A stretch of DNA of 64,000 nucleotides from Pseudoalteromonas sp. R3 (GTDB lineage: Bacteria > Pseudomonadota > Gammaproteobacteria > Enterobacterales > Alteromonadaceae): positions 3,844,001 to 3,908,000 of the forward strand of contig NZ_CP034835.1 of assembly GCF_004014715.1 (NCBI RefSeq), read 5' to 3'. Under the pieces are notes generated by a model that had not been told where the DNA came from, searched no databases, and was given only the letters and a program-made list of their open reading frames with translations. Shown here piece after piece: positions 1 to 64,000 of the stretch (position 1 is its first letter; each line of letters begins with the position of its first letter). The position numbers and the translations under genes are program-made.

Positions 1-504
1 GGGTAATCCATAACGTTGCCGGCAGGCAGACAGAGTCAGGCAATCTGCCGCAAGTGTCTGTCCTTGCCTGAGCAGTCGGTTCCGCTCTATCTGCATGGTA
101 TCGAGGAGCAACTTTGGTCGCGTCTCAATACCGTGGTATACAAACGCCCGCTTGATGAAGCCCCAGTCGAGTAAAGCGTTATGACAGACCAGAATACGCC
201 GCTCAAGTAAGTTACTCAGTTGCTGCAATAAAGCGTATAACGTCTCTCCCCGCTGTAGTGCCTGTTCATCGACCCCATGGATCACTGGACTTTGGCCCAA
301 CTGATGCACTTCCTTGTTCAGCACATGCCGCGCGGAGTTCAATATAATCCGGCCTTGTCGGATCTCCACCCAGGCAGCCGAGACAATCTCGTCCCGTTTC
401 GGGTCCAGGCCGGTTAATTCAAGATCCAATACCACCATATTGGCTTCTGTTAACCTTAACTGACGATAGGTATGCCAGTTTCGCAACCGTGTAAACCAGT
501 TCAC
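1..504 (-). CDS. 3'-5' exonuclease, DNA polymerase III epsilon-like (partial, runs off window start)
   Basis: A DnaQ/RNase T-type DEDD exonuclease is predicted to remove nucleotides from DNA or RNA 3' ends. Reading the minus strand from a GTG at 504 gives 168 open codons that leave the window at base 1. The ExoI box VVLDLELTGLDP carries the D-x-E metal ligands, and a later CHNALLDWGFIKRAF segment matches the ExoII box. The GTG overlaps the TGA of the upstream DUF294 gene (501-503), with AGGGGA just upstream as ribosome site, so the two are translationally coupled. Exonucleases of this kind commonly follow DUF294/CBS genes in acetate-symporter loci. The C-terminus is not visible. The family is secure; the substrate is unknown. 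Confidence 0.8.
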   Translation of the reverse strand, partial: MNWFTRLRNWHTYRQLRLTEANMVVLDLELTGLDPKRDEIVSAAWVEIRQGRIILNSARHVLNKEVHQLGQSPVIHGVDEQALQRGETLYALLQQLSNLLERRILVCHNALLDWGFIKRAFVYHGIETRPKLLLDTMQIERNRLLRQGQTLAADCLTLSACRQRYGLP

Positions 505-2768
505 AGGCTTCCCCTGGCAAATTTAAACGCACATGCCTGCTGGGCTTGTTTAACCAACTGAAATGCCTCTTTGAGTTGATGCCGCTCCAGAGAGCCCAAA
601 TGAGCTGGATTGATACAGTTTTCAGGTAAACCTTCTCGGTCAATCTGAGTGCGTAAACGCAGCTGAGTTAAAAATCGCCAACAGTCCTGTAAATTGGCAA
701 TGTCCTCGTCACTGAGTAGCTTGCGTCCTTTCAGGGCCTTTAATCGCTGTAATGTATTGGCTTTGCTGATCCCGGCTTGTAACGCGTAAAGACGAACAAT
801 ATCGTTAATGATCACAACACCGCGCTTTTTCAGATCCAAATATTTGTGCTTATGTTTGTCTTGTTGCAGCTTAAACTGATGAAATAAACCTATCGGCACA
901 GTATTCACATTGATATCTGCCGCCATTGCTGCATAAAACAATTCATTTTTCGGGCTCTCATTCAGATGATGTAAAAATTGCCCGAACAAAACATCAGATC
1001 CGGTTATAAAACGCAGATCAAAGTAGATTTTACAGTTCAACATGGCATGAGGGGTCGGTGCATGGATCCAGGTGGTGAACCGATCGCACCACTCACTGAT
1101 CGTGCCCCGGCAAGCCGGATTGCTCGCCATAATATTACCCGGGCAAGTGCGGATCCCACATTCATCCAGCTGCTGGCACACAAACGATCCGAGCTGCGAA
1201 AAATACGCTCTTTGCTCATCAGTTATCCCCTCAGGCAACAGCAGGCCATTATCCTGATCGGAATGCAGAGTTTGCTCTTCACGGGCCTGAGAGCCGAAAC
1301 AGATCCAGGCAAACGGGGTCGGAGCAGTACCATATTGCTGTTCGTATAAGTCGATTAAACGGCCAGTCAAAGCATCACTCAAGCCACTGAGCAGTTGCCC
1401 AATCAAAGAAATATCTTCGATCTTATTGGCAAATTCACTCAACAGATCCGGGATCTCCTTCGCCAACTGCTTCACTTCAGCATTGCTGCGCGCTTTATAG
1501 ATCCGCCCAATCAACTGTACCGGATCGCTTTTTTGCTGGCGTAAAAGATCGGTGCTGGTGATCATGCCCATAGGAGTACGATCTTCATTGAGTACGGGCA
1601 GATGATGAATATTGTGCTTCAGCATCAGGTGGAGTGCCGAAAAAATTCGATTATTCTCAAAAATATACTTGGGTTTGACCGTCATGATCTCACGAATAGC
1701 CAGGGCAGGATCCAGCCCTTCAGCCAACACCCGATTACGCAAATCACGGTCGGTCACAACCCCCGCGAGCTGCTTGTTCTGCGTCACCATAATCGAAGAA
1801 ACTCGGTGCTTTTTCATTACTTTGGCCGCATCCTGAATACTGGCCTGTGGCTCCAGCGTCACCGCAGCCCGGCTCATCAGCTCACTAACCGGGCGCTCCG
1901 ACCAGCTCGCCGTCGACTCTTTATAATGATTGGACAATAAGCGTTTGGCGTGGGCACGCACAAAATACTGCTCAAAAGGTTTGTACTCTCGGCGAAGAAA
2001 ATCAAACGCCATCTGAGGCAAGACATACACCAAGCCTGCCTGAACCACTTCCAGTTGATTGCTGATTGGCTCACCCGTTAACAGCGAAGGGTAGCCAAAA
2101 TAGTCCCCTTCGGCTAACCGGGTGATCAGTTCTCCGCTCTCGGAGCGCAGATCGAAATGACCAGAACGACGCAAATCACGGTCGGTCACAACCCCGCGAG
2201 CTGCTTGTTCTGCGTCACCATAATCGAAGAAACTCGGTGCTTTTTCATTACTTTGGCCGCATCCTGAATACTGGCCTGTGGCTCCAGCGTCACCGCAGCC
2301 CGGCTCATCAGCTCACTAACCGGCGCTCCGACCAGCTCGCCGTCGACTCTTTATAATGATTGGACAATAAGCGTTTGGCGTGGGCACGCACAAAATACTG
2401 CTCAAAAGGTTTGTACTCTCGGCGAAGAAAATCAAACGCCATCTGAGGCAAGACATACACCAAGCCTGCCTGAACCACTTCCAGTTGATTGCTGATTGGC
2501 TCACCCGTTAACAGCGAAGGGTAGCCAAAATAGTCCCCTTCGGCTAACCGGGTGATCAGTTCTCCGCTCTCGGAGCGCAGATCGAAATGACCAGAACGTA
2601 CCAGATACAGCTGAGGCAGATCGCTCTTGAACCACTGTGACTGATTCTGTGCGCTGACATAGATGATATCCAGATGTTCAATAAAGTACTCTGTGGCACT
2701 TTGAGCCAGCTGGCCAAATGCGCCTGTTGCTGCACAAAGGCCAGCACATCCTGTACATGAACCGTCAT
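501..2768 (-). pseudogene. cNMP-binding / CBS / DUF294 nucleotidyltransferase-like protein, disrupted by tandem duplication and frameshift
   Basis: In order the protein has a cyclic-nucleotide-binding-like domain (GDYFGYPSLLTGEP), two CBS repeats (SSIMVTQNKQLAGVVTDRD and HHLPVLNEDRTPMGMITSTD), a GlnD-like nucleotidyltransferase core (FGSQAREEQTLHSDQDNG, the GS...DxD pattern) and the DUF294 C-terminal region. The likely start is the ATG at 2768 behind GGAGG. The reading frame is lost near 2710-2735 and the gene holds a direct duplication (1737-2168 and 2169-2598). The open 562-codon stretch 501-2189 begins at a false start made by the duplication junction. Removing the second copy and restoring one base gives a clean 612-residue protein, a normal family length. 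Such proteins are thought to sense nucleotides in acetate-uptake loci; the reaction is not established. Damage may be an assembly artefact. Confidence 0.75.
1737..2598. repeat. Direct tandem duplication, 432 + 430 bp
   Basis: Bases 1737-2168 are repeated immediately at 2169-2598. By eye the copies differ only by two single-base deletions in the second copy: a five-C run reduced to four near 2190, and a three-G run reduced to two near 2321. The unit encodes the end of the cyclic-nucleotide-binding domain through the start of the first CBS repeat. The first copy is exactly 144 codons long, so an intact duplication would have been in frame. Both differences lie in homopolymers, which suggests read error or a mis-merged overlap. 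Confidence 0.9.
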
Positions 2769-2863
2769 AGCCCCTCCCAAAATGACAACTACTCCACAGC
2801 TTGCGCCATGAAGTAGTTGGTTTCTTTGCAATCAGATTGAATCGCAATCCGATAGAGTGAGTA

Positions 2864-4590
2864 TTAATGCGCGTGTGCTGCAGAAGACCCTTTAGGATTG
2901 CGGATCCCATCGACCATTTGCTTCACTTCAAGTGGCGTCTCAGCAGTCAGCTTCATCACAATGGCAGCAATACCAAAGTTTACTAACATACCAATAATAC
3001 CAATCCCCTCAGGCGAAATACCAAACAACCAGTTCGCCGGTGTTTCAGTTCCGGACTGACAAACTTAAAGTAGATAATGTAGGCCGCAGTGAACCCGATA
3101 CCACATACCATACCGCTGATGGCACCTTCTTTATTCATGCGTTTGGAGAAGATCCCCATGATGATCGCCGGGAAGAAGCTTGCCGCCGCCAGACCAAAGG
3201 CAAAGGCCACCACCGACGCCACGAATCCGGGCGGGTTAATACCAAAGTAAGCTGAGATTGCAATGGCCACCATCGCCGACAGACGCGCCGCCAGCAGCTC
3301 CTGTTTATCGCTGATATTCGGCTTGAGTGTCCGTTTGAGTTAAGTCATGGGAAACTGAGGTCGAGATAACCAGTAGCAAACCCGCGGTTGTCGACAGTGC
3401 CGCTGCGATACACCCGCTGCCACCAGTGCAATCACCCAGGCTGGTAAGTCGGCAATTTCCGGGTTCGCCAGTACCATGATATCACGGTCAATTTTCACTT
3501 CATTGCGGCTCGCCGGGTCATCAATTTTACCTGCTGAGTAGAACATTTTGCCGTCGCCATTCTTATCATTGAATACGATAAGGCCCGTTCTTTCCCAATT
3601 TTTCACCCACTGTGGCGCCTCGGCATAGGCCGTACCGCTGCCATCTTTACCATTAATGTGTATCAATCATATTCACACGGGCAAATGACGCAACTGCCGG
3701 TGCTGTGGTGTATACAATGGCGATGAACACCAGAGTCCAGGCCGCTGAAATACGGGTGTCTTTTACTCTGGGTACAGTAAAGAAACGCACGATAACGTGT
3801 GGCAGACCGGCAGTACCGACCATCAGCGCCGCAGTGATAGCAAACACGTCAATCACTCTTGGAGCCTTCGGTATATTGCGCAAAGCCGAGTTCGGTTACT
3901 GAGCCCGTCGAGTTTGTCCAGCAAGTAGGTTCCTGAGCCATCCGCCAGAGTACCACCAAAGCCGGTTTGCGGCAGTAAGTGACCTGTCATCATCAAAGAG
4001 ATAAAAGATAGCAGGCACTAAGTAGGCGAAAACCAGCACACAATATTGTGCAACCTGAGTGTAAGTAATGGCCTTTCATGCCACCCAACAGCGTAGAAGA
4101 ACACAATAACCATGCCGATATACACACCGGTTTCGATGTCGACTTCGAGAAAGCGAGAGAATACCACGCCCACACCACGCATTTGTCCGGCGATGTAAGT
4201 GAAACAGATAAAGATCGCACACAGAATAGCCACAACCCGTGCCACCTGCGAGTAGTATCGGTCGCCGATAAAATCGGGCACAGTAAATTTACCAAACTTA
4301 CGCAGATAAGGTGCCAGGCACAGTGCCAGCAACACGTAACCACCAGTCCAGCCCATCAGATACACACCGCCATCGTAACCGGCGAATGAGATGATCCCCG
4401 CCATGGAGATAAACGACGCAGCACTCATCCAGTCTGCGGCCGTTGCCATGCCGTTTGCCACAGGCGGTACACCGCCACCGGCCACATAGAATTCATTGGT
4501 TGAACCGGCACGGGCCCAGATGGCAATGCCGATGTAGAGGGCAAAACTGAGCCCAACAATTATAAAGGTGAGAGTTTGAACATCCATCAT
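2864..4590 (-). pseudogene. Sodium:solute symporter (SSS/SLC5 family, ActP-like), multiply frameshifted
   Basis: Membrane carrier predicted to couple Na+ to uptake of acetate or another small carboxylate. The start at 4590 follows AAGGAG. The first 170 residues are clean: an N-terminal membrane helix, the [20 protein letters not shown] segment typical of the family, and further helices. After that, recognisable symporter sequence continues to a TAA at 2864 but hops frames at least eight times (near 4078, 4063, 4003, 3893, 3655, 3400, 3350 and 3060). A change of one or two bases restores each. The density of events with preserved protein sequence between them argues for poor sequence quality more than true decay. 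It lies 35 bp after DUF4212 and upstream of the DUF294 gene. Confidence 0.8.
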
Positions 4591-4625
4591 AGCGCTCCTT
4601 ATTCATCCACCGCCGTATTTTTTGT

Positions 4626-4862
4626 TCAGCGCATCCATTTGAATACATAGACAAAAATCAAAGCAACGAAGGTATAAATTGCGCCCTGCTGCGAAAACCA
4701 AAAACCCAACTTAAATCCGAAGAACCGGACTTCGTTGAGTACATCAACCAGCAGAATGCCGCATCCAAAAGACACCACAAACCACACTACTAATAGCTTA
4801 AACATTAAGGCTAGATTCTCTGACCAATATGCTTTTGCTTGTTCTTCACTTTTAAAAGCCAT
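4626..4862 (-). CDS. DUF4212 small membrane protein, symporter partner
   Basis: A 78-residue protein with two hydrophobic segments (about residues 22-40 and 58-75), and charged ends, matching the DUF4212 family. These proteins are almost always encoded just before an SSS-family acetate/solute symporter and are thought to be its small subunit. The start at 4862 was chosen over an upstream in-frame ATG at 4937 because AGGGGA sits nine bases before it and homologues begin MAFK-like. The symporter gene begins 35 bp downstream. The gene itself is intact, unlike its neighbours. Confidence 0.85.
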   Translation of the reverse strand: MAFKSEEQAKAYWSENLALMFKLLVVWFVVSFGCGILLVDVLNEVRFFGFKLGFWFSQQGAIYTFVALIFVYVFKWMR

Positions 4863-4955
4863 GATAAGTCCCCTTTCACACACCTGTCGCCGATGTGCTG
4901 GTGTTAATGACCTTTGACTGTAGCAATGGCCCGTCAAGATGAAATTGAGACCTTA

Positions 4956-4986
4956 GTCGTAACGACGAGGTTACGTTTACGTAAAC
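4956..4986. promoter_or_regulatory. Dyad elements in the divergent DUF4212/crbS control region
   Basis: The 364-bp gap 4863-5226 separates the divergent symporter operon and kinase gene and must hold both promoters. It contains GTCGTAACGAC (4956-4966) and a perfect 12-bp palindrome GTTTACGTAAAC (4975-4986), 9 bp apart. A TATAAT-like box lies at 5040-5045, in kinase orientation, without a clear -35. These dyads are plausible regulator sites, perhaps for the response regulator partnered with the kinase; this is inference. Confidence 0.35.
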
Positions 4987-5226
4987 TGTTACACAAACTT
5001 TTCTCAAGAACCCTTAAACTCATTCAATTCAACAAGTTATATAATTAACACGGCGAACAAACCCACTAAAGGTACAGACATTTGAGAGATAAGACATTAG
5101 TCTAATTAACTCAATAAAAATCGAATAATTTTTTAAAATCAGGTGATTATGCCACTTTGGATTCTCTGCAAGTGATGCTACTTTAAGGCACAAAGACAAT
5201 AACAAGCATTAACACAAGGGCTCACT

Positions 5227-8200
5227 ATGACGGCTGCATTGATCCTCGTTGCCATCGCCTATATCGGCTTACTATTCTGGTTGGCTAACTGGGGAGATAA
5301 AACCACGCCGGTTGCAACACGGATCAGTCACCATCCTTTTGTCTATGCTTTAGCACTGGGTATTTATTGTACATCCTGGACCTATTATGGCTCAGTGGGA
5401 ACCGCCGCGACCAGCAGCTGGCACTATCTGCCCATTTTGCTTGGTCCAGCCCTGCTCTTTATGTTTGGTCAGGGCTTTTTACGCAAGCTGATCCTGGTCA
5501 GTAAAAAGCAGAACATCACCACTATCGCCGACTTCATTCAGCACGCTATGGTAAACGTCAGACCACAGCGGTTATGGTGACCATGATAGCTTTGCTGGCC
5601 ACCATTCCCTATATTGCACTGCAACTCAAAGCACTGAGCAGCAGCTTTTGTTGTTACAACAGGGCACCCCGATCTCAGGGGGCATGCTGGCCCTGACAGG
5701 GACTTTACTGATGGCACTATTTGCCATCTTTTTTGGTACCCGCAAAGTCGATGTGACCGAATACCGCTCCGGATTAATGCTCGCCGTCGCATTTGAATCC
5801 TTGATCAAATTACTGGCACTGATGGCCGTTGCCGTCATAGCCGTACAAGCCTTACTGTCACACAATAACGCCGATATGATGTTGTTTACACATTGGCAGG
5901 GGTTTGATTTTTTCAATTTCAACTTCATTGGCCAGACACTGATGGCAGCCGCCGCCATCGTCTGCCTGCCCCGACAATTCCATGTGACTGTGGTCGACAA
6001 TCAGGATAGTCGTCACCTGCGCACCGCGCGCTGGGCATTCCCACTGTACCTCATACTAATAGCAGCGATGATACTGCCAATCGCAAGCGCTGCCATTCAT
6101 CCAAGTATTGGTCAGGCCGTGGCCGCAGATAGCTTTGTCCTGGCACTGCCCATGATGCAGGGTCATCCGCTGCTCACCACCTTTGTGTTTATCGGGGGCT
6201 TATCCGCCGCCACAGCCATGATAGTGGTGGCAACACTCACACTCAGTACCATGTTATCTAATGATGTCGTACTGCCGCTGCTGCTAAAGCACAAGTTTAA
6301 AAAGAATCGCCTTACCAGCAACTATAAAACCCGTATCCTGCTGATCCGACGCTTTATCATTGCCGCTATTTTGGTTCTGGCGTTTCTCTATCAACAGTGG
6401 TTTGGCCATGGTGAAGCCCTCGCAAATATGGGTCTGGTGGCCTTTTCTCTGGTGACTCAGTTGCTTCCAGCCATTGTCGGCGGACTATACTGGCGCAAAG
6501 GCCATGCTTACGGCGTTTATGCTGGTCTGCTGGCGGGGTTTTTATGCTGGATGTTATTCCTGATGTTCCCTGTGATCGAAGCCGGTAGCAGCCTAGACTT
6601 TGAAACCCGTCAGACTATCATCACCCGCGGCACCTTACTGGCACTGCTGGCCAATATCAGCTGTTACATTAGCTTCTCGTTGGGGGCGTATGAACGCCTG
6701 ATAGATAAAATTCAGGCGGCCGCCTTTGTCAGTCCCTGGGAGCAGGCCAGTGCTGCCAAACGGCTCAACAAAGACGTCAAAGCGACGGTGTATGACTTTA
6801 CCGTGCTACTGCAAACCTTTTTAGGGATCCAGCGCAGTCAGCAGTTACTCAGCCACTACGCCATTAATCACGATATTGAAGACAGCAACGCCTATCCAAG
6901 CGCAGATTTCATTGCCTTTTGTGAGCGGGCACTCACGGGGGTTTTGGGTGCCTCTTCTGCACGCGCCCTGATACATGCCGTTTCCTCAGGTAAACAACTT
7001 GCCTTTGAAGAAGTGGTTAACTTTTTCGATGAAACCACCCAGGCATTGCAATTCAATCAAAACCTGCTTTTCACCTCACTGGAAAACCTCAGCCATGGCA
7101 TTTCGGTGGTGGACAAAGATCTCAACCTGGTTGCCTGGAACCGCCGTTATCATGAAATGTTTGAGTACCCGGATGGTTTTTTGCAAGTAGGCCAGAGCAT
7201 TGAGGAAGTGATCCGCTTTAACGCTGAGCGAGGTGAGTGTGGTCCGGGAGAACTTGAAAAACTGGTCGAAAAGCGCGTGCAGCATTTGAGAAATGGCACA
7301 TCGCACCACTTTATTCGACATCGCAGTAACGGCCAGGTATTCGAAATGACGGGTAACCCGCTGCCAGAAGGCGGCTTTGTCACCAGCTTTTCTGACATCA
7401 CCAGCCATATCGACACGCAGAACGCACTGGAAGAGATCAATATGGATCTCGAAAACCGCATTGAAGCAAGAACACAGGAAGTTCGTCTGATCAATCAGGA
7501 CCTCAAAGCCCAAATTGCCAGCCGGGAGGAAACGGAGCAAGCCCTGGTTGCGGCGAAAAAAGAGGCTGAACGCGCTAATGACAGTAAAACCCGCTTTCTT
7601 GCACTGGCCAGTCACGATATCTTGCAGCCGCTGAATGCCGCTCGCCTTTACCTGGCTGCGATTAATGAGGATAAGCTGGAAGGTAACGACCGCAGTAATC
7701 TGGAAAAGCTGGGTGCCAGCCTGGATTCGACTGTTCATCTGATGTCTGCGCTACTGGACATTGCCAAACTGGAACAGGGCGCAATGAAACCCACACCTCG
7801 CCATTTTGACATCGATGAGATCATGTCGCCCTTGGCCAGTGAATATGCCATTTTGTGTCAGGAAAAAGGTCTGGCGCTGCATGTTAGGACCAGCCATCAG
7901 GTGATCCACAGTGATATTACCTATCTGCGCCGTATCGTGCAGAATCTGGTGTCCAATGCCGTCAAATATACTGAGCAAGGTCGCGTCCTGCTGGCTTGTC
8001 GACGCCGCAGCCACAGTGTTCGCATTGAAGTCTGGGATACAGGCCCCGGTATCACAGAACACGAACAACAAAAAATATTCAACGACTTTTACCGCATTCA
8101 AAGTGGCGACAACAAAGGGGTCGGTCTGGGGCTGGGCGTTGTAAAACGACTGTGTGAACTCCTTAGCATGCCACTGGAAATACACTCCATCCCAGGCAAA

Positions 8201-8653
8201 GGCAGTCGCTTCAGTGTAGAGGTGCCACTGGGAGACCATCAGCAGCTCCAACAAAAAGCAGATAGTTTAGAGCAAAAGGCAACCAGTAAAGCACAGCTCA
8301 ATCTGGTGGTAGTGGATGACGACCCCAAGAACCTGGCTGCCATGGCCAGTTTGCTTGATAAGTGGCAGTTTAGTTATCAGATGTTTGAAAGGGCAAATAA
8401 AGCCCGGGAATATGCCGCAAGCAACCCCGCACCGGATTTTATCCTGATGGATTATCAGCTCGATAATGATGAAAATGGTGTCAGCCTGATCCAGGAGTTA
8501 AGACAGTGCTGGGATGCAAAGATCCCGGCCGTACTCATTACTGCGGTCCGAGATGACAGTTTAAAGCTACAAGCCAAGCAGGCACAGATCCACTACCTGA
8601 GTAAACCGCTAAAACCTGCTAAGCTCAAGGCGCTACTTAGCCACAGCAGTTAA
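5227..8653 (+). CDS. CrbS-like hybrid histidine kinase with SLC5 transporter domain (two apparent one-base deletions)
   Basis: Membrane sensor kinase: an N-terminal Na+/solute-symporter-type region with about a dozen helices, a linker, a PAS domain (NLSHGISVVDKDLNLVAWNR), a dimerisation domain with phospho-His in ASHDILQPLNAARL, an ATPase domain (GVGLGLGVVKRL), and a C-terminal receiver domain (LVVVDDDPKN, phospho-Asp in ILMDYQLD, Lys in LSKPLKP). This matches CrbS, which with CrbR controls acetyl-CoA synthetase and the acetate switch in Vibrio. The divergent symporter operon supports this role. The frame breaks near 5549 (QHAMV for an expected QHRYGKRQ) and near 5647 (a run of T). Adding one base at each gives a continuous 1142-residue protein. 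No CrbR-type regulator lies in the window. Sequencing error is the likelier cause. Confidence 0.8.
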
Positions 8654-9696
8654 TAGGCGAGCTGGATCTGATCACGGCCATTAGCCTTAGCGCGATATAC
8701 AGCCTGATCAGCCATTTTTAGGGCATGACTAAATGGCATACTGGGATTCACCTCAGCGACCCCAAAGCTGGCCGTAACGTGGATCAGCATGTTTTCCTGG
8801 CGCACCTCCATATCCCGCACGGCTGTGCATAACCGGTTGGCCACCATATGTGCATCGCTGACCGAGGTTTCTGGTAGCAGGACCACAAACTCTTCGCCCC
8901 CTAAGCGACAAAAACAGTCTTCCACGCGCACCACGTCCAGGCAACACTGGGCAAACTTCTGCAGCACTTTATCACCGGCATCATGGCCAAAGTCGTCGTT
9001 GATGCGTTTAAATCTGTCCAGGTCCATCATGATCAAGCTCATCGGCCGCTCCGTGCGCTGATGACGGCTCATCTCACGCTTAGCATGCTCCATCAGGAAA
9101 CGGCGGTTGTTCAGGCCCGTCAGCATGTCCTGAAACGCCATTTTGGTGAGCTTTTGCTGCATCCGATATAACTCATGTACTAACAAACGACGGCTACAGC
9201 AATCAGCAACCATTTCCGTGATTGTCACTTCCCACTCCTGCCACTGGCGAACATCAGCAAGCCCTTCACAGCACACCACTCCCAGTGCAATGCCATTTTT
9301 AAAAATGGCCGTATCCAGCATAGTCGCAATGTTGTGAGGCTTAAGGTAGATATCGGTAAATTCGCAGGTACGAGGATCTGTGCAGGCATCCTCCGCAGCA
9401 ATGGACTGGCCGCTGATAATGGTTGCAAAGTAAGTAGGGAAATCTTCAATCGTCAACACTGGCAACTGCTGCGGCACCGCCTGCCAGTCAGTATTGGCGT
9501 AGTTAAGTAACTTGGTCGGCTGATGCATGTCGTCAAACAGCCACACCGACACACGATCGACCTGAAGCAAGGATTTTGCCTCAAAAATGATATCTCGCAA
9601 GAAGCTCTGATGTTCGCCGGAAACATCGACCTCTTGCGAGCTGATCCGCCGCAGTTTTTGCGTGCTCTGAGTTAATCGGTTCAAAGGTACTACCAA
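8650..9696 (-). CDS. GAF-domain diguanylate cyclase
   Basis: A 348-residue soluble protein predicted to make cyclic di-GMP from two GTP. Residues about 25-165 resemble a GAF sensor domain (LLQVDRVSVWLFDD), followed by a short helical linker and a GGDEF domain with DMLTGLNNRRFL, DLDRFKRINDDFGHDAGD and an intact active site RLGGEEF. An RVED inhibitory-site motif lies five residues before GGEEF, so product inhibition is expected. No membrane segment is seen. The stop overlaps the 3' end of the convergent kinase gene by four bases. The ATG at 9696 is the first in-frame start. The signal sensed by the GAF domain is unknown. Confidence 0.88.
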   Translation of the reverse strand: MVVPLNRLTQSTQKLRRISSQEVDVSGEHQSFLRDIIFEAKSLLQVDRVSVWLFDDMHQPTKLLNYANTDWQAVPQQLPVLTIEDFPTYFATIISGQSIAAEDACTDPRTCEFTDIYLKPHNIATMLDTAIFKNGIALGVVCCEGLADVRQWQEWEVTITEMVADCCSRRLLVHELYRMQQKLTKMAFQDMLTGLNNRRFLMEHAKREMSRHQRTERPMSLIMMDLDRFKRINDDFGHDAGDKVLQKFAQCCLDVVRVEDCFCRLGGEEFVVLLPETSVSDAHMVANRLCTAVRDMEVRQENMLIHVTASFGVAEVNPSMPFSHALKMADQAVYRAKANGRDQIQLAY

Positions 9697-9830
9697 GTCG
9701 CAAAACTAATGAATTAGAGCATCGTCTTATTGCGATGCCATGCCGTTGTTATACTCTAATAATATCTCGCCTGCGACAAAATGCATTGTTTTCTTACCCA
9801 AAGGGTATGCATCAAGACCGGATGACCAAA

Positions 9831-11459
9831 CTAGGCCATGTATTTTGCAAGATATTTTTTAAATACAGGATCACTCTGCGCCAGCCCCTTTTGCTCTGCC
9901 AAAATCTCTTTTAACATCTGTTTTGAGGTCAAAGGATTGGCCAGTACCACGCGAAATACCACTGTAGGCTGATGTTGATACTGAGGCGGCGTTAAGCGGG
10001 TACGGGAAACAAATGAACGCCCCGATTCGCGCTGACGCTTCTGCATACTGGCGGTAAAGCGGTTTAACGCGGCATAAATGTCAATGCGCTCTTGCTCGTC
10101 TGCACGCTCAATTGCCTGGCGGATCTGCTTTGGTACATAGCGATAGGTCAGCAAACATAACTCTGGGTCCGACACCAACTCAAAATCTTCTTCTTCACGG
10201 ATCAACTCTGCAAAGTACCGCGCTTTTTCGATCCCTTTATCGATCAACATCTCGTAGCCTTTGCGTCCGATCACGCGTAAACATGCGTGCACCAGCATTG
10301 CCATACCAGGCCGACTGCCTTCGAGTGTGTGACTGCCTAAGTCTTTTGAGCCCTTACGCAGAATGTATTCTGCATGGTGCTCAATCACATCTGTTGCAGT
10401 GGGGTCTTTAAACAAAACTATGCCAGCGCCCATAGGCACGTACATTTGTTTATGTGCATCTATTGTAATGGAATCAGCCTGCTCAATGCCGTTAAGTAAG
10501 TGACGGTAGTTCGAAGACAGTAAAGTTGCACCACCCCATGCTGCATCAACATGGAAATGGCAGCCAAGCTCCTGGCTAAGTGCCGCCATTTCGGGCAGCG
10601 GGTCTATGTTACCCGTTTCTGTGGTACCCGCTACCCCGACAATCGCCATCACTTTAATGCCTTTTTCAGCCAGCTCCTGCGCCTTTGCACGCATCGCATT
10701 AACATCCACTTTGTTATTGTCATCAGTTTTGACGGCAATAAAGTTACTACGGCCAATGCCCAGTACATCCGCGGCTTTACCCAATGAGTAATGACCACGC
10801 TCAGACACCAACACTGCCAGGCCTTTATAGCCATAATGCAGCATCGCAGCCATGATCCCTTCGCTGGCAAGCCCTTTAAAGTCACCGTCCGGGCCCAGCA
10901 GACGGTTGCGGGCGATCCACAAAGCCGTAATGTTGGCAATGGTGCCGCCAGAGCAAAATGCCCCAAGGGCTGTCTTGGCACTGTGCATCCACTTTTCATA
11001 AAAGCCGTCATTTTCACCGTAGGCCAGATGGTGCATCATGCCTAATACTTGGCGCTCCAATGGCGTAAATGCCTTTGAAGTTTCTATTTTTACCAGGTTT
11101 TGGTTAAGCCCCACCATCAATTTAGACAGCGGCAGAACAAAGTGCGGCAATGCGGACGTCATATGGCCGATAAAACTTGGCGACGCGGTATGAACAGAAT
11201 GCGCGACCAGTTGCTCCATAATATCCTGAGCATAATCAGACACAAACATCGGTTCTTCCGGGATCATTGCCGACTGAAAGTCTTTCTCTATCTCGTGCAA
11301 TGGTTTTTCGATTGCGGCGATGTTTTCATTCAGAAAGCCAGCCAGATTACTGGAAATTTCCTGCTCTATCACACTTAACGTGGAGCTGGGTGCTTCTGGA
11401 ACGGTAAAGATACGCATTAAGCTTTCTTCAGAAGCGACTGCACAACGCTTTGGACCCAT
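9831..11459 (-). CDS. panP: Pyridoxal-dependent aspartate 1-decarboxylase PanP
   Basis: Group II PLP-dependent decarboxylase of 542 residues. Enzymes of this subfamily convert aspartate to beta-alanine for pantothenate and CoA synthesis and replace the pyruvoyl enzyme PanD in many Vibrio and Alteromonadales species. The cofactor lysine is in ITIDAHKQMYVPMGAG near residue 337, and the PLP-stacking and phosphate region is visible in FCSGGTIANITALW and HVDAAWGG. The N-terminal SLMRIFTVPEAPSSTL and SVHTASPSFIGHMTSALP match PanP closely. The ATG at 11459 is used; an inner ATG (MRIFTV) has a similar ribosome site. It is a single gene. Annotation as a glutamate decarboxylase would be the usual misassignment. 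Confidence 0.85.
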   Translation of the reverse strand: MGPKRCAVASEESLMRIFTVPEAPSSTLSVIEQEISSNLAGFLNENIAAIEKPLHEIEKDFQSAMIPEEPMFVSDYAQDIMEQLVAHSVHTASPSFIGHMTSALPHFVLPLSKLMVGLNQNLVKIETSKAFTPLERQVLGMMHHLAYGENDGFYEKWMHSAKTALGAFCSGGTIANITALWIARNRLLGPDGDFKGLASEGIMAAMLHYGYKGLAVLVSERGHYSLGKAADVLGIGRSNFIAVKTDDNNKVDVNAMRAKAQELAEKGIKVMAIVGVAGTTETGNIDPLPEMAALSQELGCHFHVDAAWGGATLLSSNYRHLLNGIEQADSITIDAHKQMYVPMGAGIVLFKDPTATDVIEHHAEYILRKGSKDLGSHTLEGSRPGMAMLVHACLRVIGRKGYEMLIDKGIEKARYFAELIREEEDFELVSDPELCLLTYRYVPKQIRQAIERADEQERIDIYAALNRFTASMQKRQRESGRSFVSRTRLTPPQYQHQPTVVFRVVLANPLTSKQMLKEILAEQKGLAQSDPVFKKYLAKYMA

Positions 11460-11772
11460 TTTAATACCTAATCATGCGTGGGTAACTGATGTCGGGAGTT
11501 ACCTTGCCAAGTTGATACGAAATGACTAACTTTACTGTAAAGCGATGGGAAAGTCTGCAATGCCGTCAAAAAAAATGAACTCTGCTTGATATTTTGATGA
11601 ACCTCTGATGACACAGTAAAGAGAGTCAACCCAACCCTTTAGTACGATTCATGTAATGATTAGGGTTCAAAACTAGCGCGAATTCGTTAAATATTTTGTC
11701 AGCAATGTGAGAAATGGATAGTATTAGGAACAATCCACGCCATCAGACTTAAAGACTCAAACGGAAACTGAC
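11460..11772. other. Divergent intergenic region, panP / GGDEF-EAL gene
   Basis: A 313-bp gap between two divergent genes. It must hold both promoters. I see no convincing -35/-10 pair, no long dyad, no open frame with a ribosome site and no structured RNA signature. Confidence 0.5.
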
Positions 11773-13671
11773 ATGAATAAACGGAATTTTGCCCTAAAGG
11801 CGCTATCTCTGACCTGGATAGTCATAGGCTTTGTGATTTTTGTTGCCTCTTTGTCGGCTTATGTGCTCTACACCTATCATCAGACTCGCTCCACCATAAT
11901 AAAAGGTATAGATCAAAAGCTACTGATGGCCGCACGCAGTACTCAGCTGATACTGGGCGATGATTATCATGACAGACTCAATGAAGTCAGTAGCGAAGAA
12001 TACCGGCACAAAAGCGCCCAATTGTCGCAACTGGCTCAACATCTGGGCGTAGAATATGTCTATGCCATGATTTACGATGCCCCTTCTGTAAGGTTCAGCG
12101 CCTCCAGCTATACTCAGAATGACGTTTTACAGGACAAAGTCACCCGCAAGCTGGACTTGTATGCAGAAGCCACCGCAGTAAATAAAAGCGCCTTTCGCTC
12201 AACTCAGCCCTTGTACGAAGTCTCACAAGACAAATGGGGGCACTTTAAAACCATTTTTATCCCTTATGTGACACGTGACGGGCGGGTTTACCTCACCGGC
12301 GCTGACATTAAAACCTCACATATTCAAACTGAGCTGGCCAAAAGCGTTAAAGAAGCCTTGTTTACGGCTTGCTTTTTCTTTGCTATTGCTTTGCTGGTTG
12401 CCGGTATGTATTTATTAATACTGAGGAAAACACTTACTACCGATGCGCGCACCGGATTCCCGAACCGCCTGGCTCTGGAGCAGGATCTGGCCAAAAGCCC
12501 AAATCAGCACCTGAGCCTGGCTATTGTCGCAATTAAAGAGCTGGAAGAGATCGTCAGCTTTTATGGCACAGATGTTGGCGACGAAATCATGCGTAAAGTG
12601 ATGACCCACTTTAGTGAGTTCACCGTGCCATTTAAAGTCTATCGCCTTGCGACCGCCAAGCTGGTGCTGCTCAGTGATGCCAATAAGGGTGAACACTACC
12701 TGAGTAGCCTGATTAATGAATTCCCAACGACTACGCCTATCCTGCAGGATCCACATTTATACATTCAGGTCACCGCAGGGATCGCCAGTGGCAATAAGCG
12801 CCTGTTACTGGAAAATGCGTTTATTGCCTGTCGTCAGGCACAACAAAAGCAGCAACGCGTGTGCTTGTATGGCCAGGATCCTACGCAGATAAAGACAATT
12901 CAGGAGTCACATATTGCCATAGCAAAAACGGTGCAAAGTGCGTTTGAGCAACATCGAATTTTGCCTTATTTTACGCCACGAATGGGCACGCAGAGTAAAG
13001 TGGTTGAGCAGTACCACTGCACCCCCAGAGTGCTGACTGAACAAGGTCTGATCCTGCGGCCTGACTCCTTTTCAGACGTTATCCGCCACTCCAGATTGAG
13101 CTCACAACTGACCAAAGTGATGTTGGAGTTGTGCACCGCACATTTTCGTAAATCACACCATGCGTGGAGCATGCAGTTGAGCTGGCAGGACCTGGCCGAC
13201 CCGCAAATGATGGAATTTATTTTTGCCCAGCTTCGGCGTTATCCGCAACCGGCCAAAATCACCTTTGAGCTCGAAGAGCAGGAGGTGATTGAGCACTTTG
13301 CCGATATGCGGGTGTATATCAATGTACTGAAAAGCAAAGGCGTGAATATTATGGTGGCATCGAGTAACAGCGGCTTGCTGACCATCAGCAGAGTACTAAA
13401 ACTCACCATAGACAGCGTAAAACTGACATCCAGTGTCATTGAACAGCTTGGTGAAGATACCGAACTGCACGAATACATTGAGCACATTGCAAAGCTTTGC
13501 CACGAGCGCCAAATCGCACTGCTGGTCGACGGTGTACAAAGTAAATATCAGCTGGAACAGCTACTGGATTGTAATGTGAAGCTGGTTGAGGGAAGCCTGA
13601 TTGGCACACCCGGACCACACATCCACATCAGCTCGGACAACCTGAGCAAAGGTTTACAAGCAAGCGCCTGA
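11773..13671 (+). CDS. Membrane sensor with degenerate GGDEF and EAL domains
   Basis: A 632-residue inner-membrane protein. One helix near residues 12-34 and another near 195-218 enclose a periplasmic sensor-like region. The cytoplasmic part starts with a GGDEF-type fold (DARTGFPNRLALEQDL) whose active site is lost: YRLATAKLVLL stands where RLGGDEF is expected. The C-terminal third has an EAL fold, but the ExL metal motif, the DDFGTG loop (here VASSNSGLLT) and the QGY-type end (here EGSLIGTPGP) are all degenerate. It should neither make nor break cyclic di-GMP and may act as a binding or protein-interaction module, like CsrD or LapD. Orthology to either is not shown. It ends next to a hairpin. 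Confidence 0.8.
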   Translation: MNKRNFALKALSLTWIVIGFVIFVASLSAYVLYTYHQTRSTIIKGIDQKLLMAARSTQLILGDDYHDRLNEVSSEEYRHKSAQLSQLAQHLGVEYVYAMIYDAPSVRFSASSYTQNDVLQDKVTRKLDLYAEATAVNKSAFRSTQPLYEVSQDKWGHFKTIFIPYVTRDGRVYLTGADIKTSHIQTELAKSVKEALFTACFFFAIALLVAGMYLLILRKTLTTDARTGFPNRLALEQDLAKSPNQHLSLAIVAIKELEEIVSFYGTDVGDEIMRKVMTHFSEFTVPFKVYRLATAKLVLLSDANKGEHYLSSLINEFPTTTPILQDPHLYIQVTAGIASGNKRLLLENAFIACRQAQQKQQRVCLYGQDPTQIKTIQESHIAIAKTVQSAFEQHRILPYFTPRMGTQSKVVEQYHCTPRVLTEQGLILRPDSFSDVIRHSRLSSQLTKVMLELCTAHFRKSHHAWSMQLSWQDLADPQMMEFIFAQLRRYPQPAKITFELEEQEVIEHFADMRVYINVLKSKGVNIMVASSNSGLLTISRVLKLTIDSVKLTSSVIEQLGEDTELHEYIEHIAKLCHERQIALLVDGVQSKYQLEQLLDCNVKLVEGSLIGTPGPHIHISSDNLSKGLQASA

Positions 13672-13676
13672 ACGAA

Positions 13677-13710
13677 CACCGGTGCGGTATTGCCTGGCTG
13701 CGCACCGGTG
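13677..13710. terminator. Hairpin between convergent genes
   Basis: A perfect 10-bp stem, CACCGGTGCG with CGCACCGGTG, around a 14-base loop. It separates the convergent EAL-type and methyltransferase genes. There is no T run on either side, so intrinsic termination is only possible, not shown. Confidence 0.45.
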
Positions 13711-13719
13711 ATACTGCGC

Positions 13720-14385
13720 TTATAACTGAGCGATCAGGCGGGTGCTTTGCTGCCCACTAGCCCAGTATTTACGTTCAAACGGCGTCATAGCCGTATCGCT
13801 TTCATAGGCACTGACCTCAGCCTCTTTACCAGCCAACTCAAGGCTGCGGGCAAACTCCTCAACGTAAATTGACCAGTTACTACGTAACTCCAGCCGGCCA
13901 CCCAGCTCAACGATATAAGGGAAGACCGCTGCACCATGCCAGCGCCTTTGCAGGTGTTTAGCTTTCGGCCAGGGGTTGGGATAGAGCAAGTAATGGTGTG
14001 TTGGCTGCCAGTTGGCCTCACAGGCCAGACGCCAGAAGTCGTTCAGATCTGCCTGAACCAAAATATACTGCCCAGCCTCTGTTTGTTTGTATTCAATATC
14101 GTGCTTTTCAAGGCGATGTTCCGACTTGTCGATACCAATGACTAAAGCATCCGGATGCAGTTTTGCCAGATTCGCCGTACTTTCACCTACACCACAGCAG
14201 GAATCCAGAATAATGGGGCCATCGAATGCCTGCACTTTTTCATTCACCTGCTCAAAAGCCTGTTGAGTATGGGCCGCAATGGGTTTTTTGAACGGTGTGT
14301 TGAGGTGTTTCTGGACCACTTCGTCTAACTTTTCGTGGAGCCCAGCCTGATTACTGGTGATGCTTCTGGAGTTTGCGTCTGACAT
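13720..14385 (-). CDS. TrmB-like SAM-dependent methyltransferase paralogue
   Basis: A 221-residue Rossmann-fold methyltransferase. Motif I is ILDSCCGVGESTANLA, an acidic strand end is VIGIDKS, and LLYPNPWPKAKHLQRRWHG corresponds to the [14 protein letters not shown] signature of tRNA (guanine-N7)-methyltransferase. The window also holds a canonical TrmB at 47915-48640, so this is a diverged second member. The tRNA-binding basic cluster is partly replaced (KHLQRRWHG). It could modify another RNA or have a new role; no substrate can be named. It lies alone on the minus strand, downstream of the YadGH genes. Confidence 0.8.
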   Translation of the reverse strand: MSDANSRSITSNQAGLHEKLDEVVQKHLNTPFKKPIAAHTQQAFEQVNEKVQAFDGPIILDSCCGVGESTANLAKLHPDALVIGIDKSEHRLEKHDIEYKQTEAGQYILVQADLNDFWRLACEANWQPTHHYLLYPNPWPKAKHLQRRWHGAAVFPYIVELGGRLELRSNWSIYVEEFARSLELAGKEAEVSAYESDTAMTPFERKYWASGQQSTRLIAQL

Positions 14386-14494
14386 AACAGCGTATCAATG
14401 CTCATCGTCTGAAAAAATAATGGCGCTATTTTATCTCAGTCAGCTCGATTTAGTAAGCGGTAGTGTGGCAGAGCAACCTCTGCCACCTTTCAGA

Positions 14495-15268
14495 TCAATG
14501 ACGTAAACCAACGCCGCGCTTGATCAGGTTCAGTGCAACCGCGAACAGCACACTAATAAAACCAATCAACACGCCAAAGGCCAGTGTGATATCGACATCA
14601 GAGACGCCCAGAAAACCATAGCGGAAGGCATTCACCATGTAGATGATCGGATTTATCTGAGACACGCCCTGCCAGAACTCCGGCAACAAAGTGATGGAAT
14701 AAAACACCCCGCCCAGATAAGTGAGGGGCGTCAGCACAAAGGTTGGAATGATGCTGATGTCATCAAAGCTATTAGCGAAAACCGCATTGATCAAACCACC
14801 CAGCGCAAAGACGGCTGAGGTCAGCAATACTGTCAGTACTATCACCGCCAAATTGTGAATTTGAATGTCCACAAACAGCAGGCTAACTAAAGTGACTATC
14901 AAACCCACCAGCATACCACGGGCCATGCCGCCACCCATATAACCCAGCACGATAATGTAGTTAGGCACTGGGGCCACTAACAATTCTTCAATGCTTTTCT
15001 GAAACTTAGTGGAATAGAAACTTGATGCCACATTGGAGTAAGAGTTGGTGATCACCGACATCATAATAAGACCCGGCACAATGAATTCCATGTAGCTAAA
15101 CCCACCCATTTCACCAATACGTGAGCCGATCAGAGAACCAAATATCACAAAGTACAAGGTCATGGTGATGGCCGGTGGCACCAAAGTTTGCACCCAAATG
15201 CGCAAGAAACGGATACACTCTTTGATCCAGATACTTTTCAGTGCTACGCCGTAGTTTAAGATTTTCAT
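14495..15268 (-). CDS. yadH: ABC transporter permease, YadH family
   Basis: A 257-residue ABC-2-type inner-membrane permease with about six helices. VGFSYM-like and conserved segments (FIVPGLIMMSVITNSYSNVA, KSIEELLVAPVP, FDDISIIPTFVLTPLTYLGG) follow Escherichia coli YadH almost position by position. It forms an exporter with the ATPase encoded just upstream; the two genes overlap by four bases, implying translational coupling. The substrate is unknown. Start is the ATG at 15268. Confidence 0.9.
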   Translation of the reverse strand: MKILNYGVALKSIWIKECIRFLRIWVQTLVPPAITMTLYFVIFGSLIGSRIGEMGGFSYMEFIVPGLIMMSVITNSYSNVASSFYSTKFQKSIEELLVAPVPNYIIVLGYMGGGMARGMLVGLIVTLVSLLFVDIQIHNLAVIVLTVLLTSAVFALGGLINAVFANSFDDISIIPTFVLTPLTYLGGVFYSITLLPEFWQGVSQINPIIYMVNAFRYGFLGVSDVDITLAFGVLIGFISVLFAVALNLIKRGVGLRH

Positions 15269-16185
15269 TCGCTGCGCCCCTGTTCCAGTAACCCGACAAA
15301 CAACTCTTCCAGTCGGTTTGCCTTATTTCGCATACTCAGCACCGTATTGCCCTGCTCATTAAGCTGGGTAAATACCCCGTTCAGACCCTGAGATTTAGCC
15401 ACTTCGACTTCCAGTGTGTGGTCATCTGTCAGCGTATACTCATAGCCCTCTAGTTTTACTGGGTTGATGGGCGCTTTAAGGTCCAGCACAAAGGTTTCTT
15501 TGTCCAGCTTGGCCAGCAAGGCTTTAATGGTCGTGTGTTCAACGATTTTGCCCTGATCGATAATGGCGATATTGCGACACAGCAGCTCAGCTTCTTCCAG
15601 ATAATGGGTGGTCAGGATAATGGTGATCCCCTGCGCGTTGATCTCACGCAGGAAGTCCCACATAGAGCGGCGCAGTTCAATATCCACCCCAGCAGTGGGT
15701 TCATCCAAAATCAACAGCTTTGGCTCATGCATCAGCGCACGGGCAATCATTAGCCGGCGTTTCATACCGCCCGATAAGGTGCGTGCCTGCTTGTCTTTTT
15801 TATCCAGCAAGCCCAGTTGCTTCAGGTATTTTTCGGCACGCTCGTGGGCCAGCGCACGCGGCACACCATAATAGCCGGCCTGATTGACCAAAATCTGATT
15901 GAGGGTTTCAAACTGGTTAAAGTTGAACTCCTGCGGCACCAGGCCAAGGTGAGATTTGGCTGCTTCCAGGTCAGTATCTATGCTGTGGCCAAATACTTCA
16001 ACCTGACCCGCCGTTTTGTTCACCAAAGATGAAATAACCCCTATGGTAGTCGACTTACCCGCACCATTTGGGCCCAGCAACGCGAAAAAGTCGCCCTGCT
16101 CCACCTGTAAATCTATCCCTTTCACGGCTTCAACGCCGTTGCTGTAGACCTTACGCAGGCCAGATATATTTAATGCCTTTGTCAT
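15265..16185 (-). CDS. yadG: ABC transporter ATP-binding protein, YadG family
   Basis: Cytoplasmic ATPase of the YadGH exporter. Walker A is GPNGAGKST, the signature is LSGGMKRRLMIARAL, Walker B is LLILDEPTAGVD, followed by the switch histidine in TTHYLEEAE. A C-terminal extension of roughly 80 residues is usual in the ABC-2 drug/polysaccharide group. The ATG at 16185 (MTKALNISG) was chosen because family members begin MT.AL; a GTG at 16203 would add six residues. It follows ubiX by 75 bp, so it may be read from the mpl-ubiX transcript. Confidence 0.9.
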   Translation of the reverse strand: MTKALNISGLRKVYSNGVEAVKGIDLQVEQGDFFALLGPNGAGKSTTIGVISSLVNKTAGQVEVFGHSIDTDLEAAKSHLGLVPQEFNFNQFETLNQILVNQAGYYGVPRALAHERAEKYLKQLGLLDKKDKQARTLSGGMKRRLMIARALMHEPKLLILDEPTAGVDIELRRSMWDFLREINAQGITIILTTHYLEEAELLCRNIAIIDQGKIVEHTTIKALLAKLDKETFVLDLKAPINPVKLEGYEYTLTDDHTLEVEVAKSQGLNGVFTQLNEQGNTVLSMRNKANRLEELFVGLLEQGRSE

Positions 16186-16260
16186 CTTATTGTTTTTCCT
16201 CACATCCCCATGTTGTTGCTTTCACTTGTTTGTACCGATACGCTGTTTAACCGAGCGGCA

Positions 16261-16878
16261 TCAATCACCATAGCCCCAGCGTTTCGCCAGCTGATGCTCG
16301 ATACCTAAGTGGTCTAAAATACGCGCCACCATAAAATCGACGAGCTCCTCGATGCTTTGTGGCTGGTGATAAAACCCGGGCGCCGCAGGCATAATAGTGA
16401 CCCCCAGGCGGCTCAGTTTGAGCATATTCTCCAGATGAATGGCACTGAACGGTGTTTCTCTGGGCACCAGGATCAGTTCACCGCGCTCTTTGATCACCAC
16501 ATCTGCCGCGCGCTCTAACAGGTTATCGGACGCGCCCATGGCAATGGCCGACACACTGCCCGCGCTGCACGGACAGACCACCATTTTCTTCGGCGCCGCA
16601 GAGCCCGACGCCACCGGACTGAACCAGTTGTCTTTGCCAAACACCTGGATCTGCCCTGCCCTGGCCTGATAGAGCTCACTGAGCTGCGCTGTGGCTTTGT
16701 CTTCGTTGCCAGATAACTTGATGTTAGATTCGGTGTCCAGCACCACTCGCGCCGCACTGGAGATCAGCACATACACCTGATAATCCAGCGCTACCAGCAC
16801 TTCGAGTAAACGCAATCCGTAAGGTGCGCCCGATGCGCCGCTAAATGCCAGCGTAATGGCTGACTTAAATTGTGACAT
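16261..16878 (-). CDS. ubiX: Flavin prenyltransferase UbiX
   Basis: UbiX joins dimethylallyl phosphate to FMN, making the prenylated flavin cofactor used by the UbiD decarboxylase in ubiquinone synthesis. The 205-residue protein has the FMN-binding [19 protein letters not shown] start, [21 protein letters not shown] in the middle, and the late [17 protein letters not shown] and IMPAAPGFY segments. The start at 16878 (MSQF) lies four bases after the mpl stop with AGAGG upstream; the longer frame would extend into mpl. It forms an operon with mpl. Confidence 0.92.
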
Positions 16879-16882
16879 AACT

Positions 16883-18232
16883 TTATGACCTCTTTTCGCG
16901 CAGTGCACTTAACACTGCGGTATGGATCCCATTAAACCCACCATTGCTCATGATCAAGACATGCTCACCCGGCTTTGCTTTGGCCGCCACCGCCGCTACG
17001 ATGTCATCTGTGTTGTGATAACAGTCATAGCCTGCCTGCTTAGCAGCGTCTTGTAATGACCAGCTCAAATTGGGCGGCTCAAACAGCATCACCTCATCGG
17101 CCGTCGCCAGTGAACTCATCAGGGTTTGCTGATGAACACCCATTTTCATGGTGTTGGAGCGAGGCTCCAGAATCGCGGTGATACGGGCATCGCCCACTTT
17201 GGCGCGTAACCCAGCCAAAGTGGTTTCAATGGCCGTGGGGTGATGTGCAAAATCGTCATATACACACACACCGTTTACCTCTCCCAGCAATTCCATGCGT
17301 CGCTTGGGCGAGATAAATTCACCAAGCGCCTCAATGCTGACAGACACAGGAATCCCCACATGACGGGCAGCCGCAATGGCCATCAGGGCATTTTTCACGT
17401 TATGCACACCAATGGCCTGCCAGCTCACCGTGCCCTGACTTTCGTTATTCAGTAACACCTCAAACTGGCTGCCATCGGCTTTACACAGGCGGTAATCCCA
17501 GTCACCACCCAGGGTTTCTTGCAGGCTCCAGAAGCCTTTGTCTATCACTTCACACAGGGGTTTATCCGTTGCCGGGTAAATCGCTTTACCCTGCGCAGGT
17601 AAGGTACGAAGTAAATGGTGGAACTGGGTCTGAATGGCGGCCAGATCAGCAAAAATATCGGCGTGATCGAACTCCAGGTTATTCATGATCAGGGTGCGCG
17701 GCAGGTAATGAACAAACTTACTGCGCTTATCAAAAAACGCTGTGTCGTATTCATCGGCCTCAATGACAAAAAACGGGGTATCACTGGTGCGTGCCGACAC
17801 CCCAAAATTTTGCACTATGCCACCAATCAGAAAACCCGGGCGTAATCCTGCATATTCCAGCAACCAGGCCAGCATACTGGCGGTGGTGGTTTTACCATGC
17901 GTACCCGCTACCGCCAGTACCCAGCTGTTTTGTAACACGTGATGTTTTAGCCATTCGGGGCCTGAGGTATAAGGCAAGCCGCGCTCAAGCACATATTCCA
18001 CACAGGCGTTCCCGCGGCTCATGGCATTGCCAATCACCACCATATCGGGTGCCGGGTCCAGCTGGGCCGGATCATAGCCCTGGGTTAATTCAATACCAAG
18101 CGACTCCAGCTGAGTGCTCATAGGTGGATAAACGTTTTGGTCGGATCCCGTCACCTTGTGGCCCAGCGACTTCGCAATCGCCGCAATACCACCCATAAAG
18201 GTGCCACAGATCCCAAGAATGTGAATATGCAT
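16883..18232 (-). CDS. mpl: UDP-N-acetylmuramate:L-Ala-gamma-D-Glu-meso-DAP ligase Mpl
   Basis: Mur-ligase-family enzyme of murein recycling that attaches the recovered tripeptide to UDP-MurNAc. The 449-residue length matches Escherichia coli Mpl. The N-terminal Rossmann segment is [19 protein letters not shown], the ATP-binding loop is [20 protein letters not shown], and the Mur-ligase central motif appears in FDHADIF. The start at 18232 was chosen because conserved sequence begins there; the longer open frame runs back through the pyrE terminator. ubiX follows four bases after its stop. Confidence 0.92.
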
Positions 18233-18363
18233 GATTTTATTAACTAATAAGCTGACTAACCCGCTTAGGTTATCATACTCGCCTGAACCTTGGCTGGTTT
18301 TGTGAGCAGAACCACACAAAACACTTTTGCAGCTGGTACAAAGTCGCTTTTTCAGGCATGAAA

Positions 18364-18396
18364 AAACCGGCTTAAGTACATCACCCAAGCCGGTTT
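18364..18396 (-). terminator. Rho-independent terminator of rph-pyrE
   Basis: Ten-base stem AAACCGGCTT / AAGCCGGTTT with a 13-base loop, followed on the minus strand by a run of six T. It lies 28 bases after the pyrE stop. Confidence 0.8.
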
Positions 18397-18424
18397 TTAA
18401 ATACGATTTTAACGGTCTACTTAA

Positions 18425-19069
18425 TTAAGCAACACCGTACTGGTCGCGATACGCTTTAACCGCTTCCAGGTGCTCGGCCATATCACCTTGTTGCTCAAGG
18501 TAAGTAATTAAGTCAGCCAGTTTCACGATAGATACCACGGCGGTATTAAAGTCGCGCTCAACTTCCTGAATGGCAGACAACTCACCTTTGCCTTTTTCCT
18601 GACGATCCAGGGCAATCAGCACACCCGCCAGGTCAGCACCATTGGCTGCGATGATTTCCATCGATTCACGAATAGCCGTGCCCGCCGTGATCACATCATC
18701 CACCAGCATGATACGACCAGCCAGCTCAGACCCTACCAGGTTGCCACCTTCACCGTGCTGCTTTTTCTCTTTACGGTTAAAGCAGTAAGGGACGTCTTTG
18801 TCGTAGTGATCTGCCAGTGCCACGGCAGTGGTAGTCGCAATTGGGATCCCTTTATACGCCGGGCCAAACAGCACATCGTAGGCAATGCCAGCATCTTCCA
18901 ATGCGGCGGCATAAAAACGTCCTAAACGCGCCAGGTCGCGGCCGGTGTTAAACAGGCCCGCATTGAAGAAATAAGGGCTGGTACGGCCAGATTTAAGCGT
19001 AAACTCACCAAACTTCAGCACCTGCTTTTGCAGGGCAAATTCAATAAAGTCTTTTTGATACTGTTTCAT
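18425..19069 (-). CDS. pyrE: Orotate phosphoribosyltransferase
   Basis: Transfers phosphoribose from PRPP to orotate, the fifth step of pyrimidine synthesis. The 214-residue protein shows the family opening [19 protein letters not shown], the nucleotide loop [13 protein letters not shown] and the PRPP motif [18 protein letters not shown]. It follows rph by 25 bp, the same rph-pyrE order as in enterobacteria, and a strong terminator follows it. In Escherichia coli pyrE is controlled by attenuation after rph; the short gap here leaves little space for an identical device. Confidence 0.95.
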
Positions 19070-19094
19070 ACGATACCTTCTTATTTATGAATGC

Positions 19095-19808
19095 TTATGC
19101 CAGGGCCTGTTTTTGCAGGTCGATGATCTCACGAATTGAATGCTTAGCCAGTGCCAGCAACTCATCCAGCTCCTCAAATGAGAAAGGTTCGCCCTCGGCT
19201 GTGCCCTGTACTTCAATCAGTTTGCCGGTTTCGGTCATGATCACGTTCATGTCGGTCTCAGCTTCTGAGTCTTCCAGGTATTCCAGATCGGTAATCGCTT
19301 CGCCGTTGTAAACGCCCACAGAGATAGCCGCAATCATAAACTTCAGCGGGTTCGCATTGATCATGCCCTTGGCACGCATATGTGTCAGTGCATCAACCAA
19401 AGCAACACAAGCACCGCTGATAGACGCAGTACGTGTACCACCGTCGGCCTGTAAGACATCACAGTCGATCGTAATGGTGTTTTCACCCAGCGCGCTCAAA
19501 TCAACCGCGGCACGCAATGCACGCGCGATCAAACGTTGGATTTCCATAGTACGGCCGCCCTGCTTACCTTTTGCCGCTTCACGGCCATTGCGCGTGTGAG
19601 TAGAACGCGGAAGCATCCCGTATTCTGCAGTGATCCAGCCTTTGCCCTGGCCTTTCATAAAACGCGGTACCCCCGCTTCAACCGTAGCAGTACACAACAC
19701 CTTAGTGTTGCCGAACTCTACCAGCACCGAGCCCTCGGCATGCATAGTATAGTTACGTGTAAAAGTTACCGGTCTGATTTGATTTGCAGTTCTTTCGCTT
19801 GGACGCAT
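19095..19808 (-). CDS. rph: Ribonuclease PH
   Basis: Phosphate-dependent 3'-5' exoribonuclease that trims tRNA 3' ends and structured RNA. It is 237 residues long. The start [16 protein letters not shown] at 19808 follows GGAAGGTGG; the longer frame would run into the divergent yicC promoter region. The phosphate-binding region is visible in [19 protein letters not shown] and the catalytic acidic segment in [23 protein letters not shown] sequence. Unlike the frameshifted rph of Escherichia coli K-12, the gene is complete. It is the first gene of an operon with pyrE. Confidence 0.95.
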
Positions 19809-20033
19809 CCACCTTCCCCTATGATCAAAGTTTCGCGATATTATAAAGGGTTCCCAGGCGCTATGCCATGCGGATCGCGAATAATTCACGCCCAGCCACT
19901 AGAGCTGGCCGATGTTTCAGCTATAATGGCGGTGTTTCGTTCATGGCGATGTGTGTGTTCAGCAACGACAGCGCTGACCCTTTGGTCACCACATGCAGAC
20001 ACGCCACAACCTTAAATTAGATTAGGAACTTAT

Positions 20034-20894
20034 ATGATCCATAGTATGACCGCTTATGCCCGTAAAGAGATCAAGGGCGACTGGGGCACCGGTGTGTGGG
20101 AGATCCGCTCCGTAAACCAACGCTATCTTGAAACCTTTATCCGCGCACCGGAGCAATTCCGTGGCCTGGAGCCGGTTATTCGCGAGCGCCTGCGCAAACA
20201 CTTACAGCGCGGTAAAGTGGAAGTATTTTTAAAGTTCACCGCCAACCCGGCGCACGTAGGTCAGCTGTCGATCAACGAAACCCTGAGCAAGCAGCTAATT
20301 GAAAACGCCAAATGGGTGCAGTCGCACAGCGGTGGCGAGATCAACCCTACCGATATCCTGCGTTGGCCAGGCGTCATGGAAGCAGAAGAAGTGGATCTGG
20401 ACACAGTGAACAGCGAACTACTAAAAGGCTTTGATGCCTTGGTTGAAGATTTTAAAGCTGCACGCGCCAGTGAAGGTAACAACCTGGAAACCATGATCAC
20501 CACCCGCCTGGACAGTATTCTGGAGCAGGTTGCCATCGTTGAAGGCCATATGCCGGAAGTCGCCAAATGGCAGCGTGAAAAACTCACCGCTAAACTGGAA
20601 GACCTGAAAGCCGAAATCGACGATAACCGCCTGGAGCAGGAACTTATCTATCTTGCCCAAAAGCAGGACGTGGCAGAAGAGCTCGATCGCCTTAAGTCAC
20701 ACGTTAAAGAAACCCATAAGATCCTGAAAAAAGGCGGTGCCTGTGGCCGACGCCTGGACTTTATGATGCAAGAATTCAACCGTGAATCTAACACCCTGGC
20801 GTCTAAATCCATCAATACCGAGATCACCAACGCCGCTGTTGAACTTAAGGTACTGATTGAGCAAATGCGCGAGCAGATCCAGAATATTGAGTGA
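20034..20894 (+). CDS. yicC: YicC family endoribonuclease
   Basis: A 286-residue protein of the YicC/YloC family, which has endoribonuclease activity and in enterobacteria acts on small RNAs. The N-terminal MIHSMTAYARKEI and ‘EIRSVNQRYLE’ segments and the C-terminal GGACGRRLDFMMQEFNRE are the conserved blocks. The middle is helical and coiled-coil rich. The start has AGGAAC seven bases upstream. It is divergent from rph, with a TATAAT-like box at 19922-19927 in the 225-bp gap. In relatives yicC is often followed closely by gmk; here 8.4 kb of other genes intervene. Confidence 0.93.
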   Translation: MIHSMTAYARKEIKGDWGTGVWEIRSVNQRYLETFIRAPEQFRGLEPVIRERLRKHLQRGKVEVFLKFTANPAHVGQLSINETLSKQLIENAKWVQSHSGGEINPTDILRWPGVMEAEEVDLDTVNSELLKGFDALVEDFKAARASEGNNLETMITTRLDSILEQVAIVEGHMPEVAKWQREKLTAKLEDLKAEIDDNRLEQELIYLAQKQDVAEELDRLKSHVKETHKILKKGGACGRRLDFMMQEFNRESNTLASKSINTEITNAAVELKVLIEQMREQIQNIE

Positions 20895-20913
20895 TTCACC
20901 CTTATATTTTCTT

Positions 20914-20941
20914 AAAAACCTCGCTCTATGGCGAGGTTTTT
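20914..20941 (+). terminator. Rho-independent terminator of yicC
   Basis: Stem AAAACCTCGC / GCGAGGTTTT with a six-base loop and a T run, 20 bases after the yicC stop. It also has an A run on the left and could act on both strands, serving the convergent lyase gene. Confidence 0.85.
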
Positions 20942-20999
20942 CACATAAACATCATTCTATCTGGTTGTGTAAACACGGCACATTATAATGGTCGCGAGA

Positions 21000-21995
21000 T
21001 CAATACTTATATTCTCTGGGTAACTGAGAAAACCCATCTACTGAGTAAATCTCATCAAACGTCAGCTTGCCTACTTTTCCATTTACCGCCTCTCCGTACC
21101 AACCAAATTTAAAATGGTGCTTAAACCTGTACGTAAATGGAGGATAAGCACTGGGGTTGTTGAGCGGTAGCCCAACAGTATTAACTTCATGAGAAAAAGT
21201 CTCAATATAATTGAAGTGACCTATAGGTGTATCAAACCCAAATGCCTGCCAGGAGCCACCAACAGGTTTTACGGCCGCTGCGAAGCGCCCGGTAGCGAAC
21301 GTATCCGCATCATAAGGGGTCTGCCCTCGCTTTATCAAAAGAGGTGTGTCTTCTACAGTGTAAACTCTCACGCGATACCACACATCCTCAACAACTGATA
21401 TTTTATCGGAAGAGTACCACTTTCTTTCTTCACCATGACCGATACATAATTGTTCGCCCAAGCTATTTTGAAATTGCTCGGCCAGATTGATTCCGTTGTA
21501 GGGGTAATTGCACTTCATTGCGACACTAAACCTTAAAAACAGTTTATTGCCAGCTTCTTTGTTCAAAGTAATGTGAGCCTTTTTACCCGAAGCGAGGCCT
21601 GAACCGTTTGTCCAATACTGCATCATAATTGCATATTGACCGACAGCATCTGTTGTACCTTTACCTATTTTAAAACTGAATGCATCCCATCTAACGGAGC
21701 CCTCATTCATTGTGGGGCGAACTGATGCCAACTCTACTCTATTTTTGTGATTGCCAGCGGGGTTTGATGAAGAACAGGGATCGTTCTTACCTATGTTGCC
21801 ATATCGGCTGATTTCAACTCCGTTACCAACTAGTCCATTGGACGTGATTTTTGCGGTTCCACTACATACACTTCCTAAATCGTATCCAATATTCAAGCTT
21901 TGATTAAACTGCCCATTGACCTGATAATCTGCAGCCAATAACACATTGGTAAAAAGTGTTAAATTGGCTATTGCAGCATAGAGTATTGTTTTCAT
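21000..21995 (-). CDS. Secreted polysaccharide-lyase-like protein (heparin lyase I-like)
   Basis: A 331-residue exported protein. The first 21 residues (MKTILYAAIANLTLFTNVLL then A) form a Sec signal peptide. The body fits the jelly-roll polysaccharide lyase group (Polysacc_lyase, heparin lyase I-like): RVELASVRP, RWDAFSFKIG, GQYAIMMQYW and WYRVRVYT follow that pattern. It has several cysteines but no lipobox. It would cleave an acidic polysaccharide outside the cell; the substrate cannot be told. The ATG at 21995 has AAGGAAAATT before it and starts the signal peptide; the longer frame back to 22115 has none. It is the first gene of the accessory block and lies next to a broken XRE gene copy. 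Confidence 0.6.
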   Translation of the reverse strand: MKTILYAAIANLTLFTNVLLAADYQVNGQFNQSLNIGYDLGSVCSGTAKITSNGLVGNGVEISRYGNIGKNDPCSSSNPAGNHKNRVELASVRPTMNEGSVRWDAFSFKIGKGTTDAVGQYAIMMQYWTNGSGLASGKKAHITLNKEAGNKLFLRFSVAMKCNYPYNGINLAEQFQNSLGEQLCIGHGEERKWYSSDKISVVEDVWYRVRVYTVEDTPLLIKRGQTPYDADTFATGRFAAAVKPVGGSWQAFGFDTPIGHFNYIETFSHEVNTVGLPLNNPSAYPPFTYRFKHHFKFGWYGEAVNGKVGKLTFDEIYSVDGFSQLPREYKY

Positions 21996-22029
21996 AATTT
22001 TCCTTAAAATTGATATTACATTGTAGAAA

Positions 22030-22048
22030 ATATCAGAGACCCTGATAT
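22030..22048. promoter_or_regulatory. Dyad operator candidate upstream of the lyase-like gene
   Basis: ATATCAG-AGACC-CTGATAT is a perfect 7-bp inverted repeat with a 5-bp centre, 35-53 bases before the lyase ATG. A TACAAT box follows on the minus strand, so the dyad would cover the -35 area. Typical of a repressor site; the regulator is unknown. Confidence 0.4.
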
Positions 22049-22118
22049 CGAGAGGGAATGTCCAGTAATGCTTTAGATATGAAGCCACTCGTACCAAAGA
22101 GTAGCCGAAATGCATAAG

Positions 22119-22199
22119 TTAGCGGATTGAGCGCTGCACATATCGCCTGAAATTCTCCACTTTGTGACTGCGCTTGTCAGGACTGTTTTTCACTCGCAT
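22119..22199 (-). pseudogene. Truncated N-terminus of an XRE-family regulator
   Basis: ATG at 22199 opens 26 codons ending at a TAA (22119-22121). The reading MRVKNSPDKRSHKVENFRRY continues to QRSIR and matches the first 26 residues of the XRE regulator at 27359-27658 with two substitutions. The homology stops exactly where the helix-turn-helix would begin. Upstream sequence is also shared with that gene. It is a decayed partial copy, unlikely to function. Confidence 0.75.
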
Positions 22200-22317
22200 G
22201 CATCTCCCTATTTATTCCTGCAGCTAACCTAGCAGGCAAAACCGCCAAAAGCAACATTTTGGAAACAAAATTAACACCAAAATAAACCCTTTATGAATAC
22301 TTTGATAAGCCCATTCG
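22122..22317. repeat. Imperfect direct repeat, copy A (XRE 5' end plus promoter)
   Basis: About 195 bp shared with 27581-27790 in the same orientation. It covers the first 26 codons of the XRE gene and roughly 115 bp upstream, including ACATTTTGGAAACA-like and TTTATGAATACTTT blocks. Identity is high in the coding part and falls with small indels upstream. From 22318 to 22513 no gene is seen; a hairpin CACGCCA-gtt-TGGCGTG lies at 22401-22417. Confidence 0.8.
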
Positions 22318-22513
22318 ATACGGATTTTTAGCTGACACCCACTGATAAATTCACAGACCAATTGTGGACAGTCTCAAAGTCGAACCGGCCTCAAAGCCTT
22401 CACGCCAGTTTGGCGTGGCTGTCCATGTTGCTCTCTCTTTTAATTCAACACTCCCGCGTTTCATTTCCTCTGCCGCCCCTCGTACAGATATAACAGAATG
22501 ATTCTTAGAATTT

Positions 22514-23860
22514 TTAATGAATAGCCAAAGTTTTAAGGACGTGCGCAAAGCTGTGGAAATGTTCACTAAACCTGGTTGCGGGCACTCCCGCCATCAACAC
22601 GCGGATCTCATAAATTTGCGCTTGCGTAGGCTGGATAAAAGAACGGTTATAGTCATCCCCCCAATTCGCCAGCTCTGATTTAATCTGACCTTCATCAAAC
22701 ATAGAAACGACCTGTTCGTTTGACATTAGCATCAGTAAAAATACCACTCTTTCCCACTTATTGATTTGATGAGACAGCGCGACACATGCTCGTGCGGTAT
22801 GCGGATGATCTGAGCCACAAATGATATCCATCAACGCTTTCGCATTCAGATAGCCCCGTGTTTTTACAATCAGTCTTGCTGACTCCTTACATACTGAAGG
22901 AGAGGGATCTTTTAGCCCGTTCAACAGATAAGCCTTACTATTGTGGGAGTCTAATTTCAATAAACTGTTTAGCGCCTGCTTTCTGAGAGAGGGTGCGCCA
23001 TGCTGATAAAAGCATTTTATTTTGTCTAGTGCATCAACACACTTCAGATAGCCAAGCCCCCAGATAGCCGCCTTAGTACTTGAACCTTTAGTAAGATGCT
23101 CCCTGTAAAATGCCACAACATCATTACCCTTTGCCAGGCAATGCTTTACAGCCAGCTCACGTACCGACGAATGGCGATCAACTAGCCCTTTTTCAGCAAC
23201 CTGAGCACTGTAAGTGGCCATTAGTAGGTTCTTTAATGAGGCTTTTCGGATTGGCATAAACTTATCATTTAATAAGCTTAGGTAGTACTTCTCCAGCACT
23301 TGCGGATAGTGAACGCTAGACCAACGAAAAGCATGAGCTCTGACTAAGACATCTTTACTCGCAAAGGCCATAGGCAACAGCGTTTGGGCATCAACAACCT
23401 GATGTTCAATGACTAAATTCAAGCAGAGCCTGGCTATATAACTGTTTGCGCTTTGCACAGCTGCCAACAAATGGCCTCGGTTTGTATCTGTTAACAGCAA
23501 AGTCTCTACTTGCAGAATAACATCTTGATGATTGGCTCTATGGCAGTCCTGTAGATGATATACTTGAGGAAGGCACTGAATAAAGGCCTCAACATTTTCG
23601 TCTACCATCAATTTGCTCAACGCTTTTACTGCCGCATCTCTAACTTGAGGCACCCAATCATTCACGCGGATAATTAGACAGGGAATAGCCACCGGATCGC
23701 CCATCATACCTAACCTTAAAACGGCGTTTTCTCGTTTGTGACCGTCATAATCCTGACTCAACTTAATGAGCTCTTCAATGGTCGCTGCCTGCTCAGGTTG
23801 AGTATTTCTATTTAAGGTTAATTTTTTCAACTGACTGAATAATTGCTGCAAGTCATACAC
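22514..23860 (-). CDS. HEAT-repeat protein of unknown function
   Basis: A 448-residue soluble protein built mostly of paired helices of HEAT or PBS-lyase type, for example RLGMMGDPVAIPCLIIRV, DWVPQVRDAAVKALSKLM, SLRKQALNSLLKLD and DPSPSVCKESARLIVKTRGY. Such solenoids are protein-interaction scaffolds. No catalytic domain, signal peptide or membrane segment is seen. The GTG at 23860 has AAGG eight bases upstream and begins MYDLQQLFSQLKKL. It stands alone between the broken XRE copy and a divergent lipoprotein gene. I cannot assign a function; association with phage defence or a contact system is possible but not supported by neighbours. Confidence 0.7.
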   Translation of the reverse strand: MYDLQQLFSQLKKLTLNRNTQPEQAATIEELIKLSQDYDGHKRENAVLRLGMMGDPVAIPCLIIRVNDWVPQVRDAAVKALSKLMVDENVEAFIQCLPQVYHLQDCHRANHQDVILQVETLLLTDTNRGHLLAAVQSANSYIARLCLNLVIEHQVVDAQTLLPMAFASKDVLVRAHAFRWSSVHYPQVLEKYYLSLLNDKFMPIRKASLKNLLMATYSAQVAEKGLVDRHSSVRELAVKHCLAKGNDVVAFYREHLTKGSSTKAAIWGLGYLKCVDALDKIKCFYQHGAPSLRKQALNSLLKLDSHNSKAYLLNGLKDPSPSVCKESARLIVKTRGYLNAKALMDIICGSDHPHTARACVALSHQINKWERVVFLLMLMSNEQVVSMFDEGQIKSELANWGDDYNRSFIQPTQAQIYEIRVLMAGVPATRFSEHFHSFAHVLKTLAIH

Positions 23861-23965
23861 AATAGCGCCTTTTTAAATATGCCCGATTAATCTGTCGACA
23901 CCAATTGAAACACAATCGGGGGACAGTTAACATCATCGTGCAGTCAAATAAAAAGGAATATGGAC

Positions 23966-24568
23966 ATGACAAAAATTACATTACTCAGCAGGCAAGCTCT
24001 CATCTCCAGCGTGGCGGTGCTTTATCTCGCAGGTTGCGGCTCATCAGACTCCAGCGCTGCACCATCAGTACAGAATACAAATGAGCGTGCAGAAACAAAA
24101 ACACAAGTTTGGAACATTGATGCTTACGCTCAACATTGTACTGGAGTGGCACAACAACTATGCCTCAGGGTCAAACCCTCTGATGAGGAAAGCTATTCAT
24201 TGCATTATGGCTTGATTGAAGGGTTTGAATATCAATGGGGCCACCATTACCAGCTAGAGGTGACAGAGTCTGCCGTAAATAATGCGCCTGCCGACGCTTC
24301 AAGCAAAAAGGTTCAACTCAAAGCCATTAGCTCGGTAAAAGAGGATAATATTGGGACTGAATACATTCTGTCAGATGTAAATTTACAGCCAGATACACTG
24401 GTGTATGATGACAAAGAACAAGGCTATCGTTTCTTGGGTAAACCCTTTACCTGCACCGAATATGTAGACTGTGACCAGTTGTATTCTATGCGAGAAACAG
24501 GTGCCAAAGTCAATCTAACCTTCCGTTACGAAGGTAACGCCAATATCGCTCTGCTCAACTGGAATTAA
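23966..24568 (+). CDS. DUF4377 lipoprotein
   Basis: A roughly 200-residue envelope lipoprotein. The signal peptide ends in a lipobox, LYLAGC, with the lipidated Cys near residue 24, then a Ser/Ala-rich linker. The body matches DUF4377, a domain often found beside META/HslJ proteins: LCLRVKPSDEESYSLHYG, LIEGFEYQWGHHYQLEV and NAPADASSKKVQLKAI. Four cysteines downstream (CTG, QLCL, TCTEYVDC) could form disulfides. The second ATG (23966) is eight bases from AAGGAA, whereas the first (23960) is only two away. Its role is unknown. A hairpin follows the stop. Confidence 0.78.
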   Translation: MTKITLLSRQALISSVAVLYLAGCGSSDSSAAPSVQNTNERAETKTQVWNIDAYAQHCTGVAQQLCLRVKPSDEESYSLHYGLIEGFEYQWGHHYQLEVTESAVNNAPADASSKKVQLKAISSVKEDNIGTEYILSDVNLQPDTLVYDDKEQGYRFLGKPFTCTEYVDCDQLYSMRETGAKVNLTFRYEGNANIALLNWN

Positions 24569-24572
24569 TCGC

Positions 24573-24600
24573 TGTGGCATCTACATTAGTCGATGCCACA
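24573..24600 (+). terminator. Hairpin after the DUF4377 gene
   Basis: Nine-base stem TGTGGCATC / GATGCCACA with a ten-base loop, four bases after the stop codon. The following TTACTTT is a weak T tract. Confidence 0.55.
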
Positions 24601-24602
24601 TT

Positions 24603-24713
24603 ACTTTAAGCGCAGAGATCCACTTTGACTCCACCATTGCGATTGACGACATCTATTTGCGCGTGCAAAACGAAGATGTGCAGGCCTGTCTGGCAGAGCA
24701 AAAAGCCCAGTAA
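24603..24713 (+). pseudogene. Possible C-terminal remnant of a lost gene
   Basis: In frame with a TAA at 24711-24713, the sequence reads like protein: FDSTIAIDDIYLRVQ followed by a Glu/Gln/Ala-rich end QACLAEQKAQ. It has no start codon or ribosome site of its own and lies after a hairpin. It may be the tail of a deleted gene. I do not recognise the family, and chance is not excluded. Confidence 0.3.
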
Positions 24714-24722
24714 ACTTGGGCT
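24699..24722 (-). terminator. Terminator of the ABC transporter operon
   Basis: Stem AGCCCA / TGGGCT with a seven-base loop and a run of T on the minus strand, 22 bases after the permease stop. Confidence 0.65.
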
Positions 24723-24743
24723 ATTTTGCGCAGGCTTTATCCG

Positions 24744-25499
24744 TTACAGCTGAGTGACCACATCCCGGCGCCTGGCCTGTTTATACATAAAGTGGAAAAA
24801 CAGCGAACTCAGCATAAATAAAATGACACTGGGCAGGCTTGCGAGCACTATCTGGCTTGCTTCGACAGGCATGCCACTGGCCAAAGGTCTGAGTAAATAC
24901 ATAGATCCACTGACAGGGATATAAAGGCTTAGCTCACTTTCTATTGGCACCAAAAACACCATGAGCAGGAGCAACTGAACAAAAGCTACAAAGGTACTCA
25001 TCTGCTTATTTACCAGGGCGATGGCGCCTAACAGGTAAGACACCGCAAACCCAGCAACGACTACCTGCAAAAAGACCAGCAGCATCAACGGATGAAAGCG
25101 CACTGGCAGGTCAAAATACCAATTGATAAATACAAACCCAACACCCACAACCAGCAACTGATACAGCACCAGCACCACTTTGCGTGCCAGCAATACACCA
25201 AATAAGGTTGTCGCTGACGTTAAAATATGTGGCAGCGTGCCTAGCTTGGCGTCCTCAACAATCTCTTCAGCGGCGGTAGATGAAATACCAACCGTCAGTG
25301 TCCACAGGTAATACCCCAATACCAAAGATTCCATCCGCTGCAATGATAATGCCCCGCCAGACAGATAAGAGGCGCCCGAAATAACCAGGATGAGAATGAC
25401 AGCAGCAAAGACAATACTGGCATAAAAGTTCAGCGGGTATCGCTTTGAAGTCACCCACTTTCGATGGAGCTCCAGCCCGAGTAAAGTCATAAAATTCAT
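24744..25499 (-). CDS. ABC-2 type permease of the peptide cassette
   Basis: A 251-residue inner-membrane protein with about six helices (near residues 25-45, 60-80, 105-130, 145-170, 178-197 and 222-243) and a cytoplasmic basic tail ending in YKQARRRDVVTQL. It resembles ABC-2 permeases that export drugs or give self-immunity to bacteriocins. It has no peptidase domain. Its ATG overlaps the ATPase stop (ATGA-type, four bases), so the two form one transporter. With a small double-glycine-leader peptide gene upstream, a role in peptide export or producer immunity is inferred. Confidence 0.75.
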   Translation of the reverse strand: MNFMTLLGLELHRKWVTSKRYPLNFYASIVFAAVILILVISGASYLSGGALSLQRMESLVLGYYLWTLTVGISSTAAEEIVEDAKLGTLPHILTSATTLFGVLLARKVVLVLYQLLVVGVGFVFINWYFDLPVRFHPLMLLVFLQVVVAGFAVSYLLGAIALVNKQMSTFVAFVQLLLLMVFLVPIESELSLYIPVSGSMYLLRPLASGMPVEASQIVLASLPSVILFMLSSLFFHFMYKQARRRDVVTQL

Positions 25500-26368
25500 A
25501 ATAAGTTTAACTCCCTGCGGATCAACCCTTCCAGACTGGCCTGATGTCTTTCAACGGTGACAATGTTAAATCGCGTGAGCAATGTCAGCATATCATTAAG
25601 ACTGCTCACAGCGGTGTCAAACCTGAGTGACTGCTCAGACAATCGCTCACACTGCATAGGGAGCACCTCAGGAAGCGTATGCTGCGTTGTAATGGTGTAC
25701 TGCTCACCGCTAGTGCTAGCCAGTAAGGTTTGTGTTTTGCCAAAGCGTACCACTTCCCCTTTATTAAGCAGCAATGAATAATTACCGAGTCGCTGCGCCG
25801 TATCCATCTGGTGTGTCGCTATCAGGACAATAGTGCCTGTCTCTTTGACTTGTTCAATACATGCTTCAAACTCTTTCTGACTCTCAATATCCAGCCCTAA
25901 CGTGGGCTCATCAAGCAACAAAACTTTAGGGCTGGAGATCAGGGAAAGGCACAATGCGAGGCGCTGTTGCATACCTCTGGATAGCAGTTGCACCTGCTGC
26001 CGGGCTTTGTCTGATAAGTTAAACTTCAAAAGAAGTTGCTGCGCTGTGTCTTTTGCAACCCGCCGTGATAACCCTTTTAAAACGCCAAAGTAGCGAAGGT
26101 TTTCAAATGCCGTCAATTTGGGGTAAAACGCCCTGGAGGAGTCAAATACAAACCCGATATCATGCGCCTGCAACTTTTTGTCCGGGCCAAAACAGATGCT
26201 GCCATGATAGTCGTGAGATAAGCCGGCTAGTATTTTAAACAACGTGGTTTTGCCAGCGCCATTGGGGCCTAAAATGGTTAATACCGTGCCCGGCTCTACG
26301 GAAAAAGAAACCTGCTTAAGCGCGCAATGACTGTCGAAATGTTTAGATAAGTTGGTGATAGTTAGCAT
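25496..26368 (-). CDS. ABC transporter ATPase of the peptide cassette
   Basis: A 290-residue ATPase: Walker A GPNGAGKTT, Q-loop region GFVFDSSRAFYPKLTA, signature LSRGMQQRLALCLSL (Arg replaces the first Gly of LSGG), Walker B VLLLDEPTLGLD and switch His in ATHQMDTAQ. A C-terminal domain of about 75 residues follows. The ATG at 26368 has no good ribosome site and lies inside the end of a small upstream open frame (26343-26498), so coupled translation is possible. It sits 160 bp after the terminator of the peptide gene and is probably read by leak-through or a separate promoter. Confidence 0.82.
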   Translation of the reverse strand: MLTITNLSKHFDSHCALKQVSFSVEPGTVLTILGPNGAGKTTLFKILAGLSHDYHGSICFGPDKKLQAHDIGFVFDSSRAFYPKLTAFENLRYFGVLKGLSRRVAKDTAQQLLLKFNLSDKARQQVQLLSRGMQQRLALCLSLISSPKVLLLDEPTLGLDIESQKEFEACIEQVKETGTIVLIATHQMDTAQRLGNYSLLLNKGEVVRFGKTQTLLASTSGEQYTITTQHTLPEVLPMQCERLSEQSLRFDTAVSSLNDMLTLLTRFNIVTVERHQASLEGLIRRELNLL

Positions 26369-26498
26369 ACTTGATGCGTCCCAGCGGATGACTTCGAAAC
26401 CAGCCTAACCAGTCTTGATAACTCGCTGTAATAATTCCCAGTGTAAAGCATAAAAACTGATAAAACAGGATATTAGCTGATTGTCCAGCGCTATTCAC
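26343..26498 (-). CDS. Possible 51-residue membrane peptide upstream of the ABC ATPase
   Basis: A GTG at 26498 opens 51 codons, with a hydrophobic stretch ILFYQFLCFTLGIITAS and a Trp-rich part DWLGWFRSHP, ending at a TAA inside the ATPase gene (26-base overlap). A stop lies two codons before the GTG and no ribosome site is visible. The composition looks protein-like and the overlap would explain the weak start of the ATPase, but an open frame of this length can arise by chance. Confidence 0.3.
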   Translation of the reverse strand: MNSAGQSANILFYQFLCFTLGIITASYQDWLGWFRSHPLGRIKYANYHQLI

Positions 26499-26530
26499 GG
26501 GCTAAAGCAAGATTATGTATATCTTCATAA

Positions 26531-26553
26531 AAAAAGCGCTGAACGCGCTTTTT
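26531..26553 (-). terminator. Terminator directly after the small peptide gene
   Basis: Perfect nine-base stem AAAAAGCGC / GCGCTTTTT with a five-base loop, and further A/T runs on both sides. It lies 21 bases after the peptide stop on the minus strand. It would separate abundant peptide mRNA from lower expression of the ABC genes. Confidence 0.85.
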
Positions 26554-26574
26554 GTTTTAGCAATTAAGCTGGCT

Positions 26575-26706
26575 TTAGCCGCCACAGCTCTTTTTCGGAG
26601 CTGGCTGAGCTACCTGGACTCTGTCTGGCAAATCAGGACTACCAACTCCTGAGCCATACACTTTTTTCAGGCTTTCGATTTGTAATTGCTTCATACTTTC
26701 TGACAT
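26575..26706 (-). CDS. Small peptide with double-glycine-type leader (bacteriocin/RiPP/signal precursor candidate)
   Basis: A 43-codon gene. From Met5 the leader reads MKQLQIESLKKVYGS, which fits the double-glycine export leader: hydrophobic at -12 (Leu), -7 (Leu) and -4 (Val), Gly at -2 and Ser at -1. The predicted mature peptide of 24 residues starts GVGSPD, has a PAPKK segment and ends SCGG with its only cysteine. GGAGG directly precedes the first ATG (26706) and is 12 bases from the second (26694), so the start is uncertain. A strong terminator follows, then an ABC transporter; a membrane protein and XRE regulator precede it. This layout is typical of secreted or modified peptides. No modifying enzyme is adjacent, except perhaps the methyltransferase at 27974. 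Function is inferred. Confidence 0.6.
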   Translation of the reverse strand: MSESMKQLQIESLKKVYGSGVGSPDLPDRVQVAQPAPKKSCGG

Positions 26707-26818
26707 CCTCCATTTGTCGTTATTTAGATGGATTGCTTACCCTCTGCATAATGACATCGATTACAATCATAAATGTTATGCTCCAAAGATATCGCCTAAC
26801 TTTTTAGTAACTAGCTAA

Positions 26819-27355
26819 CTAATAAGCCTTTTCACGCTCTACAAATTCCTCTCTGGAATTTGCCGTCATTGAGTACGCAAACAAAGCAAAACTAATCATT
26901 AAATGAAACAGCAACATCAGATTATCTCGCACATAAAGCTTGAACGGCGCTGAATCGAGTATGTAGTATTTGTAAGCTAAAACCTCAAACCACGTTATAA
27001 CATTTACCACACAAGTTAAGCCGAGAAGCAATATAATCCCACATTCCTGTGCTGATAACGTCTGCAGTTTGTAAACTCGCTTGAAATAACGACTACCAGA
27101 CAGAGCATATAACCTCAAAGCAAGGCTACGTCTGAATATGATCGGCAGAAGGAACATAGCATTGATCATTACATCAGCAATGTAATAGTGTGTATTCCAT
27201 TGCATAGTGATTGGCAAAGTGGCGACATCAAGCACTTCAAAGAAACCGTAAGCTAATAAAAACCAACGGGCTGTGGCGACTTTCCAACTCACGACTAACC
27301 CAAGCAAAATAGCTACAAGTGGGGCATATTCCATGATGGCGTATACTTCTTTCAT
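26819..27355 (-). CDS. Multipass membrane protein of the peptide cassette
   Basis: A 178-residue protein with about five hydrophobic segments (near residues 8-26, 29-45, 56-75, 103-127 and 143-163) and a short charged tail (SREEFVEREKAY). I do not recognise the family. Its ATG lies three bases after the XRE gene stop, and AAGGAG, its ribosome site, is inside the end of that gene, so the two are co-translated. The small peptide gene follows after 112 bp. By position it could be an immunity protein, a peptide sensor or a membrane protease-like factor; none of these is shown by sequence. Confidence 0.65.
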   Translation of the reverse strand: MKEVYAIMEYAPLVAILLGLVVSWKVATARWFLLAYGFFEVLDVATLPITMQWNTHYYIADVMINAMFLLPIIFRRSLALRLYALSGSRYFKRVYKLQTLSAQECGIILLLGLTCVVNVITWFEVLAYKYYILDSAPFKLYVRDNLMLLFHLMISFALFAYSMTANSREEFVEREKAY

Positions 27356-27358
27356 AAC

Positions 27359-27658
27359 CTACTCCTTTTCTGGTTTTTCGTCGGGTGAAGGACTTTGTTC
27401 TTCAAGGTCGGTTAAGTTCAGTACACCAGTCAGGTCTTTACCAAAAACCAGAAATAGCTCGAACATCTGGGCATAACTCATATCTGTTTTGCCGGATTCG
27501 TAGTTGCTTATGGTGGCCTGATCGACACCAAGCCGCCTGGCCAGCTCTTGCTGAGACCAGCCTCTGTGATGTCTTAACTGGCGGATTGAGCGCTGTACAT
27601 AGCGCCTGAAATTCTCCACTTTGTAATTGCGCTTGTCAGGACTGTTCTTCACGCGCAT
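27359..27658 (-). CDS. XRE-family transcriptional regulator
   Basis: A 99-residue DNA-binding protein. A basic N-terminal part is followed by a Cro/C1-type helix-turn-helix at residues about 27-80 (RGWSQQELARRLGVDQATIS, then NYESGKTDM). The acidic tail is SPSPDEKPEKE. The ATG at 27658 has GGGAG four to five bases upstream. It heads a probable operon with the membrane protein. Its first 26 codons and about 115 bp of upstream DNA are repeated at 22122-22317. It likely controls its own cassette. Confidence 0.85.
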   Translation of the reverse strand: MRVKNSPDKRNYKVENFRRYVQRSIRQLRHHRGWSQQELARRLGVDQATISNYESGKTDMSYAQMFELFLVFGKDLTGVLNLTDLEEQSPSPDEKPEKE

Positions 27659-27790
27659 GCATCTCCCTATTTATTATTGTCGCTAAACTAGCAAGCAAAA
27701 TTACAAAACGCAACATTTTGGAAACACAATTAACACCCAACCTGCTCTTTATGAATACTTTTATGATCTTAATCAGCTCATTCAACGAAT
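27581..27790. repeat. Imperfect direct repeat, copy B
   Basis: Partner of 22122-22317. This copy holds the start of the intact XRE gene and its upstream region, and is presumably the parent. The rest of the 315-bp gap 27659-27973 is AT-rich and holds a candidate MerR-type promoter (27880-27910). Confidence 0.8.
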
Positions 27791-27879
27791 GTACAGCAAG
27801 GTAATTTTCTTGCATTTAAGCGAAGACAGACACGCTTAAATAGGTACTTTAAACCTCCCAATTTTTTTGCTCTCAATCG

Positions 27880-27910
27880 TTGACCTGTCTATAACTTCAT
27901 AGTTTATCGT
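27880..27910 (+). promoter_or_regulatory. MerR-type promoter candidate
   Basis: TTGACC (27880-27885) and TATCGT (27905-27910) are 19 bp apart, the long spacing used by MerR regulators. The spacer carries the dyad CTAT-aacttc-ATAG. It lies 64 bp before the MerR-methyltransferase start, so autoregulation is plausible. Confidence 0.4.
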
Positions 27911-27973
27911 TTTCATTTGTTACAGCCTGACGGCGTTTATTTCGTGCCGTTCAGGCATACATAGGGAGCCAAC

Positions 27974-29149
27974 GTGGTGTATCGGATTTCTGAATTGGCT
28001 GCGCAGCTTGGATTGTCGCGCTCGACTTTGTTGTATTACGAAACGCGCGGACTGCTCTGTGGCCGTCGCGCCAGTAATGGCTATCGGCTATATGGCGAAC
28101 AGGATCTGCAAAAGGTGCGGCTGCTGCAACAGTTACAGGCTGGCGGGCTAACGCTGAGTGAATGTAAACAGGCGCTGGAGGCCAAACTAGACCGTACGGT
28201 ACTGAGCCGCAGGCTCGCCGAGCTGGAAGCCGAGATAGCACACAAGCAACAGGCGCATGCCTTGTTGTCAGCGCTGCTTGGGCGTGGATCGCTACGCGAC
28301 TGGCATGCACAGGCCGATAAGCTGGCACCCGATGCACACCGACACTGGCTTGAACAACAAGGGTTTGATGAACAGCAGGCCCTGTACTTAAAATGGTTAT
28401 CAAAAGACATGAACGAACACGATTCTTATATGGCCGACTTTATGGCGGTCTTTCATCAGTTAGAACGCTGGGGACCGGGCAGCAATACCGATACGCATAA
28501 AGCGTTGACCTATGTTCCCTTTGCTCCTCAAACCGTGCTGGACATCGGCTGTGGTAAAGGCTTTGCGACTGAGTTGCTGGCAGCACAAACTCAGGCACAA
28601 ATCACGGCGGTAGATAATGAGACGCAGGCAATCGATAGTCTGGCGCAGCGACTAAAACAACAGGGACTCGATAAGCGCGTCACGCCCCTGTGCGCCAGTA
28701 TGACCGCACTGCCCTTTGCGCCCGGCAGTTTTGATCTGCTGTGGGCCGAAAGCTCGGCTTATATCATGGGCTTTGAAGCGGCACTGAATGCCTGGCGCCC
28801 GCTTCTGATCCCGGCCGGTTGCCTGATGGTCAGTGATCTGGTGTGGTTACAGGATACGCCCTCAGAACAAGCAAGTGCCTTCTGGCAACAGGAATATCCG
28901 GATATGCAGGCCGTTGCAGCGCGTCTGGTGCAAATTGAGCAGGCAGGCTTTCGGGTGTTAGCGCACTTTACACTGAGTCATCAAGCCTGGGCAGACTATT
29001 ATGAACCGCTCAAAACCGAAGTCAAAAAGCAGCTCAGCCACCAGCCTGAGTCAGCAGCACTGCTGGATATGGCCCGCGAAATTGCCATCTATGAGCAGTA
29101 TCTTGGCGAGTTTGGCTATCAGATGTTTGTGCTGCAACGCACGGATTAA
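27974..29149 (+). CDS. MerR-family regulator fused to a SAM-dependent methyltransferase
   Basis: A 391-residue two-domain protein. Residues 1-75 are a MerR winged helix (ISELAAQLGLSRSTLLYYET, then NGYRLYGEQDLQ), followed by a coiled-coil dimerisation helix to about 125. Residues about 175-330 are a class I methyltransferase: motif I VLDIGCGKGFATELLA, ITAVDNE, and FDLLWAESSAYIMGFEAALN. MerR proteins normally end in an effector domain, so the methyltransferase part may be enzyme and ligand sensor at once. The GTG at 27974 has AGGGAG upstream. It ends 110 bp before gmk and lies next to the peptide cassette in divergent orientation. Substrate is unknown. Confidence 0.85.
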   Translation: MVYRISELAAQLGLSRSTLLYYETRGLLCGRRASNGYRLYGEQDLQKVRLLQQLQAGGLTLSECKQALEAKLDRTVLSRRLAELEAEIAHKQQAHALLSALLGRGSLRDWHAQADKLAPDAHRHWLEQQGFDEQQALYLKWLSKDMNEHDSYMADFMAVFHQLERWGPGSNTDTHKALTYVPFAPQTVLDIGCGKGFATELLAAQTQAQITAVDNETQAIDSLAQRLKQQGLDKRVTPLCASMTALPFAPGSFDLLWAESSAYIMGFEAALNAWRPLLIPAGCLMVSDLVWLQDTPSEQASAFWQQEYPDMQAVAARLVQIEQAGFRVLAHFTLSHQAWADYYEPLKTEVKKQLSHQPESAALLDMAREIAIYEQYLGEFGYQMFVLQRTD

Positions 29150-29259
29150 GCACCTCGGTGCTGGTAAGTTAAACGATATGGCTTTAAAATAACGCTTTTG
29201 GACAACCAGCGATGCGCGCACGCCCACATCGCTGTATTGCAACCCTATAGGTCTGACGT

Positions 29260-29883
29260 ATGCCACATCAAAATCGCGGTAATTTGTTTATTCTTTCGGC
29301 GCCTTCCGGTGCCGGAAAGTCAAGTTTGATTAAAGCCCTGCTGGAAAGACAAGATAAGGTCCGGGTATCGGTGTCTCATACAACCCGTGCACCTCGTCCG
29401 GGAGAGAATAATGGCGAGCACTATCATTTTGTGTCTGTCGATGAGTTTAAAACCTTAATCAATCAGAATGATTTTTTTGAGTGGGCGCAGGTATTCGACA
29501 ACTACTATGGTACCTCTAAGCAGGCAATCGAAGCACAGCTGGCTGCGGGTATCGATGTATTCCTTGACATTGACTGGCAAGGTGCGCGTCAGGTGCGTGA
29601 GCTGATGCCTGAAGTAAAAACCATCTTTATTCTGCCACCTTCAAAGCAGGCACTGGAAGAGCGTCTGAATAATCGCGGACAAGATTCTCAGGAAGTCATT
29701 GCCTCGCGGATGGAGCAGGCCAAATCTGAGTGCTCTCACTATAATGAGTTTGACTACCTGCTGGTCAATGATGACTTTGATACCGCTTTGAACGAATTGG
29801 AGCATATTGTGGTGGCTGCACGCCTGGAGCTGAAAAAACAGCAACAGAACCAACAGGCACTGATCGCTGAGCTGCTAAAATAA
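29260..29883 (+). CDS. gmk: Guanylate kinase
   Basis: Phosphorylates GMP to GDP with ATP. The 207-residue protein has the P-loop [17 protein letters not shown], the GMP-binding [20 protein letters not shown] and the lid region [15 protein letters not shown]. It is followed by rpoZ and spoT, the classical gmk-rpoZ-spoT order that ties guanine nucleotide supply to ppGpp turnover. The ribosome site is weak. Confidence 0.95.
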
Positions 29884-29976
29884 GCGATCCCTGTGGCTGG
29901 CTGTATCGAGTTTAGGTCTGCGACCGACCAATACAACCTTAAAGCCGTAACGACCCGATATTTTTTAACCATATAC

Positions 29977-30005
29977 TTGGCGAATCCGGTGCTTTTTAGT
30001 AGACT
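29977..30005 (+). promoter_or_regulatory. Candidate rpoZ promoter
   Basis: TTGGCG (29977-29982) and TAGACT (30000-30005) with a 17-bp spacer, 41 bp before the rpoZ ATG. Confidence 0.45.
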
Positions 30006-30046
30006 AGCCCTTTGCTAAATGTATTGAATTTTTTTGGAGTGCTTCG

Positions 30047-30322
30047 ATGGCTCGCGTAACAGTAGAAGACGCAGTAGATAAAATTGGTAACCGTTTCGAC
30101 CTAATTCTTGTTGCAGCGCGTCGCGCTCGTCAGATTGCAGTCGGTGGTAAAGACCCTATGGTTGATGCTGAAAATGACAAGCCAACCGTAATCGCATTGC
30201 GCGAGATCGAAAAAGGCATGGTCACCAGCGACTCACTGGACATGATCGATCGCGAAGAGCAACAAACTCAGGAAGCTGCTGAGCTTGCTGCTGTTGCTGC
30301 AATTGTGGGTGGCAATCGCTAA
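30047..30322 (+). CDS. rpoZ: RNA polymerase omega subunit
   Basis: The 91-residue omega subunit helps assemble RNA polymerase and forms part of a ppGpp site. [34 protein letters not shown] and [13 protein letters not shown] are nearly invariant in gammaproteobacteria. The C-terminus is Ala-rich. TTGGAG lies ten bases before the start. A strong terminator follows, separating it from spoT. Confidence 0.97.
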
Positions 30323-30344
30323 TCCACTGCGACCTGTTATAAGA

Positions 30345-30376
30345 TAACGCCAGCTTTTTAGCTGGCGTTATTGTTT
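30345..30376 (+). terminator. Rho-independent terminator of rpoZ
   Basis: Ten-base stem TAACGCCAGC / GCTGGCGTTA, six-base loop, then TTGTTT, 22 bases after the rpoZ stop. Confidence 0.85.
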
Positions 30377-30490
30377 CTGCGCCCCGGGCCAACAGCTTGT
30401 GTGTCGCCACCTCTTTATTAGACTAATAAATTTGTTAGTCGATTGGCTTCGAAGTCAATTCATCGTATATTCAGTACTTAACTTATTATT

Positions 30491-30547
30491 AATACCAATC
30501 AAACGTCATAGCCTTTCTTCAGGATATGCTATTGCGTAATTGGTATA
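30491..30547. repeat. Small inverted-repeat element upstream of spoT
   Basis: ATACCAAT (30492-30499) and ATTGGTAT (30539-30546) form the ends of a 55-bp element. Similar ATACCAAT-ended units are, to my knowledge, frequent between genes in Alteromonadales. It lies just before the spoT ribosome site and may also affect that promoter. Confidence 0.4.
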
Positions 30548-30572
30548 ACTTCGCTGGAACATTGGAGTGTGA

Positions 30573-32675
30573 ATGTATCTGTTTGAAGGCTTAAAGAAAA
30601 AAATATCAGAGTATCTGCCACCCGAAGACGTGGAACTGGTGCAAAAAGCCTACGTGGTTGCCCGCGAAGCGCATGAAGGGCAGACCCGCTCCAGCGGCGA
30701 GCCTTATATTACCCACCCGGTTGAAGTCACGCAGATCCTGGCCAGTATGAAGCTGGACCATGAAACCCTGATGGCGGCATTGATGCATGATGTCATCGAA
30801 GACACCGATTTCAGCCAAAAAGACCTGGCCGAGATCTTCGGCGATACGGTGGCCGAGCTGGTTGCCGGCGTCAGTAAACTGGACAAACTCGACTTTAAAG
30901 ATAAAAAAGAGTTTCAGGCCGAAAACTACCGCAAGATGATCATGGCCATGACTCAGGACATCCGGGTTATCTTGATCAAACTGGCTGACCGTACCCATAA
31001 CATGCGTACGCTTGGCTTCCTGCGCCCGGAAAAACGCCGCAGGATAGCCCGCGAGACCCTGGAGATCTTTGCGCCGATTGCGAATCGTCTGGGTATCCAT
31101 GACATCAAGAATGAACTTGAAGATTTGGGCTTTGCGGCGTTATATCCAATGCGTCACAGAGCGCTAAAATCAGAAGTTGCGAAAGCACGCGGTAACCGTA
31201 AGGAAGTGATCAGCAATATCCAGTCTGAGATTGAATCGCGCCTGGAAGAAGCTGGTATTGACGCCTCGGTCAGTGGCCGCGAGAAGCACCTGTACAGTAT
31301 CTACAAAAAAATGCTTAACAAAGAGCTGCTGTTCAACGAGGTGATGGATATTTATGCTTTTCGCATCAACGTCAACAGCATAGATACCTGTTATCGGGTG
31401 TTAGGTGTGGCACACAACCTGTACAAGCCCATAGAAACCCGTTTTAAAGACTATATTGCTGTACCCAAAACCAATGGCTATCAGTCTTTGCATACCTCTT
31501 TGGTTGGGCCCCATGGTATTCCGGTGGAGATCCAAATTCGTACCCATGATATGGATCATATGGCCGACAAAGGGGTTGCGGCGCACTGGATGTATAAAAA
31601 AGCCGGTGACAGCTCCGGGCACACCGCACAGCAGCGTGCCAGACAGTGGATGCAAAGCCTGCTAGAGCTGCAGCAAAGTGCCGGCTCGTCGTTTGAATTT
31701 GTTGAAAACGTAAAGACAGAACTGTTCCCGGAAGAGATTTATGTCTTTACGCCGGATGGACGTATTATTGAGCTGCCAATGGGTGCAACGGCCGTCGACT
31801 TCGCTTATGCGGTACACACCGACGTGGGTAATACCTGTGTGGGCGCACGCGTCAATCGCAAACCTTACCCGCTGAGTAAAGCACTGGATACCGGCCAGAC
31901 CGTTGAGATCATTACCAGCTCGGGCGCACACCCCAATGCCACCTGGCTGAACTTTATCGTAACGGGTAAAGCGCGTCTGGGCGTGCGTAACTACCTTAAG
32001 AGTCAGCATCAGGAAGAGTCCATCCTGCTGGGCCGACGCTTACTTGACTCCGCGCTGGGCGAGCACAAGCTGGATGACATACCAACCGAACAGATAGACA
32101 GAGTACTGGAAGAGCACTCACTCAATACAGTACTGGAGCTACTGGTGGAAATTGGCAATGGCAACATCATGAGTATGTTGGTTGCAAAACGCCTGTTACA
32201 AGCTGATGATGCTATTGAAAGCCTGGCACAACAAGCGAAGGCACCAATTATCGGCACAGAAGGCATGCTGGTCACTTATGCCAAGTGCTGCCGACCTGTA
32301 CCTGGTGATGATATTACCGCGTATGTCAGCCAGGGTAAGGGCCTGATGGTCCATCGCCAGGAATGTAAAAACATCAAAGGCTGGCAAAATGAACGTGCCA
32401 AGTACTTTGTGGTAAAGTGGGAAGATAACCCCGAAAAAGAATACATCGCAGCACTGCGGGTTGAGATCATCAACCACCAGGGTGCGTTGGCCAAATTAAC
32501 CAATGTGGTTGCAAGTACCCAAGCTAATATTGTGGAGATTGCAACCGAAGAAAAAGAGAGCAACCTGTACGTGATTGATCTGGGTGTTACCGTTAAAGAC
32601 AGGATCCACGTTGCAAATATTATGCGCCGGATCCGGGTAATGCCAGATGTACAACGCGTAACCAGGAAGCGATAA
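30573..32675 (+). CDS. spoT: Bifunctional (p)ppGpp synthetase/hydrolase SpoT
   Basis: Controls ppGpp by hydrolysis and weaker synthesis. The 700-residue protein has an HD hydrolase domain ([36 protein letters not shown]), a synthetase domain ([17 protein letters not shown]), a TGS domain ([20 protein letters not shown]), a helical region and a C-terminal ACT domain. An intact HD site separates it from RelA. GGAG lies five bases before the ATG. It follows rpoZ and is 10 bp from ridA, so spoT-ridA form an operon. Confidence 0.96.
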
Positions 32676-32685
32676 AGGAAAGACA

Positions 32686-33078
32686 ATGAATAAAGCCATT
32701 ATTTCAACCGATCAGGCGCCGGCGGCAATCGGCACCTACAGTCAGGCAGTTAAAGTCGGTACGGCGGTTTACCTTTCGGGGCAGATCCCTTTGGTGCCTG
32801 AAACAATGGAAGTCATCTCTGAAGACTTTGCAGAGCAAACACAGCAGGTATTTAAAAACCTGACGGCCGTATGTGAAGAAGCAGGCGGCCAGCTACAGGA
32901 TATGGTTAAGGTAAATATCTTCCTGACCGACCTGAGCAACTTTGCCACTGTAAATGAGATCATGAGCCAGCATTTTAAAACGCCTTATCCGGCGCGTGCA
33001 GCCATTGGTGTCAAAGAGTTACCGAAAGGCGTACAAATTGAGATTGACGGCATCATGGAGCTGCCTTCAACTAACTAA
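32686..33078 (+). CDS. ridA: RidA family 2-iminobutanoate/2-iminopropanoate deaminase
   Basis: Hydrolyses reactive enamine/imine intermediates from PLP enzymes. The 130-residue trimer subunit has [20 protein letters not shown], the catalytic Arg in [14 protein letters not shown] and the end [15 protein letters not shown] precedes the start. It is co-transcribed with spoT, as in many gammaproteobacteria, and followed by a terminator. Confidence 0.94.
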
Positions 33079-33104
33079 TATCTCAACGTATCAGTATTAC
33101 GACT

Positions 33105-33128
33105 AAGCCCGCTTAATGCGGGCTTTTT
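33105..33128 (+). terminator. Rho-independent terminator of spoT-ridA
   Basis: Eight-base stem AAGCCCGC / GCGGGCTT, loop TTAAT, then a T run. Confidence 0.9.
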
Positions 33129-33339
33129 CATACCTGCCCAATGATTTTTCATTACCTTAACTTTGATCTTAAACACTTGACCGCATACTATTAATTTAGC
33201 AATCTGGTCATACGCACATAGCAATACCTGACTATATTATGGCCGTCTACAAAGGCAATTTGAGGTACTCATTATCGTAGTAAATGATAAGCAATAAGGA
33301 TAAGCCTGTGTTTAAACTCGCAAAAATGGCAATATATTG

Positions 33340-34917
33340 ATGGACGTCGCAGCAGCGTCGCCCCCCAGTGCAGCGTTTGTGGTTGAAGCACTCGAACGCT
33401 CACCTTATGCGGACTGCGCAATTGATCACGAGTCCATTAAAGCCTTCTTTAAGCAAGACACCCCCGCGGCTCAGCTGATTGTAGCCCAGCAAAAAGATGC
33501 ACACATAGAAGTTGCGCTCAGCGAAGACAAAATGCAGGCAATCGCTAAACTGACTACAGCTCAGGGTGGCAAGATGATCAGCCTCGAAGATGCCAAACGC
33601 GCCATCGTCAAAATTGGCGTAACACGTGGCTATAAACAGGTTTATCTCGAGAATTTACTCAAACAACAACTTGAATCCATGCCTGGTACTGAAGTAACCG
33701 GTATTGTTGCTCAAGGCCGGCCACCTGAAAATGGTATCCCTGCTAAGTTAATTCCCCATGTTCAAACATTGAAAGAACGCCTCAAACAGCCCAAGTTACG
33801 TGAAGATGGCACCGTGGATATGCGAGATTTTGGTGCCCTGGCCAGTGTTGCCCCCGGCACCTTACTGGTTACCCAGCGTCCGGCAACACCTGGTAAAGAG
33901 GGCTTTACTGTCACTGGCGAAAGCATTACCCCAAAACCTGGCGACACCTTTCAGCTTGTTGCCGGTGAGGGCACAGAGATATCACCTACCAATCCGCTGC
34001 AACTGGTGGCCACCATTGCGGGTTGCCCCTCTGATATTCCAAATGGTATGCGGGTAGACGACATCTTTACCATAGCCGATGTAAATGTACGTAGCGGCCA
34101 TATTGAGTTCAGTGGCAGCGTGCTGGTCACCCGCAATGTGGAGCCGGGGATGAAGATCAAGGCCCATGGCGATATTACTGTTATGGGCACTGTAGAATCG
34201 GGCGAATTGATTTCAGATGGCAATATCGAAGTCAAAGGTGGGGTCATAGGCCACCTGGATCACAGCAACGACGATCAGGGGCTTACCTGCCGCCTGATAG
34301 CCAAAGGTGATGTCCAGATCACTCACGGTCAGTACACCTACCTGGAAGGCCACAATGTCTTTATCCAAAAACAAAGCAATCACTGTGATATTAAAGCTGC
34401 CAACCTGTTACAGGTTGGCCTGGATGAGTCGCCCAAGGGCAAACTGATCGGCGGTACCATTTTTGATGCAAAAATGCTGGTGGCTGGCGAAGTTGGTAGC
34501 AGCTCGGGGGCAACCATGGCTCTTTACCTGGCACGTAGTGGTATGGAGATCACCGAACGAACCGATCTGTGCCTTAAGGAACTTAGCCAGACCGATGAAC
34601 AGATCAATAACCTGCAAAAGGCGGTCGAAAAAGCCGATCACGTAAAAGATGCAGAAAAGAAAAAAACCTTGCTGGCTAAAATCGGCGCTACTCAGGAACA
34701 TTACTGCAAACAGGCCGAAGCTCTTGAGCATCAGCTGTCCGAATTAGATCATACTTTACACGACTTGCTCGACAACACTCAGCTGGTCGTTAATACCTCG
34801 CTGCACTCTGGCGTCGAAATACACATTTTCGATAAAGTGTATAAAACCACCCGCAGCTATCCACCATGCAGCGCCAGGCTGCTCGAAGGCAAAATCGAAA
34901 TTGAATTTAAGATGTAA
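33340..34917 (+). CDS. FapA family protein (DUF342)
   Basis: A 525-residue cytoplasmic protein of the DUF342/FapA family. The middle (about residues 150-400) is a right-handed beta-helix with repeating GDITVMGTVESGELISDGNI-type turns; the C-terminal part is a long coiled coil (KELSQTDEQINNLQKAVEK) and ends in a small beta domain. FapA was linked to flagellar pole placement in Vibrio vulnificus, but no flagellar gene is nearby and the function is uncertain. The ATG at 33340 follows a TTG; neither has a clear ribosome site. It lies between ridA and the convergent asnA. Confidence 0.82.
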   Translation: MDVAAASPPSAAFVVEALERSPYADCAIDHESIKAFFKQDTPAAQLIVAQQKDAHIEVALSEDKMQAIAKLTTAQGGKMISLEDAKRAIVKIGVTRGYKQVYLENLLKQQLESMPGTEVTGIVAQGRPPENGIPAKLIPHVQTLKERLKQPKLREDGTVDMRDFGALASVAPGTLLVTQRPATPGKEGFTVTGESITPKPGDTFQLVAGEGTEISPTNPLQLVATIAGCPSDIPNGMRVDDIFTIADVNVRSGHIEFSGSVLVTRNVEPGMKIKAHGDITVMGTVESGELISDGNIEVKGGVIGHLDHSNDDQGLTCRLIAKGDVQITHGQYTYLEGHNVFIQKQSNHCDIKAANLLQVGLDESPKGKLIGGTIFDAKMLVAGEVGSSSGATMALYLARSGMEITERTDLCLKELSQTDEQINNLQKAVEKADHVKDAEKKKTLLAKIGATQEHYCKQAEALEHQLSELDHTLHDLLDNTQLVVNTSLHSGVEIHIFDKVYKTTRSYPPCSARLLEGKIEIEFKM

Positions 34918-34940
34918 GGGAGCCCAACCGGGCTCCCTTA
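34915..34940. terminator. Bidirectional hairpin between fapA and asnA
   Basis: Perfect 11-base stem TAAGGGAGCCC / GGGCTCCCTTA with loop AACC. It includes the fapA stop codon and lies 20 bases from the convergent asnA end. No long T run. Confidence 0.65.
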
Positions 34941-34959
34941 CCGTGTGTTGCCATCGCGT

Positions 34960-35955
34960 CTAAAGTAACCCAGAAACTTCAGTTTTAATTTGCTCAGGCC
35001 ACACACCAACCTGGACCTGACCAATATGTTGCTTTTGCAGTAACAGCATCACCAAACGAGACTGACCAATCCCCCCGCCTATCGTCTGTGGCAGTGCGCC
35101 GGCCAGCAGGCTCTGATGCCAGTCCTGCTCTAGCCTTTGTTCATCCTGAGTCAGACTGAGCTGACGTTGCAGGCTATCCGGACACACCCGGATCCCCATG
35201 GACGAAATCTCAAAGGCATCTTCGAGTACCGGGTTCCAAACCAGAATATCGCCGTTGAGTCCCTGATATTGCTCGCAGGTGGGTGTTGACCAGTCGTCAT
35301 AGTCCGGGGCTCTGACATCATGTATTTTGCCATCCCCCAGCTCGCCGCCAATACCAATCAGGAACACCGCACCATACTCCTGAGCAATCGCTTTTTCTCT
35401 TTGCTTGGGCGTAAAATCCGGATACATACGGCGCAGCTCTTCACTATGCACAAAAGTGATGTGCTGCGGTAAAAATGGGGTCAGCCCGTAGTCAGACGCC
35501 AGTTGCTGCTCGGTTTCACGAATTGCGCTGTACAGGGTCTGAACCGTTTCTTTGAGTTTATCCAAAGAGCGCTCTGACTGCGCACAGATCACCTGTTCCC
35601 AGTCCCACTGATCAACGTACACCGAGTGGATGGGTGACAGCTTGTCTTCGTCCGGACGTAACGCCTTCATATGCGTATAGAGTCCCTGCCCTGCGCCAAA
35701 GCCATAATCGCCAAGTGTTTTACGCTTCCACTTTGCCAGTGAATGCACGACCTCAAAGTCGCTGTCACTCAGCGTTTTCACCTTAACCTTAACGGCTTTT
35801 TCAGTGCCGCTGAGGTTATCCTGAATCCCGTCTCCTACTTTTGCCAGGATAGGTGCCTGGACTTCAATCAGGCCTAACTTGTCAGTCAGTTGTTGTGAAA
35901 AAAGTGCTTTTGCACGAGCTATTTGCTGTTGTGTTTGCAGATACTGTTGCAACAT
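34960..35955 (-). CDS. asnA: Aspartate-ammonia ligase AsnA
   Basis: Makes asparagine from aspartate, ammonia and ATP. The 331-residue protein has a class II tRNA-synthetase-like fold; [42 protein letters not shown] and [15 protein letters not shown] are the family blocks. It is divergent from asnC, the gene pair arrangement seen in Escherichia coli, where AsnC activates asnA when asparagine is low. Confidence 0.95.
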
Positions 35956-36134
35956 ATCGGTTTCCTCATTCCCAATGGTGTTGAATAACGGTGCAGGCTT
36001 GCTGCGTTAAATCTATCCTCAACAAAAACGAGCAAAGATTCAATACTCCACAACAAAAACACCTTTACACTATTTTTTTCGTTAAAAATCCGCTTTAATA
36101 ATTACCGAATCAATAATTAGTGTACAAAATATCC
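35956..36134. promoter_or_regulatory. asnA/asnC divergent control region
   Basis: This 179-bp AT-rich gap holds both promoters and, by analogy with Escherichia coli, the AsnC sites. TTAATAATTACCG and AATAATTAG near 36096-36119 are candidate AsnC-type AT-rich half-sites. No precise site can be fixed. Confidence 0.4.
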
Positions 36135-36593
36135 ATGGAAAATTATCAAATCGATAATCTAGACCGTTCTATCCTTCATGCATTAATGGACAATGCCAGA
36201 ACACCCTATGCTGAACTGGCCAAACGCTTTGCCGTCAGTGCAGGGACCATTCATGTACGGGTCGAAAAGATGAAGCAAGCCGGTATTATCGTAGGCACCC
36301 GGGTCAGCATAAATGCCAAACAGCTGGGTTATGATGTCTGCTGTTTTATTGGTGTAAACCTCAAACATGCGCGAGATTACCCGGCCACCATTGAACAACT
36401 CGAAGGGTTTGAAGAGGTTGTCGAAGCCTATTACACCACGGGTAATTACAGCATTTTTATCAAAGTGATGGCACGTTCTATTGACCATCTTCAGGATGTA
36501 CTGATCAACAAGATCCAGACCATTGAGGCGATCCAGTCAACCGAGACCCTGATCTCCTTGCAGGCACCAATAATGCGTGAAGTAATGCCTTAG
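36135..36593 (+). CDS. asnC: Transcriptional regulator AsnC
   Basis: Lrp/AsnC-family regulator of 152 residues: N-terminal helix-turn-helix (ARTPYAELAKRFAVSAGTIH, then VRVEKMKQAG) and a C-terminal RAM effector domain (YYTTGNYSIFIKVMARSID). It follows Escherichia coli AsnC closely over its length, including LINKIQTIEAIQSTETLI. Asparagine is the known effector. The ATG at 36135 (MENYQIDNLDRSIL) matches AsnC starts; an upstream GTG at 36120 would add five residues. Confidence 0.93.
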   Translation: MENYQIDNLDRSILHALMDNARTPYAELAKRFAVSAGTIHVRVEKMKQAGIIVGTRVSINAKQLGYDVCCFIGVNLKHARDYPATIEQLEGFEEVVEAYYTTGNYSIFIKVMARSIDHLQDVLINKIQTIEAIQSTETLISLQAPIMREVMP

Positions 36594-36646
36594 AAAGGCG
36601 CTTTTTGTTATAATAGCGGCAATTTAGTAGTTAAGAGCTGTAATTG

Positions 36647-37345
36647 ATGGAAGAAAACCGTTTTCAGCGCGTTAAGCGCATTTTGGATCAACGCCAGACT
36701 GATTTAACTGTGTGCCTGGACGAAGTCCACAAACACCACAATCTGTCGGCTATAGTGCGCACAGCCGATGCGGTCGGCTGCCATCATGTTCATGCGGTAT
36801 GGCCGCAGGAACAAAGACGCCTGACCAATAACACCTCAGGTGGCAGTAAAAACTGGGTAGAAACCCATATGCACGACGACATAGATCAGGCCGTTGCCGC
36901 GATCCGTACACAAAACCCGGGTATTCAACTGCTAGCGACTAATCTCAGTGATACTGCCGTAGATTTTCGCGAAATTGATTATACTAAACCGACTGCCGTT
37001 ATTGTTGGACAGGAACGTTTAGGGATCTCAGACAGAGCGCTGGAGCATGCCGATCAGCATATCGTGATCCCAATGGCAGGTATGGTGCAGTCGTTAAATG
37101 TCTCTGTAGCCGCAGCACTGATCTTGTATGAAGCACAGCGCCAGCGTGAAGAAGCGGGATTATATCAGCGTAAAGATATGCTCGACCCGACGATTAAACA
37201 CAAGTTACTGTTTGAAGGCTGTCACCCAATCATTGCCAATCGCTGCGTAGAGAAAGGCCTGCCTTACCCGGCTCTGGATGAGTTTGGCGAGATCGTCGCC
37301 GACGAGGCTTTCTGGAACACTCTGAAATTTAGCCAAAAAGGATAA
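36647..37345 (+). CDS. trmH: tRNA (guanosine(18)-2'-O)-methyltransferase TrmH
   Basis: SPOUT-class enzyme that methylates the ribose of G18 in the tRNA D-loop. Of 232 residues, LCLDEVHKHHNLSAIVRTAD-like motif 1 (Asn and Arg of NLSAIVRT), the SAM-knot segments VIVGQERLGIS and IVIPMAGMVQSLNVSVAAAL are diagnostic. The ATG at 36647 is preferred over a TTG one codon earlier. A TATAAT at 36609-36614 lies 33 bp upstream. recG follows after two bases, so they are one operon, as is usual for spoT-trmH-recG strains. Confidence 0.94.
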   Translation: MEENRFQRVKRILDQRQTDLTVCLDEVHKHHNLSAIVRTADAVGCHHVHAVWPQEQRRLTNNTSGGSKNWVETHMHDDIDQAVAAIRTQNPGIQLLATNLSDTAVDFREIDYTKPTAVIVGQERLGISDRALEHADQHIVIPMAGMVQSLNVSVAAALILYEAQRQREEAGLYQRKDMLDPTIKHKLLFEGCHPIIANRCVEKGLPYPALDEFGEIVADEAFWNTLKFSQKG

Positions 37346-37347
37346 TT

Positions 37348-39432
37348 ATGTCTCGCCCCAATTTAGCCCAGTACGCCATCACCGACCTCAAGGGAGTCGG
37401 CCCAAAGGCCGCAGAGCGGCTGGCCAAATTGGGGATCCGCAGTGTTCAGGATATGCTATTTCACCTGCCATTGCGTTATGAAGACAGAGCCAGAACTTAC
37501 CGCATCGCCGAACTGATGCCGCACACTCATGTGAGTGTGGAGGGTGAAATAGAACAGGCCAATATCACCTTTGGCAAGCGCCGTATGCTGGTGTGCCAGA
37601 TAAACGATGGTACAGGCCGTATTACCTTGCGCTTTTTCAACTTCAGTGCAGCACAAAAAAATGCCATGCAAAGCGGTAAAATCATGCGCTGTTTTGGTGA
37701 AGTACGCCGTGGCCGGGTCGGCCTTGAAATGGCCCACCCCGAATACAGTATTCGCGATGAACTGAGTGATAAACCCCAAGGCGCAGATACCCTCACGCCG
37801 GTTTATCCGACAACGGAAGGGCTTAAGCAACTCAGTATTCGTGCCATTGCCGAACAGGCCGTTATTTTGCTGCACAAATACGATATTGACGATCATTTGC
37901 CACAGCAGTTCCGGCCCAATCAGCTGAGCTTAAAAGAAGCCCTGCTGACGCTCCACCAGCCCCCCCAGAACGTCGCTCTGGACCAGCTGGAACTGGGTCA
38001 GCACCCGGCACAACAACGCCTGGCCTTTGAAGAATTACTGGCACAAAACCTTAGCCTGCTACAGCTCAGGCAGCAAGGTCAGGCCGTCAAGGCCGTATCT
38101 CTGCCGCCCAACAACCTGTTAGAAACCGAATTTCTGGCTCAACTCCCGTTTAAACCCACAGCGGCACAGAGCCGGGTGGTGGCCGAGATCAAAGGCGATT
38201 TGCAACAACCCTACCCTATGATGCGCCTGGTGCAAGGCGATGTTGGCTCAGGTAAAACCCTGGTCGCGGCGCTGAGTGCACTCACGGCCATTGCCAAAGG
38301 CTATCAGGTGGCGTTGATGGCACCAACGGAGATTTTATCCGAGCAGCACAACATCAATTTCCAAAACTGGTTTGCGACGCTGGGTATTGAAGTCGTCTGG
38401 CTGGCAGGTAAAACCAAAGGGAAAGAGCGTGAACGTGTGCTTGAGCGCATCAGCTCAGGTCAGGCGCAAATGGTCGTGGGCACCCATGCGCTGTTTCAGG
38501 AGCAGGTGCAGTTTAGCAATCTGGCCCTTATCATCATTGATGAACAACACCGCTTTGGCGTTCATCAGCGCCTCTCGTTACGTGAAAAGGGTAAGTTTAA
38601 CGACTGCTATCCGCATCAGCTGGTTATGACGGCCACGCCAATCCCACGGACACTGGCAATGACTGCCTATGCCGATCTGGAAACCTCAGTGATCGATGAA
38701 CTGCCACCAGGGCGCACCCCCATCACAACCGTTGCCGTTCCTGATACGCGTCGCGAAGAAGTGATTGAGCGAGTGCGACGCGCCTGTATTGAGCAACAGC
38801 GACAGGTGTACTGGGTCTGTACTTTGATTGATGAATCCGAAGCCTTGCAATGTCAGGCGGCCGAAGACACCGCAGAGCAGCTCACCAAAGCCCTGCCTGA
38901 GCTGAATATAGCCCTGGTTCATGGCCGTATGAAGGCGCAGGAAAAGCAGCAGATCATGCAGGACTTTAAGCAGGCGCAAAGTCATGTACTGGTAGCAACG
39001 ACTGTCATTGAAGTAGGTGTGGATGTGCCCAATGCCAGCCTGATCATCATAGAAAACCCGGAACGCCTGGGGCTGGCACAGCTACACCAGTTGCGTGGCC
39101 GGGTTGGCCGTGGTGATATCGCGTCGCATTGCCTGCTGCTTTATCATGCGCCTTTATCAGCAACGGCGCAAAAGCGCCTGGGTGTGCTGCGCGACAGTAA
39201 TGATGGCTTTGTGATTGCCGAACGGGATCTGGAGATCCGCGGCCCCGGTGAAGTACTGGGTACTCGCCAGACTGGTCTGGCCGAGCTTAAGATTGCCGAT
39301 CTGAGCCGGGACAAAGTGCTGCTGCCTCAGGTGCGCAGCCTGGCCTTCACCCTGCTGCAACAGCATCCACAAGCCGTTGAGCCACTGATCCAGCGCTGGC
39401 TGCCCAACCGCAGCGAATTTGCCATGGCTTAG
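37348..39432 (+). CDS. recG: ATP-dependent DNA helicase RecG
   Basis: Branch-migrating helicase that remodels stalled forks and Holliday junctions. The 694-residue protein has the wedge/OB domain (VSVEGEIEQANITFGKRRML), Walker A GDVGSGKTLVAAL, DEQH box IIDEQHRFGVHQR, motif III MTATPIPRTLAM and the QxxGRxGR motif HQLRGRVGRGD. AAGGATAATT precedes the ATG. It overlaps nothing and ends 7 bp from a convergent gene. Confidence 0.97.
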   Translation: MSRPNLAQYAITDLKGVGPKAAERLAKLGIRSVQDMLFHLPLRYEDRARTYRIAELMPHTHVSVEGEIEQANITFGKRRMLVCQINDGTGRITLRFFNFSAAQKNAMQSGKIMRCFGEVRRGRVGLEMAHPEYSIRDELSDKPQGADTLTPVYPTTEGLKQLSIRAIAEQAVILLHKYDIDDHLPQQFRPNQLSLKEALLTLHQPPQNVALDQLELGQHPAQQRLAFEELLAQNLSLLQLRQQGQAVKAVSLPPNNLLETEFLAQLPFKPTAAQSRVVAEIKGDLQQPYPMMRLVQGDVGSGKTLVAALSALTAIAKGYQVALMAPTEILSEQHNINFQNWFATLGIEVVWLAGKTKGKERERVLERISSGQAQMVVGTHALFQEQVQFSNLALIIIDEQHRFGVHQRLSLREKGKFNDCYPHQLVMTATPIPRTLAMTAYADLETSVIDELPPGRTPITTVAVPDTRREEVIERVRRACIEQQRQVYWVCTLIDESEALQCQAAEDTAEQLTKALPELNIALVHGRMKAQEKQQIMQDFKQAQSHVLVATTVIEVGVDVPNASLIIIENPERLGLAQLHQLRGRVGRGDIASHCLLLYHAPLSATAQKRLGVLRDSNDGFVIAERDLEIRGPGEVLGTRQTGLAELKIADLSRDKVLLPQVRSLAFTLLQQHPQAVEPLIQRWLPNRSEFAMA

Positions 39433-39439
39433 CCATGGC

Positions 39440-39835
39440 TTACTTAAACGTTTCTGAACGTTCGATCACTTCAATCTGGTAGCCGTCGGGATCGGCAATA
39501 AAGAAAAAGCGTGCTACCAATGTATCGCCGTTGTAAAACGACTTCATCTCTTTAGGCTGATAACCCAGTGCCTGTGCCTTTGCATGCACTGGCGCTAAAT
39601 CATCCACCACCACAGCAATATGACCATAGCCGTTACCCAACTCATAGGGCTCCCCAGTACCATGGTTCCAGGTCAATTCCAATTCAAACTCGGCCTCTTG
39701 GTTACCCAGGTAAACGAGGCTAAAATCATCAAACTCAATGCGCCTGCGCTCGCCCAGTGCTAATACATCGTGGTAAAATGCCAAGGATTTTTGCAAGTCC
39801 ATTACCCTAACCATGCTGTGAATGAGTTTTGCCAT
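39440..39835 (-). CDS. Glyoxalase-fold protein, lactoylglutathione lyase-like
   Basis: A 131-residue vicinal-oxygen-chelate protein. IHSMVRVMDLQKSLAFYHDV, ELELTWNHG, YGHIAVVVDDL and FFIADPDGYQIEVIER carry the His/Glu metal ligands of glyoxalase I. It may convert the methylglyoxal-glutathione adduct to lactoylglutathione, or be a related lyase. The ATG at 39835 has AGAGG eight bases upstream. Only 14 bp separate its start from the divergent gene at 39850. Confidence 0.85.
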   Translation of the reverse strand: MAKLIHSMVRVMDLQKSLAFYHDVLALGERRRIEFDDFSLVYLGNQEAEFELELTWNHGTGEPYELGNGYGHIAVVVDDLAPVHAKAQALGYQPKEMKSFYNGDTLVARFFFIADPDGYQIEVIERSETFK

Positions 39836-39849
39836 CAAGGAGTCCTCTT

Positions 39850-40125
39850 ATGTGTGAATTATATGCCTCGGCCAATCCAGCCAGTTATGAGGTCATACGC
39901 CGTTCGATGCGTATCCAGGGGGCCGTAACCAGTCTGGCACTGGAGCGCCAGATCTGGGACCTGTTACAGGAGATAGCAACTGCAGAGCAGCTCAGCGTAG
40001 CTGAATTTGTCTCAACCCTGTATCAGGAAGTACTTGAACGTCAGGGCGAAGTAAAAAACCTTGCTTCTTTGCTGCGGATCACCTGCTTAACCTACCTGGC
40101 CGATCATACGCGTAGTCGCAGCTGA
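39850..40125 (+). CDS. Ribbon-helix-helix domain protein
   Basis: A 91-residue protein of the RHH_4 type: RRSMRIQGAVTSLALERQIW followed by the helical half LLQEIATAEQLSVAEFVSTL and a Leu-rich end (LASLLRITCLTYLADH). Such proteins are small DNA-binding dimers. AAGGAG lies seven bases before the ATG; an upstream in-frame ATG at 39829 would run into the divergent gene. It may control the facing glyoxalase gene. A weak hairpin GGCTTTT/AAAAGCC lies at 40158-40181. Confidence 0.75.
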   Translation: MCELYASANPASYEVIRRSMRIQGAVTSLALERQIWDLLQEIATAEQLSVAEFVSTLYQEVLERQGEVKNLASLLRITCLTYLADHTRSRS

Positions 40126-40259
40126 AGGGGTAGTATCTGGCTACTACATTAATATTAGGCTTTTGCTTATCAGTAAAAGCCGATACACTGAGACTGATTC
40201 AGTCTTAGTAATCCTTTGAATTGTGTGAACTATTTAGGCACAAGGTATAGCGCTATCTT

Positions 40260-40943
40260 ATGAAATCTCATTTAGGCCGCCGTGCATTTTCAAACATGGA
40301 ATTGTATACCCTGTTTAACGGCTACATTTATGGTGATGAAAAACAAAAGCGTGAGCAGCCGAAGCATTGGCACTTCTGGTTGCCGGTGCTGGCTTACTAC
40401 ACAGGTGCCTATAGTGACGAGATTGGCAATCTAACCCTCTCAGATATCACCAAACAAGAACAAGTCCGCGGTTTCACTTTTACGACTCATGGCAAGCTAC
40501 AACCCCGATTTGTACCAATTCACCCGGCGCTCTGGCATGCCGGATTACAGGACTACCTGCACTTTTTAGAGCAACAAGGCCACACCCGGCTGATGTTTGA
40601 TCTACCTGCTAAATCAGGCCGTTTCAGTGAAAAAGTCAGAATTTGGTTTTCCGGAGAAGGTGAGCGACTGGGTTACTTGCAAAAGTGTGGTCTGCCCAAT
40701 GTCGACCAGCAAGGCATGAAAACTGCCATCAGTAGCCTGAGACTGAACTTTGAGCAGCAGGTACACATATCAGCTATCCAACAGGGTAACAAGGCAGCCA
40801 TGCTCTATTTGCTGGGACTCAAGAATGATGGACAAGTTCTCACTCAGCCCCAGGCACACCAGCTCAAGCAAATCCTCACTCAGGTCAGGGTGATTAACCC
40901 CAACATCCACTGGCAGCGCTTTACGGAGCGCCATGGACAATAA
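40260..40943 (+). CDS. Degenerate tyrosine-recombinase-like protein
   Basis: A 227-residue protein resembling only the catalytic half of a phage-type integrase: HFWLPVLAYYTGAYSDEIGN aligns with W-LPLLALYTGLRLGEI, and NLTLSDI with the following strand. The first catalytic Arg is replaced by Tyr (TGAYSDE), the HxLR box reads SSLR without the His, and no clear nucleophilic Tyr motif ends the protein. The core-binding domain is absent. It should not recombine DNA and may be a domesticated DNA-binding protein or an integrase relic. No att repeat was seen nearby. The start has no strong ribosome site. Confidence 0.55.
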   Translation: MKSHLGRRAFSNMELYTLFNGYIYGDEKQKREQPKHWHFWLPVLAYYTGAYSDEIGNLTLSDITKQEQVRGFTFTTHGKLQPRFVPIHPALWHAGLQDYLHFLEQQGHTRLMFDLPAKSGRFSEKVRIWFSGEGERLGYLQKCGLPNVDQQGMKTAISSLRLNFEQQVHISAIQQGNKAAMLYLLGLKNDGQVLTQPQAHQLKQILTQVRVINPNIHWQRFTERHGQ

Positions 40944-40960
40944 ATCATTAAGATACAAAA

Positions 40961-40981
40961 AACCCGGTTTCACACCGGGTT
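40961..40981 (-). terminator. Terminator of galU
   Basis: Eight-base stem AACCCGGT / ACCGGGTT, loop TTCAC, followed on the minus strand by six T. It lies 24 bases after galU and may also end the convergent gene. Confidence 0.8.
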
Positions 40982-41004
40982 CATGTTTACAGAAACGCAA
41001 AGCC

Positions 41005-41880
41005 TTATAATGACTTCACAAACTGACTAAACTCTTTCCCCAATTTTTCATCACGCATCGCATATTCTACGATGGCTTTCAAATAACCCATTTTGTCGCC
41101 GCAATCATGCGCACGGCCGCTCATATGAAAGGCCTCTACACTTTCGCTCTCCATAAGCATATCGATGGCATCGGTTAACTGGATCTCGCCACCGGCCCCC
41201 AGTGGCGTGCGCTCCAGTAAAGGCCAAATATTGCGCGACAATACGTAACGACCAACAACGGCGAGGTTAGAAGGCGCTTTATCGACTGCAGGCTTTTCAA
41301 CCATATGATTGATTGGTGCACTCTCGCCCGGTTTGAGCTCTACTCCCTGAATATCTGCGATACCATATTTGTTTACGTCTTCACGGGGCACAGGTTCAAG
41401 CATAATCTGGCTTAATTTAGTGTCTTTAAATCGGCGTACCATAGCAGCCAGATTCTCACTCTTCTGATCAGCCGTATACTCATCCAGGATCACATCAGGC
41501 AGTAACACCACAAAGTCGTCATCACCCACAATTGGCTTAGCACACAATACAGCATGCCCCAGACCTTTTGCTTCACCTTGACGTACACTCATGATGGTCA
41601 CGGTTTCAGGACATATAGAGCGCACCTCATCGAGTAAGGTACGCTTGACTCGCATTTCAAGTGTCGCTTCTAATTCAAAGCTGGTATCAAAGTGGTTTTC
41701 AATCGCATTTTTTGAAGAATGTGTTACCAGTACGATTTCTGAAATACCCGCTGCTGCGCATTCTTTAACGATATATTGAATGAGAGGTTTGTCGACAATA
41801 GGTAGCATTTCCTTTGGGATAGCTTTTGTCATGGGCAACATGCGAGTGCCCAGACCGGCTACCGGGATAACAGCTTTCAT
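41005..41880 (-). CDS. galU: UTP-glucose-1-phosphate uridylyltransferase
   Basis: Makes UDP-glucose for glycans. The 291-residue protein has the nucleotidyltransferase signature [20 protein letters not shown], the metal/UTP region [11 protein letters not shown], and the glucose-phosphate site [13 protein letters not shown]. The ATG at 41880 begins [11 protein letters not shown] as in homologues. It is monocistronic, ended by a strong hairpin. Confidence 0.95.
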
Positions 41881-42008
41881 AGTTCATCCATTCGAGTTTA
41901 ATGAGTTAAGTAAGAATTCAACACCCAAGTAACTAGGTAATTTCACTCAACTAGCATAGCAGTGAAACAGCAATTTAACCAAGGGTGAAACTAATCTTCA
42001 TCAATAAA

Positions 42009-42042
42009 AAATGCCCGTAAATTATTCATTTACGGGCATTTC
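42009..42042 (-). terminator. Terminator of the DUF3718 gene
   Basis: Perfect 12-base stem ATGCCCGTAAAT / ATTTACGGGCAT with a five-base loop and T run on the minus strand, 30 bases after the gene. The rest of 41881-42069 shows nothing more. Confidence 0.85.
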
Positions 42043-42069
42043 TAATTAAACTAGTGGGCTTGTAATGTG

Positions 42070-42444
42070 TTACAGGCCTGCACGCTTTTTGATAGCTGCA
42101 ATCAGAGCTGAACCACCGTGACCATTGCTTTCAGCCCATGCGATATCAGCACCATCTTCCAAAGCACTTTTTGGCAAGCTCTTGACGATAAATTCACCTG
42201 CATCTACTGCATTACTAGCAATGGCGTGGCGCAGCATATTGTTACCATTACACTGAATTGAATCGTATACGTTACGGATTTTAACCCGTGAGCTCTTTAG
42301 CGTACTACGGATACGTCTTTTATCATCAGCTGCAATATACTCGCACAGAGAAACTGCTAGCTGATCGTTTGCTTTGCTCGCAAAACTTACTGTTAATGCC
42401 GAAACGCCAAGACTCACACCAATAACTAAAGGAATTACTTTCAT
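42070..42444 (-). CDS. DUF3718 exported protein
   Basis: A 124-residue protein of the DUF3718 family, common in Alteromonadales and of unknown role. MKVIPLVIGVSLGVSALTVS then FASKA is a Sec signal peptide. The mature part includes CEYIAADDKRRIRSTLKSS and SIQCNGNNMLRHAIA; the two cysteines likely form a disulfide in the periplasm. The ATG at 42444 follows AGGTGATTGG; upstream TTG and GTG codons are less likely. Transcribed alone. Confidence 0.8.
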   Translation of the reverse strand: MKVIPLVIGVSLGVSALTVSFASKANDQLAVSLCEYIAADDKRRIRSTLKSSRVKIRNVYDSIQCNGNNMLRHAIASNAVDAGEFIVKSLPKSALEDGADIAWAESNGHGGSALIAAIKKRAGL

Positions 42445-42521
42445 CACCAATCACCTAGTACTTTTTTCGTAAGAACAAACGCTCAATATTGTATCAACCA
42501 ATACAATTGTTAGCAACAAAG

Positions 42522-43013
42522 TTATATTCCTTTATTTAGAGTTACGAACTTATAACTATACAAATTTTTCTCATCTGCCTCAAAAGCTTGGCTTGCTACT
42601 TCGTGCCATTCACCTACCTGAGTATGGTCAGGAAAGCGCGTGTCTCCTGAGACTTCTAAGTCTATATAAGTTAAATAGAGCCTATTACTTAAGGGTAGAA
42701 ACTGTTCATAAATATTTCCACCTCCAATGATCATTACTTCTTCACTTCCGTCCACTAAAGCTAAAGCATCTTGTGGTGATGAAACCACCTCAATGCCTTC
42801 AGCGCTATAATTTGGGTTGCGGCTGATCACTATATTTCGTCTGCCAGGCAGAGGGCGGCCGATTGATTCGAATGTTTTGCGCCCCATCACCACAGGTTTA
42901 TTCAAGGTGACGGCTTTAAAATGTTTCAAGTCAGCCGGTAAATGCCAGGGCATAGCGTTATCATCGCCAATGATACGTCCGTTTGCCATCGCTGCAATCA
43001 TTGATATTATCAC
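42522..43013 (-). CDS. folA: Dihydrofolate reductase
   Basis: Reduces dihydrofolate with NADPH. The 163-residue protein has MIAAMANGRIIGDDNAMPWH with the catalytic acidic residue region NAMPWHLPADL, the NADPH loop VVMGRKTFESIGRPLPGRRN and EVMIIGGGNIYEQFLP. A GTG at 43013 is preferred as start: GGAG lies seven bases upstream and the protein then begins like other FolA proteins; the ATG at 43025 would add MECI and place the ribosome site inside the gene. An AT-rich TATAAA lies at 43033-43038. Confidence 0.92.
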   Translation of the reverse strand: MIISMIAAMANGRIIGDDNAMPWHLPADLKHFKAVTLNKPVVMGRKTFESIGRPLPGRRNIVISRNPNYSAEGIEVVSSPQDALALVDGSEEVMIIGGGNIYEQFLPLSNRLYLTYIDLEVSGDTRFPDHTQVGEWHEVASQAFEADEKNLYSYKFVTLNKGI

Positions 43014-43041
43014 AATACACTCCACTCATACTTTTATACTA

Positions 43042-43064
43042 AAAAAGGGCCAGAGGCCCTTTTT
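43042..43064. terminator. Bidirectional-type terminator after obg
   Basis: Ten-base stem AAAAAGGGCC / GGCCCTTTTT with loop AGA, 40 bases after the obg stop and before folA. Confidence 0.9.
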
Positions 43065-43103
43065 GTACCAATTCGATTAGTTAGACTCCAATACGAATTG
43101 CAC

Positions 43104-44272
<1,169 letters not shown>

Positions 44273-44403
44273 TCAGCACCTGCTATTATAGCAAGTTCAT
44301 AGCGGCTTGATCAGCATGGGCAAATGCCTAACTACCGGTCTGTGGCGCGTATTTGACAGGAATAAGGTTAGAGCAAAATTCAGACTCTGCTCTATAAAAA
44401 CAA

Positions 44404-44428
44404 AAAACCCCGCCTAAGCGGGGTTTTT
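44404..44428 (-). terminator. Terminator of rplU-rpmA
   Basis: Ten-base stem AAAACCCCGC / GCGGGGTTTT, loop CTAA, T run on both sides; 19 bases after rpmA. Confidence 0.9.
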
Positions 44429-44446
44429 CAGTATTCTTTTTACCGA

Positions 44447-44704
44447 TTACTCAGCAATGATGCTAACGTATTTACGGTTTAAAGGACCTTTCTGCTCAAA
44501 AACAACTTTACCGTCTGCTTTTGCGAAGATTGTGTGGTCTTTACCGATACCTGCGTTAGTACCAGCGTGGAACTTAGTACCACGTTGACGAACAATGATG
44601 TTACCCGCAAGTACTGATTCGCCACCGAAACGCTTAACACCTAAGCGTTTACTTTCTGAATCGCGACCGTTACGAGTACTACCAGCTGCCTTCTTATGTG
44701 CCAT
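44447..44704 (-). CDS. rpmA: 50S ribosomal protein L27
   Basis: Ribosomal protein at the peptidyl-transferase site. The 85-residue sequence begins [20 protein letters not shown] and holds the [18 protein letters not shown] region, both nearly invariant. It is 17 bp after rplU and ends at a strong terminator; there is no N-terminal extension of the Firmicutes kind. Confidence 0.97.
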
Positions 44705-44721
44705 CTTTCTGTACCTCTAAA

Positions 44722-45033
44722 TTAAGCGCTAATGCCAGTGATTTTAACTTCAGTGAACCACTGACGGTGGCCCATCTGCTTACGAGAATGCTTACGACGT
44801 CTAAATTTAACGATCTTAATTTTCTCGCCACGACCGTGAGATACAACTTCAGCTGTAATCTTACCACCGTTTACGAACGGCGCACCGATCTCGATTTTTT
44901 CACCATCAGCTACAAGAAGTACTGAATCAAATTCAATTGATGCACCAGTCTCAACGTCTAGTTTCTCTAGACGAATTGTTTGACCTTCAGTCACACGGTG
45001 CTGTTTACCACCACTTTGGAAAACCGCGTACAT
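44722..45033 (-). CDS. rplU: 50S ribosomal protein L21
   Basis: A 103-residue 23S rRNA-binding protein. [18 protein letters not shown] at the start and [20 protein letters not shown] near the end are diagnostic. The start at 45033 was chosen over an upstream ATG at 45084 because it is the universal L21 start and has GGAGTTAATT upstream. Operon rplU-rpmA. The leader can fold (45086-45128). Confidence 0.97.
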
Positions 45034-45085
45034 AATTAACTCCGTCTGTGCGCCCTCAAATCGACGCAACTTAATATTCTTCAAT

Positions 45086-45128
45086 AGGGCGCGAAGTTTA
45101 CGCTAATGCGCTACTTCGCGCAAGCCCT
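45086..45128 (-). promoter_or_regulatory. Hairpin in the rplU leader
   Basis: On the minus strand AGGG-ctt-GCGCGAAGT pairs with ACTTCGCGC-CCT across a 15-base loop, ending 53 bases before the rplU ATG. No T run follows, so it is not a normal terminator; it could be a ribosomal-protein leader element. The remaining gap to ispB (45129-45390) holds a ten-base inverted repeat AATAAATGAA (45137-45146) / TTCATTTATT (45181-45190) and is otherwise plain AT-rich promoter DNA. Confidence 0.45.
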
Positions 45129-45390
45129 AGATCGCAAATAAATGAATAAAAAATAGCTAACTTGAGGGCGTAATAATATTTTCATTTATTCTAACGAAAA
45201 GGTGTGATAAGCCAAGCTCTTTTTTGCTTTCTTACTCACGAATTTTGATAGGAAATGACCACAAAGAACAAAAAACAAACAAAAGCATCGATTTTTTAAC
45301 CTCTATCAAGGCAAGTTATCGAGTCACAGGCATTTTTAATGTACACTTGCGACTCGAACATCCCTGAATGAGGCTTTAGCTCGGAGCGTT

Positions 45391-46362
45391 ATGGATATCA
45401 AAGCGATCCAGAGATTGATTGAGCAAGACATGCTTGCCGTTAATCAACTTATAGGCGACCAAATGCAATCTGACGTCGCACTGGTTAATCAACTTGGCTT
45501 ATATATAGTCAATAGTGGTGGGAAACGTATCCGCCCTATGCTGGCACTTTTGGTTGCTAAAGCGCTGGGGTATCAGGGCGATAAGCACGTTACACTGGCG
45601 ACCATTATCGAGTTTATCCACACAGCCACTTTACTGCATGACGACGTCGTTGATGAATCAGCTCTGCGTCGAGGTGAACCCACTGCTAATGCCGAATTTG
45701 GTAATGCGGCAAGCGTGCTAGTTGGTGACTTTATATACACCCGTTCTTTTCAGCTGATGGTTGGGCTTGAGAATATGGAAGTCATGCAAATTCTGGCAGA
45801 TGCAACCAATGTCATCGCTGAGGGCGAGGTTTTACAGCTGATGAACTGTAACGATCCGGACACGACAGAGCAAAGCTATATGCAGGTAATCTATAGTAAA
45901 ACGGCTAAACTGTTCGAAGCCGCAACTATGTTACCCGCAGTTATTCTGGACAAATCAGAGGCCACCAAAGACGCCCTGAAACTTTATGGCATGCATCTGG
46001 GCACAGCTTTTCAGTTAGTGGATGATGTGCTCGACTACAGCGCCAATGCTGAGCAACTTGGAAAAAACATTGGTGATGACTTAGCCGAAGGCAAACCAAC
46101 CCTGCCGTTAATTTATGCGATGCGCCACGGCACTGATCAACAGGTTGCACAGATCCGTGATGCCATAGCAAACGGTAATGGCCTCGATAACCTGAACGAA
46201 ATCCTGACTACGCTTGAGCAGACCAGCGCGCTTGAACACACTATGGAGCGCGCCCGGACTGAGTCGCAAAAAGCCATAGAGCAACTTAGTGTACTCGAGG
46301 AGTCAGAGCACAAAACAGCTTTGGTTTCATTGGCAAAACTAGCGGTAGAGCGCAGCTATTAA
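45391..46362 (+). CDS. ispB: Octaprenyl diphosphate synthase
   Basis: Trans-polyprenyl synthase that builds the ubiquinone side chain. The 323-residue protein has the first Asp-rich motif LLHDDVVDES, followed by RRG, and the second FQLVDDVLDYS, with GGKRIRPMLALLVAKALGYQ near the start. It is divergent from rplU-rpmA, the usual gammaproteobacterial order. The ATG at 45391 follows CGGAGCGTT. Confidence 0.95.
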   Translation: MDIKAIQRLIEQDMLAVNQLIGDQMQSDVALVNQLGLYIVNSGGKRIRPMLALLVAKALGYQGDKHVTLATIIEFIHTATLLHDDVVDESALRRGEPTANAEFGNAASVLVGDFIYTRSFQLMVGLENMEVMQILADATNVIAEGEVLQLMNCNDPDTTEQSYMQVIYSKTAKLFEAATMLPAVILDKSEATKDALKLYGMHLGTAFQLVDDVLDYSANAEQLGKNIGDDLAEGKPTLPLIYAMRHGTDQQVAQIRDAIANGNGLDNLNEILTTLEQTSALEHTMERARTESQKAIEQLSVLEESEHKTALVSLAKLAVERSY

Positions 46363-46380
46363 GCTGATAAAAGACATTAA

Positions 46381-46406
46381 AAAAGGCTGCTCAGGCAGCC
46401 TTTTTT
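46381..46406. terminator. Terminator between ispB and yggX
   Basis: Stem AAAAGGCTGC / GCAGCCTTTT, loop TCAG, T run on the plus strand and A run on the left. It can end both convergent genes. Confidence 0.9.
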
Positions 46407-46417
46407 AGTTGAGGTGA

Positions 46418-46690
46418 TTACCCTTCTTTTGGGCGATAACCTTCAATCTCAACGTCTTTACCTTCAAACAAAAAGCCCACCATCTGATCTTCGAGTTGCT
46501 GGCGGTGTTCAGGATCCATCATGTTTAGATGTTTCTCATTGATCAGCATAGTTTGTTTATGCTGCCATTGCTGCCACGCTTCTTTACTGATGTTGTTGAA
46601 GATACGTTCGCCAACTTCACCCGGATACAGTTGAAAATCCAGTCCAGGAGCTTCTTTTTGTAACTTTTGACAAAATACGGTACGTGCCAT
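46418..46690 (-). CDS. yggX: Fe(2+)-trafficking protein YggX
   Basis: A 90-residue cytosolic protein linked to iron supply and protection of Fe-S clusters. [20 protein letters not shown] with the single conserved Cys, and [20 protein letters not shown], match the family. It follows mutY, whose product needs a 4Fe-4S cluster; the mutY-yggX pair is conserved from enterobacteria on. Confidence 0.94.
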
Positions 46691-46724
46691 CTCTTTACCC
46701 TTTATGCATTCGTTTAGGTTAAGT

Positions 46725-47783
46725 TTACCCCATTGCCTTTAATACTTTAACCAACTTTTTAGTCGGTGCTGCCAGGCCCACTTCGGCAGGTTGTGCTAAC
46801 TCGTACCACAATAATGGGTTATCGTGCACACAATCTGGGATTTGATTTAAGTCGATAACCACAGGGGTAATGGTCAACTCAAAGTGCGTGAATATATGAA
46901 CAAAAGACGCCAGTGTTTGACGATTACCCACTATCCCCTGTTGTGCCAAAAATGCTTCAAGTTCTGCAAGCTCTGTGAACTCAAAGAAACCAAACAGTCC
47001 TCCCCAGATGCCACTGCTTGGCCGTTTTTCCATTAATACTTTATCCTCTGCACGCATTATCAGATGATATGCAGCTTTCTTGGGCTTCACTTTTTTTGGC
47101 TTAGAGTTAGGAAATTCCTTCACCCTGCCCAGCTGATACGCCTGACAACGACTGACCAAAGGGCAAGCCTCACAATCAAAATTGCTGCGACTACATAAAC
47201 TGGCCCCCAGATCCATCATTGCCTGATTGTATTCTGTCACCCTGTCTTTGGGTGTCAGCGCATCGGTCAATGCCCACAGGTGGTTTTCAACCTTCTTAAC
47301 GCCATACCAACCTTCAACCATAAAGAAACGGGCCAGTACACGTTTTACATTGCCATCCAGAATCGGGTGCGGCTGCCCCAACGATAGAGAGAGCACAGCC
47401 CCCGCCGTGGAGCGACCAATACCTGGTAGCGCCATCACCTGTTCCAGCGTTTCAGGAAACTTCCCCTGATACTCATCACGGACAATTTTTGCGGTCTTGT
47501 GCAGATTTCTTGCACGGGCGTAATAGCCAAGCCCAGTCCAGTGGTGTAACACCTCATCTTCTGGTGCATTTGCTAAATCAATGATGGTTGGAAAGCGCGC
47601 CATAAAGCGTTCAAAATACGGGATCACAGTCACAACCTGAGTTTGTTGTAACATTACTTCTGACACCCAAACTTTATATGGGGTCTTCTCAAGTTGCCAG
47701 GGCAGCGTTTTACGCCCGTGTAACTGGTACCAGTCGACAACTTGCTTGGCAAACCACTGGGCTTGCTCATTATTTACTGTCAT
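46725..47783 (-). CDS. mutY: A/G-specific adenine glycosylase MutY
   Basis: Removes adenine opposite 8-oxoguanine. The 352-residue protein has [20 protein letters not shown] with the catalytic Glu, the helix-hairpin-helix [15 protein letters not shown], the catalytic Asp in [14 protein letters not shown] and a 4Fe-4S loop C-x6-C-x2-C-x5-C (SRSNFD between the first two). The C-terminal NUDIX-like domain recognises 8-oxoG. It forms an operon with yggX and is divergent from trmB. Confidence 0.96.
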
Positions 47784-47914
47784 TACGAGACTCTGCTTTT
47801 TGCTTGCTAATACACGCGCCAGTGTATGAAGCTTTTTTCAAAGGTCAAGCTCTTGTACTTGGCGCTGTGAATAGCGATAATGTGCGCCCATTTTTTACAC
47901 CGAAGATGAAGACC

Positions 47915-48640
47915 ATGAACGAATCGAGTAAAACCGCTCTGGAACAAGCTGAGCAGGAAGGCAAATACATTCGCAAAGTGCGTAGCTTTGTAAAACGTGA
48001 AGGCCGCCTGACCAAAGGGCAAGCTGCAGCTATTGAAAAATGCTGGGCAACGATGGGCCTGGAGCATGCTCAGGGTCGCCTGGACTTTGCAGAGGTGTTT
48101 GGCAACGACAATGATGTTGTGGTTGAGATTGGTTTTGGTATGGGCAAATCGCTGGTAGAAATGGCGAAAAATGCACCGGACCAGAACTTTATTGGCATTG
48201 AGGTACACCGCCCAGGTGTCGGTGCTTGCCTGATGGAAGCCGATGAGCAAGGTGTCACCAACCTGCGTGTATTCGAGCATGATGCAGTTGAAGTACTGGC
48301 AGATTGTATTCCAGACGCTAGCCTGGCAAAACTTCAGCTGTTTTTCCCAGATCCATGGCACAAAAAACGCCATCATAAACGCCGTATCGTTCAGGCCGAA
48401 TTTGTCGAGAAGCTCCGCACTAAGTTACGTATCGGGGGTGTTTTCCATATGGCAACAGACTGGGAAAACTACGCAGAGCATATGCTGGAAGTAATGCAGT
48501 CAGCGCCTGGTTTTGCCAACCAATCAGACAGCAACGACTATGTACCTCGCCCGGATTTCCGCCCCCTGACTAAATTTGAGCAGCGCGGTCACCGCCTGGG
48601 TCATGGTGTATGGGATCTGATGTTTGAACGCACAGCCTAA
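47915..48640 (+). CDS. trmB: tRNA (guanine(46)-N7)-methyltransferase TrmB
   Basis: Methylates G46 in the tRNA variable loop. Motif I is [17 protein letters not shown], then [13 protein letters not shown], the catalytic [18 protein letters not shown] and the C-terminal [19 protein letters not shown] are diagnostic. The frame is open far upstream inside mutY; the ATG at 47915 ([20 protein letters not shown]) fits homologues and has GAAGA upstream, and ATG 47906 is an alternative. The 241-residue length is normal. A diverged paralogue lies at 13720. Confidence 0.94.
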
Positions 48641-48687
48641 CCTGTCATTGCTACCGGGGCGCCCTGCCCGTCTAATCTGGATCTTAG

Positions 48688-49725
48688 ATGCAAAAATTAA
48701 CCAACCCCAGCTTATTGCTGCTGCGCAACGAAGAAGAGCTGACAGGCCAGCATATTTTGGTGATCAACCATCAGCGTGATAGCTTTCTATCTGAGCTGAA
48801 GCAATTAAATCCACAGGCAAACATCAATGCATTTAGTTATGACTTTGCCAATCACCTGGCTTCTGATTCGCTCGCAGATATTGACAGCCATGTGTCACAC
48901 ACCTTGCCAGCGCTCGATGATTTAGACCTAATCATTTATTACTATCCAAAGTCTAAGCCAGAAGCACAAATGATGTTCGACAATATTCGCGCACTGTGCT
49001 CTGAAAAGACCCGTTTACTGGTGGTTGGAGAAAATAAAGGCGGTGTTAAGTCGGCAGAAAAGCAGCTGCAAGATAAATGCGAAGCACATTACAAGCTCGA
49101 TAGTGCCAAGCATTGTATTTTGTACGAGTTCGCCCAGCTGCAACCTGCGACAAATTTTGACATTGCCAGCTACCAACAAACCTTTACCGTTACGGTTGCT
49201 GGGCAACAGTTTGAAGCTGTCAGTGTCCCCGGCGTGTTTAATCATGGCAAGCTGGATATCGGGACTAAATTACTGCTGGAAAACCTTGAGTTGCCCGCCC
49301 GCGGTAACATGCTCGACTTTGGCTGTGGTGCAGGGATCATTGCCACCTTTGTACTCAATCAGTCTCCAAAAATTCGCTTCAGCTGCCTGGATGTCAATGC
49401 ATTAGCCTTATATGCCTGCGAACAAACTTTGCGCTTGAATGGTCATGAGGCTGAACTGGTGCTCAGCGATGGCCTTAAACAATTAACAGGTCGCTTTGAT
49501 GCCATTATCAGTAATCCGCCTTTTCATACCGGTATTAAAACCGATTATGATATAGCAGAAGGGTTTATCAACGGCGCTACCTCGCATATGAAAAAAGGCG
49601 CTCAGCTACATATTGTTGCTAATAGCTTCTTAAAGTACCCTCCACTTATAGAAGCACGTTTTGGGTATTGTGACACACAAATAAAGAACACCAAATTTGC
49701 TGTCTATCGCGCTACCCTGAGCTGA
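48688..49725 (+). CDS. rsmC: 16S rRNA (guanine(1207)-N2)-methyltransferase RsmC
   Basis: Methylates G1207 of 16S rRNA. The 345-residue protein has an inactive N-terminal methyltransferase-like domain and a C-terminal catalytic domain with MLDFGCGAGIIATFVLN and NPPFHTGIKTDYDIAEGFI (NPPF motif). It lies 47 bp after trmB in the same direction. About 185 bp of AT-rich DNA follow before the next gene. Confidence 0.92.
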   Translation: MQKLTNPSLLLLRNEEELTGQHILVINHQRDSFLSELKQLNPQANINAFSYDFANHLASDSLADIDSHVSHTLPALDDLDLIIYYYPKSKPEAQMMFDNIRALCSEKTRLLVVGENKGGVKSAEKQLQDKCEAHYKLDSAKHCILYEFAQLQPATNFDIASYQQTFTVTVAGQQFEAVSVPGVFNHGKLDIGTKLLLENLELPARGNMLDFGCGAGIIATFVLNQSPKIRFSCLDVNALALYACEQTLRLNGHEAELVLSDGLKQLTGRFDAIISNPPFHTGIKTDYDIAEGFINGATSHMKKGAQLHIVANSFLKYPPLIEARFGYCDTQIKNTKFAVYRATLS

Positions 49726-49910
49726 TGTAACGCCAGTTCAGAGTTATGCTGAACTGGCTTCCGCCCCACCTCATCGCCATCCCAACCTCATTTATATCTC
49801 TGTAAAAGAGCAAAGTGCTGAATCGTTTCGTAAAATGTGAGCTTTTTTGTGTTCTATACTGCTAAACTAAGGTGAGTGAATAGCAGGCAAGCGGGATTTG
49901 TGGTCTCCCA

Positions 49911-51533
49911 ATGGGTAAATACGCAACAAAAACAAGTATAAGAAAAGTGCTGATCAGTGCCGTCATGCTAGTTACGGCGCTGTCTTTGTCCCTGTCTATC
50001 TCAATTTCGACTTATCTCGACGTTAAAAAACAAAAGCAGCTGATCATCAACAAATTGGAAATGATCGCCGAGATCATTGCGTTTAACGCCCAGGTAACAC
50101 TCATATTTGATGACAGAAAGACCGAAGAAAAGCGCCTGAAATCGTTTGATAAAGTAGATTTAGTCAAGAACATTCACATCTATGCGATCGATGATGTAAC
50201 GAACAGGCCCGTTTTTTTCACCAGCTATAACGCCAGTAAAACACCTCCCGTGCCGCTCAAAGTCAATCAGATAGAGGAACTCAGAACACCAAAAATATCT
50301 GAAGACTACATAGAGCTTATTCTGCCCGTCGAGTACGAAGGTAATATTGAAGGGTATGTTTATCTGCGTGGCGGCCTTGAGCACCTGGCCGAATACATTA
50401 ACAGAAAAATTCTGGTCGACATCGCATTGACCCTGTTTGTACTTGTGCTGGTGATGTTTGTTGCACGAGGGATCCAAAAACGGATCGCCACACCTATCGA
50501 ATCTCTCTCACTCTTGTTACAGGACGTTTCAAAGAATCATAACTATGCTACTCGGGCCGAAAAAAGCGATATAGAAGAAATTAATATTCTGGCGAACAAC
50601 CTCAATATCATGCTTACCAGGACGCAAAACCAGCTTGAACGCCACCAAGCTGACAAGCAGGAAATAAAGCAGCTTAACCAAAGTCTGGAAGAAAAAGTAA
50701 ACCAGCGAACGATAGCACTGAGAGAAGCAAACCAGGAACTGCTCAACACCCTGGAGCGTATGCACCAGTATCAGAATCAAATTGTTGAAAATGAAAAAAT
50801 GGCGTCCCTTGGGCAAATGGTTGCAGGCGTTGCGCATGAAGTTAACACTCCTATTGGTCTGGGTGTAACAGGCTCGACATTGCTACGCGATAAGCTCAGT
50901 GATATAGAAATCGCCTTTCAACAAAAAACATTGACCTCTAAGCAGCTGGAACGCTTCATTAAAGAAGGGATTGAGAATTTAGATCTCATCTATCGTAACC
51001 TCAACAGAGCGGCCGATCTTATTTCCAGCTTTAAGAAAGTGGCTGTTAGCCAGGATATTGAGATCAATTCAGACGTTAACATCACTAAGCTTCTCAATGC
51101 AGTAATGGGGGCGATGCGCACTGAGCTGGATCTTAAGGCACCACAGATACATATTGACTGTCCTGCCGATCTCACAATCAGAAGTAAATCTGGCTTACTA
51201 CAACAGGTGTTTGAACAATTGTTTTCAAATTCTCTGGTGCACGGTTTTGAGAGTAACGAAAATAACGAAATTGCTATAAAAGTGAACCGTGAAGACCCGC
51301 AATTAACGATTGTATACAGCGATAATGGAGTGGGTGTGCCTAATGCGATTAAGAAGCGTATTTTTGATCCATTTGTTACAACACGACGAGGAGAAGGTGG
51401 TAGTGGTCTGGGTATGCATCTGGTGTATAACCTGGTTACTCAGGCACTGGGGGGAAGCATAACATTACAAGAAGATTATAAATCAGGTACTCAATTTGTG
51501 ATTAGCCTGCCTCTGAAAGGAGGTACACAGTGA
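49911..51533 (+). CDS. Sensor histidine kinase (CHASE8/HAMP type)
   Basis: A 540-residue inner-membrane kinase: helix near residues 12-33, a periplasmic sensor of about 130 residues with IIAFNAQVTLIFDDRKTEEK typical of CHASE8-type domains, a second helix near 168-186, HAMP, a coiled coil (QLNQSLEEKVNQRTIALREA), phospho-His in GQMVAGVAHEVNTPIGLG and an ATPase domain (DNGVGVP, GEGGSGLGMHL). No receiver domain. Its end overlaps the next gene by four bases. No paired response regulator is adjacent except arcA, 630 bp on. The signal is unknown. Confidence 0.85.
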   Translation: MGKYATKTSIRKVLISAVMLVTALSLSLSISISTYLDVKKQKQLIINKLEMIAEIIAFNAQVTLIFDDRKTEEKRLKSFDKVDLVKNIHIYAIDDVTNRPVFFTSYNASKTPPVPLKVNQIEELRTPKISEDYIELILPVEYEGNIEGYVYLRGGLEHLAEYINRKILVDIALTLFVLVLVMFVARGIQKRIATPIESLSLLLQDVSKNHNYATRAEKSDIEEINILANNLNIMLTRTQNQLERHQADKQEIKQLNQSLEEKVNQRTIALREANQELLNTLERMHQYQNQIVENEKMASLGQMVAGVAHEVNTPIGLGVTGSTLLRDKLSDIEIAFQQKTLTSKQLERFIKEGIENLDLIYRNLNRAADLISSFKKVAVSQDIEINSDVNITKLLNAVMGAMRTELDLKAPQIHIDCPADLTIRSKSGLLQQVFEQLFSNSLVHGFESNENNEIAIKVNREDPQLTIVYSDNGVGVPNAIKKRIFDPFVTTRRGEGGSGLGMHLVYNLVTQALGGSITLQEDYKSGTQFVISLPLKGGTQ

Positions 51534-52057
51534 GATTAATGTACCTGTTTATTTTGTGCCTACTTACGTTTTTTTCTACATTTAGTTACGCGAAATCACC
51601 CGAGGAAATCCGTTCAGCTTTTTTATATCAAATGGCAAAGTTCATTGATTTTCCAGAGCAAAAAAATAAGAAAACGACTCGTTTTTGTTTTTATGATATC
51701 AAAAAAGGTCCAGGCGCTGTTTTATATAGTAATCGTACCTTAAAAATACGTTCAAAGCCGATCGAAATAATCGAAGTGAAAAAGTCTGACTCGTTGCGGG
51801 AACTTTCCCAGCAATGTGATATCACATACATTGATGAAACAATGGAAGATGATATACTCTCCGCTTGGACCGATACAATGGCCCTAAGTATGGTAACTGT
51901 GGGCGAAAGTATCGAATTTTTGGAAGGGGGTGGGATTGCGTCCTTGGTCCAGGAAGGGAGTAAGATAAGGCTGTATATAAACAAGCAAGAAGTCACTCAG
52001 CACAACTTTAAAGTGCTTTCTCGGTTGCTTGCCGTCTCCAAGTTTTATCCTAACTGA
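51530..52057 (+). CDS. YfiR family periplasmic protein
   Basis: A 175-residue protein of the YfiR/DUF4154 family. MRLMYLFILCLLTFFSTFSY then AKS is a signal peptide; the body has IRSAFLYQMAKFIDFPEQ, TYIDETMEDDIL and the end EVTQHNFKVLSRLLAVSKFY. YfiR-family proteins in Pseudomonas repress a cyclic di-GMP synthase from the periplasm. Here the partner is likely the overlapping kinase. The GTG at 51530 is supported by AAGGAGG six bases upstream and by translational overlap. Confidence 0.85.
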   Translation: MRLMYLFILCLLTFFSTFSYAKSPEEIRSAFLYQMAKFIDFPEQKNKKTTRFCFYDIKKGPGAVLYSNRTLKIRSKPIEIIEVKKSDSLRELSQQCDITYIDETMEDDILSAWTDTMALSMVTVGESIEFLEGGGIASLVQEGSKIRLYINKQEVTQHNFKVLSRLLAVSKFYPN

Positions 52058-52063
52058 TTTTAC

Positions 52064-52092
52064 TTGTTAACAATTGAATATACTCCTATAAT
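52064..52092 (+). promoter_or_regulatory. arcA promoter
   Basis: TTGTTA (52064-52069), a 17-bp spacer and a perfect TATAAT (52087-52092), 72 bp before the arcA ATG. GTTAACA occurs twice, at 52066-52072 and 52094-52100, on both sides of the -10 box; ArcA sites are built of such direct repeats, so autoregulation is possible. Confidence 0.6.
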
Positions 52093-52164
52093 CGTTAACA
52101 TTCGGTTTTATTATATAACGCCGAAGATTTTGTAAATACAATATTCCGAAAAGGTTAATTAATA

Positions 52165-52884
52165 ATGCAAACGCCAGTCATTCTAATTGTTGAGGATGAA
52201 GACGTAACTCGACTGAACCTCGTTAGTTTATTTGAAGCCGAAGGTTATAAGGTAATTGAAGCCATTGATGGCGATGATATGCATGAAAAATTGACATCTA
52301 ACGATGATGTCAACTGTGTGATCATGGATATTAACCTGCCAGGCAAAAATGGCCTTATCCTGGCCCGTGAGTTACGCCAGAAGAAAAACATCGGTCTAAT
52401 TTTCTTAACCGGCCGTGACAACGATGTCGACCGTATTCTTGGTCTCGAGATCGGTGCCGACGACTATGTAACTAAACCTTTCAATCCACGCGAACTTACA
52501 ATTCGCGTACGTAACCTGATCTCTCGCACCGGCTCAAACCCGGAAGAGACCAGCATTGACAGCAATGGTGTCATCACCTTTAATGGCTGGGAACTGGATG
52601 AGAATAGCCGCTGCCTGACTTCTCCAACTGGTGAGTCAAAACGCTTACCAAAAGGTGAATACCGTGCGCTGCGCCTGATGCTTGACTCACCAGGTCGTAT
52701 CTTTAGCCGTGAGCAACTAATTAAGCATATGACGGGCAGAGAGTTGCGTGCAAACGACAGAACAGTTGACGTAACTATCCGTCGCATTCGTAAGCACTTT
52801 GAAACCGACAACAACACTCCTGAATTGATCAGCACCATTCATGGTGAAGGCTACCGCTTCATTGGGAAGATCGATAGCCAGTAA
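52165..52884 (+). CDS. arcA: Aerobic respiration response regulator ArcA
   Basis: OmpR-type regulator of 239 residues that, when phosphorylated by ArcB under low oxygen, represses respiratory genes. It starts [20 protein letters not shown]; the phospho-Asp is in [20 protein letters not shown], the Lys in [20 protein letters not shown], and the winged helix in [15 protein letters not shown]. Strong similarity to Escherichia coli ArcA throughout. Its stop is seven bases from the end of the convergent arcB. Confidence 0.95.
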
Positions 52885-52891
52885 GTTTGCG

Positions 52892-55219
52892 TTACGAGTT
52901 TTCAGCGAGTTTTGCAATTAATGAGTGAAGGGCGGTTTGCCCTTCTCTTATTTTTACTTCCAGTTCAACCAACCACTCAGCACGTTGTGCACTGCTTACT
53001 TCCGTCCCTTCAAGTTCCATTGTCTTAGCATGTAACTGGACGTTCTGCAGTCCTACTGACCCTGCCGCGCCTTTTAATTTATGTGCAACGGAAACGTATG
53101 TCTCGGTATCACCGCCCTGATTAGCCTCATCAAGTTCATTACAGTAAGTCGGGTTCAGTCGTGTAAACAAATCACAACTGCGCTTAAACGCCTCAATACC
53201 CATAGAAGAAACAAAGTCGGTGATGGTTTCCACATCCAGTAAAGCTTGCTCCTGCTCGCTCAGTTGCAATGGCTCAGCTTCAGATGAAGATTGCTTCTCT
53301 TTATTTGCTTCGATACCAAACAGCTCCGCAAGCATTTTATCTAGCTTGGTCGTATTGATTGGTTTGGCCAACGCCCCCTGGATATTTATTCCCTGTAGCT
53401 CTTGTTCTGCACTGCGGACATTGGCAGTCAGAGCAACAATGGGAAGTTCATCAAAATGGCTATCGGAGCGAACCTGCCTTGCTACTTCATCCCCATTAAT
53501 ATCTGGCAGCTGCATGTCTAGCAGGATAAGGTCCAGTTCGTCTTCAGTTTCAACCATGGACAAAGCATCTTCTCCGGTTTCAGCCCAGATAACTTCATGG
53601 CCACGCTGCTCCAGCAAGTTTGTCGCTATCTCGGCGTTTAGCGGCACATCTTCCACCAACAGAATATAGAGGCTGCGCCCTGCATAGCTTTGCTCATTCG
53701 GTGCGGCACACAACTCCAACGGCAGCTCAACATCAAAGCGGCTTCCCTCTCCTTGCATACTGCTTACATGAATTGTACCTTTCATGGCATGCACCAGGGC
53801 TTTTGTCACGGCCAAACCTATGCCCGAACCAATGGCATCATTGCCACTGGCATCCGGCGCTTTATAATACATATCGAAAATCCGTTCCTGCTGATCAGAT
53901 GGGATCCCCATACCTGTATCGATCACACTGATCGACAGCCATGGACCGTCTTCACGGTTTTCACGGCGACATTCAAGTGTAACACTACCGCGGTGCGTAA
54001 ATTTTACTGCATTATTGATCAGGTTCCACAGCACCTGGCGTAGTCGGGTTGGATCCAATAAAGCATAGATATCCAGCAGACCAGTACGTTTAATGTTGAA
54101 CTCAAGACCCTTTTGCTCTGCAATAAGACCAGCAAAGTTCACTACATCATTAATAAAGTCCGAGACATTAATGCTGTCTGTCGCAATATCCAACTGTTCC
54201 CTGTCTATCTTGTCGAGGTCAATAATATCATTGAAGATATTACCCAAAGTTTCCGCACTGGAAAAAACGGTGTTACACCAGCTCTTTTGTTGCTTGGTCA
54301 GCTCAGTGTCGAGCAACATACGGGTCAGTCCGACAATGCCATTGAGCGGCGTACGAAGCTCATGGCTCAATGTGGCAATAAATTTCCCTTTGTCTTTGTA
54401 GGCAGTCTCAAGCGCCTGCTCTGCTTCTTTACGGCTGGTAATATCACGTCCGAAAGCCAGTAATCCGATATATTGCCCATCGTCATTTATGAAGGGCAGC
54501 TTACGCATCTCAAACCAACAGTTTTCATTGGCTACCGGATACTCAACATCTACATTGATAGATTGCTGGGTCTCAATCACATGCTCATCGGTTTGCAGTA
54601 CCTCAGGAATATCTTGTTCACCAAACACCTGTTGTACCGTATGCCCGATAAGCTGTTTGCTGGTTTTGCCAATAACTTGTTCGAATTTCTTGTTACACCC
54701 GGCAAACACCCCACGCTCATCTCGGTAATAGAACAGATCGGGGGAAGAATCCACGATACTGCGTAGTAGCATACTTTGTTGCGCCAGTTCTTGCTCAGCT
54801 TTACGGCGCTCCGAAATCTCTTTACGTAACTCTGCTATCGCCCGGTGTTTGGCATGCAGTGCCATTTTCCGCTCATCAATTTCATTATTGAGCCGGTTAA
54901 TATTGTCTTTGAGGGTCTGATTGAGCAACTTTTCCTGCTGCGTGGCTGATTCCAGATACTCCTTTGAGGCATCAAGCTGGCGCATTGCATAGATAGCAAC
55001 AGAAAGCAGCAATGGCGAGGTTAAGGCTGCAAACAATACGACGGACAACACATTGACCAATGTCACTTCACCGAGTGCAACGTAATAAAACATGCACGCC
55101 AACACCAGAGACACGATCAGCACAAATGCATAGGCGACAATACCCGCCCAACGGTCTCCGTAGTTCCTAATCAAATTTGATAAAATTCGGGCCCAGGTCC
55201 CAAATGAAGAGTCAAGCAT
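52892..55219 (-). CDS. arcB: Aerobic respiration sensor kinase ArcB
   Basis: Tripartite hybrid kinase of 775 residues. Two N-terminal helices (about 24-45 and 55-77), a coiled coil, a PAS domain (LRSIVDSSPDLFYYRDERG), phospho-His in FIATLSHELRTPLNGIVGLT, ATPase domain (GSGIGLAVTKALV), receiver (ILLVEDVPLNAEIA, phospho-Asp in LILLDMQLPDINGDEV) and a C-terminal HPt domain with its His in VAHKLKGAAGSVG. The architecture is that of ArcB, which reads the quinone redox state. It is tail to tail with arcA; in Escherichia coli the two are unlinked. Confidence 0.94.
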   Translation of the reverse strand: MLDSSFGTWARILSNLIRNYGDRWAGIVAYAFVLIVSLVLACMFYYVALGEVTLVNVLSVVLFAALTSPLLLSVAIYAMRQLDASKEYLESATQQEKLLNQTLKDNINRLNNEIDERKMALHAKHRAIAELRKEISERRKAEQELAQQSMLLRSIVDSSPDLFYYRDERGVFAGCNKKFEQVIGKTSKQLIGHTVQQVFGEQDIPEVLQTDEHVIETQQSINVDVEYPVANENCWFEMRKLPFINDDGQYIGLLAFGRDITSRKEAEQALETAYKDKGKFIATLSHELRTPLNGIVGLTRMLLDTELTKQQKSWCNTVFSSAETLGNIFNDIIDLDKIDREQLDIATDSINVSDFINDVVNFAGLIAEQKGLEFNIKRTGLLDIYALLDPTRLRQVLWNLINNAVKFTHRGSVTLECRRENREDGPWLSISVIDTGMGIPSDQQERIFDMYYKAPDASGNDAIGSGIGLAVTKALVHAMKGTIHVSSMQGEGSRFDVELPLELCAAPNEQSYAGRSLYILLVEDVPLNAEIATNLLEQRGHEVIWAETGEDALSMVETEDELDLILLDMQLPDINGDEVARQVRSDSHFDELPIVALTANVRSAEQELQGINIQGALAKPINTTKLDKMLAELFGIEANKEKQSSSEAEPLQLSEQEQALLDVETITDFVSSMGIEAFKRSCDLFTRLNPTYCNELDEANQGGDTETYVSVAHKLKGAAGSVGLQNVQLHAKTMELEGTEVSSAQRAEWLVELEVKIREGQTALHSLIAKLAENS

Positions 55220-55490
55220 AATAAAATCACCTAGTTAACTTCTACATTATACCTGACCCAAACACAGAAGCGAGTGACCAAAAGTCGCAAGCGACATTGC
55301 GCAAACCAAAATAACCTCGCCAGCTCCCGTATTCAGGGTCTTTCGTGGATGTTTAGAAAGTCGACTTAAGCGTATGAATTTTTGCACACTTGGGCGATTT
55401 TTTTACCAGATAATTTCCATTAGGCTCGGCAAGTTGTGACATTTTGGTGTAACATGCCTCCCCCTTATAGTCGTGATTAAGAGAGTTCAA

Positions 55491-56411
55491 ATGCCAACTT
55501 CAATGCCTGACATTGCACATTCTGCTGACGCCTTACAAGAAGGTAAGCTGGACTGGGTAGGAATGGGAAATATCGAGCTGCCTTTATTGTTATCCAGCAA
55601 AGGGTTGAATGACACGCCTGTGACTGCCAAAGCAGACGCGTTTGTCAGCCTGGACAGAAAAGATGCCAAAGGCATTCATATGTCACGACTATTTTTGGCA
55701 CTTGATGAGTTATCATGTGAACAGACACTATCTCCGGGGGCTATTCGTGCGGTGCTGGACAGTTTTATTACCAGCCACGAAGGCCTGAGCCATAGCGCTA
55801 AAGTGACCTTCAATTTTGAACTTCCCTTGCGTCGCTCCTCTTTACTGAGTGGGAAACAAGGGTGGAAAAATTACCCAGTTATTATCACTGCAACTCTGCA
55901 GGACGGCCTGTTTAATCTGGAGTTAGCTCTTGATGTTACGTATTCGTCAACCTGTCCCTGCTCGGCCGCTCTGGCTCGTCAGCTGATCCAAAACGCTTTT
56001 GAGCAAAAATTTGCCGGTCAGTCTCTCGACCATGCCAGTGTGCATGCCTGGTTAGGTACAACCGAAGGCATTTTAGCTACTCCACACTCACAACGCTCTG
56101 TGACCAACATCAAAGTGAAACTGGATGAGCACTGTCAGGAGTTTGACATTCTGGGGTTAGTAGACCTGGTGGAAGATGAATTGAAAACCCCAGTTCAGGC
56201 AGCGGTTAAACGCGAAGATGAGCAGGAGTTTGCCCGTCTTAATGGCCAAAACCTGATGTTCTGCGAGGATGCTGCCAGAAAACTCAAAGCCTTGTTTGAG
56301 CAGGAAAACTACCAGGATTACTATATAAAAATAAACCATTATGAGTCGCTGCATGCACATGATGCTGTCGCCTATGCAGTCAAAGGACTGAAGAACGGTT
56401 ATCGCGCCTAA
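55491..56411 (+). CDS. folE2: GTP cyclohydrolase FolE2
   Basis: Type IB GTP cyclohydrolase, first step of folate synthesis, able to use metals other than zinc. The 306-residue protein has MSRLFLALDE, the Cys/metal region TYSSTCPCSAALARQL, FDILGLVDLVEDEL and a late HYESLHAHDAVAYA. The ATG at 55491 has AAGAGAG seven bases upstream; a GTG at 55473 is less likely. FolE2 is often induced by zinc starvation through Zur; I see no clear Zur box in 55220-55490. No folE is visible in the window. Confidence 0.92.
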   Translation: MPTSMPDIAHSADALQEGKLDWVGMGNIELPLLLSSKGLNDTPVTAKADAFVSLDRKDAKGIHMSRLFLALDELSCEQTLSPGAIRAVLDSFITSHEGLSHSAKVTFNFELPLRRSSLLSGKQGWKNYPVIITATLQDGLFNLELALDVTYSSTCPCSAALARQLIQNAFEQKFAGQSLDHASVHAWLGTTEGILATPHSQRSVTNIKVKLDEHCQEFDILGLVDLVEDELKTPVQAAVKREDEQEFARLNGQNLMFCEDAARKLKALFEQENYQDYYIKINHYESLHAHDAVAYAVKGLKNGYRA

Positions 56412-56554
56412 CTCCCAAGGATGCTTTTGGCCCTGTTTAAGCTCGGTGGCAGTAATCTACCGAGCAAACCCCATCATTATCTTCACCAAAAATCACTTTA
56501 GGCACGCTCTTTGCTTAATAATCACCAAGTCAAATTGTTGTCGTGGAGTGATTT

Positions 56555-57145
56555 ATGGAACTAACATTACTATCTATTCTTGCGCTGGTCGTTATTGCTT
56601 CCATTGTTATTTCAAAGTATACGGATACCGGTGGTAATCCCTATCCGTTTAATCGAAAAGAGTCTGTATTTACAACAGTAGAGGCCTCTTTCCTGCAGCT
56701 GTTAGAGCGTTCAGTGGGTGACAAGTTTAAGGTTGTGAGCCGGGTCAAACTGATTGAGATCATCGAGTGCAAACCTGGCTTGTCTAAAAAGGCGCGTCGT
56801 TCAGCCATCACTAAAGCACAAAATAAACAGCTAGATTACGTATTGGTTGATAAAGAAACCCTGAATATTGTTGCCGCAGTCGATTTGGTTAACAACGCCA
56901 ACAAGAACGGCCACAAAGCGCAGAAAGACTGGTTTGTCAGTGGCGCTCTGGAATCTGCCGGCATACCGCACATTCGCATGAAGGTCAAAAGTGGTTATAA
57001 AAGTGCAGAAGTGCGTGCTGCAATTCTGTTCAAACTGGGTAAAAAGCCAGAACCACAAAGCAAGCCGCGCAATCGCAATTACAAGCCTGCGGTACTCTCG
57101 CCCTCTCAGGCCAAGGCCGCAGCCACTCAGTTAGCCGAGATATAG
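56555..57145 (+). CDS. DUF2726 protein
   Basis: A 196-residue protein with an N-terminal membrane helix (residues 3-20) and a DUF2726 domain, thought to be restriction-endonuclease-like: AVDLV then QKDWFVSGALESAGIPHIR gives the D...xK-type pattern. The C-terminus is basic and Pro-rich (KPEPQSKPRNRNYKPAV). DUF2726 is sometimes fused to topoisomerase-type zinc domains; none is seen here. GTGGAGTG precedes the ATG. Function unknown, possibly nucleic acid-related at the membrane. Confidence 0.78.
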   Translation: MELTLLSILALVVIASIVISKYTDTGGNPYPFNRKESVFTTVEASFLQLLERSVGDKFKVVSRVKLIEIIECKPGLSKKARRSAITKAQNKQLDYVLVDKETLNIVAAVDLVNNANKNGHKAQKDWFVSGALESAGIPHIRMKVKSGYKSAEVRAAILFKLGKKPEPQSKPRNRNYKPAVLSPSQAKAAATQLAEI

Positions 57146-57157
57146 CCACGCCTATTT

Positions 57158-57186
57158 GCTGTCAGCCCATCATATGGGCTGACAGC
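57158..57186. terminator. Thirteen-base hairpin after the DUF2726 gene
   Basis: Perfect stem GCTGTCAGCCCAT / ATGGGCTGACAGC with a 3-base loop, 13 bases after the stop. No T run, so it may be an mRNA-stabilising or rho-associated structure instead of an intrinsic terminator. Confidence 0.5.
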
Positions 57187-57272
57187 AAAACCCTTTCCCC
57201 ACCTAACTCCATATTCTCAGCGCCCATTTATGATATATAATGAGCAGCACAGTAAAAAAATAAGAGAAGACT

Positions 57273-57980
57273 ATGAAAGTAGGCATTATTGGCGCCATGG
57301 AACAGGAAGTCACTATCCTGCGTGGCGCAATGAAAAACACACAAACCGCAACCAAGGGCGGGTTTACCTTTTACCATGGTGAACTAGGTGGTCATGAAGT
57401 CACGCTGGTTCAGTCTGGTATCGGTAAAGTCGCAGCGACCGTTGCTACCACTTTGCTTATCGACAACTATGCGCCTGATTGCGTGATCAACACAGGCTCT
57501 GCCGGTGGCTTCGACCCCGAACTCAATGTCGGTGATGTGGTGATCTCTTCAGAAGTGAAACATCACGATGTAGACGTTACCGCATTTGGCTATGAACTGG
57601 GTCAGGTCCCGCAAATGCCAGCAGGCTATAGCGCACACGCAGCCCTGGTTGATGCCGCTCAGCAAAGTGTCGGTGAATTGACAGGTATTCAGACTAAAGT
57701 TGGTCTAATCTGTACAGGCGACTCCTTCATGTGCGATCCCGTACGTATCGACAAAACGCGTCAGGACTTCCCTGAGATGCTTGCCGTTGAAATGGAAGGC
57801 GCAGCAATCGCGCAAGCTTGCCATGTGTTAAACACCCCTTTTGTTGTGATCCGTTCATTGTCTGATATCGCAGGCAAAGAATCGCCGCAGTCGTTCGAAG
57901 CTTATCTGGAAATTGCCTCAGTAAACTCCTCAAAGCTGGTTACTGCTCTGCTGGCTAAGCTGGATCAGGTTTCGCTTTAA
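57273..57980 (+). CDS. mtnN: 5'-methylthioadenosine/S-adenosylhomocysteine nucleosidase
   Basis: Cleaves MTA and SAH, recycling methyl-cycle products and making the AI-2 precursor. The 235-residue protein has MKVGIIGAMEQEVTILRGAM, VINTGSAGGFDPELNVGDVV and the catalytic VEMEGAAIAQACHVLNTPFV with RSLSDIA (Asp). AGAGAAG lies before the ATG. The next gene starts one base after its stop. Confidence 0.95.
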   Translation: MKVGIIGAMEQEVTILRGAMKNTQTATKGGFTFYHGELGGHEVTLVQSGIGKVAATVATTLLIDNYAPDCVINTGSAGGFDPELNVGDVVISSEVKHHDVDVTAFGYELGQVPQMPAGYSAHAALVDAAQQSVGELTGIQTKVGLICTGDSFMCDPVRIDKTRQDFPEMLAVEMEGAAIAQACHVLNTPFVVIRSLSDIAGKESPQSFEAYLEIASVNSSKLVTALLAKLDQVSL

Positions 57981-57981
57981 G

Positions 57982-58932
57982 GTGTTAACTGACCAATTGC
58001 AAGCCCATACGGGCTTGCTGATATTTCTACTGGCTACACTCAGCGCAATAGGATTCAGAACCTCCAGTCTGTATCATCCCAACGTGCTCATGACCTTGCT
58101 GTTTGCGAATCTCGCACAGAAAGTCTACCGACCAAAAGCAGCAGCAGGTTATCAGTTGCTATCCGGTAGTCTCGCATTTGTATTGCCAATCCTGACCACT
58201 TTGATCTTACTCGCAACACTCGGCTATTTATCTTTCTATCCCCAGTGGCTTGGCGGCCTGGTACTGTTTCTTTGTCTTGATATCCAGCATGAGCGCCGTG
58301 CAAAGCGTATTGCCATTTTAGTAAAGCAACAACAAAAGGCCGCCGCGCGCCAGTTGCTAAGTGCTATGGTCAAACGAGATGTCGAAAAACTCTCTGCCAT
58401 GGGCATTTGCAAGGCTTGCCTGGATAGTCTGGCACTGCGGGGGATCAGACACTTTTATGTGGTGATTGTCTTCTATCTCATTGGTGGACCTTTACTGGCC
58501 CTGAGCTATAAACTGATGCTAATGTGTGATCAGGCATGGCGCAGCAAGATGCAACCGGATACTTCGTTTATGAAACCTCTGCAAGTGTGTTTGATGGTAT
58601 TTGAATGGTTACCCGTAAGAACATTAGTCCTGATGATGGCACTGACACAAAACCTGAGTAAAACACTCCATTACCTCAGGCATTATGGCCAGTTTTACCG
58701 GCCCGGTAACTCAGGCTGGATTTTAACGTTATTCTCGGCGAGTCTGAACACACAACTGGCAGGACCCCGCTTTTATCAGCAACAGCGCTTTGACAATATG
58801 CGCATTGGCAGCGATACCCCGCCTGAACCCGAGACCATAGCACTGATGCTGAAGTTACTGGCGACCATGCGCTGGTTTTTCCTCTGCGCACTGTGTTTAT
58901 GCTGGTTGACCGTTAATATTCTGACTCATTAA
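57982..58932 (+). CDS. CobD/CbiB-family membrane protein
   Basis: A 316-residue inner-membrane protein with about five helices and the CobD/CbiB pattern: RQLLSAMVKRDVEKLS, ALRGIRHFYVVIVFYLIGGP, ALSYKLM and PVRTLVLMMALT. True CobD makes adenosylcobinamide phosphate in B12 synthesis. In this lineage the gene is often next to mtnN without other cob genes, and none is seen here, so its role in B12 salvage is uncertain. The GTG start at 57982 is coupled to mtnN (one base between stop and start). Confidence 0.75.
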   Translation: MLTDQLQAHTGLLIFLLATLSAIGFRTSSLYHPNVLMTLLFANLAQKVYRPKAAAGYQLLSGSLAFVLPILTTLILLATLGYLSFYPQWLGGLVLFLCLDIQHERRAKRIAILVKQQQKAAARQLLSAMVKRDVEKLSAMGICKACLDSLALRGIRHFYVVIVFYLIGGPLLALSYKLMLMCDQAWRSKMQPDTSFMKPLQVCLMVFEWLPVRTLVLMMALTQNLSKTLHYLRHYGQFYRPGNSGWILTLFSASLNTQLAGPRFYQQQRFDNMRIGSDTPPEPETIALMLKLLATMRWFFLCALCLCWLTVNILTH

Positions 58933-58961
58933 AAAAGGCGACCTGATGGTTCGCCTTTTTT
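58931..58961. terminator. Bidirectional terminator, CobD-like gene / tyrS
   Basis: Eleven-base stem AAAAAAGGCGA / TCGCCTTTTTT with a nine-base loop, between the two convergent genes. Confidence 0.9.
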
Positions 58962-58992
58962 ATGCTCGTATTCGCTTGATCAGCTGGTCAGA

Positions 58993-60201
58993 TTATTCAA
59001 CGCTGATTTTGGCGAATTTACGTTTACCAACCTGATAAATCGCAGTTGAGCCTTTTTCCACACTCAGTTTAGAGTCAGTGACTTTCTCTTCACCATTGAG
59101 TTTAACCGCGCCTTGTTTGATCATGCGCATGGCTTCTGAAGTACTGGCTACCAGACCTGCTTCTTTCAATACATTGGTAATAAAAGTCGCCGATTCCGCG
59201 ATGGTAATGGTCACTTCAGGGATATCATCTGGCAATGCATTTTTCTGGAAGCGTTTGATAAAGTCCTGATGCGCCGCCTCAGCATCCGCTTCGCTGTGGA
59301 AACGTGCGATCATTTCTTTGGCAAACTCGATTTTAATGTCTCGAGGGTTGCGACCACCTGCCACTTCTTCTTTCAGACCAGCAATCTCTTCCAGAGATTT
59401 AGCACTAAGTAACTCATAGTAGCGCCACATCAGCTCATCAGAAATCGACATCACTTTACCAAACATATCGTTTGGTGCATCTGTGATACCAATGTAGTTA
59501 CCCAAAGACTTAGACATCTTCTGCACACCGTCGGTACCTTCAAGCAGTGGCATCATCAGCACGGTCTGCGGCTTCTGACCTTCTTCTTTTTGTAACTCCC
59601 TGCCCATCAGCAGGTTAAAGCGTTGATCGGTACCACCCAGCTCAACATCCGCTTCCAGCGCTACGGAGTCCCACCCCTGAACCAGAGGGTAAAGGAACTC
59701 ATGGATGGCAATTGACTGACCGCCAGCATAACGCTTTTTGAAATCATCACGTTCCAGCATACGGGCAACCGTTTGACGTGCTGCAAGCTTGATCATGCCC
59801 GCACTGCCTAATTTTTCCATCCACTCGGAATTGAACGCCACGGTGGTTTTAGCTGGATCCAGGATCTTAAATACTTGCTCTTTATAAGTTTCAGCATTAG
59901 CCAGAACATCGTCACGTGTAAGCGGCTTGCGCGTGACATTTTTACCAGTCGGATCGCCAATCATGCCAGTGAAATCACCGATCAGGAAAATGACCTCATG
60001 ACCTAAGTCTTGGAAAGTTTTTAGCTTGTTGATAAGGACAGTATGGCCCAGGTGTAGATCTGGCGCTGTTGGATCAAATCCGGCTTTGATCCGCAACTTT
60101 TTACCAGATTTCAGTCTTTCCTTTAAATCTTCTTCAATCAGAATCTCTTCAGCACCACGCTTTATCTCTGCCAGTGCCGTTTCTATGTCCACAGTTGTCA
60201 C
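58993..60201 (-). CDS. tyrS: Tyrosyl-tRNA synthetase
   Basis: Class I synthetase charging tRNA-Tyr. The 402-residue protein has the HIGH-type motif [10 protein letters not shown], the KMSKS motif [13 protein letters not shown], and an S4-like RNA-binding C-terminal domain ([20 protein letters not shown]). The length and HLGH form fit the TyrRZ-like second group (TyrS2) found in many marine gammaproteobacteria. Start ATG 60201 begins [20 protein letters not shown]. Monocistronic. Confidence 0.94.
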
Positions 60202-60354
60202 GCCAACCTCACTCCAACAATTTAATCAGTTAATCGCCCGATTTTAGCTTATATTCGGGGCAGTTTAAATGTATAAAAGACTGGTATTTGCGCATTATTA
60301 CGTATATGCTGCACTATTATTTGCAATAATTCTTGACAGCGGAAAAGGCACGTT

Positions 60355-61692
60355 ATGGTACATGCAGTGCACAAACTCCCAAAAAAACACAAGTTGCTGA
60401 TCCTGGGCTTGCTGTCAGCAATGGTCGCTATTGCACTCATCCCATCTGAGAAGGCAACAGCCTCCCGAGATCACGACAAAAGCGCGCTCGAAGTTGGCAA
60501 AAGATATGAGCTGCCACTCAACGTCGGTGAGCAACAATCAGAGCTCACTGAGCTCAGCGAAGCGCCTGCAAACATAGCGGAACCGGTTGTCCCGGAAGCT
60601 ACCCAATACGACTTCAAAGACCACCAGGTACGCAACGGCGATAGTCTGGCTGTCATTTTCAAACGTGCCGGCTATTCGGCACAGACACTTCATAAGCTCG
60701 TCAATACCAACGCAGAAACACGCAAGCTGACCAAAATACACCCAGGTGAGGTGCTTAGTTTTGCTAGCGATGAGCAAGGTGAATTGCTGCAGCTTAAATA
60801 TGTGTTGTCCAAAACAGACACTCTGTTGATAAGCCGGACCGATGAAGGTAATTACGCTACACGCATAGAAAGCAAAGAAATTGAAACGGTCGAAAAATCC
60901 GCAGGTGGTGAGATCAAGTCCAGTTTTTGGACTGCGGGGATTACCGCGGGCTTATCGGAACGCCAGATCATGAACTTTGCCCATATCTTCGGTTGGGATG
61001 TCGACTTCGCCAATGATATTCGCAAAGGCGATCGTTTTACACTGATATATGAGTCGCACTTTGTTGACGGTGAAGAGATTGGTACGGGTAAAATTATCGC
61101 TGCTGAATTCATCAACCAGGGAGAGCGTTATACAGCAGTTCGCCACTCTGACGGTGACTTTTATACCCCTGAAGGGCGCAGCATGAAAAAAGCTTTCCTG
61201 CGTGCTCCGGTTGATTTCAAATATATAAGCTCTAATTTCAACCCGCGTCGCTTGCATCCGGTCACCGGTCGCGTATCGGCCCACCGCGGTATTGACTATG
61301 CCGCCAGAACAGGCACTCCAGTGGTGTCGGCTGGTAATGGTAAAGTCATAAAATCTGGCTACAACCGTCTGAATGGTAATTATGTGTTTATTCAGCACGG
61401 TAGCCAGTATGTGACTAAATACCTGCACTTACATAAGCGTCACGTAAAACAAGGTCAGAAGGTTAAACAGGGCCAGAAGATTGGTACCGTTGGTGCTACC
61501 GGCCGCGTTACTGGTGCCCACCTTCACTATGAATTCTTGGTAAATGGCGTACATCGTAATCCGCGTACGGTTAAGCTGCCAAAATCACAGCCATTACCAG
61601 CAGCTGAACTGACAACCTTTAAGCCTCTGGCGCAACAAATGTTGGCTAAGCTGGAGCGAAATCGCGAGCTGATGCTGGCTCTGAATAATTAA
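60355..61692 (+). CDS. M23-family peptidoglycan endopeptidase (MepM-like)
   Basis: A 445-residue envelope protein. Membrane anchor near residues 15-30 ([17 protein letters not shown]), an OapA/LysM-like domain (VRNGDSLAVIFKRAGYSAQT), a Csd3/OapA middle part (KSSFWTAGITAGLSERQIM) and a C-terminal lysostaphin-type M23 domain with zinc ligands HRGIDYA and HLHYEFLV. MepM-type enzymes cut D-Ala-mDAP crosslinks to let the wall grow. Divergent from tyrS. Confidence 0.9.
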   Translation: MVHAVHKLPKKHKLLILGLLSAMVAIALIPSEKATASRDHDKSALEVGKRYELPLNVGEQQSELTELSEAPANIAEPVVPEATQYDFKDHQVRNGDSLAVIFKRAGYSAQTLHKLVNTNAETRKLTKIHPGEVLSFASDEQGELLQLKYVLSKTDTLLISRTDEGNYATRIESKEIETVEKSAGGEIKSSFWTAGITAGLSERQIMNFAHIFGWDVDFANDIRKGDRFTLIYESHFVDGEEIGTGKIIAAEFINQGERYTAVRHSDGDFYTPEGRSMKKAFLRAPVDFKYISSNFNPRRLHPVTGRVSAHRGIDYAARTGTPVVSAGNGKVIKSGYNRLNGNYVFIQHGSQYVTKYLHLHKRHVKQGQKVKQGQKIGTVGATGRVTGAHLHYEFLVNGVHRNPRTVKLPKSQPLPAAELTTFKPLAQQMLAKLERNRELMLALNN

Positions 61693-61709
61693 TCAAACGC
61701 CCTAATGCA

Positions 61710-61735
61710 AAAAAGCCACCGAGAGGTGGCTTTTT
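61710..61735. terminator. Terminator between M23 peptidase and exported protein genes
   Basis: Eleven-base stem AAAAAGCCACC / GGTGGCTTTTT with loop GAGA. It can serve both convergent genes. Confidence 0.9.
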
Positions 61736-61753
61736 GCTGTTTAACAACCTGAC

Positions 61754-62671
61754 TCAAGAGCCTGTTATTTTCAGATTTAAGAACTTTTCAAGTGCCTCAG
61801 GATCAGCAGCCAGAGACTGAACTTGCTGAGAAAATGCGTTGAAGTCCATCGCCTCATCTAACGACACATTGACCTCCAGCGCATTTAGACCAGCCGCAAA
61901 ACCACTGAGCCCCTGCTTGGCTTCTTCAGAAACCGGCACCTGAGCAAGTTGCATTGTCAGCATCTGCTGAAACTGCTCTTTTGTCAGTCCTTTACTGGTT
62001 AGTAGTTCTGTAACTAATAGTTCCAGCTTTGGCTGTCCGTCAATTGCAAAGGTTAGCTTTTGCGGTTCAAGGGATTGTATTGCAGAAAGCAGCTTGCTTT
62101 GCATTTGCAATTCCTGCTCCAAAGTCATCTCTGCTCCCTGTTGCTGCATCTCAAGTGACGTACTCATCAGCTCAGCACTGTTGCCAAGATCAAAGTTAAA
62201 CTCAAGACCAACAACACCCGCAGCCTCAATCGCCGATTTAAATTGACTGTCGCCACTGTGTTCATCGTAACGCATAGACGATGTGAGTGCGAAGTGTGTG
62301 CCAGCCAAAGCGGTAGATTGCTGTTCGAGCTCAGCTGCAATGGCCGGGCTTAGTGTCACATTGGTCAGTTTGACCTCGGTAAAGTCGCTAATTTTATCTG
62401 CTTCATAGCCCTGTAAACTGAATTCACCGATGTTTAACAGCGCCTGTTGCTCAGTAGCATCTTTGACCACCAGAGACTGCACTTTAACAGTATTGGTAAA
62501 CAAGTTGTACGACGTTCCCTGATACTCGATCAGCATGTCAGATTGTTCTGCAAATTGTGTGATCTGCTGCTCAATAACGAGTTCAGCCTGCTGATTAGCA
62601 TAGATATGCGCACCAACAACAGCGGCTGACATTACACCACCGAGTGCCAGCATGATCGTAGATTTTTTCAT
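61754..62671 (-). CDS. Exported DUF945-like protein
   Basis: A 305-residue protein with an N-terminal helix (TIMLALGGVMSAAVVGAHIY) and a periplasmic body rich in Gln, Leu and Glu. The opening resembles DUF945/YdgA proteins (an AAA-helix then strands with YNLFTNTVKVQSLVV), but it is shorter than the usual 450-500 residues. Function unknown. It starts 15 bp after the radA stop and is probably co-transcribed with radA. Confidence 0.65.
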   Translation of the reverse strand: MKKSTIMLALGGVMSAAVVGAHIYANQQAELVIEQQITQFAEQSDMLIEYQGTSYNLFTNTVKVQSLVVKDATEQQALLNIGEFSLQGYEADKISDFTEVKLTNVTLSPAIAAELEQQSTALAGTHFALTSSMRYDEHSGDSQFKSAIEAAGVVGLEFNFDLGNSAELMSTSLEMQQQGAEMTLEQELQMQSKLLSAIQSLEPQKLTFAIDGQPKLELLVTELLTSKGLTKEQFQQMLTMQLAQVPVSEEAKQGLSGFAAGLNALEVNVSLDEAMDFNAFSQQVQSLAADPEALEKFLNLKITGS

Positions 62672-62686
62672 TTTCGTGAGTTTCCT

Positions 62687-64000
62687 TTAAAACAAGGCTT
62701 CAAGTGCATCACTGAGGCTGGCAACGGCAACGACCTCCATGCCCTCAATGGCGTCCTTTGGTTTATTTGCGATGGGTACAATAGCACGTTTGAAACCATG
62801 TTTCGCGGCTTCGCGCAGCCTTTCCTGGCCACTGGGTACCGGGCGGATCTCTCCACCAAGGCCAACTTCGCCGAACACCACCATCTGGCGCTCCAGCGCA
62901 TGATTTTTAAAGCTGGACACCAACGCCGCTATTAATGCCAGGTCAGCACTGGTTTCAGATACCTTAACCCCACCCACCACGTTCACAAACACATCCTGAT
63001 CCGCTACCTGCAAACCACCGTGACGATGCAGTACGGCTAACAGCATTGCCAATCGATTTTGCTCCAGGCCGACCGTCACGCGTCGCGGATTGGCCAGTTG
63101 GGAGTAATCCACCAGCGCCTGCACTTCCACCAGCAATGGCCGAGTACCTTCCCAGATCACCATCACCAGAGAACCTGGAGTTTGCTCTTCTCCGCGATTG
63201 AGGAAAATAGCAGAAGGGTTACTGACTTCTTTTAACCCCTGACCTGTCATTGCAAAGACCCCAAGCTCATTGACAGCACCGAATCGATTCTTGTTACCAC
63301 GCAAAGTTCTGAAACGACTGTCGCTACTGCCTTCAAGCAAAATGGAGCAGTCGATACAATGTTCCAGCACTTTAGGTCCAGCCAGAGATCCATCTTTGGT
63401 CACATGGCCGACCATAATAATGGCAACCTGGTTTTGCTTGGCAAAACGGGTCAGGTAAGCGGCGCTTTCTCGCACCTGAGAAACACTGCCCGGTGCGGAC
63501 TGCACATCACTCATGTGCATCACCTGAATGGAGTCAATGACCATAATGGCCGGCTTTTCACGCAATGCCAGCTGGCAAATGCTCTCAACGTTTGTTTCGG
63601 CCAGGGTACGTAGTTTGTTGGTTGGCAGGCCAAGGCGTTTGGCCCGCATCGCAACCTGCTGCAAAGACTCTTCACCCGTTACATATAGGGTAGACATAGT
63701 CTCGGCAAGCAAACACATGGTCTGCAACAGCAAAGTACTCTTACCGGCACCGGGTTCTCCACCAATCAAAATGGCGCTACCAGGCACCACCCCACCACCG
63801 AGCACACGGTCGAACTCTTTGAATCCAGTAGTAAATCTTGGCAAAGATTCGAGGTTGACTTCATCCAGCGTCTGAACTTTAGCTTCGACGACACCGGCAT
63901 ACCCAGCCATAGTTCCGGCCCGTGGAGCCGCTTTTACAGAAGGGACTCTGAACTCAGTAATCGTATTCCAGGCTTTACATTCAGAACATTGCCCTTGCCA
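62687..64000 (-). CDS. radA: DNA repair protein RadA (5' end outside window)
   Basis: RecA-like branch-migration helicase with a Lon-like C-terminal domain. The window starts inside the N-terminal zinc finger: the frame is open to base 64000 (CSECKAWNT). Then GGEPGAGKSTLLLQ (Walker A), VIDSIQVMH (Walker B), the RadA motif KNRFGAVNELGVF, and the Lon-like EVGLGGEIRPVPSGQERLRE. About 20 residues are missing at the N-terminus. An inner ATG at 63910 is not the real start. Confidence 0.95.
   Translation of the reverse strand, partial: WQGQCSECKAWNTITEFRVPSVKAAPRAGTMAGYAGVVEAKVQTLDEVNLESLPRFTTGFKEFDRVLGGGVVPGSAILIGGEPGAGKSTLLLQTMCLLAETMSTLYVTGEESLQQVAMRAKRLGLPTNKLRTLAETNVESICQLALREKPAIMVIDSIQVMHMSDVQSAPGSVSQVRESAAYLTRFAKQNQVAIIMVGHVTKDGSLAGPKVLEHCIDCSILLEGSSDSRFRTLRGNKNRFGAVNELGVFAMTGQGLKEVSNPSAIFLNRGEEQTPGSLVMVIWEGTRPLLVEVQALVDYSQLANPRRVTVGLEQNRLAMLLAVLHRHGGLQVADQDVFVNVVGGVKVSETSADLALIAALVSSFKNHALERQMVVFGEVGLGGEIRPVPSGQERLREAAKHGFKRAIVPIANKPKDAIEGMEVVAVASLSDALEALF

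Follow-up and report, generated by a model that had tools for sequence, protein, structure and literature searches.

A multi-copy XRE regulator–membrane protein–double-glycine peptide module in Pseudoalteromonas and its possible role in peptide signalling

To our knowledge, few secreted double-glycine (GG) peptides of Gram-negative bacteria have identified partners. Among systems comparable to the locus described here, toxin–immunity loci typically feature swapped pairs and arrays, microcins carry longer cores, and Rgg regulators combine an XRE-type helix-turn-helix with a peptide-sensing domain of their own. In the LytTR regulatory systems of S. mutans (HdrRM, BrsRM), the regulator gene immediately precedes a gene for a transmembrane protein, and autoregulation works via repeats upstream of the operon; S. 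mutans holds five such operons, some are linked to ABC genes, and they control bacteriocins (PMC6193735). In the pneumococcal rtg locus, the regulator Rgg governs GG peptides together with an ABC transporter that contains a peptidase (PMC7018657), and pherotypes are known for pneumococcal CSP (PMC5629823). Confirmed class II microcin immunity proteins are 51–216 aa long, tend to the inner membrane and are encoded near the microcin gene (PMC9746304).

The present locus lies within a 64,000-nucleotide stretch of Pseudoalteromonas sp. R3 (the window; genome G000). As stated in the first-pass annotation, five genes run in one direction (24744–27658). All are on the minus strand: a 99-aa XRE-family regulator (27359–27658; Pfam HTH_3, E 2.3e-13), a 178-aa membrane protein (TM, 26819–27355) separated from it by 3 bp, the GG peptide (26575–26694), an ABC ATPase (25496–26368; ABC_tran, E 1.5e-29) and an ABC permease (24744–25499; no family match in Pfam or NCBIfam). 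The same annotation called the system a candidate for an undescribed one, and no description of an XRE–TM–peptide system was found among the papers listed in literature searches that lay mostly outside the subscription journals. The observation in the window is one copy of a large module family. Judged from sequence, the module core comprises the XRE regulator, TM and the GG peptide, and the ABC pair is an accessory of one chromosomal site; the module, its repetition, the GG leader, a core motif, an upstream palindrome and the exchange of TM and peptide at the site are all readable at that level.

The module looks like either a chemical language private to its bearers or a peptide weapon that comes with a shield. 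This paralogous XRE–TM–GG-peptide module is represented in the window by one allele, and the likeliest proposal, to which we give even chances, is that it works as a peptide-pheromone circuit. In such a circuit, a C39 exporter encoded elsewhere would cut after GS/GG and export the 24-residue core, and the polymorphic TM would be its inner-membrane partner and sense the peptide. TM would then hold or release the sensor-less XRE, which would act on the palindrome and set how strongly its own operon, including the peptide gene, is expressed; each allele would thus form a self-specific loop. Somewhat more tentatively, the family may represent a new kind of peptide signalling among Gram-negative bacteria. 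Its circuits, present in multiple copies and swapping alleles, would each pair a self-specific GG peptide bearing an SPxLPxR-like core with a small helical membrane receptor, and this receptor, on responding to the peptide, would directly control an XRE protein made of a DNA-binding domain alone; strains would thereby have private signal types that can be exchanged horizontally. A pheromone role would bring to light, in a Gram-negative genus, polymorphic peptide signalling and a simple membrane-to-DNA switch made of two proteins.

Of 108 genomes of the genus, 33 have TM matches, up to nine per genome. The matches amount to 119 TM ORFs, a number that counts the split genes L093 and L103 twice and includes near-identical alleles of related strains. 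Among 394 genomes drawn from the order, a sample with a few genus members and eight candidates scored per genome, the only match was G000 itself. An XRE gene is found within 250 bp upstream of 86 of the 119 TM ORFs, which parallels the regulator-first order of the LytTR systems; the regulator here belongs to HTH_3/XRE and not to the LytTR family. Downstream, 77 of 119 TM ORFs are followed by a GG-leader ORF; ten runs with shuffled sequence gave 1–5 and the antisense strand gave 8. With a peptide profile in place of the strict pattern, 82 sense and 7 antisense regions (of 119 each) scored >7. In 37 of the 77 modules, the first peptide ORF begins within the end of the TM gene. GG peptides accompany 75 of the 86 XRE-bearing TM ORFs but only 10 of the 33 without XRE. 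The upstream XRE, this overlap and the preference for XRE-bearing TM ORFs are counted in favour of a pheromone circuit.

Conversely, 11 of the 86 XRE–TM pairs lack a recognised peptide, which is counted against it. These pairs are in line with a different proposal that we consider improbable, namely that the secreted GG peptide serves another task (biofilm, surface or host interaction) and that XRE–TM switches in response to envelope stress, without sensing the peptide; GG-motif small secreted proteins take part in Synechococcus biofilm formation (PMC4997328). This proposal is opposed by the covariation of TM and peptide described below. A defence function was discarded, as TM, peptide and permease have no PADLOC match; the matches of XRE to HTH models (best E 7.2e-8) and of the ATPase to ATPase models (best mad3, E 5.6e-27) are read as shared domains.

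For the window's peptide, the leader positions named at first pass (Leu −12, Leu −7, Val −4, Gly-Ser at the cut) and the 24-residue product ending in SCGG were borne out, while its 43-residue length (26575–26706) gave way to 39 residues (26575–26694). The shorter form, a 15-aa leader MKQLQIESLKKVYGS and a 24-aa core GVGSPDLPDRVQVAQPAPKKSCGG, is probably correct, because the Shine–Dalgarno sequence GGAGG abuts the first ATG (MSES...) and precedes the second (MKQL...) by 12 nt, and because the sole database match of the peptide is the 39-aa form. Among 103 unique peptide ORFs, G at −1 occurs in 84, L at −7 in 84, V/I at −4 in 96 and K at −14 in 68, figures to be read with the search pattern in mind, which itself required hydrophobic residues at leader positions and G at −2. 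Core statistics rest on 98 of the 103, five being left out as spurious by eye. A PxLP motif is common to 59 of 98 cores, as compared to a mean of 3.5 in shuffles.

That the small ORF might be a regulatory leader or a chance ORF is suggested by its shortness, the adjoining hairpin and the missing source annotation of its sole close database match. Still, this is very improbable, and a chance ORF is rejected, given the excess of GG-leader ORFs over shuffles, the shared PxLP motif and purifying selection on the peptide: dN/dS is 0–0.27 in the six site comparisons, out of seven, in which dS is unsaturated, G000 and G052 differ by seven synonymous and four non-synonymous changes, and G000 and G094 by two and none. 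A broken frame in relatives, named at first pass as evidence that would overturn the peptide, was not encountered; the frame is open in all eight strains (window included) that have the peptide at the site.

In its leader, with L(−12), L(−7), V/I(−4) and GG, and its short core, the family resembles the ComC/CSP and EntF pheromones, which are exported by C39 ABC transporters. Some members' leaders weakly match the EntF induction-factor and ComC-type models (NF033383, six of 38 members, best E 0.0014; NF033214, one; PF03047, two of 38, best E 0.0026), which is counted for a pheromone; the absence of any match for the window's own peptide in Pfam and NCBIfam, pheromone models included, is counted against. 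The likeness is weak and confined to the leader and to some peptides. Unlike for those pheromones, the host is Gram-negative, the exporter is outside the locus and no histidine kinase stands beside the peptide; the adjacent protein is TM, which, like the peptide, is unnamed by Pfam, NCBIfam and PADLOC.

With a median length of 26.5 aa, a median GRAVY of −0.95 and a median charge of +1, the cores are short, hydrophilic and near neutral, which favours a pheromone and speaks against the main alternative, one that we regard as rather unlikely: the exported core would be a narrow-spectrum antibacterial peptide, TM would confer the cognate immunity, XRE would regulate itself, and the ABC pair would serve as an accessory pump for self-protection. 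Points in its support are the name "bacteriocin" given to the relative P0037 by its source, weak TIGR01847 matches in 3 of 38 peptides, and drrA as best NCBIfam model of the ABC ATPase, at 180 bits and thus under its cut-off of 312. Class II microcins (PMC9746304) share with the module a GG leader, an adjacent small membrane protein, a variable peptide with its partner, and a C39 pump with HlyD-type fusion protein in the genome; they differ from it in that the module has shorter, hydrophilic cores, a pump outside the locus and a regulator tied to the membrane protein. The preference of the peptides for XRE-bearing TM ORFs also counts against a bacteriocin. Should the family nevertheless be bacteriocins, they would be unusually short, Pro/Gly-rich and mostly Cys-free. 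A lanthipeptide identity was rejected for the family, as Cys is lacking from 86 of 98 cores. One of the 12 cores with Cys is the window's own, for which, taken alone, a ring is possible, and a LanB/LanC cluster with a C39 pump is present elsewhere in the genome.

The AF2 model of TM is all helical (pLDDT 92.4, pTM 0.85). A fold search among solved structures returned no informative match, a result that does not in itself establish a novel fold, and kinship to a chemotaxis-linked 206-aa membrane family was not established (hhalign probability 9.7, E 0.0033). TM is a putative peptide receptor and XRE regulator, or an immunity protein; its 178 aa fall within the size range given for microcin immunity proteins (PMC9746304), and its size, location and tracking of the core would fit a cognate, putatively protective, partner. 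Mantel tests covered 65 modules, each with an XRE gene, a peptide no more than 250 bp away and a unique TM; their rows are linked and related to one another. Once XRE is corrected for, the peptide core tracks TM (partial r 0.375, p 0.001), and once TM is corrected for, it barely tracks XRE (partial r 0.052, p 0.063). Tracking of TM is counted for a pheromone and against a peptide with another task. The C-terminal cytoplasmic tail of TM, a candidate XRE contact, shows 25–50% identity in three alleles, which argues against the pheromone circuit.

Between strains, TM is hypervariable at the window's site: XRE is 97–99% identical (six other strains), TM 51–99% and the peptide 49–100%. Between G000 and G053, dS is 0.12–0.23 in XRE, GMK and the ABC genes but reaches 0.82 in the peptide and saturation in TM. 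G052, a more distant strain (GMK dS 1.01), has the window's allele type, with TM at 91% and the peptide at 90% over 39 codons. From these comparisons, TM and peptide are swapped alleles at a conserved site, exchanged together between strains. Such swapping is counted for a pheromone, is akin to the polymorphic signal types of pneumococcal CSP, and speaks against a peptide unrelated to TM. Unlike in the LytTR systems, the peptide gene lies within the module and is swapped with TM. However, polymorphic TM and peptide together with TM arrays (up to four TM ORFs per stretch, L111 and L155) resemble toxin–immunity loci and fit bacteriocin and immunity equally well. Against a bacteriocin, one TM can adjoin four different peptides (L100, L129), and G106 retains the peptide at the site with XRE and TM absent, which is unexpected for a toxin with TM as immunity protein; G106 has five other TM matches that could protect it, which weakens the case for a pheromone. 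The family comprises about 100 naturally occurring peptides, with candidate partners encoded next to them, in marine bacteria that can be cultured, and specificity, as signal or toxin, is therefore testable via an allele swap at one site.

Matches to the ABC permease are present in 8 of 108 genomes; in five they are close (93–100%), all at the window's site. G094, G052 and G007 have the module and not the ABC genes, and in G054 the module is deleted while the ABC genes are present, so the pair, present or absent independently, was rejected as an essential partner. The first-pass interpretation is supported for the GG-leader peptide, XRE and membrane-protein genes and unsupported for the ABC pair as a defining part. 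Its remarks that the ABC genes lack a C39 peptidase (none in the locus in Pfam and NCBIfam searches) and that no known modification enzyme is adjacent are correct; in the product of the divergent neighbour (27974–29149), which is retained in G054, a MerR HTH and a methyltransferase domain are fused. The lack of a C39 pump in the locus is accounted for by C39 exporter genes, which stand, along with HlyD genes, elsewhere in G000; with the ABC pair accessory, the scheme of abundant precursor and low pump split by a terminator is thus inapplicable as written. Strong C39 matches (best E <= 2e-30) are found in 33 of 33 TM genomes vs 32 of 75 others, an association in favour of a pheromone that is confounded by phylogeny. 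The rtg locus likewise combines GG peptides, a peptidase-containing ABC transporter and a regulator, but holds the transporter within the locus.

The XRE protein consists of a DNA-binding domain (Pfam HTH_3) followed by just a short tail; no sensor domain was found in Pfam, unlike in Rgg, and this is counted for the pheromone circuit, as is an operator-like palindrome that recurs upstream of XRE genes across modules. In the window it reads TTATGAATACTTTTATGA (27749–27766), 108 bp upstream of the XRE start, with a PWM score of 17.5 from a matrix trained on the regions it scores. For the 61 of 86 XRE modules whose start codon could be assigned by a pattern, perfect inverted repeats of at least 7 bases occur in 32 upstream regions vs about 11.8 in shuffles and direct repeats of at least 7 in 35 vs about 12.6, two kinds that may create each other. 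Out of sample, 43 of 54 other modules matched, compared to 17 of 240 regions that precede other genes; XRE upstream regions are richer in AT than controls (0.69 vs 0.58), and AT-rich controls also match (14 of 100). Regions upstream of peptides matched in 10 of 70 cases. Direct repeats characterise the LytTR systems; here palindromes appear to stand out, and TM matches no family in Pfam, NCBIfam or PADLOC. A loose operator pattern gave 35 sites in G000 vs 16 for a reversed control; of 15 examined, nine lie inside ORFs and two are XRE promoters, and a regulon beyond XRE promoters was rejected.

As for the nine-base-stem terminator assigned to the peptide gene at first pass, the hairpin itself exists: nine pairs with a U-rich 3′ arm (26531–26553, minus strand) fold at −17.9 kcal/mol vs −12.06 in shuffles (z −2.25; 3 of 200 shuffles equally good). 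It may terminate the peptide transcript, albeit the terminator call found no echo in a consensus scan, whose rule leaves this hairpin unflagged because the U run is mostly paired in the stem. Weaker operator-like sites in the window at 22291 and 26513 are not claimed; the stretch at 26513 is also found in strains without the ABC genes.

The XRE regulator (DNA-binding; 27359-27658), the membrane protein TM (26819-27355), the peptide with a double-glycine (GG) leader (26575-26694, or to 26706), the ABC ATPase (25496-26368) and the ABC permease (24744-25499) all lie on the minus strand of the window, in agreement with the first-pass annotation. Pfam and NCBIfam models gave no match to TM, the peptide or the permease. 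The leader obeys the double-glycine rule and precedes a core of 24 residues, as first described, but the total length, originally given as 43 residues, is probably 39, as a GGAGG Shine–Dalgarno sequence abuts the first ATG, leaving a gap of 12 nt to the second, and the single database match is 39 aa long. Of the nine-base-stem terminator reported after the peptide gene, the 9-pair hairpin is present, while the list of a consensus scanner held no terminator at this place. The divergent neighbour of the module (27974-29149) encodes a fusion of a MerR-type HTH and a methyltransferase domain, and is retained in G054, a strain in which the module is missing.

A genus-wide search with the window peptide picked up 30 of 108 genomes at E <= 1, many through weak matches, and a second XRE–TM–peptide module was found in the window's own genome, G000 (stretch L002). 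The TM profile matched 33 of the 108 genomes, with a maximum of nine matches per genome and seven in G000; searching the flanks of these matches (98 stretches including the window) gave 119 TM ORFs. Of these, 86 have an XRE gene no more than 250 bp upstream, and 77 are followed by a GG-leader ORF (strict pattern) that begins no more than 700 bp downstream. The latter test yielded 1-5 of 119 in ten runs with dinucleotide-shuffled sequence, and 8 of 119 when applied to the opposite strand. The peptide profile alone (score > 7) recognised 82 of 119 sense regions versus 7 of 119 antisense regions. With strict pattern and profile together, a peptide was present at 75 of 86 TM ORFs with XRE, but at only 10 of 33 without. 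The first peptide ORF starts within the 3' end of the TM gene in 37 of the 77 modules, and downstream of six TM ORFs there are three or four ORFs each that match the pattern, a single one of these ORFs being judged spurious. In two stretches, a single ORF (L082, 2559-2795; L089, 1596-1865) encodes GG leader and core twice in tandem, as would result from fusion of two peptide genes. In L111, L155 and L132, three or four TM ORFs stand in an array in which at most one peptide was recognised; the TM proteins there may be spares, whether as receptors or for immunity.

A sample of 393 other genomes from the order, a few genus members among them, held no match to the TM profile. In a protein search the profile retrieved 21 proteins, the 20 named ones all being Pseudoalteromonas "hypothetical protein" entries. 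A peptide search of 5.8 billion proteins, of limited sensitivity, gave 17 relatives at E <= 5; the 13 with a named source are all from Pseudoalteromonas, 12 labelled "hypothetical protein" and one "bacteriocin". Among 103 unique peptide ORFs, G occupies position -1 and L position -7 in 84 each. After setting aside five ORFs as spurious, the remaining 98 cores have a median length of 26.5, a GRAVY of -0.95, a charge of +1 and a Pro+Gly fraction of 0.29; Cys is absent from 86, and the window's core has one. A PxLP motif occurs in 59 of the 98, at core positions 5-9 in 55 of these (shuffled cores: mean 3.5, maximum 9). Leaders of some family members weakly matched the EntF induction factor, TIGR01847 and ComC models, none of which matched the window's own peptide.

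The ABC genes had been proposed to serve export or immunity; as an essential partner of the peptide they were rejected by comparison of strains. Permease matches occur in 8 of 108 genomes, and the five close ones (93-100%) are all at the site, i.e. the chromosomal place of the window's module. The module occurs there without the ABC pair in G094, G052 and G007, the last retaining a 26-codon ATPase match, and G054 has the pair while XRE (after codon 23), TM and the peptide are missing. The two ABC genes are accessory to the site. In G106 the peptide is present at the site, and XRE, TM and the ABC genes are absent.

G000 has three matches to C39, the peptidase domain of ABC exporters that cut GG leaders, all with the expected Cys, His and Asp and each adjoined by an HlyD-family gene. 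Pfam identifies two of them as full-length ABC exporters (714 and 736 aa). The third, located in L081 (G000:C2:4464001-4474000), 1-2944, and the end of L080, may be broken: its open frame is only 603 aa long, and its ATPase end is apparently in a different frame. The neighbours of the three are LanB/LanC genes, a GG-leader ORF array and, next to the 603-aa gene, a radical-SAM gene. L079 (G000:C2:4414000-4433000), 1502-9475, is a lanthipeptide-type cluster, with lantibiotic dehydratase (PF04738/PF14028) and LanC-like genes alongside a C39 exporter gene and an HlyD-family gene. In L080 (G000:C2:4445000-4464000), an almost identical 36-37-aa GG-leader ORF is repeated in eleven head-to-tail copies at 134-bp spacing (4208-5661), surrounded by about ten other candidate GG-leader ORFs, with the C39 exporter and HlyD-family genes beside. 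A strong C39 match (best E <= 2e-30) was found in 33 of 33 genomes with TM versus 32 of 75 others, a contrast inflated by relatedness.

The module is retained at the site in seven strains including the window's, and the XRE of the other six shares 97-99% identity with that of the window. Over the same strains (G094, G052, G053, G093, G007 and G051), identity to the window falls from 99 through 91, 67, 66 and 59 to 51% for TM, and runs 100, 84, 66, 63, 49 and 50% for the peptide (BLAST alignments). G053, G093 and G051 combine swapped alleles with the ABC genes; in these three, 100-bp identity drops to 46-85% across TM and peptide and is 83-99% in the next bin; further on, one intergenic bin is at 61-67%, and values are mostly 82-99% thereafter. 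G053 is a near relative of the window (dS 0.16 for GMK, a gene compared at the site, 0.12 for XRE and 0.23 for the ATPase), and still its TM dS is saturated and its peptide dS 0.82. G052 is more distant (GMK dS 1.01) but carries the window's allele type. Across 65 modules, variation in the core follows that in TM when XRE is corrected for (partial r 0.375, p 0.001), but hardly that in XRE once TM is corrected for (0.052, p 0.063); both p values are rough, as rows are related. TM is therefore the likely partner of the peptide, as receptor or as immunity protein.

The AlphaFold2 model of TM is all helical (pLDDT 92.4, pTM 0.85), and structure comparison returned no informative relatives. Hydropathy and charge suggest five transmembrane helices and, at roughly 75-104, a basic loop facing the cytoplasm. 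W24, R30, R75, Q103, E104 and E124 are invariant in 22 sequences. TM diverges most in helices 3 and 5, where G053, G093 and G007 are 33-42% identical to the window, and in the C-terminal tail (25-50%), whereas the cytoplasmic loop diverges less (63-87%).

We favour, with middling confidence, a pheromone circuit, because XRE lacks a sensor domain, XRE and TM occur together where the peptide is present, the core follows TM, and the alleles are polymorphic as at pherotype loci, of which pneumococcal CSP is described as an example (PMC5629823). A bacteriocin–immunity module would account for the same TM–peptide polymorphism and is possible but less likely; retention of the peptide without TM in G106 speaks for the pheromone circuit. 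The LytTR regulatory systems come closest in architecture; PMC6193735 outlines them as a regulator inhibited by a membrane protein whose gene directly follows that of the regulator, a gene order shared by the module. The regulator family differs (XRE versus LytTR), so the module is not a member of these systems, and a literature search aimed at such a system found no description.

Upstream of XRE, a TTATGAAnAnnTTCATAA-like palindrome (candidate operator; window copy 27749-27766) scored > 7 in 59 of 61 testable modules with a matrix trained on the same regions, compared with 0-5 of 61 in shuffles and 10 of 70 for peptide upstream regions. It lies at -101 to -122 in 39 modules and at -165 to -175 in 17. 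A matrix from only the two site versions of window-type alleles matched 43 of 54 other modules, as against 17 of 240 control regions taken from upstream of other genes, including 14 of the 100 AT-rich ones, A+T being 0.69 in XRE upstream regions versus 0.58 in controls. Another operator-like palindrome, at 22291-22308 (score 13.6), precedes by about 175 bp a minus-strand ORF of 371 aa (21000-22115) that has no Pfam match; this site may be due to chance.

A second GG-peptide arrangement was seen in L018, L025, L028 and L031, where a methyl-accepting chemotaxis gene (MCPsignal domain, tested in L028) is followed by a peptide, MQKLNLKECKKVSGGG..., and a 206-209-aa membrane protein, for which profile comparison gave no clear relation to the TM family.
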